Source: a virus
DNA: 27,820 nt
Virus record (IMG/VR): IMGVR_UViG_3300025137_000208
Coordinates: 1 to 27,820 of that record
Reading direction: 5' to 3' (one strand)
The translations under genes and the position numbers were made by a program. The notes under the pieces are model-generated. The model worked only from the letters and a program-made list of their open reading frames with translations, made no database searches and had not been told where the DNA came from. This document shows, piece after piece, positions 1 through 27,820 of the stretch; the first letter of the stretch is position 1, and each line of letters starts with the position of its first letter.

Positions 1-342
1 ATAAGGATAATTTGTGTATTCATATCCACGCCAATATACCTTAGAACCATCAGAGTTTCTATCTTTCATCATACCCTTGGCATATTGCATAATATGAACC
101 ATTTCGTGAAAGATAGTAGTTAAAAAATCTTCTTGATTGAGAGTTTGCCTAAGAACCATATCAAACTCATTTCTACCACTGGCAACTGAACATTCGCCAT
201 GAAATTCAAAGTCTTTTTGTATTTCTACATTGATACAAATTGTACGATGTCTAGGTGTTAATTTTTTAAAACACCAAGAAATCGTATCTTCTACTAATTT
301 TTTTTGTTTTTTTGTACCACCATAGACGTGACATACATTCAT
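1..342 (-). CDS. HExxH zinc metallopeptidase-like protein (C-terminus cut by window edge)
   Basis: The visible 114 codons run off the left edge, so the C-terminus is missing. A HEMVH motif (H79, E80, H83) is the zinc-binding and catalytic helix of gluzincin/SprT-like metallopeptidases; the third ligand would lie beyond the edge. A basic N-terminus (GGTKKQKKLVEDT) followed by an amphipathic helix fits small SprT-like proteins of T4-like marine phages. The substrate is unknown. I chose the ATG at 342 because family proteins, as I remember them, start near this point, but the frame stays open upstream with in-frame ATGs at 441 and 465. That extension uses more G/C-ending codons (AGG, TCG, GGG, CCC) than the body of the gene. 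The fold call is fairly safe; the start is not. Confidence 0.7.
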   Translation of the reverse strand, partial: MNVCHVYGGTKKQKKLVEDTISWCFKKLTPRHRTICINVEIQKDFEFHGECSVASGRNEFDMVLRQTLNQEDFLTTIFHEMVHIMQYAKGMMKDRNSDGSKVYWRGYEYTNYPY

Positions 343-411
343 TGTAGGCACCCCCCTATGATAATATTTAGTGTTGGGGCATTGTATAAGACTATCAATA
401 CCCCACACATC

Positions 412-497
412 TAGGTCGTTCACATTTTCATCATATATCATATACGACCTACTAGACACTTGCATTTGTTGATGATGATTGAGAGGTCGCAAGTGCC
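412..497. repeat. Cluster of short inverted repeats upstream of the metallopeptidase
   Basis: TAGGTCGT at 412-419 is the reverse complement of ACGACCTA at 444-451, and CACTTGC at 457-463 pairs with GCAAGTG at 489-495; AGGTCG recurs at 485-490. These could fold into alternative hairpins in the leader between the small membrane protein gene and the metallopeptidase. No U-tract follows, so a terminator is unlikely. The repeats are seen directly; any role is a guess. Confidence 0.3.
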
Positions 498-503
498 AAA
501 CTG

Positions 504-674
504 TTAATTCTGTTTAATAGACAATCCAATTGTTATGACCCCACTCATAATCATTATTACTGAAAAAATCAATGCACCTAACCAATTGGCACTTTCTGCA
601 CCAGTTGGGCCATCGATAGAACCGACTGCCATCATGGCAGCCAGTAAAGTCATCGTTCCAAAAAAATATTTCAT
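504..674 (-). CDS. Small membrane protein, two predicted helices
   Basis: The product is 56 residues with two hydrophobic segments (about residues 1-18 and 29-52) joined by a short loop with Gly, Pro and acidic residues. The ATG at 674 is preferred because an AGAGAGG Shine-Dalgarno sequence (681-687) sits 6 bases upstream; a tandem ATG at 677 would be too close to it, and a longer frame from 716 would run back into the previous gene. I do not recognise a family. It is co-directional and closely spaced with its neighbours. A holin-like role cannot be excluded, but it is not near the spanin genes. Confidence 0.55.
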   Translation of the reverse strand: MKYFFGTMTLLAAMMAVGSIDGPTGAESANWLGALIFSVIMIMSGVITIGLSIKQN

Positions 675-688
675 CATTAACCTCTCTT

Positions 689-1045
689 TTAATTTAAGTA
701 TAATGGGCCTGTCCATTGAATAGGATAGTTACCCTCTAAGATGTTTCCTCTGGCTCTGTTCTTTGCCGGAGCAGACCAACTCGCAGCTTTAAGAATATCA
801 CCCTTCTTAAACATTGGTTGTCCATACTTTGTTTTCATGTCTTCTTTTACGATAAAGGCAAATACACTATTTTTTGAAATTACCTTTGCGTATTTTTGTC
901 CATTTTCTAATCTGAAACTATCTCTAAATTCAGATTGCATGGATGCGTTATCTTTCATAAAGGAATTGTAATCTAGGATTGCGGCTTCTTTTAGAAGTTC
1001 AAATCCCTCTTCGATAGTCTTTGCGTCTTGTTTTACTATTTGCAT
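689..1045 (-). CDS. Conserved phage protein of unknown function
   Basis: A 118-residue soluble protein without signal peptide or membrane segment. The C-terminal half has a compact beta-rich look, with the stretch KKGDILKAASWSAPAKNRAR followed by an IQWTGPLYL ending. I recall similar endings in hypothetical proteins of T4-like marine phages, but I know of no assigned function. It follows the 86-residue gene by 17 bases, so the two are probably co-transcribed from the promoter at 1357-1386. Confidence 0.6.
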   Translation of the reverse strand: MQIVKQDAKTIEEGFELLKEAAILDYNSFMKDNASMQSEFRDSFRLENGQKYAKVISKNSVFAFIVKEDMKTKYGQPMFKKGDILKAASWSAPAKNRARGNILEGNYPIQWTGPLYLN

Positions 1046-1062
1046 AATATATACCTCTCTAA

Positions 1063-1323
1063 TTATTGTTTGTTTTGTAGTAAAAAATTTTCTGACATGA
1101 AGTCGTAATTTTCTTCAAGTCCGTTAAAAGCAATCATTTCATCAACTTGCTCTTTTGATAATAAGTAATATTCCATTGGATTAACTTCCTCTGTCATATT
1201 CTCATTCCAAAAAGGATTTGTGATAAACTCATCATCTGTCATAAATCCTAAAGTAATTTCTTCTTTGGTAGCAGGTCCGGTAGAGTTACTTGATAGTAAC
1301 ATGTTTCTTAGTTGTGGTCTCAT
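1063..1323 (-). CDS. Small acidic hypothetical protein
   Basis: The product is 86 residues, rich in Asp, Glu, Asn and Met, with no recognisable domain. A longer frame opens at 1350, but the ATG at 1323 is favoured: GAGG lies 8 bases upstream, and the predicted transcription start of the promoter at 1357-1386 falls at about 1350, which would leave no leader for the longer form. It is the first gene of a unit that continues through the next two genes. Function unknown. Confidence 0.55.
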   Translation of the reverse strand: MRPQLRNMLLSSNSTGPATKEEITLGFMTDDEFITNPFWNENMTEEVNPMEYYLLSKEQVDEMIAFNGLEENYDFMSENFLLQNKQ

Positions 1324-1356
1324 TTTTAATACCTCGTTATCATCATTCATAATTAT

Positions 1357-1386
1357 ATATTACCAGATAAAAGGGGGTATTGTCAA
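1357..1386 (-). promoter_or_regulatory. Sigma70-type promoter
   Basis: TTGACA (1386-1381), an 18-base spacer and TAATAT (1362-1357) with an extended -10 TG one base upstream. It lies between the oxygenase stop and the 86-residue gene, and shares AACCCTTGACA with the promoter near 4932. Confidence 0.7.
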
Positions 1387-1395
1387 GGGTTATTG

Positions 1396-1920
1396 CTAAA
1401 CTTTTTTTCCTAAAATCCACCCTACAAGAGACTTTCGAATGCCCGATTTTACAGGGTTTACACGATGCCAATAGTCTGATTTGAAGAAAATTACTTCATT
1501 TTTGCCAAGACAGAATGTCGCATGTCGAGGATTTTTGTTAGGATGTTCGTATTCTAAGTCAAATTCACCACCCTCAAATTCATCATTTAATATTAAAGAA
1601 AATGATATCTTTCTAATTCTTCCGTCTGCATATGGTTTTGAATTTTGGTCTATATGCCAACCATATTGGCCATCACTTTTATACTCTGTATATTGTAAAG
1701 GTTCGATAGCATCGATATCGAAGTTCCAACCTGTGGTTGCGTTGATGTCTTTAGTAAATTCTAAAAACTTATTTAAAGTTGGTTTATCATTAATCCAACT
1801 TATCTCTGAATCTCTAACTGTATACCCACTACTGCCTAGAGTTTTGGCATCTTCTAATTTACCAATATCTTTAGCAGTAAAGGGTATTTTTGTTAAATGA
1901 TAATGAGGGCCTATTCTCAT
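1396..1920 (-). CDS. 2-oxoglutarate/Fe(II)-dependent oxygenase (PKHD-type)
   Basis: This 174-residue protein carries the full metal-binding facial triad, HxD at H89/D91 (GWHIDQ) and H152 (YWHRVNPV), with R162 positioned to bind the 2-oxoglutarate carboxylate. The surrounding double-stranded beta-helix pattern (RKISFSLILND, GGEFDL, NEVIFFKSDYWHRV) is typical of prolyl-4-hydroxylase-like phage oxygenases. Such enzymes couple 2-oxoglutarate decarboxylation to hydroxylation of a protein, nucleic acid or small molecule. Several are found in T4-like marine phages with unknown substrates. Its ATG shares a base with the stop of the preceding gene (TAATG), pointing to translational coupling. Confidence 0.85.
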   Translation of the reverse strand: MRIGPHYHLTKIPFTAKDIGKLEDAKTLGSSGYTVRDSEISWINDKPTLNKFLEFTKDINATTGWNFDIDAIEPLQYTEYKSDGQYGWHIDQNSKPYADGRIRKISFSLILNDEFEGGEFDLEYEHPNKNPRHATFCLGKNEVIFFKSDYWHRVNPVKSGIRKSLVGWILGKKV

Positions 1921-2381
1921 TAAGGTTTAGCGAAATTATCATTCCAACCAAATGCTTCTTTTACTACATCTTTCGATAGTCCTTTGTACATTTGATGTAT
2001 TTTTTTATCTTTTGCTTTGCAAAGAAGGTTTGCTTCACTTTCATGTAGACCTTCTAACATTTGTATAAACATCATTTCTTTTTTATGTTGTGGGGTATCA
2101 TTATCGGCACCTTTAATATAATGCCATAATTTTCTTGCCTCTGTTGCAAGTCTTGTATGTTCAGTACCTGCAGGTGCTTCATTTGCTACATATGGAACAT
2201 CACCTTCTGGTAAGACCCATATTATATTTGGGTCGAATGATGATTTAAGCACCATTCGCAATGAGGCGTTGTCGTGTTGTCTTAATATTTTTATCTTATC
2301 GTTTTTTGTTTTTGCTTTATGTACTTTGTCTAATATTTCTGAAAATAACAAAGTAGCGTTTGAGTTGTTAGTTATAACCAT
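1920..2381 (-). CDS. DUF6433-like conserved phage protein
   Basis: A 153-residue, mainly helical soluble protein. The N-terminal part (FSEILDKVHKAKTKNDKIKI), the central VLPEGDVPY region and the later ARKLWHYIKG and FIQMLEGLHESEA segments match my memory of the DUF6433 family of T4-like marine phages. No catalytic motif is evident. It is sandwiched between RNase H and the oxygenase, sharing one base with each neighbour through TAATG junctions, with a GGAG ribosome-binding site inside the RNase H 3' end. A DNA-replication accessory role is conceivable from context only. Confidence 0.65.
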   Translation of the reverse strand: MVITNNSNATLLFSEILDKVHKAKTKNDKIKILRQHDNASLRMVLKSSFDPNIIWVLPEGDVPYVANEAPAGTEHTRLATEARKLWHYIKGADNDTPQHKKEMMFIQMLEGLHESEANLLCKAKDKKIHQMYKGLSKDVVKEAFGWNDNFAKP

Positions 2382-3229
2382 TAGAAATCTCCTATTGAAT
2401 CTGTTAACTCTTTTAATTTATTTTCGATAAAGTAAGTTAACATTTTACTTCTATCGCCACATGGTGCTTCAACAAATTCTTTAACAATATCTGTTTCAAT
2501 GTCTATCGGAATACATTCTAAATCAATAAGGTTTTTATTACGAGTATAATTTCTTACTACCTCATCGGTTGCCATTGTATCCATAAAGTTACCATCTTTC
2601 CATGCATCTATTTTCTTTTTACTTAGGGGTCTTTGTCTAAGATTTTCTACAAACACATTATCATTTGATAATACATTTGGTACTCCGTCTGAAGAATCAC
2701 CCTTTAAAATATGTATCTTTATATATTCTATTGGGTCTTCACCATTTACTCTTTTTTTTAGTATAGGAGAATATTGCGAAACATTTGGATATTTTTGAAG
2801 TTGTATAAAGTCTTTATCACCAGAAACAATCATAATTTTATCGTCTGGGTATTTCTTTACAATAGTGGCAATAACATCGTCTGCTTCTGCACCATGCACT
2901 TCAACTGTTTTGTAAGGTAAATAATCTTTTAGTTCTTGTTTGATTTTGTTAAGACACTCAAAAATTGATTCCCAATCTTTGTTATCTTTATTTCTGGCTC
3001 TTCTACGATTTTGTTTGTAGTTAGGAAAGTAATCTCTACGCCAATAGTGTTTACTATCATATGCCAATACAATTTCACCATACTCACCTCTGAACTCTTG
3101 TCGATGCATTCTTATTGAATTAAGTATCATGTGCCTAACGATACCTTCGTCAGGTTTAGTACTTTTTTCCATGTTCAAATGCATCATCAAACTTGCCAGG
3201 GCAATTTGATTCATATCTAAAATTATCAT
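2381..3229 (-). CDS. rnh: T4-type RNase H, 5'-3' flap exonuclease
   Basis: This 282-residue protein has the acidic cluster of the FEN1/T4 RNase H family in order: D5, AYDSKHYWRRDYFP (D58, R64-R65), AEADD (E115, D117, D118), SGDKD (D138, D140) and KGDSSDG (D178, D181). In T4 the enzyme removes RNA primers and adjacent DNA from lagging-strand fragments and is recruited by gp32 and the clamp. The length is slightly under the roughly 305 residues of T4 RNase H. It overlaps the preceding gene by 4 bases (ATGA), but a TTGACA/TATCAT promoter inside that gene could drive it separately. Confidence 0.9.
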   Translation of the reverse strand: MIILDMNQIALASLMMHLNMEKSTKPDEGIVRHMILNSIRMHRQEFRGEYGEIVLAYDSKHYWRRDYFPNYKQNRRRARNKDNKDWESIFECLNKIKQELKDYLPYKTVEVHGAEADDVIATIVKKYPDDKIMIVSGDKDFIQLQKYPNVSQYSPILKKRVNGEDPIEYIKIHILKGDSSDGVPNVLSNDNVFVENLRQRPLSKKKIDAWKDGNFMDTMATDEVVRNYTRNKNLIDLECIPIDIETDIVKEFVEAPCGDRSKMLTYFIENKLKELTDSIGDF

Positions 3230-3606
3230 ATATCCTCTATTAGTTTTTTCACTTCATTAATATTTATACTATGATACGAGGTATTGTTGTTATTGTCAAG
3301 TTTATTCTCTATCATAATTTTATCAACTAAATCGTTTAAAATGTGCTTATAACCAAGTTCTTTGTATGTTACAGCACGAATACATTCATTTAAAAAAGGA
3401 ATATATCTCTTCATGGTATCAGTACCTACATCAAATCCATTCTCTTGAAAGATTGAAATAGCATTAACTACAATTTGTTCGGCAAGTTCTTCAACAAATT
3501 CAATATCATCTCTTACTTGATTTTCCTCTTGAGGTGATATGTTCGCCACTCTTTTCCATGGCCCCTTTATGATGTTGTTCTTTTTTATTTCCGATTCTAT
3601 TTCCAT
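3226..3606 (-). CDS. Conserved phage protein of unknown function
   Basis: A 126-residue acidic helical protein. Its core (DDIEFVEELAEQIVVNAI, LNECIRAVTYKELGYKH) is of a type I recall from T4-like cyanophages and pelagiphages, without a known function. The start at 3606 is supported by an AAAGGA Shine-Dalgarno sequence. That start lies inside the end of the preceding small gene, giving a 101-base out-of-frame overlap. The 3' end contains a promoter for RNase H. Confidence 0.65.
   Translation of the reverse strand: MEIESEIKKNNIIKGPWKRVANISPQEENQVRDDIEFVEELAEQIVVNAISIFQENGFDVGTDTMKRYIPFLNECIRAVTYKELGYKHILNDLVDKIMIENKLDNNNNTSYHSININEVKKLIEDI
3271..3299 (-). promoter_or_regulatory. Sigma70-type promoter for rnh
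   Basis: TTGACA (3299-3294), a 17-base spacer and TATCAT (3276-3271), inside the 3' end of the preceding gene. The predicted start is near 3264, about 35 bases before the RNase H ATG. Confidence 0.55.
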
Positions 3607-3712
3607 ATTTTTCCTTTAGTTCAAAATATCGTACGGCATCTTTGACACTCATTGACATAGTATTGTCTAAAGATTTTCTTTTTAATTTTTCATATTCGTT
3701 ATCAATAGTCAT
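3506..3712 (-). CDS. Small basic hypothetical protein, overlaps the next gene
   Basis: A 68-residue protein whose first part (NTMSMSVKDAVRYFELKEKYG) looks like a conserved helical phage motif, while the last 30 residues are basic and low complexity. Its ATG lies within the bS21 stop region, so it is probably translationally coupled to that gene. The C-terminal half overlaps the following gene by 101 bases in another frame, and the Shine-Dalgarno sequence of that gene lies inside it. The N-terminal part is likely real; the long tail may be a read-through by-product or under relaxed constraint. Function unknown. Confidence 0.5.
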   Translation of the reverse strand: MTIDNEYEKLKRKSLDNTMSMSVKDAVRYFELKEKYGNRIGNKKEQHHKGAMEKSGEHITSRGKSSKR

Positions 3713-3956
3713 TGTCCAATTTTGCTAATTTTTTTAACCAACGTTTTTTACCTGCATTTTTGGCCAGTCTTTTCTTTTCTGACTTAGGAATAAAATGTTG
3801 TCTTTCTTTTATCTCTTGTACGAGACCTGCATTTTTAACTTTTCTTTTAAGTTGTCTTAATGCTTTTTCGATGTTGCCATCTCTGACAAACACCTGAAGT
3901 CCTTCAGGCCTTTCGAATTTTTTTCTGTCGTTCGGATTATTAAATCTTGGTTTCAT
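3702..3956 (-). CDS. rpsU: Ribosomal protein bS21, phage-encoded
   Basis: The 84 residues match bS21 closely: a beta start LQVFVRDGNIEKALRQLKRK, then the KNAGLVQEIKERQHFIPKSE segment and a highly basic tail KKRLAKNAGKKRWLKK. bS21 sits in the 30S platform near the anti-Shine-Dalgarno end of 16S rRNA and assists initiation. Phage-borne bS21 is known from marine phages including pelagiphages and can replace the host copy in ribosomes, perhaps biasing initiation toward phage mRNAs. An AAGGAG site lies just upstream of the ATG. The N-terminal PRFNNPNDRKKFER extension is longer than in typical bacterial bS21. Confidence 0.9.
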   Translation of the reverse strand: MKPRFNNPNDRKKFERPEGLQVFVRDGNIEKALRQLKRKVKNAGLVQEIKERQHFIPKSEKKRLAKNAGKKRWLKKLAKLDNDY

Positions 3957-3980
3957 AGCACTCCTTGTTTTTTTATTTAG

Positions 3981-4073
3981 TTAAATTAATAGTAAAATTG
4001 ATAAACCTAATATCCATGGCATTAACCACCATAGAACAATAGCAAATATAATATAAAATAATATCTTAATCAT
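3981..4073 (-). CDS. 30-residue single-helix membrane microprotein
   Basis: The frame starts inside the end of the preceding gene (ATG at 4073, preceding stop at 4068-4066) and encodes MIKILFYIIF followed by a hydrophobic helix with WW and PW motifs and no charge after K3. It fills the otherwise empty stretch between two genes and ends 24 bases before the bS21 ATG. The overlapping start suggests translational coupling. A hydrophobic frame of this length can arise by chance in AT-rich DNA, so conservation in relatives is what would settle it. Function unknown. Confidence 0.45.
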   Translation of the reverse strand: MIKILFYIIFAIVLWWLMPWILGLSILLLI

Positions 4074-4311
4074 ACCACACCGTTTCATATCCATAAGGTT
4101 TATGGACAGGCCCATGTATTTGATAAAGTAAATGACTAAACTCTCCAGCCTCACCATAGAGGTTAATTAGTTTTTCTTTTGCATTATCAATTGTTTCGAA
4201 AGGGCCTTCAACTGTATCAGATGAAATTAATTTATAACCATCACCTGTGTCACCGTAATTCATGTTTGCAATGTAGAACCCTTCGGTTACTGTATAGGGA
4301 TTAATTGTCAT
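4066..4311 (-). CDS. Small hypothetical protein
   Basis: An 81-residue soluble protein. Motifs such as GPFETIDNAKEKLINLYGE resemble small phage proteins with a short beta-alpha fold, but I do not recognise a family. The ATG shares a base with the stop of the upstream gene (TAATG), so translation is probably coupled. It belongs to the unit expressed from the promoter at 4903-4932. Confidence 0.55.
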   Translation of the reverse strand: MTINPYTVTEGFYIANMNYGDTGDGYKLISSDTVEGPFETIDNAKEKLINLYGEAGEFSHLLYQIHGPVHKPYGYETVWYD

Positions 4312-4625
4312 TATGCGGCCTCCTGATTTTCATCCATGAACATGTCAAGTTGTACTTCGTCATCTTTTTCAACAACTGTACCCAGATAGTCTAGGTCAAC
4401 TGTTATTTGATTAAATGCCGCAGTTACATATTCAGTTTCAACTCCATGCGTTTGAAGAGTAACTGAATTGTTGATTTCATCATGGTTAATTCCACCACCA
4501 TTGAGAAATAAGTTATCTGCTTCCATTCGATTAGAAGCAAGTACAGATTGTTGAATGAGTACTTTGTACTCAATAGTTTGTTGGTAAAGTTTCTTTCCAA
4601 CTTCGTCTGAATAAAACATTCTCAT
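4311..4625 (-). CDS. Hypothetical protein
   Basis: A 104-residue acidic protein with a helical N-terminal half and a C-terminal tail containing VEKDDEVQLDMFMDENQEAA. The QLDMF element resembles clamp-binding (PIP-type, QxxhxxF) peptides, which could mean an interaction with the sliding clamp, but the match is short. TAATG junctions tie it to both neighbours. Family not recognised. Confidence 0.55.
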   Translation of the reverse strand: MRMFYSDEVGKKLYQQTIEYKVLIQQSVLASNRMEADNLFLNGGGINHDEINNSVTLQTHGVETEYVTAAFNQITVDLDYLGTVVEKDDEVQLDMFMDENQEAA

Positions 4626-4870
4626 TAAGCAGCCTCCAACATTGACATTGGTACACGATAGACAGTACCAGATAAGTTAACAAGACATTTCGTTTGGTTA
4701 ATCTTTTCGACAACCCCTAACTGTCTCTTAGTCTTTTGGACAACATAAACTTTCTGTCCAACCGTAATGGATGCTTTCGCATTCATAACTTTCACTTCCC
4801 TAATAAACTGTGAAAGTTCATTAAGTTGAGAAAGATTCATTTTTTGTATTTGCGTTTTCACGTTTAACAT
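4625..4870 (-). CDS. Hypothetical protein with SH3/KOW-like C-terminus
   Basis: The product is 81 residues: a helical N-terminus (QIQKMNLSQLNELSQFIREV) followed by a small beta-barrel-like region, VGQKVYVV...LGVVEKINQTKCLVNL...YRVPMSML, similar in pattern to KOW/SH3-type nucleic-acid-binding modules. I chose the ATG at 4870 because AGAGG lies just upstream; a frame from 4894 would start too close to the predicted transcript start. It is the first gene behind a TTGACA promoter. A nucleic-acid-binding role is inference only. Confidence 0.55.
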   Translation of the reverse strand: MLNVKTQIQKMNLSQLNELSQFIREVKVMNAKASITVGQKVYVVQKTKRQLGVVEKINQTKCLVNLSGTVYRVPMSMLEAA

Positions 4871-4902
4871 TATATTACCTCTTTTCTTTATCATCTATAT
4901 TC

Positions 4903-4932
4903 AATGTATCAGGCTTTAGAGGTATTTGTCAA
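4903..4932 (-). promoter_or_regulatory. Sigma70-type promoter
   Basis: TTGACA (4932-4927), an 18-base spacer and TACATT (4908-4903); ATACAT with a 17-base spacer is an alternative. It shares AACCCTTGACA and a following ATACC with the promoter at 1357-1386. An AAGGG/CCCTT inverted repeat lies immediately upstream. Confidence 0.65.
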
Positions 4933-4981
4933 GGGTTAATTTTTCCCTTATTTTTCGGGCATTTTGATTAGATAGTATCAC

Positions 4982-4996
4982 TAGGGCAGACCCCTA
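4982..4996 (-). terminator. Weak terminator-like hairpin
   Basis: TAGGG/CCCTA, a 5-base stem with a 5-base loop, lies 34 bases past the stop of the cysteine-rich gene and before the next promoter. There is no U-tract, so a termination role is uncertain. Confidence 0.25.
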
Positions 4997-5029
4997 ACCA
5001 CCCGTTCAGCGGCCCTTAAAACAGTAAAA

Positions 5030-5131
5030 TTATTCGGAATTTTCGCAACTACAATGAGAACATGCACAATCCATACAAGTCATTCCACAATGACACCAGT
5101 GGTCACATTTGTCGCATAATACTACTGCCAT
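5030..5131 (-). CDS. 33-residue cysteine-rich metal-binding microprotein
   Basis: The product has nine cysteines and three histidines in 33 residues (C6, C9, C13, C15, C19, C22, C24, C27, C29). The CxxC, CxC and CxxCxC spacing resembles metallothioneins or a miniature zinc-cluster protein. The ATG follows directly on the stop of the 46-residue gene (TAAATG), with AAGGACAAGG upstream, so the two are coupled. The regular Cys spacing in an AT-rich genome makes a chance frame unlikely. Metal binding is inferred from composition; a role in metal or redox balance, or binding a host factor, is possible. Confidence 0.6.
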   Translation of the reverse strand: MAVVLCDKCDHWCHCGMTCMDCACSHCSCENSE

Positions 5132-5272
5132 TTATTTGCCTTGTCCTTTATATGGTTTATAATCTCTTCTTTTACTCTTATTCATGGAATTCATTTTTAC
5201 TTTTCCATTACCAATTGATGTTCTTTTAACTTTAGGTTCGTATACCGAAGTAGTGTTCATTGCTCTTGCCAT
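5132..5272 (-). CDS. 46-residue basic conserved phage protein
   Basis: A small, strongly basic protein (KVKRTSIGNGKVKMNSMNKS, ending YKPYKGQGK). I recall endings of the form KKYRGQGK preceded by SIGNG-type segments in small proteins of T4-like marine phages, so the family is probably conserved, with no known function. It starts 3 bases after the cyclase stop (TAATAATG) and abuts the cysteine-rich gene. The charge suggests nucleic-acid or ribosome binding, which is inference. Confidence 0.6.
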   Translation of the reverse strand: MARAMNTTSVYEPKVKRTSIGNGKVKMNSMNKSKRRDYKPYKGQGK

Positions 5273-5274
5273 TA

Positions 5275-7137
5275 TTATTTCCTTTCGATTAATGGTTTAT
5301 ATATTGTCACCGACTCTGATTTTCCTTTAACTTTGATTTTATCTACTTCTACTGATTTAGTATTATAGAGTTGTTCCATAGTATAAGAAGAGTATAGTGT
5401 TGGCAACACTTTGCCATTTTCGTCTTTGTAGTTTCTAGTTGCTGATTCTAATCTGGCTGCAAGATTAACTGCATCACCAATAACAGAATAGTCAAATCTA
5501 GTATCACTTCCCATATTACCAACAATACAAGTACCTGTGTTAACACCTGAACCTATATTAATTTCTGGTAAACCTTTTTCTTTAAATTCTTGTTTTAGTT
5601 TTTCTGTTTCCTCTGCACATTCAATCGCAGTCTTAACTGCCATTTCAGCATGATTAGGATTATCTAATGGTGCATTCCAAAAAGCCATAATACAATCACC
5701 CATGTATTTGTCTATCGTTCCACCATTGTCTAAAACAATTTTACTCATACGATTTAAATAATCATTAATAACTTCTACCAAACCTTCTGGGTTATTATTG
5801 TTTTTATAATATTCAGAAATTGGTGTAAATCCTACTATGTCCATAAACAGAAAAGACATCTCTCTTCTTTCACCACCAAGTTTTAATTTACTTGGGTCTT
5901 TCTGTAATATTGCAACCTGTCTAGGGTCTAAGTAAGTTTCGAATTGTTTTCTAATTTGTTGTTTTAATTGAAACTCTAAAATAAATCTATTAAAGATACT
6001 ATGTAATCCTACAAAGAGTATTGTAACTAATATCCATGTAGCATCAACTAACATCAATTTGTTTGTAAAGAAATAATATGTTCCGTACACAGCACCTGCT
6101 GAGAAACCAATCATTATTAAACCAACGAACCAATATGCCGTATATCTTGTTAATATAATAATTAATGCACCTACTAGGAATGCTGTTACTAATTCTGCAA
6201 GGAAAGATATATCAACTCTTTCTATATTTGTACCATCAACAACTGTTTGTAAAGTAGAAGCAAGAACAACATAATCATATTGAGCACCAGTTGGTGTAGC
6301 AATTACTCCACCTAAACCTTCTGCCTTCATACCAATAACAATTGTTTTTCCTTCTAAACTAATTTCTTTTGTATCTAAATCTGCAAGAGATATTTCTGGG
6401 TAAGACTTATTCCATGTTAACCATATTCTTGCATTTGCATCAGTATTGATTGTTGCAAACCCAGGTACTCTCATTGCAATAATACCTGCATCCCCTGATT
6501 TGACTTGATAACTCGGGTCACCAACTGCAACTCGAATAACTTCTATTGCAATATTTGGATAAACATCGTTTCCTATCTTCATCAGTAAAGGCATTCTTCT
6601 AACAACACCATCAACTTCTGGTGCTGTATTTGTTGTACCAACACCTGCGGCGTTATCACCGATTTGTGGAATTGGCCCAACCATACCTGGCCATTCAAAT
6701 AACCAATCTAAGGGATTACCAATTTTAGCAACTCCTCTTGGGTATCCGTTTTGACTTGTTTGATGTGAACCTGTCTGTGCGACAACAACAAAATTACCAT
6801 TAAGTGTTTGACTAAAAAATTCATCACCACCCATTCTATCTTGTTCTGAAAATAAGATAGGCATAACAATAACACCTGCACCTTGTTGTCTTAATTTTAT
6901 AATTGTATTTGCCATGACAGTTCTATCCCACGGCCATTGTCCATTTACTTCAATTGCTTTTTCATCAATCGTTACAATTACAATATCATTAGATATAATT
7001 TTATCTTGAGATTGAAAGAGAAGGTCGAATGATTTTAGTCTAAGAATTTCTTTGATTTGTGGGTCTTGTAGTCCAATCCATATTAAAGTAAATAAAGTTA
7101 CAAATGCAACTGTCCAATGTGTGAATATTTTTTTCAT
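5275..7137 (-). CDS. CHASE2-domain class III adenylate/guanylate cyclase
   Basis: The 620 residues read as an N-terminal membrane anchor (about 8-22), a CHASE2 extracytoplasmic sensor (about 35-300, with IVTIDEKAI and GQWPWDR), three membrane helices (about 313-382), a short linker and a class III cyclase domain (about 425-600). Catalytic residues are complete: metal Asp D433 (FMDIVGFT) and D481 (YMGD), purine-selecting K477 and D549, and transition-state N558 and R562 (VNLAARLE). The Lys/Asp pair favours ATP, hence cAMP. Stand-alone bacterial CHASE2 cyclases often lie beside FecR-domain genes, as here. The start overlaps the curlin lipoprotein stop by 4 bases. A full signalling cyclase is unusual in a phage. 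Confidence 0.93.
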   Translation of the reverse strand: MKKIFTHWTVAFVTLFTLIWIGLQDPQIKEILRLKSFDLLFQSQDKIISNDIVIVTIDEKAIEVNGQWPWDRTVMANTIIKLRQQGAGVIVMPILFSEQDRMGGDEFFSQTLNGNFVVVAQTGSHQTSQNGYPRGVAKIGNPLDWLFEWPGMVGPIPQIGDNAAGVGTTNTAPEVDGVVRRMPLLMKIGNDVYPNIAIEVIRVAVGDPSYQVKSGDAGIIAMRVPGFATINTDANARIWLTWNKSYPEISLADLDTKEISLEGKTIVIGMKAEGLGGVIATPTGAQYDYVVLASTLQTVVDGTNIERVDISFLAELVTAFLVGALIIILTRYTAYWFVGLIMIGFSAGAVYGTYYFFTNKLMLVDATWILVTILFVGLHSIFNRFILEFQLKQQIRKQFETYLDPRQVAILQKDPSKLKLGGERREMSFLFMDIVGFTPISEYYKNNNNPEGLVEVINDYLNRMSKIVLDNGGTIDKYMGDCIMAFWNAPLDNPNHAEMAVKTAIECAEETEKLKQEFKEKGLPEINIGSGVNTGTCIVGNMGSDTRFDYSVIGDAVNLAARLESATRNYKDENGKVLPTLYSSYTMEQLYNTKSVEVDKIKVKGKSESVTIYKPLIERK

Positions 7138-7493
7138 TGATTAACTGTTAAAGTACACCAAGTATGATTACAAAATAATGTAGAGTTATATGTTTTGTCA
7201 TTACCTGTTTGATAGATGTTTAAGGAACTACCAGAACCACTACCTCCGGTTACTGTTACATCAACATCATTATTGTTACCGACTTGTTGAACATCTAAAC
7301 TACCACCAACCCATGAACTACCTGAAACATCAATATCGTTATCAATACCATCTTGCAAAATATTAACTGTGGCTGTATTACCTGTGACTGATAGTGTTAA
7401 GTCATTGGCTTCTGTGTTTTCAATTTTAAATGTGCATGAAACTAATAATGTGATTATTAATATACTACTGATTTTGTATAATATTGATTTCAT
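7134..7493 (-). CDS. Curlin-repeat lipoprotein (CsgB-like)
   Basis: A 119-residue exported protein. The N-terminus is hydrophobic and ends in a lipobox, LVSC with C20, so it is probably lipid-anchored. The rest holds three to four curlin-type repeats of the form hydrophobic-x-hydrophobic-x-Q-x-G-x-x-N: VNILQDGIDNDIDV, LDVQQVGNNNDVDV, LNIYQTGND, and a final CTLTVNQ strand. Two cysteines near the end (FCNHTWC) could form a disulfide. A membrane-anchored curlin could nucleate fibres as CsgB does, but the role is inference. It overlaps the FecR gene by 29 bases and the cyclase by 4. Confidence 0.75.
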   Translation of the reverse strand: MKSILYKISSILIITLLVSCTFKIENTEANDLTLSVTGNTATVNILQDGIDNDIDVSGSSWVGGSLDVQQVGNNNDVDVTVTGGSGSGSSLNIYQTGNDKTYNSTLFCNHTWCTLTVNQ

Positions 7494-8592
7494 TACTTCC
7501 CTCTCCTAATGTGTAATCTCGAATTTCGAAATCTTGTTGTGTAACATTTATTATATATCCATTCTCTTGGTCTAACTTTAATCTAATTATGTTTCCTGAT
7601 GCATCTTCTCGTTCCCATATATAGTTTCCGTCTTCTATTATCAATAAGATACCAAACTCGTCTCTACCTTCTTTTCTTTTGTCTTTTACTTTATCAAATT
7701 CACTTCTCATTTGCAAGGCCAATTGTTTATTTAACTCTGCCAATATGTCACCTAAAAAGTTTTGTTCTAAAAAATCAATGTCTAATCTATTAGAATATTC
7801 GTCTTCTTCAACTTCTAGTAAATCAACATCTAAATCATCAAACTTTAAAAAGTCAATATCTAGTGCGTTTCCTATCATTTTTAGATTCTTTTCGTATTGA
7901 ATCTGGTCGTCTAGTTTTGGCGGTCGTCTTACAATTAACAAGTTGTTAATAAGTGATTCATCTAAATCCAAAATCACTGGTGATAATGGTTTACTTTCGG
8001 GCGTATCAACTTGTGTTGCCTGAAATGCTTGATTCATTATAACAAACCCAGCGTCAGATTCTACACTAATTTCACCAACAAAACAATTACCACTTGTGTC
8101 GCAACTTGGTAATAATATAATTGTTGATGAACCTATCTCATCAACTGTCATTGCAAAATCTGTACCTCTAACTGATACAGTAGCAGTTGGTGTCTCTATA
8201 TTTATATTCTGTGCTGAGTTCTTTGCAATTTGACCTGAGGCATATCTCACCGTTCCTAAAGTTGCCTTTAAGGATAGTTTACCTGTCTTTGCTTTTGGGT
8301 CATAGACAAATTCATCTATGATTAATTTAGAATGAGAAGTAACGTCAACTCTTGTATCGTCTAAAAACTCAATAGCAAGTTTTCCTTTGCCTGTTTTAAC
8401 TGTATCATAAGAAAAAACATCTAGGTCTTGTTCTACTTCAATTTCTGTTTTATCTTCTCTTTGAATAACTGAATTTCCCTCTTTCAGTACTACATCACCT
8501 ATACTTGATGCATAGAGCGTAGTACTGAATAAGATTAGGAAAATACCTAAAACGACTGTTTTAGTCTCTTTGAATAATATCGATATTTGCAT
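7465..8592 (-). CDS. Exported FecR-domain protein with curlin-like C-terminal strand
   Basis: About 375 residues with a signal peptide (cleavage near LYASS), then a FecR domain: GDVVLKEG, a DTVKTGKGKLAIEFLDDTRV core and the characteristic TPTATVSVRGTDFAM segment. After it comes an acidic region in which LDIDFL occurs twice, then a basic helical stretch, and the protein ends GSNEINIIQNQ, resembling a curlin strand. FecR domains usually act in the periplasm in signalling or envelope regulation; no sigma factor gene is nearby, but a CHASE2 cyclase is. The start could also be the GTG at 8601. It overlaps the upstream curlin gene. Confidence 0.82.
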   Translation of the reverse strand: MQISILFKETKTVVLGIFLILFSTTLYASSIGDVVLKEGNSVIQREDKTEIEVEQDLDVFSYDTVKTGKGKLAIEFLDDTRVDVTSHSKLIIDEFVYDPKAKTGKLSLKATLGTVRYASGQIAKNSAQNINIETPTATVSVRGTDFAMTVDEIGSSTIILLPSCDTSGNCFVGEISVESDAGFVIMNQAFQATQVDTPESKPLSPVILDLDESLINNLLIVRRPPKLDDQIQYEKNLKMIGNALDIDFLKFDDLDVDLLEVEEDEYSNRLDIDFLEQNFLGDILAELNKQLALQMRSEFDKVKDKRKEGRDEFGILLIIEDGNYIWEREDASGNIIRLKLDQENGYIINVTQQDFEIRDYTLGEGSNEINIIQNQ

Positions 8593-9247
8593 TGTCACCA
8601 CTTGTTGTTAAGTTAATCATATTATCATATACACCTGATTGTGTAATATCGACATCTGCTATCGAACCTGTATGTGAATGAATTAATGTGTGACCTATAG
8701 TATCACCATCGCCGTCTATATCAATTAAGTAATTGTTAGTGTCGCCATTTACTGTAATAGTTAAAATAGCACTTACACCATCAACTGTTGCCGCTACGAC
8801 ATTACTATCTGAGCCTGAAGCACCTGTAATATTTACAGTTGAACCTGCGGCTGAAGATGTTTCACCTATGTCTAGGTCTATATCATTTGATGAACCTGTC
8901 ATGGTTATGTTAGCAGTTATGTTTCCACATGAACTGTTATTATTACCACTATCACAATTTAGGTCTACATCGTTTGAGTTACCAGTCAAGTTTATAACAC
9001 CTGTATAAGTGGCACCATTAATTTGATATTTGATAACATTACTATCACCGACTTGGTCAATATTCAAACTAGTGGTAGCACCAGAAGATGCAGAAGCAGT
9101 TGTACTATTACCTATCGTGTTATTTTGTCCGTCTTGTAAAACATCAAAGGTTAATGATGCACCCGACTGTGTTACATAAATGTCGTTTGCGTTAACCGGA
9201 ATTATTAAAAACATAATAAACATGACGAAACCTATTATTTTTACCAT
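8561..9247 (-). CDS. Curlin-repeat protein (CsgA-like major subunit candidate)
   Basis: A 228-residue protein with a signal peptide (cleavage near VNAND) and about eight imperfect repeats of 20-25 residues in the curlin pattern: FDVLQDGQNN, LNIDQVGDSN, INLTGNSNDVDL, ITMTGSSNDIDL, VDITQSGVYDN and a terminal ANIDIIQRD. It is rich in Asn, Ser, Thr, Gly and Asp and poor in Lys/Arg. Many repeats keep only part of the Q-G-N ladder, so it is divergent from E. coli CsgA. It probably forms a beta-solenoid exported through the CsgG pore encoded just upstream. GAGGGA precedes the ATG. Confidence 0.8.
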   Translation of the reverse strand: MVKIIGFVMFIMFLIIPVNANDIYVTQSGASLTFDVLQDGQNNTIGNSTTASASSGATTSLNIDQVGDSNVIKYQINGATYTGVINLTGNSNDVDLNCDSGNNNSSCGNITANITMTGSSNDIDLDIGETSSAAGSTVNITGASGSDSNVVAATVDGVSAILTITVNGDTNNYLIDIDGDGDTIGHTLIHSHTGSIADVDITQSGVYDNMINLTTSGDNANIDIIQRD

Positions 9248-9280
9248 GTCTTTCCCTCATTTGAACTATATTGTTCGTTA

Positions 9281-10234
9281 TTATTTATGTATTGGATGGT
9301 CTTCATCGGCCCATTCTATGGACTTTTCGATGACTTCTACCTGTTGATTTTCCACATTATTGGTGTTTTTATCAACTTTATTTTCGTTTTCTTTTGGTAT
9401 TTCTATTAATTCATTCTTAAATTTCCAAAATCCTTCTTTTTCACCATCCATTATAATATTTAAAACTGCATATTCGATTGCAGTTCGAATTGCATAATTT
9501 ACAGGTTCATTTACTGCGACACCTGTTTCAACTTCTAATGCCTTAGTTCCCATATCTAAAAACTTAAAAACATCACCACCTTCACTATGGCTTGCAATTG
9601 TTTTAGTTACATTTGTTGTAAGTAATATCTCACCAGTTTGTACTGATATAAGTCTCATGGCAACTGTTACTTGGTCAACTCTATAAGCATCATTTATACC
9701 GATACCAAAGTATCTTGCACCAAAACCACCAGAGTTAGTATTACTGTCGTATCCTACAATTCCACCTTCAACTATTAAACCTGCAAAGAGAAGTGGTTTA
9801 AGTATATTTTCTATTTCTTGTTCACCATCATATAAATCTCTTGTTGAACGAATAAGTTGTCTTTCTTTAACAAGATTGTCTAAATTTTTTCTTTCGATAA
9901 CTTGAAACCAATCACCACCAGATACACTTTTTAATGCATTAATAACAAAGACATCAGCACCTTGTGTTACTGCTGTCGATAATTGAGAAAACTTTGTACT
10001 TGGTTTTCTTTGTCCTGACTGGTCTGTAAAATCATAAACTGCAATAGTAATTACTGGTTGATTATCTAAATCAGGTATATCATGCAACAAGTCTATTGTT
10101 GGTGTACCTTCAATATAAGGCATAGAACCTTTGTATGTTGATTTATTTCCTTGAGAAGTTTGACAACCACTTAATAACAAGGTCAATGTAATCAACACTA
10201 TCACCCCAATGTATGACTGAATATTTGATTTCAT
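9281..10234 (-). CDS. csgG: CsgG-like outer-membrane curli secretion channel
   Basis: A 317-residue lipoprotein with lipobox LLSGC (C24). The core closely resembles CsgG: ITIAVYDFTDQSGQRKPS, STAVTQGADVFVINALKSV, WFQVIERKNLDNLVKERQLI, then ILLTTNVTKTI and a C-terminal helical part ending in a charged tail. CsgG forms a nonameric outer-membrane pore with a 36-strand barrel that passes unfolded curlin subunits and is capped by CsgF. The C-terminal extension rich in Asn, Lys and Glu goes beyond the E. coli protein (277 residues including signal). The ATG follows the 94-residue gene by two bases with AGGAGAG upstream. The fold assignment is secure; its use by a phage is not known. Confidence 0.93.
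   Translation of the reverse strand: MKSNIQSYIGVIVLITLTLLLSGCQTSQGNKSTYKGSMPYIEGTPTIDLLHDIPDLDNQPVITIAVYDFTDQSGQRKPSTKFSQLSTAVTQGADVFVINALKSVSGGDWFQVIERKNLDNLVKERQLIRSTRDLYDGEQEIENILKPLLFAGLIVEGGIVGYDSNTNSGGFGARYFGIGINDAYRVDQVTVAMRLISVQTGEILLTTNVTKTIASHSEGGDVFKFLDMGTKALEVETGVAVNEPVNYAIRTAIEYAVLNIIMDGEKEGFWKFKNELIEIPKENENKVDKNTNNVENQQVEVIEKSIEWADEDHPIHK
9282..9289 (-). promoter_or_regulatory. Possible variant late promoter before the curlin gene
   Basis: CATAAATA differs by one base from the T4 late consensus and lies 35 bases before the curlin ATG. It also encodes the last codons and stop of csgG (His-Lys-stop), so a chance match is quite possible. Confidence 0.25.
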
Positions 10235-10236
10235 CT

Positions 10237-10521
10237 TTAGTCTCTCCTTGCGTCTTCTTTACCATCTGCCCTACTTATTCTCTCTTCATCTTGTCTCAAA
10301 TTCAATGCATCTGATATTTGAATATCTAATTTAATCATATCATTATTCATGTTTTTTACTCTATTGTCTAACGCCATAATAATTCCATGCATTCCTGATA
10401 CTTGACCTATAACAGATTCAAGTATATATTTTAAAATCAAGAATATAAAATATCCCATAACAACTGCGGCTGCTACAGGTAATCCAAATTCAGCAAGTAT
10501 AGTAAAGAATATATTGTCCAT
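10237..10521 (-). CDS. Single-helix membrane protein with coiled coil, paralogue A
   Basis: The 94 residues comprise a membrane helix (about 8-34, VAAAVVMGYFIFLILKYI), an amphipathic helix with NRVKNMNNDMIKL, and a charged tail. It is clearly related to the 86-residue protein on the other side of csgF: both share MGYFI, the Asn-Asp-[Met/Leu]-Ile-[Lys/Arg]-Leu motif and the following LxLR. Related small proteins occur in T4-like marine phages as far as I recall, sometimes labelled holin-like. Between csgF and csgG it may be part of the secretion apparatus. The topology and role are inferred. Confidence 0.65.
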   Translation of the reverse strand: MDNIFFTILAEFGLPVAAAVVMGYFIFLILKYILESVIGQVSGMHGIIMALDNRVKNMNNDMIKLDIQISDALNLRQDEERISRADGKEDARRD

Positions 10522-10529
10522 TATCTATC

Positions 10530-11027
10530 TTAAAATACAAAATCCCCTATCGGTACTGTTATAACAGTAATCGTACCATCATCAGAAGTAACAGTTAATG
10601 TTATTATATCGGAAGTTGTATCTTTAACCCAAGCAATTGTAGCACCCTCTATCTCCGAAGTACCACTAGTTGGACATGTTGTTGTACTACTATCACAACT
10701 TGTTCCAAACATATTATCTACTAATTGTTTTGATAAGTTTGCGTAGATTCTTGATTCGACATTTGCAATAAACTTATTGACAGTTTTATTTTTTTCTGCT
10801 CTTTCTGCAGCTGAGGCTGCTGATTTTGCCTCATCTTTCATTTTTTGCCTTCTTTGTTCTTGTAATTGGTCAACAGATAGTACATGAGAAGAGTAACCAT
10901 CTCCACTAAATGCAGGGTTACCAAATTCAAAATACATTTCACTTGCATAGACAGGTTTTACTAACCATGCTATGAATACGATTATTAGGATAAAAAGACC
11001 GGGTAAATATTTTTCTTTATTGTTCAT
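10530..11027 (-). CDS. csgF: CsgF-like curli assembly factor
   Basis: A 165-residue protein with a signal peptide (cleavage after VYAS). The mature N-terminus, EMYFEFGNPAFSG, matches the CsgF segment that inserts into the CsgG channel (aromatic/hydrophobic alternation then NPxFxG). The C-terminal beta region (IAWVKDTTSDIITLTVTSDD, then VITVPIGDF) matches the CsgF end. Between them are a Lys/Ala/Glu-rich helix and a CDSSTTTCPTSG loop with two cysteines, both extra relative to E. coli CsgF. CsgF caps the pore on the outside and couples export to nucleation. It lies between the two paralogous membrane proteins. Confidence 0.85.
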   Translation of the reverse strand: MNNKEKYLPGLFILIIVFIAWLVKPVYASEMYFEFGNPAFSGDGYSSHVLSVDQLQEQRRQKMKDEAKSAASAAERAEKNKTVNKFIANVESRIYANLSKQLVDNMFGTSCDSSTTTCPTSGTSEIEGATIAWVKDTTSDIITLTVTSDDGTITVITVPIGDFVF

Positions 11028-11035
11028 ATTAGTAT

Positions 11036-11296
11036 TTATTCTTTATCTTTCTTTGATTTTTCTATTTCTCTTAAAGTTAAAACTGTATTCAATTTAGAAC
11101 GCAATCTAATCAAATCATTATCTAACATACGAATTCTATCGATTAAAGCAATAAGAACTGTACTCATCTCTGATAATTTAACTTTAACTTGAGTTGTTAT
11201 ATACGTATAAATGAAGTATATAAAGTAACCCATACCTATTGCGGCTAGGGTTGCAAAACCGTATTGATTTAATACTTCAACAATATCCATAGACAT
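11036..11296 (-). CDS. Single-helix membrane protein with coiled coil, paralogue B
   Basis: The 86 residues comprise a membrane helix (about 12-33, FATLAAIGMGYFIYFIYTYI) and an amphipathic helix with IDRIRMLDNDLIRLRSKL ending in a Lys/Glu tail. It is homologous to the 94-residue protein on the far side of csgF. The GxxxxAAxGMGYFI pattern suggests helix packing in the inner membrane. Its start is 5 bases after the PIG-L stop, with TAGGAG upstream. It may be a general phage membrane protein or part of the curli-like module; position alone favours the second. Confidence 0.65.
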   Translation of the reverse strand: MSMDIVEVLNQYGFATLAAIGMGYFIYFIYTYITTQVKVKLSEMSTVLIALIDRIRMLDNDLIRLRSKLNTVLTLREIEKSKKDKE

Positions 11297-11301
11297 TACT
11301 C

Positions 11302-11880
11302 CTATACGATAAGAGTATCTACTTTAAATATTTCTGCATGTTGGGTTTCAATAAAAGCCCCACGATAAGCAGTAAGATGCTCTGTATCTTTCGTCCACTT
11401 TGTTGATACATTTTTGTAACATAAAATGGAATTTTTCTTTTGCTCTATGTATTTAGTAATATCTACGAAGACATTTGCATCAAAACTAGTGTACTTTTGA
11501 CAATAAGGATATGCATTCATATACCATACATTTAAAGGTTGTTTTCGTCTTAAACTGTTTCCTAAGTCATGACAGAATCTATGGTCTTGATGCCAATCTT
11601 CTTTCCAATGCGTTATGAGTAAGTCATAGGATGATATATCAATTAATGCCTCAATTTCTGCGACAACTTCTCTTGTTATTGATTCATCTCTATGTTCAAG
11701 ATATAGTGGATTAAAACCAAGTATCTTCGAAGATTCAGGCACATATTTTTTATGAGGTACATTTGAACAAACAATTAAGTTTGTTACTTCAACACCTTCA
11801 TCAACAAATCTTGCAACTGTTCCACCACACGCCAGTTCTAAATCATCTGGGTGTGCAGTTAATACTAAAACTTTTTTCAA
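11302..11880 (-). CDS. PIG-L/LmbE-family deacetylase
   Basis: This 192-residue protein has the family hallmark AHPDDLELACGGT (H10, D12, D13) and the second metal motif HQDH (H97, D99, H100). PIG-L enzymes are zinc-dependent deacetylases of N-acetylglucosaminyl groups on lipids, thiols or glycans. The length is near the family minimum. It overlaps the glycosyltransferase-like gene by 4 bases (ATGA), so the pair probably acts on the same glycan, perhaps a surface sugar or a DNA modification. The substrate is not visible from sequence. Confidence 0.85.
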   Translation of the reverse strand: MKKVLVLTAHPDDLELACGGTVARFVDEGVEVTNLIVCSNVPHKKYVPESSKILGFNPLYLEHRDESITREVVAEIEALIDISSYDLLITHWKEDWHQDHRFCHDLGNSLRRKQPLNVWYMNAYPYCQKYTSFDANVFVDITKYIEQKKNSILCYKNVSTKWTKDTEHLTAYRGAFIETQHAEIFKVDTLIV

Positions 11881-12590
11881 TAGGTACCCTTTCTAGAATG
11901 TGTCCAAATTGCTTTATCATACCAATCTAGATACTTGTCACCTGTGTAATTTTCAAATGCATAGATATATCTTTCGGGGTATTCGGGTGATTCTTTAAAA
12001 CACCAATGTGCAGGTTGTAATAAAAGTTCAGCATGTTTAACCATATCCCAAACAAAGTTTTGTTCACCTAAATCTTCTCTATCTACTAATCCATTTTTCC
12101 AATAAAACTTTTTAAAATAATGATAATGTTTTTTATATATTTCTGCAACATGTTTAAATTCATGAGATTTAAATTTATAAAAATTTCCACTAATAGGACA
12201 ATCTTTCATCTTATCTTTTGCCCACCATCTTGGCATACTTGCAAATTGACCTTCTTTAATAGGAAAGTTGATAACACAACTAGGGTCATCATGCCAGAAC
12301 ATATCAATATCTACTACGATGGTTTCATCGTGTTTATCTGCATTTAACATCTCTGGGTCAAAGAAATAAGATTTAACCCAATGATTATGTCTTTTGATTT
12401 CTTCTTCTTTTAAATAATGATTAACAATTTGAACATCATTTGAAAAATCAACCATTGGTGTATCTGATAATAAGTGAAACTTTACATTTTCAACATTGTT
12501 ATTTACAGGTTCAATTATGTCTTTAACTAATTTAGTTGTAGAATGACCTTTAAGTTCTTTACCATAACGAACCATACAGACATGTATCAT
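11877..12590 (-). CDS. Glycosyltransferase-like protein (GT-A type, DxD)
   Basis: The 237 residues begin with a beta-strand start (MIHVCMVRYG) and carry VVDIDMFWHDDP at 91-102, where D94 and D96 form a DxD motif as used by GT-A glycosyltransferases to hold a metal-bound sugar nucleotide. The C-terminal half is rich in Trp, Tyr and His. I do not recognise the subfamily, so donor and acceptor are unknown. It is coupled by 4-base overlaps to the nuclease-like gene upstream and to the PIG-L deacetylase downstream, which supports a joint glycan-modifying role. Confidence 0.65.
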   Translation of the reverse strand: MIHVCMVRYGKELKGHSTTKLVKDIIEPVNNNVENVKFHLLSDTPMVDFSNDVQIVNHYLKEEEIKRHNHWVKSYFFDPEMLNADKHDETIVVDIDMFWHDDPSCVINFPIKEGQFASMPRWWAKDKMKDCPISGNFYKFKSHEFKHVAEIYKKHYHYFKKFYWKNGLVDREDLGEQNFVWDMVKHAELLLQPAHWCFKESPEYPERYIYAFENYTGDKYLDWYDKAIWTHSRKGTY

Positions 12591-12922
12591 GACTTGTCGT
12601 GTAGCCTCACAAAATAATCTGCATCTACTAAGACTAGGGGTTTAGTATTATTTCTTTTTAATACTACGATAGGTTCATACTTACCAGAGTTCTCTTTGGC
12701 CTGGTCATAAGACTTCCAAATATTAAGTGCCTCTTGATTTTTGCATTCTATAGAATAAGGAAACTTTTCCCTAGCCGCACGGGCCATGATGAGGTCTTCC
12801 CCACCTGCGCCCATACTTCTAGATTCTATATCTTCTTCATGTATATTAAGCTTTTCAATCAGTAAATCACGAAACCATTGTTGTAATCTACGACCCTTTG
12901 CTTTGGCCGATTGTGTTTTCAT
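12587..12922 (-). CDS. PDDEXK-type nuclease-like protein
   Basis: The 111 residues start with AKAKGRRLQQWFRDLL, then MGAGGEDLIM (E42, D43) and YSIECKNQE (E59, K61), reproducing the D...ExK layout of small PDDEXK nucleases such as Holliday-junction resolvase-like phage enzymes. The IWKSYDQAKENS helix following the motif is also typical of this fold. The likely role is phage recombination or host DNA degradation. It overlaps neighbours by 4 bases on both sides. Confidence 0.7.
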   Translation of the reverse strand: MKTQSAKAKGRRLQQWFRDLLIEKLNIHEEDIESRSMGAGGEDLIMARAAREKFPYSIECKNQEALNIWKSYDQAKENSGKYEPIVVLKRNNTKPLVLVDADYFVRLHDKS

Positions 12923-13074
12923 TCATCTTCATCCTCATATGCTGTTAATTCTTCATCAAAATCATGTTGAGTACCGCAAAATGGGCAGTACTCAATTATG
13001 TAGTAGTTTGAATCTAAAGTGTGTTTAATATCATATGTTGCTTCGCAGTCCTCACATAAGATATTTTTTTTCAT
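12919..13074 (-). CDS. 51-residue zinc-ribbon protein
   Basis: A short protein with CEDC (C7, C10) and CPFCG (C30, C33), a two-knuckle zinc ribbon, followed by an acidic tail ending YEDEDE. Its ATG shares a base with the nrdB stop (TAATG) and its TGA overlaps the next ATG, so it exactly fills the space between two coupled genes. Zinc binding is inferred from the knuckles. Small ribbons like this are common in phage replication clusters; the partner is unknown. Confidence 0.7.
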   Translation of the reverse strand: MKKNILCEDCEATYDIKHTLDSNYYIIEYCPFCGTQHDFDEELTAYEDEDE

Positions 13075-14399
13075 TAGAATAAACTTTCTTGTACAAATTT
13101 ATCATGGTTATGTTCTTCTACTGTACATGTACCTTCATCTGCGTCACAATTAACTTTAGAGTTTGGGTCTTCATAAGCAACACCCCAATCACCAGTTAAT
13201 CCAGCGACTTCATACTCGGTCACTCTATTTTCAAAGAAGTTTGTATGGTCTGCGGCATTTAAAATCCACTCTAACCATGGTATCGGATTTTCTTTGACTT
13301 TAAAGTTTGTCTTTAATCCAAGTTGTAGTAATCGTCTGTCTGCGATATATCTTATATATGTCTTAACATCTTCTTTAGGTAGACCTTCTGGTTCACCCAT
13401 TTTGTATGCTAATTCAATAAACGCATCTTCAAGTTCAACAACTTTTCTTGACATTTCATAGATTTCTTTCTTTAATTCATTGTCAACTAAAGAAGCATTT
13501 TCAGCACAGAATGCTCTGAATAAATGTGCAATACCTTCAACGTGCATTGATTCATCTCTTACTGACCACTCAACAATCTTACCAGAACCTTTCATCTTAC
13601 CGAATCTTTGAAAGTTTAGTAACATAACAAACGATGCAAATAATGAGATACCTTCGTTCATAACTGATTTAGCAAGTGCAAGTGCCATTCCTCTTTTTGT
13701 ACTTACATTTGAATTCATCATGAAATCAACCTTGTCAGCCATCTCTTGATACTCTAGGAATGCGTGAAACTCTTCGTCTGGTAAACCAAGTGTTTCATTT
13801 AATAATGCATATGCTCTTTGATGTATTCCTTCTCTTGATGCAAAAGAACCTAACATGTTTCTTATTTCATTGTTTTTAAACTTTGGTAAGAACTGGTCAT
13901 AATAGTTTTGTCCAACAGCAACATCTGATTGTGTGAAAAGTCTAAGAACATGTGTTACAAATTCTTTTTCAATATCAGTCATCTTGCCGCCTTTCCAATC
14001 TGTTACATCTTCGGATAGGTCAACCTCATCTTCAATCCAATGAACTTTTTCATGTTTTTGAACAAAATCAACTGCCCAAGGATAATGGAAAGGTTTGTAT
14101 GTTTCGTTAAACTTGTAAAGTCCACCACCTCTTTTTTTAAGAATCTTTTCTGAACTTTCAAGCAATTGTGCATAACCACCAATTCTTTCACCATTCACAA
14201 AAATTTGTGGAACAGACATAATACTACTTGCCTTGTTTCCTATCTTTTCCTCTACATTATTAACTCTTTGGAAAAATTCTAACTTTTCTTCTTCATTGAT
14301 TAGCGAGTGTTCAGTAAACTCAATTCCGTGTTCATTAAACCAATTCTTTGCGTTTAGACAATAACCGCAAGTTGGCGTTGAATATATTTGTACATCCAT
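13074..14399 (-). CDS. nrdB: Glutaredoxin-ribonucleotide reductase beta subunit fusion
   Basis: The 441 residues form two domains. Residues 1-85 are a glutaredoxin with the TCGYC active site (C11, C14) and the cis-Pro VPQIFVNGERIGGY segment. Residues about 95-441 are a class I NrdB: E190, H193 and radical Tyr Y197 (REGIHQRAY), E249 (NEGISL), E283 and H286 (RDESMH). The enzyme makes deoxynucleotides for phage DNA, and the fused glutaredoxin could reduce NrdA directly. The last residues (KFVQESLF) would be the NrdA-docking tail. It lies 20 bases after nrdA. The fusion removes the need for a separate phage glutaredoxin gene. Confidence 0.95.
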   Translation of the reverse strand: MDVQIYSTPTCGYCLNAKNWFNEHGIEFTEHSLINEEEKLEFFQRVNNVEEKIGNKASSIMSVPQIFVNGERIGGYAQLLESSEKILKKRGGGLYKFNETYKPFHYPWAVDFVQKHEKVHWIEDEVDLSEDVTDWKGGKMTDIEKEFVTHVLRLFTQSDVAVGQNYYDQFLPKFKNNEIRNMLGSFASREGIHQRAYALLNETLGLPDEEFHAFLEYQEMADKVDFMMNSNVSTKRGMALALAKSVMNEGISLFASFVMLLNFQRFGKMKGSGKIVEWSVRDESMHVEGIAHLFRAFCAENASLVDNELKKEIYEMSRKVVELEDAFIELAYKMGEPEGLPKEDVKTYIRYIADRRLLQLGLKTNFKVKENPIPWLEWILNAADHTNFFENRVTEYEVAGLTGDWGVAYEDPNSKVNCDADEGTCTVEEHNHDKFVQESLF

Positions 14400-14419
14400 T
14401 TCTTATTTCTCCTTTATGT

Positions 14420-16183
14420 TTATGCTTGACAAGCCAGACATTCTTCTTCTTCTTTTTTGATGTCTGAAAAATCACTTAATTTATCTAACTTCACTTTCGA
14501 AGCAATATTTTCTGCTCGATGTGAAACTTCCGTTCTTAAATAGTAAAGTCCTTTACAACCACTTTCCCATGCTCTCATGTGTGCTGACTGTACATACTTC
14601 TTCGATGCTCCTGCTGGAAAAAACAAATTTAATGATTGACCTTGGTCTAAGTAAGCTTGTCTTTGTCCACCAAGTTCAACCAATCTCATTTGGTCTAACT
14701 CAACAGCAGTTTTGAATACTTCTTTAGTTTCGTCATCTAAAAAATCAAGATGATGTACAGAACCTGCATTGGTAACAATACCTGTCCAAACTTCAGCGTT
14801 ATTCATTTTGTGTTTTTCAAGTATCTGTTCAAGATACTTATTTTTCATTAAATGCGAACCTGCTCTAGTTCTATGTGTGTATGCATTTGCTTTATTAGGT
14901 TCAATAGATGGTGATGTTCCTACTATCATTGAACTATTAGCATTAGGTGCAATTGCAAGACAATGAGCATTTCGTCTTCCGGTGCCTTCCATATCTGGTG
15001 CAACACCCTTTTCTTTTCCTAAGAGTACAGTTTGTTCGTCTGCTTCTTTTCTTATCCAAGAAAATATTTCTTTATTAATATGTCCTGATTTTTCAAATGG
15101 TATCATATGTTTTTGTAAATAGGAATGATAGCCCATAGCACCAAGTCCAAGACTTCTTTCTTGTGTTGCAGAAAATTTTGCTCTTGATAAATCATCTGGT
15201 GCATTATCTATAAAGAATTGTAATACATTATCTAAAAATGTAATAAGGTCTTTTACAATATTTGAATCTTTATAATCATCGTACTTTTCTAAGTTAAGAG
15301 ATGATAAACAACAAACTGCTGTTCTATCTTCACTAGTAGGTAAATGAATTTCGTTGCATAGATTTGAACCATGAATCTTTAGTCCTTTATCTTTTAGTGC
15401 CTTTGGCATTTTATCATTTGCAGTATCAATGAAGTTGACATAAGGTTCGCCTGTTCTAAATCTTGTTTCTAAAATTTGTTCCCATAACTTTCTTGCCTTA
15501 ACAACTTCTCTAACAGTACCATCATGTGGGTCAATAAGTTCCCAATCTAAACCTTGTTTAACTGCATCCATAAATTTATTTGTAACATTAACTGCATTAT
15601 GTAAGTTTAGACACTTACGACCAATGTCACCAGTTGGAATACGAATTGTTAAGAACTCTGCAATGTCTGGGTGTGATACATCTAAGTAAGCCGCATAACT
15701 TCCTTTTCTAGTTCTACCTTGACGATACGCTAGCATATCTGCATCTACTGTATGCATAAATGGTAATGGGCCTGGTGCAACATCTGATACAGAACGAACG
15801 CCTGACCAATGTCCACCAACTCCACCACCTTTAACAGACAACCATCTAAGTTCTGATGTGTGAGAAATTAATCCTTCTAATGTATCTGGTACATAAGTTA
15901 AAAAACAAGAAATGGGTAATGCCTTTGGTTTTTTGTTTGGAAGAGGTGCATTTGATAAAACTGGCGATGCAAACATAAACCAACCTTTGGATGCGTAATC
16001 GTAAATTCTTTGTGCAAGTTCTCTGTCACCATAACAGTAGGCGTTTGATGCTCTTGCTAGTGCGTATTGTGGAGAAGGTTCATCATCTAAACAATAATAA
16101 TCTTTTAAAAGTTTCTGTGCTTGGTCTGAAAAGTTTTGGTCTCTGTCGGTGTCGATTTTGATGTTACAATATTGTTTTTTCAT
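14420..16183 (-). CDS. nrdA: Ribonucleotide reductase alpha subunit, class I
   Basis: The 587 residues contain the catalytic set: C93 (PISCFLTY) and C292 region (AVCCLSSLN) as the redox pair, N274/C276/E278 (NLCNEIHLP), the GLYYLRT tyrosine pair for radical transfer, and a C-terminal CLACQA shuttle pair (C582, C585). The protein is much shorter than E. coli NrdA (761 residues) and lacks the N-terminal ATP-cone, so dATP feedback inhibition is probably lost, as in other phage enzymes. It overlaps the radical SAM gene by 20 bases. Confidence 0.96.
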   Translation of the reverse strand: MKKQYCNIKIDTDRDQNFSDQAQKLLKDYYCLDDEPSPQYALARASNAYCYGDRELAQRIYDYASKGWFMFASPVLSNAPLPNKKPKALPISCFLTYVPDTLEGLISHTSELRWLSVKGGGVGGHWSGVRSVSDVAPGPLPFMHTVDADMLAYRQGRTRKGSYAAYLDVSHPDIAEFLTIRIPTGDIGRKCLNLHNAVNVTNKFMDAVKQGLDWELIDPHDGTVREVVKARKLWEQILETRFRTGEPYVNFIDTANDKMPKALKDKGLKIHGSNLCNEIHLPTSEDRTAVCCLSSLNLEKYDDYKDSNIVKDLITFLDNVLQFFIDNAPDDLSRAKFSATQERSLGLGAMGYHSYLQKHMIPFEKSGHINKEIFSWIRKEADEQTVLLGKEKGVAPDMEGTGRRNAHCLAIAPNANSSMIVGTSPSIEPNKANAYTHRTRAGSHLMKNKYLEQILEKHKMNNAEVWTGIVTNAGSVHHLDFLDDETKEVFKTAVELDQMRLVELGGQRQAYLDQGQSLNLFFPAGASKKYVQSAHMRAWESGCKGLYYLRTEVSHRAENIASKVKLDKLSDFSDIKKEEEECLACQA

Positions 16184-17255
16184 TTTTCCCTCTTCTGTGC
16201 GATGTCAACGCTTGTATATATAAGATTCCTTTTTTATACTCATCATCGTTAGTTTCTTTCAATAATTCATTTCGTATCAAGTCATTAGGTATATAAATCA
16301 TGTCTTCTTTGTTCGGTAAATTCTTTATCGATAAAGATGCTGGACTATATACAGGTTCATAATTAACTCTAAAATCTTTATAGTATTCTTCTATTTCTTT
16401 CAAGTCAAATGCATTTAGTACACTCACAGTACAATTAATCATCATAACATTGTCTTTCATAATCTCTAAGTTTTTTTCAAACTCTTTTACATCTATGGGA
16501 TATCTAATAAATTCAAGTTTATCACCAAAGTGGTCACAAGAAACAATAAGTTTTAGTTTCTTAAATTTTCTATCAAGTTCTTTTAATGACCATTTTTTAT
16601 ATTCTATTTGTGTCAAGTTAGAACATATTTCTATTTCAATCTTTTGTGCATCGTGCCAGACTATCTTATCTAAGAACTGCCACATTCTATCTAGTAAAAC
16701 AGGCTCTCCACCAAATATTTTAATCTTTTTTACTTTGTCAAGATTTTCTAAAATATTTTGATTAAATTTATCAATCTCTGTTGATGATACATTTGTCACC
16801 CATTCTCTTTCAAACTCTGCAAGACCTAAATCATTCCATGTATCTACTAAGTTTGCAGCTTTTAATTCTTGTCTTCTTGTCGATGAATCATAAGGACGAC
16901 ACATATAACATCCAAGATTACAACGACTACCAAAATTTTTTAACTTTGTAATAACATTGTTAACTTCTATATTATTTTCTGTGATATTATTAAAATGAGT
17001 TCTATGACTAGAACCTGTTCGTTTTTCACTTTCATAACATCCTTCACAACCTTGTATCTTTTTACCTGATAACATATCATTACGAATTTCTTCCATTGCA
17101 TCTGATAAAAAATAGTCAAATGGTAGTGTGTTTGTTGTATTCATGTGAGATATTGTTTTATTAATATCTGCATGACAACACAATCTATAACGATTTGCAT
17201 TATCAGAATAAATTTCATCAAAGGCCTTTACACAATAAGTCAAACTTTTTTCCAT
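16164..17255 (-). CDS. Twitch-type radical SAM protein
   Basis: The 363 residues carry the radical SAM cluster motif CNLGCYMC (C112, C116, C119), the SAM-binding FGGEP at 181-185, and a later ICSNLT strand. An upstream set of cysteines (RLCCH, GCEGC) could hold an auxiliary cluster or zinc. Proteins of this kind are often called twitch-domain radical SAM enzymes in phages; the substrate is unknown. It is placed between primase and nrdA with overlaps on both sides (16 and 20 bases), so it is expressed with nucleotide metabolism genes. Confidence 0.85.
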   Translation of the reverse strand: MEKSLTYCVKAFDEIYSDNANRYRLCCHADINKTISHMNTTNTLPFDYFLSDAMEEIRNDMLSGKKIQGCEGCYESEKRTGSSHRTHFNNITENNIEVNNVITKLKNFGSRCNLGCYMCRPYDSSTRRQELKAANLVDTWNDLGLAEFEREWVTNVSSTEIDKFNQNILENLDKVKKIKIFGGEPVLLDRMWQFLDKIVWHDAQKIEIEICSNLTQIEYKKWSLKELDRKFKKLKLIVSCDHFGDKLEFIRYPIDVKEFEKNLEIMKDNVMMINCTVSVLNAFDLKEIEEYYKDFRVNYEPVYSPASLSIKNLPNKEDMIYIPNDLIRNELLKETNDDEYKKGILYIQALTSHRRGKNEKTIL

Positions 17256-18259
17256 TGCAATAATTTAGTTTTTGCCAATAAACCATTAAAGGTATTTTGA
17301 GCAATAATATCCTTAATATCTCTTTCAGTTTTTCCTGAAAGAATCATTTCGTTTATATCTTTTTCTTTTACATACTCTGGCCAAATAACAACATCAAATT
17401 TTTCATCAATGTAATTTGTAATCTGATTAACAACTTCTACATTACGAGGTTCATTGTCTGGTATTAGTACAACATTGTCTCTGTAAACTCTTAGGTCAGA
17501 TTGAGCAGTCGCAATACAATTATCAACAAAAAGGCTATCAATAGGGCCTTCCACAACACAAACTTTTCTATTCCAATCTGCTCTATCAGCTCCAAATATT
17601 TTTTCTTGATTTTCGTCCAATTTGATTGTGATGTATTTAGGATTTTCATTTCCGAATGCCCTTCCTTGCAAAGCAAATAATTGATTTTTTTCATTAAAAA
17701 AAGGTATCACTAATCTAGGATGGTCACCAACTAAACTAGGATACTTATTATCACTAATTGTATTTACAAACTTATAAAACTGTGGGGCAAAATATAAAAG
17801 ATAATGTTTATCAGACGGTATCTTTCTATCTTCAATAAATTTTTTGACAGGATGTTCAGGGTTTAGTTGTGAAACTTTTTTCAAACTGCGTAATCTAGAA
17901 TTAGATTCCATTAACAGTTTCCTCACATTTGTGGATAACTTTTCTTCATCAATTCTTTCACCTCTGGCAATATCTTTTGGTATCTCTGCACGATAGGCCT
18001 CTGTACAAAATTCACTATATAACTTCTCATCTACATGTTTAATAAGTTTAGGAACATTTGTACCCACACCACAGTTATGACATTTGTAAATAAGAGTATT
18101 AGTCTTTTCAAAGACATAACCTCTTGCCTTGTTCTTGTGTTTTTGTGAATCACCACAATATGGACATCGAAAATTAAAGAGATTGTTACTCTTTTTCTTA
18201 AACTGTCCTAATTGTGAAGATAACAAAAGCAGGTACTTTTGTTGTAGATACATATCCAT
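17240..18259 (-). CDS. DNA primase, T4 gp61-like (zinc finger plus TOPRIM)
   Basis: From the ATG at 18259 the protein is 339 residues, with zinc-binding CPYC and CHNC (C32, C35, C60, C63), then a TOPRIM domain with VVEGPIDSL (E237) and DNE (D268), and KDINEM near 300. It makes RNA primers for the lagging strand, in T4 together with the gp41 helicase. The frame also opens at a GTG at 18277, but that codon lies inside the promoter spacer. The predicted transcript start is at or next to the 18259 ATG and no Shine-Dalgarno sequence is seen, so the mRNA may be leaderless. The ATG at 18253 is another option. Confidence 0.92.
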   Translation of the reverse strand: MDMYLQQKYLLLLSSQLGQFKKKSNNLFNFRCPYCGDSQKHKNKARGYVFEKTNTLIYKCHNCGVGTNVPKLIKHVDEKLYSEFCTEAYRAEIPKDIARGERIDEEKLSTNVRKLLMESNSRLRSLKKVSQLNPEHPVKKFIEDRKIPSDKHYLLYFAPQFYKFVNTISDNKYPSLVGDHPRLVIPFFNEKNQLFALQGRAFGNENPKYITIKLDENQEKIFGADRADWNRKVCVVEGPIDSLFVDNCIATAQSDLRVYRDNVVLIPDNEPRNVEVVNQITNYIDEKFDVVIWPEYVKEKDINEMILSGKTERDIKDIIAQNTFNGLLAKTKLLQWKKV

Positions 18260-18265
18260 GATGAA

Positions 18266-18294
18266 ACTATACCACACTTAGGTGGGATTGTCAA
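18266..18294 (-). promoter_or_regulatory. Strong sigma70-type promoter for the primase-nrd-curli run
   Basis: TTGACA (18294-18289), a 17-base spacer and TATAGT (18271-18266). The -35 box overlaps the TGA stop of the preceding gene. The expected +1 is about 18259, the primase ATG itself. No terminator is evident downstream until about 5.0 kb. Confidence 0.8.
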
Positions 18295-18473
18295 TTAATT
18301 TCTTTGACTTTTCTTATACTTTTTAATTTTTTTTCGTACGTAACTTTAGGCACTTGGTGCGTCAAACCGTCAACTATCTTGTGAGCAACTTTAATCGCTT
18401 CTTCTTCTGATTCAGCACTAACTTCTAGATGTCTCACATGTATTTTGTGAGTTTGTACTTTATACTTCGTCAT
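18291..18473 (-). CDS. Small conserved hypothetical protein
   Basis: A 60-residue basic protein with a beta-strand start (YKVQTHKIHVRHLEVSAESE) and a helix (EEAIKVAHKIVDG), a pattern like small phage proteins related to DpnD/PcfM-type domains; the match is weak. GAGGAA lies directly before the ATG, but the promoter upstream predicts a leader of only a few bases. Its TGA stop forms part of the next promoter. Confidence 0.55.
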   Translation of the reverse strand: MTKYKVQTHKIHVRHLEVSAESEEEAIKVAHKIVDGLTHQVPKVTYEKKLKSIRKVKEIN

Positions 18474-18480
18474 TTCCTCA

Positions 18481-18509
18481 ATTCTAGAAGGTTAATAAGT
18501 GATTGTCAA
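18481..18509 (-). promoter_or_regulatory. Sigma70-type promoter
   Basis: TTGACA (18509-18504), a 17-base spacer and TAGAAT (18486-18481). The -35 overlaps the TGA stop of the preceding late gene. The expected +1 is within a few bases of the 18473 ATG, so the leader is very short. Confidence 0.7.
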
Positions 18510-18955
18510 GAGATACTTATGCCAATATTCATTAATTTGTGTATAACAAATCCAGCTACTATTGAACCACCTATAAGTAACCATCTAAACTTATCCAATA
18601 CTGCTACACGCCCGAAAATATCGGATTTAAGGCCGTTTAGCGCCTGTGTTTGTTCAAGATGTTGTTCAGACATCAATTGAGTAAGTTGTTTGTTATTACT
18701 AGTAATACGGTCGTGAATTTCCTTGATTTCATTGGAAAACTCTGCTCTTCGAGTTTCAACGAGTGATTGTGAATTTATGATTGCTTCTTCTTGAGATGTG
18801 AGTTTTTCTTCATGAACTGCGAGCATTCTATTAATAGAGTTAGATACATTAGATATCTTATCTATTGCATTATCTATACGACTGTGAATAAGTTTCATTT
18901 CTGAAACATCTCTTTTCAGCATTTCAATATCTAATTTGTATTGGTCGTCAGACAT
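18506..18955 (-). CDS. Coiled-coil protein with C-terminal membrane helix
   Basis: The 149 residues form a long heptad-like coiled coil (about 5-115; RIDNAIDKISNVSNSINRML and later EIKEIHDRITSNNKQLTQLM) and end in one membrane helix (about 125-145, WLLIGGSIVAGFVIHKL). This XhlA-like layout is seen in phage lysis-associated membrane proteins. It follows the o-spanin gene and has its own late-type promoter. Membrane anchoring is visible; a lysis role is inferred from position. Confidence 0.65.
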   Translation of the reverse strand: MSDDQYKLDIEMLKRDVSEMKLIHSRIDNAIDKISNVSNSINRMLAVHEEKLTSQEEAIINSQSLVETRRAEFSNEIKEIHDRITSNNKQLTQLMSEQHLEQTQALNGLKSDIFGRVAVLDKFRWLLIGGSIVAGFVIHKLMNIGISIS

Positions 18956-18978
18956 TTATAGTTCCTCTCATCGAAGTA

Positions 18979-18986
18979 TATTTATA
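18979..18986 (-). promoter_or_regulatory. T4 late-type promoter
   Basis: A perfect TATAAATA lies 23 bases before the coiled-coil gene and overlaps the 3' boundary of the o-spanin gene. GAGAGGAAC serves as the ribosome-binding site downstream. An 8-mer like this is expected a few times by chance on each strand here, so position is the main support. Confidence 0.55.
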
Positions 18987-19370
18987 TTATTCTGTTTCCG
19001 TAATTTCTTCAGATTCGTAGTAGTCTTTGTATTGGTCAAGTATCTTATTTGTTAAATATAATTGATTACGAATAATTGCAAAATTCTTAGCTAACATTTC
19101 ATAGTCTATATCTGTTATGCCAAATAGAACTGGGTCAATACCATCCTTTTCAAGTTTTGCGAAAAGTTCTTCAGATGTTTCACTTGTCATGACATGCCAC
19201 TCTATTCTTTCAAGAACTAAAGGTTTAGGACTTTCCAAGTTAAGTTTTGCTCTTGGTACTTCCTCTTTAAATATCTCTAATTTTTTAACCGAACTACAAC
19301 TAGTAAGAAATGTAATTAGGATTAGCGATACTAGGACACTCTGTATTAATTTCAGATTTCTTTGTAGCAT
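18987..19370 (-). CDS. Outer-membrane spanin candidate (Rz1-like lipoprotein)
   Basis: A 127-residue lipoprotein: hydrophobic N-terminus with lipobox LTSC (C25), then a mature part of mixed helices. Its first 71 bases lie within the i-spanin gene in another frame, the classic overlapping Rz/Rz1 layout. The mature domain is longer than lambda Rz1 and not proline-rich, so the spanin call depends on lipobox and position. Spanins fuse inner and outer membranes in the last step of lysis. Confidence 0.65.
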   Translation of the reverse strand: MLQRNLKLIQSVLVSLILITFLTSCSSVKKLEIFKEEVPRAKLNLESPKPLVLERIEWHVMTSETSEELFAKLEKDGIDPVLFGITDIDYEMLAKNFAIIRNQLYLTNKILDQYKDYYESEEITETE

Positions 19371-19767
19371 TTATTTCACTTTCTGTTAATGGCGAACCAC
19401 TAGCAATTTCAATACAACGAGTTGCTCTATCACTAGCGCTGTTCGTAATTCTCTGAATTGATTTTGTTCTTTCAATTGCAAGTTTACCAAAATCTCTGTT
19501 CTTTTTATTAAATCTTTTATCTAAGTCTGTTAAATCTTTTTTTAGTGTGTCAATAAGAATTGTCATTTCCTTATTGGCATTTAGAATCTGTTCAAAGTCT
19601 TTTTGTTGATTTTCGATTAACTGTTTTTGGTCAGTAATCGCATCTTCCAACTTAATGGCATTTGCTTTTAATATTTCGTTATCACTTCTTAATTTCATAA
19701 CATAGAAGCCAGCACCTATTAAAGCACTGGCGACTATACCAATTAAAAATAATCTAATGCCTACCAA
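19300..19767 (-). CDS. Inner-membrane spanin candidate (Rz-like)
   Basis: The 155 residues start with one membrane helix (about 5-24) followed by a long coiled coil (about 27-100, EILKANAIKLEDAITDQKQL and onward) and a C-terminal region with the RCIEIASGSPLTESE segment. I recall this segment from predicted i-spanins of T4-like marine phages. The type II membrane topology and the overlapping lipoprotein gene fit an i-spanin/o-spanin pair. It starts 5 bases after the two-helix membrane gene. No endolysin gene is seen nearby. Confidence 0.75.
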   Translation of the reverse strand: MVGIRLFLIGIVASALIGAGFYVMKLRSDNEILKANAIKLEDAITDQKQLIENQQKDFEQILNANKEMTILIDTLKKDLTDLDKRFNKKNRDFGKLAIERTKSIQRITNSASDRATRCIEIASGSPLTESEINATKKSEINTECPSIANPNYISY

Positions 19768-19771
19768 TTAA

Positions 19772-19930
19772 TTAGTCTTTCTTAATTATGGATAGAGCTC
19801 CCCAAACTACAGCTGCGTATGCTAGTATGTTTACGAAAGGGCCTCCAAGTATTATTAACATGCCTAAGGCAATCAGACTTGCACCTGACCAACTTGACAT
19901 TTCTTTTATTCTTCCTTTTATCCAATTCAT
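19772..19930 (-). CDS. Small two-helix membrane protein (holin candidate)
   Basis: The product is 52 residues, with an amphipathic basic start (NWIKGRIKEM) and two hydrophobic segments (about 14-29 and 31-48) ending SIIKKD. The ATG at 19930 is chosen over a longer frame because AAGGAG lies upstream at the right distance. Being directly upstream of the spanin genes, it could be the holin, but similar small proteins also occur in marine phages without a lysis link. Confidence 0.6.
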   Translation of the reverse strand: MNWIKGRIKEMSSWSGASLIALGMLIILGGPFVNILAYAAVVWGALSIIKKD

Positions 19931-19952
19931 AAGATTCTCCTTATAATGGTTG

Positions 19953-20570
19953 TTATATCTTGGCACCGTTTTTTCGATGTTTATTCCAAGCCATGAATCC
20001 ACCTAGTCTTAAAGACCAATATGCTAGATAGTTCATTAAGAAGAAACCATTTACTTCGATGTTTATATCTCTAAAGATTTGGTCTGCTCTTTTTTGAGAT
20101 AACTTACCCATGGTATCCTTCTTATTACTTCTTAATAAGGTTTCATACTTGTACGCATAATCGTGTACAAGACCACCTATTAACAGCACCCCGACTGGTG
20201 ATAAAAACATATGCAAGAATTTTGGAATACTTGCACCATCGAACTTAAAACCTGCTGGTATGATAAACTTTTTTCCTTCTACTGAAAATGAAAAATCTGT
20301 TGTGATTTCCCAATGTCTTACTCCTAGAAGCCACATTTTAATCATTGCAAAAAAACCTTTGCCTTTTGTAGCAATTCTGATTGGTTTCATATGTGGGTAA
20401 TCTGTGTATTTAAAATTGACACGACCATCTGTCTTTTTCTTGTCGAAAAGATTGATGATAAAACCTACAATAATTAATGTGATTAATACTGTCCACATCC
20501 AAAATTTAGTTGCCAATGCTTTTACTGTTAGCAAATATTCATTCGCTAGTAATAAATCTATTATTTCCAT
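19953..20570 (-). CDS. DUF1353-family protein
   Basis: The 205 residues contain a membrane segment (about 22-42) and a DUF1353 domain with FIIPAGFKFDGASIPKF and LIGGLVHDYAYKY. These conserved His/Asp/Asp residues suggest a possible enzyme, but no activity is known to me. DUF1353 genes often sit near phage lysis or tail genes. It ends 22 bases before the small membrane protein gene. Confidence 0.78.
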   Translation of the reverse strand: MEIIDLLLANEYLLTVKALATKFWMWTVLITLIIVGFIINLFDKKKTDGRVNFKYTDYPHMKPIRIATKGKGFFAMIKMWLLGVRHWEITTDFSFSVEGKKFIIPAGFKFDGASIPKFLHMFLSPVGVLLIGGLVHDYAYKYETLLRSNKKDTMGKLSQKRADQIFRDINIEVNGFFLMNYLAYWSLRLGGFMAWNKHRKNGAKI

Positions 20571-20571
20571 T

Positions 20572-21174
20572 TTAATCTCCCTTAGCTCTTTTTAATTGTG
20601 TAGGTGTTGGAGCTCCCTTGTCACCCTTCTTCCTCATCTTTTCACCAGAACCTTGTTTGATTCTTTGTCGTTTTTTATGTATATTCGCCCACAAACTTTC
20701 ATTTCTGAACTGTTCAAAACTCATCTTTGGGCCCTTCGTCTTAAAGTCCTTTTTTCTCATTACTGTTTTTGCAATAAGGTCAAGTTCTTGTCCGTCTAAT
20801 TTTAGTGCAAAGGGCATATTGATATCTGTTTGCATATCATTGATAACTGCTTCTGCATCTGGGCCTAACTTAGCAATCTTCTTACCATACTTTTTATAGG
20901 ATTGTTTGAAAAGTCTTGTAAGTTCTGCTGGGGTAATTTGTTTTTGATTTCTTGCATCGTTCACTCTGTCCATAAAATGTTTTGTAAATTCTACATCTAT
21001 ATTTAATGATGCAAATAATCTATCTGCGTATTTTTCTAATTGGTTGATATCTGATTGAGTAACTTTCTTTTCTTTTGATGCATTTAAATCAGCAATAGGT
21101 TCATACAGTCCATATGCTTGACTTCTACCTGAAGGCTCATAAGCCAGACCATACTCTTTAAGTGTTAGGGGCAT
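20572..21174 (-). CDS. Conserved marine T4-like phage protein
   Basis: A 200-residue basic protein. The central part (EFTKHFMDRVNDARNQKQIT and later VMRKKDFKTK) has the His/Arg pattern seen in some small RNase-like or toxin-fold phage domains, only a weak resemblance. The tail (RIKQGSGEKMRKKGDKGAPT) is one I recall as recurring at the ends of several proteins of marine T4-like phages, possibly a processing or packaging signal. It lies between structural-type genes and the lysis cluster. Confidence 0.6.
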   Translation of the reverse strand: MPLTLKEYGLAYEPSGRSQAYGLYEPIADLNASKEKKVTQSDINQLEKYADRLFASLNIDVEFTKHFMDRVNDARNQKQITPAELTRLFKQSYKKYGKKIAKLGPDAEAVINDMQTDINMPFALKLDGQELDLIAKTVMRKKDFKTKGPKMSFEQFRNESLWANIHKKRQRIKQGSGEKMRKKGDKGAPTPTQLKRAKGD

Positions 21175-21175
21175 A

Positions 21176-21673
21176 TTATCTTTTGTTGGCTATAGAATAT
21201 ACAGCATTAGATATTTTTAGAAAGTCTTTTTTAGTACTGTTTACCATGTTTTCAATTTTCTTTTTATTTGATGTATTTACTTTATCATATACTTGGGTAA
21301 TTGTACTTGCAGTCATTAAGTCAACTCTCATTGTGCCGTCTTTAAATTTGATTGATTTGTTTTGTTTCTTTTTAACTATGTCTTTTAACATTTTGATGTT
21401 ATCTTCGACCATATATAATGCTCGTTCAAAATTATCTGATTTTGATAAAACACTTTCTTTCAATTTACTTCTTCGTTCACGCATCTTTGCTAACTTTTCA
21501 GCATGTGTTCTATATTCTTTTGTTCTTGCGTCTATTAATCTTTTTTTCTTTTTTACTGGTACAACTGAACTATCATCACCTGTTCCAGCAACAGCAGTAC
21601 CCGTTGCGTTTGTTGGTGCGTCTTCATCCACTGGTCTACCCGAGAAAGGTGTTACTTCTATAAACTTACGCAT
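21176..21673 (-). CDS. Hypothetical phage protein
   Basis: The 165-residue, very basic protein has a flexible Gly/Ala/Thr/Asp-rich N-terminus (to about 40), a Lys/Arg-rich helix (DARTKEYRTHAEKLAKMRER) and a C-terminal helical bundle (TASTITQVYDKVN, then IENMVNSTKKDFL). I do not recognise the family. It overlaps its upstream neighbour by 8 bases. Charge and position suggest a virion- or DNA-associated protein; that is inference. Confidence 0.55.
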   Translation of the reverse strand: MRKFIEVTPFSGRPVDEDAPTNATGTAVAGTGDDSSVVPVKKKKRLIDARTKEYRTHAEKLAKMRERRSKLKESVLSKSDNFERALYMVEDNIKMLKDIVKKKQNKSIKFKDGTMRVDLMTASTITQVYDKVNTSNKKKIENMVNSTKKDFLKISNAVYSIANKR

Positions 21674-22280
21674 TTTCTAAATCCTCCAAACTAACATAGA
21701 TTTTTTCTTGTGACTTTTCGTGTACTACTGAAAAAATCTCTAATCCTAATACTGTATCGACAGGTGCTTCATCGTCAAATGCAATAACGATATCACCCTT
21801 CTTAGCAGTTAATTCCTCTTCTTGTTTATTTAGTATATCTTGTTTTAAACGATATCGTCCTTTTGGTAATTGTTCACCAAATCCAATGATTTCTTCTGAT
21901 ATTTCGTCATCAAAGTCAACATTATTTTCTTTAAGATACTTAATAAACTCTTTTTCAAACATATCTGGGTCTGATACTTCCTCTTTAAATGTATCTTTTA
22001 ATAGGAATAATGCAGCCGCATATGTTCCGACTTTTGTTTTCAAACCCGGTATTTTCATAAAAATCTTTTTAATATTGAAAACTAATTTGTGAAGTATTGT
22101 GTATGAACTTTGTAATTCGGATGTTGATAATTCAACGGCTGGTTTTGAAGATTTAGGTTGTAAAACTCTATTACCATCTTTATCGATGACACCTAACTTA
22201 TACGCAGGCATCTTTTCAAATGGTGTTGTAAGTAACTTAATAAATCTATAAGTTACAAATAAATCTACTGCTCTACCCAT
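21666..22280 (-). CDS. Conserved T4-like marine phage protein
   Basis: The 204 residues begin MGRAVDLFVTYRFIKLLTTP, a strongly conserved start in marine T4-like phages as I remember it, followed by LHKLVFNIKKIFMKIPGLKT and GTYAAALFLLKD. The C-terminal half holds a small beta domain (GRYRLKQD, KKGDIVIAFDDEAPVDTV). Function unknown, probably linked to the virion because of its neighbours. Its ATG shares a base with the preceding stop. Confidence 0.62.
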   Translation of the reverse strand: MGRAVDLFVTYRFIKLLTTPFEKMPAYKLGVIDKDGNRVLQPKSSKPAVELSTSELQSSYTILHKLVFNIKKIFMKIPGLKTKVGTYAAALFLLKDTFKEEVSDPDMFEKEFIKYLKENNVDFDDEISEEIIGFGEQLPKGRYRLKQDILNKQEEELTAKKGDIVIAFDDEAPVDTVLGLEIFSVVHEKSQEKIYVSLEDLENA

Positions 22281-22642
22281 TATATTCCCCTTAAAATTTC
22301 CAAAGCATGTTCATCATGTTGAACATCTGTTAATTCGTGTTTCTCAATCATATTTAAATAAACTAGGAAAGATTTCATCACACCCCAATGTTGTTTCTCT
22401 ACTTTAAACAAGAGTAAAGTAACCGCGGCAGTTGAGGTAAATACATTGTTAATTATTATAAAGTGATTAAGTAACAAGCGTTCTCTTAATTCGCCTGTTT
22501 CAAAATACTTTTTGAACAATCTTTTAATATATTTAAACCTATTCAAATCATCATGAAACTCTAACTCACCCTCACATTGTGGGTTGTTATAGTTCTTTAT
22601 CGCAAACATAATGACATTTTCGGAAGTAATCTTCTCGAACAT
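22280..22642 (-). CDS. Conserved T4-like marine phage protein
   Basis: A 120-residue helical protein with the conserved core IKNYNNPQCEGELEFHDDL, RLFKKYFETGELRERLLLNH, NNVF and WGVMKSFLVYL. I recognise the pattern from a hypothetical family common in marine T4-like phages (possibly DUF7207), with no assigned role. It follows the 144-residue gene by six bases. Confidence 0.62.
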   Translation of the reverse strand: MFEKITSENVIMFAIKNYNNPQCEGELEFHDDLNRFKYIKRLFKKYFETGELRERLLLNHFIIINNVFTSTAAVTLLLFKVEKQHWGVMKSFLVYLNMIEKHELTDVQHDEHALEILRGI

Positions 22643-22648
22643 GTTTTA

Positions 22649-23083
22649 CTATTCTATTTTTGCGAAAATCTTATAACAATTTGCCTCTGTCATTTCATAA
22701 CTAAGTTTAAGTGATAATCCACCTTCCACTTGACTAGAAATACCATCATCGTTTAGAAACTCATCATGAGGTGTGTTTTCATCTTTTCCGAATCTTCCAC
22801 CAAACAATGACAAAGGTAGTGAGTATGAACCTGTGTTGCCTTCAAACATAGGTACTTCACCGAATTGTAATCCAACTCTCATCAATTTGCTTCTTAACAT
22901 TGATATCGCATCTTCAACAATTTTAGTTTGTTCGTTTACGATAGCACCAACAAATGCATTTAATCTTTGTATTACTACTGGGTTTGCAAGTGCAGCTGGA
23001 TTAATTTGATTGTCCATTTGGAACCCTTGATGTTGTGTACCAACGCCTGCAGCTTCATCGATGTATTTTTTAAAATTTTTCAT
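22649..23083 (-). CDS. Conserved phage protein, possibly structural
   Basis: The 144 residues start with a Lys-rich helix MKNFKKYIDEAAG, like prohead-associated proteins, and contain NPAALANPVVIQRLNAFVGA, a LRSKLMRVGLQFGEVP helix and a C-terminal beta part (GGLSLKLSYEMTEANCYKIF). It is the first gene after a terminator-like hairpin at 23111-23130, so it may begin a separate unit. Function not known. Confidence 0.6.
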   Translation of the reverse strand: MKNFKKYIDEAAGVGTQHQGFQMDNQINPAALANPVVIQRLNAFVGAIVNEQTKIVEDAISMLRSKLMRVGLQFGEVPMFEGNTGSYSLPLSLFGGRFGKDENTPHDEFLNDDGISSQVEGGLSLKLSYEMTEANCYKIFAKIE

Positions 23084-23110
23084 TTTGCTCTTTCCTAACT
23101 TTTTTTAAGA

Positions 23111-23130
23111 GTGGGGAAATAAATCCCCAC
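23111..23130 (-). terminator. Terminator-like hairpin after the 157-residue protein gene
   Basis: GTGGGGA/TCCCCAC, a 7-base stem with a 6-base loop, begins 16 bases past the stop of the upstream gene. A-rich sequence lies on the minus-strand 3' side rather than a clear U-run, so it may pause, terminate or protect mRNA ends. Confidence 0.5.
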
Positions 23131-23145
23131 CCATAAAAGTATATA

Positions 23146-23619
23146 TTAGTTAGCGATATCCACTAAGCCACTATCACTGGCCATTGCCACTGTTGATAGA
23201 ACTGCCCAAGCAGCACCTGTCCACAACAAGGTTGCTGTATCACCATCGTCTGCGAAGTTGATGTCTGCATAACCTAATCTTGTTGCAGGTGTCAGAACAG
23301 ATGTACCACCATCAGTATCGTGTACGATGATTTTTATTTGTCCAACTACTGTACCGTTAGCAAGTGTTGTTGCGTTAGAACCTGCTGTTTGTAACAGAGT
23401 TAATGCTGTTGAAACAGAGATTGCTGTTTGTGAACCATCAGAAATATCTTCTACTGAATTTGAAAATCCAATAAATGATGGTAAGTTGTTAATGAAGTTT
23501 GCTACTGAAACTTTTTTGTTAATTGGTGTACCTGAAGGGTCATCAATTACATGTAGTAAATCAGCAGAAGCAATACCTGTTGAAAGGTCTGTTAATGCTG
23601 TAATTTTCTTATCGGCCAT
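23146..23619 (-). CDS. Fibre/decoration-like structural protein, paralogue 1
   Basis: The 157 residues share an N-terminal module with the 184-residue protein two genes upstream ([23 protein letters not shown], then a V..F segment). This module is typical of phage tail-fibre or virion-attachment N-termini. The rest is Ser/Thr/Ala-rich and beta-like (GYADINFADDGDTATLLWTG), ending in a short tail. AAGGAG precedes the ATG. The probable role is a virion surface protein; receptor binding is inference. Confidence 0.65.
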   Translation of the reverse strand: MADKKITALTDLSTGIASADLLHVIDDPSGTPINKKVSVANFINNLPSFIGFSNSVEDISDGSQTAISVSTALTLLQTAGSNATTLANGTVVGQIKIIVHDTDGGTSVLTPATRLGYADINFADDGDTATLLWTGAAWAVLSTVAMASDSGLVDIAN

Positions 23620-23677
23620 TACCGTCTCCTTAATTTATACCTCTTTTGAGGAATTTTACTTATAGCATACACTATAA

Positions 23678-23962
23678 TCACATTGGTGCTTCAGCGTCAT
23701 CCTTTTCTTGATTCGTTTCATACTTATCATCAGGTGCATCAGGAAGTGTTCCCATATCACCAGGGTTGTCGCTCGAGGCCTTTTCATTATTAATTTCTGT
23801 AAGAAACATTTGACATTGTTGAGCCGCACCTTGAAATGCGTTCAATTGAGCAATTGCTTCTAATTTCTTTTTTTCAAGGTCTTGAATACTTGCAGATAGT
23901 TTTTGCATATCTGTTTGTAGTGTATCAAGTCTTGCTTTTATTTTGTCTGTTTCCAAACTCAT
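23678..23962 (-). CDS. Coiled-coil small protein
   Basis: The 94 residues have a coiled coil (about 4-45, DTLQTDMQKLSASIQDLEKK) and an acidic, Pro-rich disordered tail. The ATG at 23962 has an AAGGAG at 8-base spacing; a GTG at 23971 overlaps that site and is unlikely. Between the two fibre-like genes, it could be a chaperone or trimerisation helper, by position only. Confidence 0.58.
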   Translation of the reverse strand: MSLETDKIKARLDTLQTDMQKLSASIQDLEKKKLEAIAQLNAFQGAAQQCQMFLTEINNEKASSDNPGDMGTLPDAPDDKYETNQEKDDAEAPM

Positions 23963-24000
23963 GATTATCACTCCTTAATAATAATATGTGTGAATAATTA

Positions 24001-24019
24001 GGGGCTCAAAAAGAGCCCC
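24001..24019 (-). terminator. Terminator-like hairpin after the 184-residue protein gene
   Basis: GGGGCTC/GAGCCCC, a 7-base GC-rich stem with an AAAAA/TTTTT loop, lies 20 bases past the stop. The 3' side reads TAATTATT on the minus strand, a weak U-rich tail. Confidence 0.6.
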
Positions 24020-24039
24020 CAAAAAAGTATTAATTACTC

Positions 24040-24594
24040 TTAGTCAGCGAATGCTGGTGCTGTGTCAGATGCCACAAAACCAGATAGTTGCCATGTAGTA
24101 GTTGATGTACCAAGACATGTAATATCGTGTGCTTGTGCAATTGCTAAAGTTAGTGTCTCATTTGAATCTTGGTCACTAAAAATAACTGCTGATGTTTGAC
24201 CAGTTTGGTTTGTATCGTGGTGTACTAATTGTCCTTTAAAGAAAATTGAGTTACCAGCGCCTGAAGCGATAATCACAGAATGACCATCAGCCGCAGCTAA
24301 ACCTGTAGGACCAATAAATCTAAATTCCATTCCAACTTTTGGTGTTGGTAATGTATATGTTCTATTAGCACTTACGTTTGGTGTAATACAAATTCTTCCA
24401 GCGTGTAGCGCTTCTGTTAAAGTTACGTTACTGTCTGCAAGTGTTACTGGTGTTGAAAGTGCGTTGAAAAAATCTCCAACTGTTTCTTTTTTGTTAATCG
24501 GTGTTCCTGACGGGTCATCGATTATGTGCAATAAATCTTCTCTCGCTGAAGCAGCTGCTAGTGAAGTTAATGCCGTGATTTTTAAATCAGCCAT
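24040..24594 (-). CDS. Fibre/decoration-like structural protein, paralogue 2
   Basis: The 184 residues share the MAD-KITALT...[17 protein letters not shown] module with the 157-residue protein downstream, then diverge. The middle ([20 protein letters not shown], then [17 protein letters not shown]) resembles beta-structured fibre domains. It has a late-type promoter and a 140-base structured leader of its own, with AAGGAG before the ATG, suggesting high late expression. Confidence 0.68.
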
Positions 24595-24599
24595 TTAAG

Positions 24600-24734
24600 G
24601 TCTCCTTTTATGTTAACCACCATATTATTGGTGGGATTCTACTGTAAGAAATCAGGTTGCCCCTATCTTACATCACGGAGCCTTTTTTAGGGGCCCCATA
24701 TGTATTAATACAACGGAATAATCCGTAGTAAACT
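24600..24734 (-). promoter_or_regulatory. Structured leader of the fibre-like gene
   Basis: A non-coding stretch of about 135 bases between a late promoter and the ATG, with several pairings: ACGGA/TCCGT (24713-24726), palindromes TGTATTAATACA and GGGGCCCC, GCCCCTA/TAGGGGC, TGTAAGA/TCTTACA, and CCACCA/TGGTGG (24617-24634). Some are mutually exclusive. It may combine a terminator of the 422-residue gene with a stabilising or regulatory 5' leader. Confidence 0.45.
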
Positions 24735-24742
24735 TATTTATA
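24735..24742 (-). promoter_or_regulatory. T4 late-type promoter
   Basis: A perfect TATAAATA lies five bases past the stop of the 422-residue structural gene, directing transcription into the structured leader and the 184-residue fibre-like gene. Confidence 0.55.
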
Positions 24743-24746
24743 CGCC

Positions 24747-26015
24747 TTATGAGGCAGCCACATCTACACCTCTTAGGATGTTTGCAGTACCTGATGAAGA
24801 ACCAGAAGCAAGGAATGTTGCAGAATCACTTAATGATGTCTCAACAACCAGTGCGTCTCCATTGATTACTTCGGCGTTTCTACCGTCACTATTGTCATCG
24901 GCAGCGTTACCAGATTCTTGTACCAATTGGAAAGTATGTCCGTCTTGGTTAGAGATACCTGCTAAGTCAGTAGTTGCTTCCTCTAATGTGAAACCTACTG
25001 ATTCATCGGCACCAGTTCTAGTAATTGTCATAATATCGCTTCTTGTAGCAAATGCTGGACCTGCTACTCCAAAACCTAGAGCATCTACAATAATTTCTTC
25101 ACCACCGTTAGTGTTGAATATTAAATCAACATTATCTGCGATTGTAATTGCTTCACTTAATGTTACAGATGTTGAACCATTAGTTGCAGTTACAGTTAAG
25201 TCATTGTTTGTAGAAATTGCAGTATTGCCATCAGTATCATTAATTGCAAGAGTTGATGTATCTTTTACAGTTACAACATCGCCTACTGCGATTGTACCAG
25301 AGTTGTTATCTAATACTAATGCTGTTGTTGCAGTTGTGATTGCACCGTTAACTTTTGCAGATTTACCAGCACTACCTTCAGCAAGTAATTTTCCACCAAA
25401 TGAAGTTCCGTTTTCTAAACGTAAACTCAATGCTGAAGAACCATCTTCCTCGTCTAATGTTGCTGAACCATCAAAGTTAATACCTGTTACAATACCTGAA
25501 TCTCCTACGCCTTCGCCATTGAAAGCAAGGTGAGCTGCAGCTGCATTAGTTTGAGCTGTTCCTCTGAATACTAATTGGTTTGAACCTGAACCAGAAAAGT
25601 ACATACAAGCCATTGTACTATCTTCTACCATGTCTGTTTTACCAACTCTTGATAGTAAGATATATGCTTTGTTTGTAATTGTTTGGTTGGCACTCCAAGC
25701 AGCTGATGTTACATCTACTGCTTCGTCAAATGTTACTGTGATATCAAATGTACCAGTATCAGCGACAGTTGCGTCAGTCCAATTTATACCTATGATTGAT
25801 GCAGAACCAAATGCCTCTGCTAAATTTTTTACACAAACCAGTATTTCTGGTTGTGCATCTTTATTGTCGTTACCACTAGCAGCGAGACCAGGTGTTAAAC
25901 CCCAGCCGCCTTTAACCGCAATGGCGTGTTCTTTGGCACCAGACGAACCCGCTGCATTCTTGTCATCAGGCAAGAATTTAGGTTTTTCGGCTGTTGTTAC
26001 TCCCCATAATCCCAT
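24747..26015 (-). CDS. Large Ala/Thr/Ser-rich virion structural protein
   Basis: The 422-residue protein starts MGLWGVTTAEKPKFLPDD, a start I associate with abundant structural proteins of marine T4-like phages. The remainder is beta-rich with repeated Thr/Ser/Ala/Asp/Gly strands (FDITVTFDEAVDVTSAAW, VGDVVTVKDTSTLAINDTDG, LTVTATNGSTSVTLSE), consistent with Ig-like or decoration domains on a head, neck or tail. It has its own late promoter, an AAAGGAG site, and higher GC than neighbours, all typical of a highly expressed virion gene. The exact virion position is unknown. Confidence 0.72.
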   Translation of the reverse strand: MGLWGVTTAEKPKFLPDDKNAAGSSGAKEHAIAVKGGWGLTPGLAASGNDNKDAQPEILVCVKNLAEAFGSASIIGINWTDATVADTGTFDITVTFDEAVDVTSAAWSANQTITNKAYILLSRVGKTDMVEDSTMACMYFSGSGSNQLVFRGTAQTNAAAAHLAFNGEGVGDSGIVTGINFDGSATLDEEDGSSALSLRLENGTSFGGKLLAEGSAGKSAKVNGAITTATTALVLDNNSGTIAVGDVVTVKDTSTLAINDTDGNTAISTNNDLTVTATNGSTSVTLSEAITIADNVDLIFNTNGGEEIIVDALGFGVAGPAFATRSDIMTITRTGADESVGFTLEEATTDLAGISNQDGHTFQLVQESGNAADDNSDGRNAEVINGDALVVETSLSDSATFLASGSSSGTANILRGVDVAAS

Positions 26016-26055
26016 GTTAGTCTCCTTTATGTGATTTTATAAAATCTTTTAACAT

Positions 26056-26063
26056 TATTTATA
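26056..26063 (-). promoter_or_regulatory. T4 late-type promoter for the structural protein
   Basis: A perfect TATAAATA lies in the short gap before the 422-residue gene, 41 bases upstream of its ATG, with AAAGGAG between. This is the best placed late box in the window. Confidence 0.65.
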
Positions 26064-26585
26064 CTATTTAAACCCTTGTCTTTTGAGTTCAGATAGAGTT
26101 TTCGCAGTATTTACATGTAATATTCCTATACCACCCGCTGATTCCCATTCTATTATATTCTTTTTATAGTCATCGATTAGAATATTTGGTCTATCATTCG
26201 TAACTGCGAATCTTTTCTTTTGGTCACGCAACACTAAATTAGTGTCTTTTCGTTTAATATTAGTAAGTTTCTGTAACCACTGCAACTTACCTTTTTTAGA
26301 GTTAGCCGCCATTTTATCAGAATATGCAGATAAAATCTTAGGATTATATCTTGCGATAAACTGATATAATTTCTTTCCACCAGACATCCACTCTAAATCA
26401 GCCCAGTACTTTGAACCACCTGCGATAATCTTATCCCAACGGGTATCTCTATCAGCAGTTACAAATAAACCATTGACAGCCTTATTCGCACCTCTTATAA
26501 AATCACACAGAACTCCGTCCATGTCACAATATATTTGTGGCAAATCCTCTGTACTTGTCCTTTGTACTTCGACAAGTGAAATCAT
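26064..26585 (-). CDS. HAD-superfamily phosphatase/nucleotidase-like protein
   Basis: The 173 residues carry HAD motif I, YCDMDGVLCDF (D21 nucleophile, D23), and a late ILIDDYKKNI (D138/D139) matching motif IV. A Lys (motif III candidate) lies in the KRKD to DQKKRF stretch. The layout resembles 5'(3')-deoxyribonucleotidase-like phage proteins, which could trim dNMPs or act as a general phosphatase. The start is one base after the upstream stop; translation might also begin inside the 15-residue N-terminal extension. Confidence 0.75.
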   Translation of the reverse strand: MISLVEVQRTSTEDLPQIYCDMDGVLCDFIRGANKAVNGLFVTADRDTRWDKIIAGGSKYWADLEWMSGGKKLYQFIARYNPKILSAYSDKMAANSKKGKLQWLQKLTNIKRKDTNLVLRDQKKRFAVTNDRPNILIDDYKKNIIEWESAGGIGILHVNTAKTLSELKRQGFK

Positions 26586-26586
26586 C

Positions 26587-27312
26587 TTAAACCTTTGGAT
26601 TAACTTCTACTTTGGTTTCTTTCTTACCAGTCATAGTTTTTTCTTGTTTATCTTTTGGTTTTTCGCCTTTTTCTTTTTTGGAAATTGCAATTGCAGCCTG
26701 TTGTGCTGGATTCATTGCTTCTTTTTGATTTTCCCAAACTTGTTTAAGAGCCTCTTTCATAGATAAGTGTTTACTTTCCCAAGCGTCAGCCATTTGCTTT
26801 AAAGCATTAGTTTCTTCATTCTTTATTGCTTTAGAGATTGCTTTACGTCTTTTATGTAAATACTTATCAGTAGAATCTGTATCACCATCATTATCGATAT
26901 CTTTATCTTTTCTGTCAGCGAACTTTTTCTTTACTGCCTTAGGTTGAACTGCGTCCATACCTTCACCATCGTCAGACTTATCATTCTTATTAGTCTCTTT
27001 AACATTTGGCTTTTCGTGTGAGTAACCCATTTTCTTCATTCTTAGGTGGTCATCCATAACTTTCGCCATAGTACCTTTACCTGTTTTTGGGTCATACATC
27101 ATATGAGGTTTGAAATCATCTTTTTCTTCATTGTAATTTTTATATGATTCTGTTTCGTATTGTTTACCGTTAACTGCAAAGAATTTTTTACCATTCTCTC
27201 TTGCAGCCATTAGTTCTTTTGTAAATTTGTTGCCTTCTTTTGCAACTGTTTCACCGAAAATCTGTTTGATTTTATTCTCAAGACCTTCAGAGTTTCTATT
27301 AAAATAAGTCAT
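26587..27312 (-). CDS. Lys-rich phage protein with EF-hand-like calcium loop
   Basis: The 241-residue, highly charged protein holds DIDNDGDTDSTD at 138-149, which fits a single EF-hand/dockerin-type loop (DxDxDG...D), followed by KYLHKRRKAISKAI. I recall the FADRKDKDIDNDGD type of motif from structural or prohead-associated proteins of marine T4-like phages. The N- and C-terminal parts are Lys/Glu-rich and probably disordered or helical. Virion assembly is the likely setting; calcium binding is inferred from motif. Confidence 0.62.
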   Translation of the reverse strand: MTYFNRNSEGLENKIKQIFGETVAKEGNKFTKELMAARENGKKFFAVNGKQYETESYKNYNEEKDDFKPHMMYDPKTGKGTMAKVMDDHLRMKKMGYSHEKPNVKETNKNDKSDDGEGMDAVQPKAVKKKFADRKDKDIDNDGDTDSTDKYLHKRRKAISKAIKNEETNALKQMADAWESKHLSMKEALKQVWENQKEAMNPAQQAAIAISKKEKGEKPKDKQEKTMTGKKETKVEVNPKV

Positions 27313-27820
27313 TTATTTCTCCTTTAATGCCTTAAGTAAATCTTTATAGGACTTTCCAGCAGCCTTTTGAAATTTTTCTTTTTCTGCTGGTCTTTTAATC
27401 ATATTATACTTATTACTTACTGCTCGTGCGATATCTAATGGTACCTTTTGTTTCTTTCCGTCTTCGAATTCTACTTTAAAGTTACCTTTCAAATCAACAG
27501 ACTTTCTCATTTGCATAATGATATGCTTGTTAGCACTTTCATCATCATGTATTTCACCACTATCTGGGTCATATCTTTTCTTTGAAGGTGTTACTCCATA
27601 TCGTGATTTTCTTCCCTCTTCTACTGGTGTAGTAATATAGTCTCTTAATTTGTTCATCGAGTTACTTGCAACAGCAAGTTTATTTGTCCACCATGTGTCT
27701 AAATTTTCATCACTTCTTGATGAAAGAGATTGTTCTATTTGACTAGCATCTTCACTAATTGTTTTACACATTCTTATTGAACTTGGAACATCCATGTGTC
27801 CGTCTTCTTTTATTGATTTT
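27313..27820 (-). CDS. Conserved T4-like phage protein (N-terminus beyond window edge)
   Basis: The frame stays open from an ATG at 27795 up to the right edge, reading KSIKEDGH immediately before that Met. I recall KEDGHTDV...CKTI...EDA starts in homologues from marine T4-like phages, so the gene almost certainly begins outside the window. The visible part contains TWWTNKLAVASNSMNKLRDY, a motif common in such proteins, then a basic region with SRYGVTPSKKRYDP and a Lys-rich end. No enzyme motif is seen. It abuts the EF-hand-like gene, so both probably serve virion assembly. Confidence 0.68.
   Translation of the reverse strand, partial: KSIKEDGHMDVPSSIRMCKTISEDASQIEQSLSSRSDENLDTWWTNKLAVASNSMNKLRDYITTPVEEGRKSRYGVTPSKKRYDPDSGEIHDDESANKHIIMQMRKSVDLKGNFKVEFEDGKKQKVPLDIARAVSNKYNMIKRPAEKEKFQKAAGKSYKDLLKALKEK

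Follow-up and report, generated by a model that had tools for sequence, protein, structure and literature searches.

A curli-like (type VIII) export module with T4-type late-promoter motifs in a pelagimyophage

The stretch of viral DNA analysed here (27,820 nucleotides, referred to below as the window) carries eight tightly packed genes, transcribed from the minus strand in the order tmA, csgF, tmB, csgG, cur1, the gene for a FecR-domain protein, cur2, and the gene for a CHASE2 cyclase (Table 1). The first-pass annotation had described the region as a curli-like secretion module of a T4-like phage, and this description, including the parts list, proved correct: the named genes lie where it had placed them, and the CsgF, CsgG, FecR, and CHASE2 cyclase identities were recovered by Pfam profile searches. 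The two small membrane proteins encoded on either side of csgF had been left unnamed; both are members of the module. No Rfam families and no tRNA or tmRNA genes were found within the window, and PADLOC matches were set aside as generic cyclase matches.

Table 1. Genes and promoter-like sites of the module, in order of transcription
Feature	Position	Strand	Remarks
Whole module	5275-11296	minus	eight tightly packed genes
PIG-L deacetylase	11302..11880	-	directly upstream, same strand; outside the conserved module
tmA, small membrane protein, 86 aa	11036..11296	-	tmB paralogue
AATAAATA, T4-type late-promoter motif	11033..11040	-	exactly 13 nt before csgF
CsgF, 165 aa	10530..11027	-	Pfam CsgF 6.7e-13; conserved N-terminal F-x-N-P-x-F-x-G
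tmB, single-TM protein, 94 aa	10237..10521	-	phrog_18771; charged helix, ..DARRD end
CsgG, outer-membrane lipoprotein pore	9281..10234	-	Pfam CsgG 2.2e-50; lipobox LSGC
NATAAATA, late-promoter-like site	9282..9289	-	42 nt before cur1
cur1, first curlin-type protein, 228 aa	8561..9247	-	signal peptide, all-beta repeats
Secreted FecR-domain protein, 378 aa	7465..8601	-	Pfam FecR 6.1e-9
cur2, second curlin-type protein, 119 aa	7134..7493	-	Curlin_rpt E=0.0029, below gathering score
CHASE2-class III adenylate cyclase, 620 aa	5275..7137	-	CHASE2 1.6e-40, Guanylate_cyc 4.1e-18

The module was found in more than 130 other phage loci, and synteny was conserved, the gene order being kept in more than 50 loci of the CsgG search and in 101 of the 125 loci retrieved with tmA/tmB. 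The order nuclease-like gene, GT, PIG-L, tmA, csgF, tmB, csgG is repeated in three contigs from other metagenomes (L006, L007, and L008), and nrdB is also included in L006 and L008. The first-pass annotation had allowed for a chimeric join of a bacterial contig to a phage. Since the module–nrdB junction recurs in independent contigs, a chimeric assembly was excluded.

CsgG of the window matches E. coli CsgG structures along its full length (1.4e-72), scores far better as CsgG (6.8e-53) than as HfaB (5.8e-9), and has a lipobox cysteine, C24, that is invariant in 20 sequences. Among 112 CsgF sequences, the N-terminal residues F35 (99%), P38 (99%), F40 (97%), and G42 (97%) are conserved. Thus, the CsgG-type pore and the CsgF N-terminal stretch that characterize type VIII systems are both recognizable, and binding of CsgF to the pore is predicted. 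CsgE, CsgC, and CsgD were not recognized among the module proteins scanned, and were stated to be absent in an earlier report (PMC9599517). The failure to recognize CsgE in the module leaves gating unexplained, which counts against export of a fibre. In the SAR11 order, a single strong CsgG was found among 297 genomes, and the 3-kb contig bearing it looks like phage DNA.

The two curlin-repeat proteins of the first-pass annotation stand by virtue of their relatives, while the window's own proteins fall below the Pfam cut-off. The cur1 protein has no Curlin_rpt match in Pfam, and its AF2 model (pLDDT 84.6, pTM 0.80) retrieved nothing significant from the PDB, with CsgA (8enq) only at rank 31 (E=3.3), which was likewise counted against a fibre. 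Curlin_rpt is, in turn, matched by 6 of 17 members of the cur1 family and by 15 of 25 members of the cur2 family (best 7.6e-23). These matches secure the curlin calls, and both proteins are predicted, at the family level, to be curlin-repeat subunits. The position of cur2 in the module is variable. A conserved lipoprotein curlin was considered and rejected, because a possible lipobox (LVSC) in cur2 is confined to the window lineage. The short cur2 of the window, being under the Pfam cut-off, was counted against a late-made fibre. Two cur2-family members, those of HTVC008M and L019, carry a PA14 domain, a feature of some second curlins that appears not to have been reported before. Carbohydrate binding is common among PA14 domains.

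The FecR-domain protein consists of a signal peptide, a FecR fold, a coiled linker, and a curlin-like C-terminal end (...GSNEINIIQNQ), in which I-x-Q is invariant in 26 sequences. The fold resembles the PupR CSSD (6ovk; Z 15.4, rmsd 3.0, 137 aligned). The protein nevertheless looks unlike an anti-sigma regulator: the FecR domain directly follows the signal peptide, with neither a cytoplasmic anti-sigma domain nor an inner-membrane anchor, and the module has no sigma-factor gene. The signal-peptide start and the curlin-like I-x-Q end make it more likely that the protein is a secreted fibre component, an assignment that is apparently new. A wider bacterial search retrieved mostly FecR domains inside other, often giant, proteins. 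Of the "signalling proteins" of the first-pass annotation, the cyclase thus remains, while the FecR protein looks secreted and curlin-tagged. Hydropathy places an N-terminal TM segment, a periplasmic CHASE2 domain, further TMs near 310-387, and a cytosolic cyclase domain in the former, which matches CyaB (3r5g) at 9.4e-34. D433, K477, D481, and R562 are invariant across 74 homologues, while position 558 is N in 51 and S in 23. These residues supply the two metal-binding aspartates (D433, D481), the adenine lysine (K477), and the transition-state arginine (R562) expected of a class III enzyme, and catalytic activity is predicted on this basis.

Paralogy of tmA and tmB was evident from hhalign (98.7%, 1.9e-16). 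Judged by position, they are probably the "histidine kinases" of a 2022 paper (PMC9599517). A kinase identity was rejected for the pair, since proteins of this family (about 81-132 aa) have no invariant, phospho-acceptor histidine, no ATPase or kinase domain, and no kinase family match. Matches to YvrJ-type small holins were weak (4 of 29 members, best 0.051, all E>=0.05). When tmA/tmB alone were used for the search, csgF or csgG was present in 101 of 125 loci. Of the remaining 24, most either break off close to tmA/tmB or include the cyclase; in two of them, L260 and L262, CsgG lies at another place in the record, while L153, L201, L212, and a few more are fragments. There was no clear case of tmA/tmB as an independent phage gene among the 125 loci. 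Both the non-kinase nature of the pair and its linkage to csg genes appear to be unreported.

In 58 of 81 non-redundant loci, a TATAAATA-like late-promoter motif precedes tmB, csgF, or both. It was found before tmB in 43 of 81 loci (shuffle mean 5.4) and before csgF in 25 of 83 (shuffle mean 4.3), and only 0-2 times before tmA, CsgG, cur1, and FecR; the site before cur1 in the window is not conserved in relatives. In HTVC008M, the motif precedes 12 of 30 structural genes versus 1 of 20 replication genes, the csgF motif is located at -13, as in four structural genes, and the annotated genes include a late sigma factor as well as a putative late promoter transcription factor. The motif and the late sigma factor are those expected of T4-type late genes, and late expression of the module is predicted from them. 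Approximately 28% of loci have no late motif before tmB or csgF, which counts against a late-made fibre. The motifs of the module appear not to have been described before; together with the PA14-bearing curlins, they favour a surface structure that is built late.

Much of the module was already in print. The statement in the first-pass annotation that csgG/csgF occur in some pelagimyophages is borne out by a 2020 paper (PMC7029224), and its suggestion that the complete module might be new was wrong, since a 2022 paper (PMC9599517) had reported it, curlins, FecR, and cyclase included, from podoviral and myoviral pelagiphages. CsgF, CsgG, curlin, and cyclase are also already among the annotations in the records of HTVC008M and Melnitz. 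The 2022 module, which includes HTVC008M, has CsgF, CsgG, curlin, FecR, second curlin, and cyclase in the same order, small upstream genes (labelled "HK"), and an alphaproteobacterial affinity; the window differs in its tmA-csgF-tmB-csgG order and in a second curlin of only 119 aa. The 2020 cluster, from T4-like pelagimyophages, shares CsgF/CsgG along with small genes and curlin-associated genes, but no CsgA/CsgB, FecR, or cyclase was recognized and no late promoters were detected there, all of which were found here. The OM43 myophage Melnitz (PMC9004378) has a tmB-tmA-csgF-csgG-curlin-FecR-curlin-cyclase operon, given as the same order. Its csgA/csgB were reported as lacking, whereas two curlin-repeat proteins are annotated in its GenBank record; although both curlins are encoded, neither fibres nor clumping were observed, and this was counted against a fibre. 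E. coli curli (csgBAC/csgDEFG) and the Caulobacter HfaAB holdfast anchor share the CsgG-type pore and curlin-type substrate; unlike E. coli curli, the phage module has no recognized CsgC, CsgD, or CsgE.

Some bacterial curli operons also contain FecR and cyclase genes. We found chromosomal csgF-csgG-curlin-FecR-CHASE2 cyclase operons in three alphaproteobacterial MAGs, two of Caulobacteraceae (L065, L066) and one of Hyphomonas TMED17 (L075). These operons share genes, order, and CsgG clade (100/99) with the phage module, but have chromosomal flanks and no tmA/tmB. The three bacterial CsgG proteins nest among phage CsgG, with a single phage clade not rejected (AU p=0.07). Such bacterial relatives appear to be unreported.

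We regard as probable, with some reserve, that this pelagimyophage type VIII module is made late and places an adhesive fibre on the cell near lysis. The T4-type late promoter would drive production of CsgF and CsgG, which would assemble into a nonameric outer-membrane pore. The cur1, cur2, and FecR proteins would be exported by Sec, pass through the CsgG/CsgF pore, and, the FecR protein contributing its own curlin-like segment, build a fibre on the surface of the infected cell. Together with the CHASE2 cyclase, tmA/tmB, as an inner-membrane pair, may couple the state of the inner membrane and periplasm to the export system. The most likely use of the fibre would be to keep siblings or new hosts close to the cell. 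A fuller version of this proposal can be offered only tentatively: a virus-run composite of curlins, some with PA14, joined by the FecR protein through its curlin tail, would hold the next hosts near, tmA/tmB would be a new phage-specific control part absent from bacterial curli, and the operon would have been exchanged between phages and the chromosomes of alphaproteobacteria.

A phage-made surface structure could also mask receptors or trap rival virions, as suggested in PMC9599517, and the surface may likewise be changed by the adjoining PIG-L deacetylase and by a possible glycosyltransferase; superinfection exclusion is nevertheless unlikely, since the late motifs would imply protection that starts late, when it is least useful. 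It is quite unlikely that CsgG/CsgF and holin-like tmA/tmB disrupt the envelope to time lysis. The late motif, the small size, single TM, and charged helix of tmA/tmB, and their weak YvrJ-like matches agree with such a role, and a pinholin role was put forward for Melnitz (PMC9004378); however, the YvrJ matches are not significant, the curlins, FecR protein, and cyclase would be left unexplained, and bacterial chromosomal modules do without tmA/tmB. The main role of CsgG, with CsgF, might instead be that of an ungated outer-membrane channel through which nutrients or cofactors are taken up, the curlins being secondary (PMC7029224, PMC9599517). While CsgE was not recognized, the curlins and FecR protein are as regular in the module as the pore, CsgF is kept, and late motifs fit poorly with feeding replication; this reading is likewise quite unlikely. 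That the module is a functionless passenger in the window phage, shuttled between phages and bacteria, can hardly be credited: the sequences are highly divergent, cur2 being especially variable, but the order conserved in more than 130 loci, the invariant active sites, and the conserved promoter position point to selection.

The gene cluster had been described in 2020-2022 but not explained, and late signals and relatives are added here. The late motif, the corrected "HK" and "FecR regulator" identities, and the bacterial relatives lead to testable predictions on timing, export, and parts. If the phage indeed makes planktonic cells sticky before lysis, this would matter for how phages are transmitted and how particles form in the open ocean.

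Based on ORF calling and Pfam matches, the curli-like module proposed in the first-pass annotation is real, and its genes lie on the minus strand. They sit close together: three overlaps measure 4, 29, and 41 nt, and otherwise no gap exceeds 33 nt. The small proteins beside csgF, to which that annotation only alluded, are tmA and tmB, paralogues of each other (hhalign 98.7%).

Genes of the curli-like module in the window
Feature	Position	Strand	Basis
CHASE2 cyclase	5275–7137	minus	ORF calling + Pfam
cur2, curlin-type protein	7134–7493	minus	ORF calling + Pfam
FecR-domain protein	7465–8601	minus	ORF calling + Pfam
cur1, another curlin-type protein	8561–9247	minus	ORF calling + Pfam
CsgG	9281–10234	minus	ORF calling + Pfam
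tmB, small protein on one side of csgF	10237–10521		phrog_18771 match
CsgF	10530–11027	minus	ORF calling + Pfam
tmA, small protein on other side of csgF	11036–11296		phrog_18771 match

The record is a linear virus contig of 27.8 kb. A chimeric join is excluded, since the module recurs in independent metagenome contigs (L005–L008) and its junction with nrdB in L006 and L008. A PIG-L deacetylase, a possible glycosyltransferase (237 aa), and a small nuclease-like gene (11302–12922) directly precede the module on the same strand; pelagiphage HTVC008M lacks this set at that position. Judged by its sequence alone, the NrdB-like protein (13074–14399) opens with a glutaredoxin-like stretch (TPTCGYC), which may point to a glutaredoxin–NrdB fusion. 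The ribonucleotide reductase large subunit (14420–16183) is only 587 aa long, versus ~747 aa annotated in HTVC008M, and its Pfam barrel domain was matched in two stretches.

The window module is of a published kind. CsgF, CsgG, and companions were described in pelagimyophages, with a “sibling capture” idea (PMC7029224, 2020). For pelagiphages, both podoviral and myoviral, CsgF and CsgG were described together with FecR, a cyclase, one curlin or two, and “histidine kinase” genes lying upstream (PMC9599517, 2022). GenBank records annotate CsgF, CsgG, curlin, and cyclase in HTVC008M, and additionally FecR and a second curlin in the OM43 phage Melnitz (MZ577097); the Melnitz paper (PMC9004378) states that csgA/csgB are lacking. 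Because these sources already describe the module, a complete one is not new, contrary to the hope in the first-pass annotation. Our additions concern timing, the identities of the “histidine kinase” and “FecR regulator”, substrates, and bacterial relatives.

Late-promoter prediction failed in pelagimyophages in the 2020 study (PMC7029224). We scanned 83 non-redundant loci for the T4-type late motif (N)ATAAATA within 100 nt of genes, with dinucleotide shuffles as control. The motif preceded tmB in 43/81 loci (shuffles: mean 5.4, maximum 13), csgF in 25/83 (mean 4.3, maximum 10; 15 loci share an exact −13 spacing), the cyclase in 12/57 (mean 2.2, maximum 6), and either tmB or csgF in 58/81; tmA, CsgG, cur1, and FecR had it in just 0–2 loci each. 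In the window, AATAAATA lies at 11040–11033, 13 nt before csgF, and 7/7 such sites are on the coding strand. In HTVC008M, by our own sorting of annotated genes, the motif stands ahead of 12/30 structural versus 1/20 replication genes, and four structural genes share the −13 spacing of csgF. The motif, rather than a measured start site, predicts that the module would be expressed late.

The one or two “histidine kinase” genes placed before csgF in 2022 (PMC9599517) should be, matched by position rather than by sequence comparison, tmA/tmB. These proteins (~81–132 aa) have no invariant histidine in their alignments and no kinase family match. With tmA and tmB as the sole queries, a search of viral contigs yielded 125 loci beyond those of the first set, although some are overlapping views of the same contig; csgF or csgG was present in 101, and most others were cut off near tmA/tmB or held the cyclase. 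CsgG was elsewhere on the record in 2 of 10 checked records. One group of loci has tmA/tmB on the strand opposite the rest of the module, with linkage kept. The pair is thus a constant partner of the module.

The FecR-domain protein starts with a signal peptide and lacks the cytoplasmic anti-sigma part. Its predicted model (pLDDT 77.9) shows a FecR fold: residues 63–224 match the cell-surface signalling domain of PupR (Z 15.4, rmsd 3.0, 137 aligned), and residues 31–126 match 5ix9, a cell-surface anchoring domain (Z 8.2, rmsd 2.1, 74 aligned). The protein ends in YxLGxxxxNxIxIxQ, in which I374 and Q376 are conserved without exception across 26 sequences; its Caulobacteraceae relatives have a similar end. 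We infer that the “FecR regulator” is a secreted, curlin-tagged component of a fibre or anchor. Curlin_rpt matches were found in 15/25 cur2 and 6/17 cur1 proteins, and a PA14 domain on two cur2 proteins (best 4e-10; by sequence HTVC008M gp018 and that of locus L019). Cur1 was predicted as all-beta repeats (pLDDT 84.6, pTM 0.80), and a PDB search with this model gave no significant match. Cyclase residues D433, K477, D481, and R562 are kept in 74/74 homologues.

FecR and cyclase were reported not to lie within bacterial T8SS operons (PMC9599517). However, one CsgG-profile genome scan revealed exceptions: two Caulobacteraceae MAGs and Hyphomonas TMED17 have contigs that carry csgF-csgG-curlin-FecR-CHASE2 cyclase. 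No tmA/tmB was found in these three genomes, and flanks in one MAG (L066) and Hyphomonas (L075) are ordinary metabolic genes. Bacterial versions are rare, since 249 Caulobacteraceae genomes held no further close match and 299 genomes of the Hyphomonas order one partial match. CsgG of these three genomes joins the phage clade (support 100/99) and is nested inside it, though a single phage clade was not rejected (AU test, p = 0.07). Among 297 SAR11-order genomes, there is only one strong CsgG; its contig, 3 kb long, also holds csgF, curlin, and FecR and reads as phage. Twelve module contigs filed under MAGs of Flavobacteriaceae, Rhodobacteraceae, Pelagibacter, Sphingobacteriales, and others (L059–L064, L067, L069, L107, L111, L115, L137; tmA/tmB in 10) look like binned phage contigs. 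Brevundimonas phages of ~350 kb (Kabachok, L003 5896–6786, and relatives) carry a distant CsgG homologue (~26% identity) with no other recognised curli module genes nearby. Record OR851715.1 (1.5 kb), which bears the name of a Salmonella phage and has a csgG-like gene (38.5% identity), is probably host DNA.

An open pore, lysis timing, and superinfection exclusion are rival roles for the module. A pinholin role was suggested for Melnitz (PMC9004378), and the likeness of tmA/tmB to holins is only suggestive. Strong aggregation is counted against, under those culture conditions, by the lack of clumping in Melnitz cultures (PMC9004378). Best supported is export of late-made curlin-type proteins: the CsgG/CsgF pore would export them, and control from the inner membrane would fall to tmA/tmB and the CHASE2 cyclase. 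We infer pore assembly, export, polymerisation, and benefit; the exported proteins would form a surface fibre.
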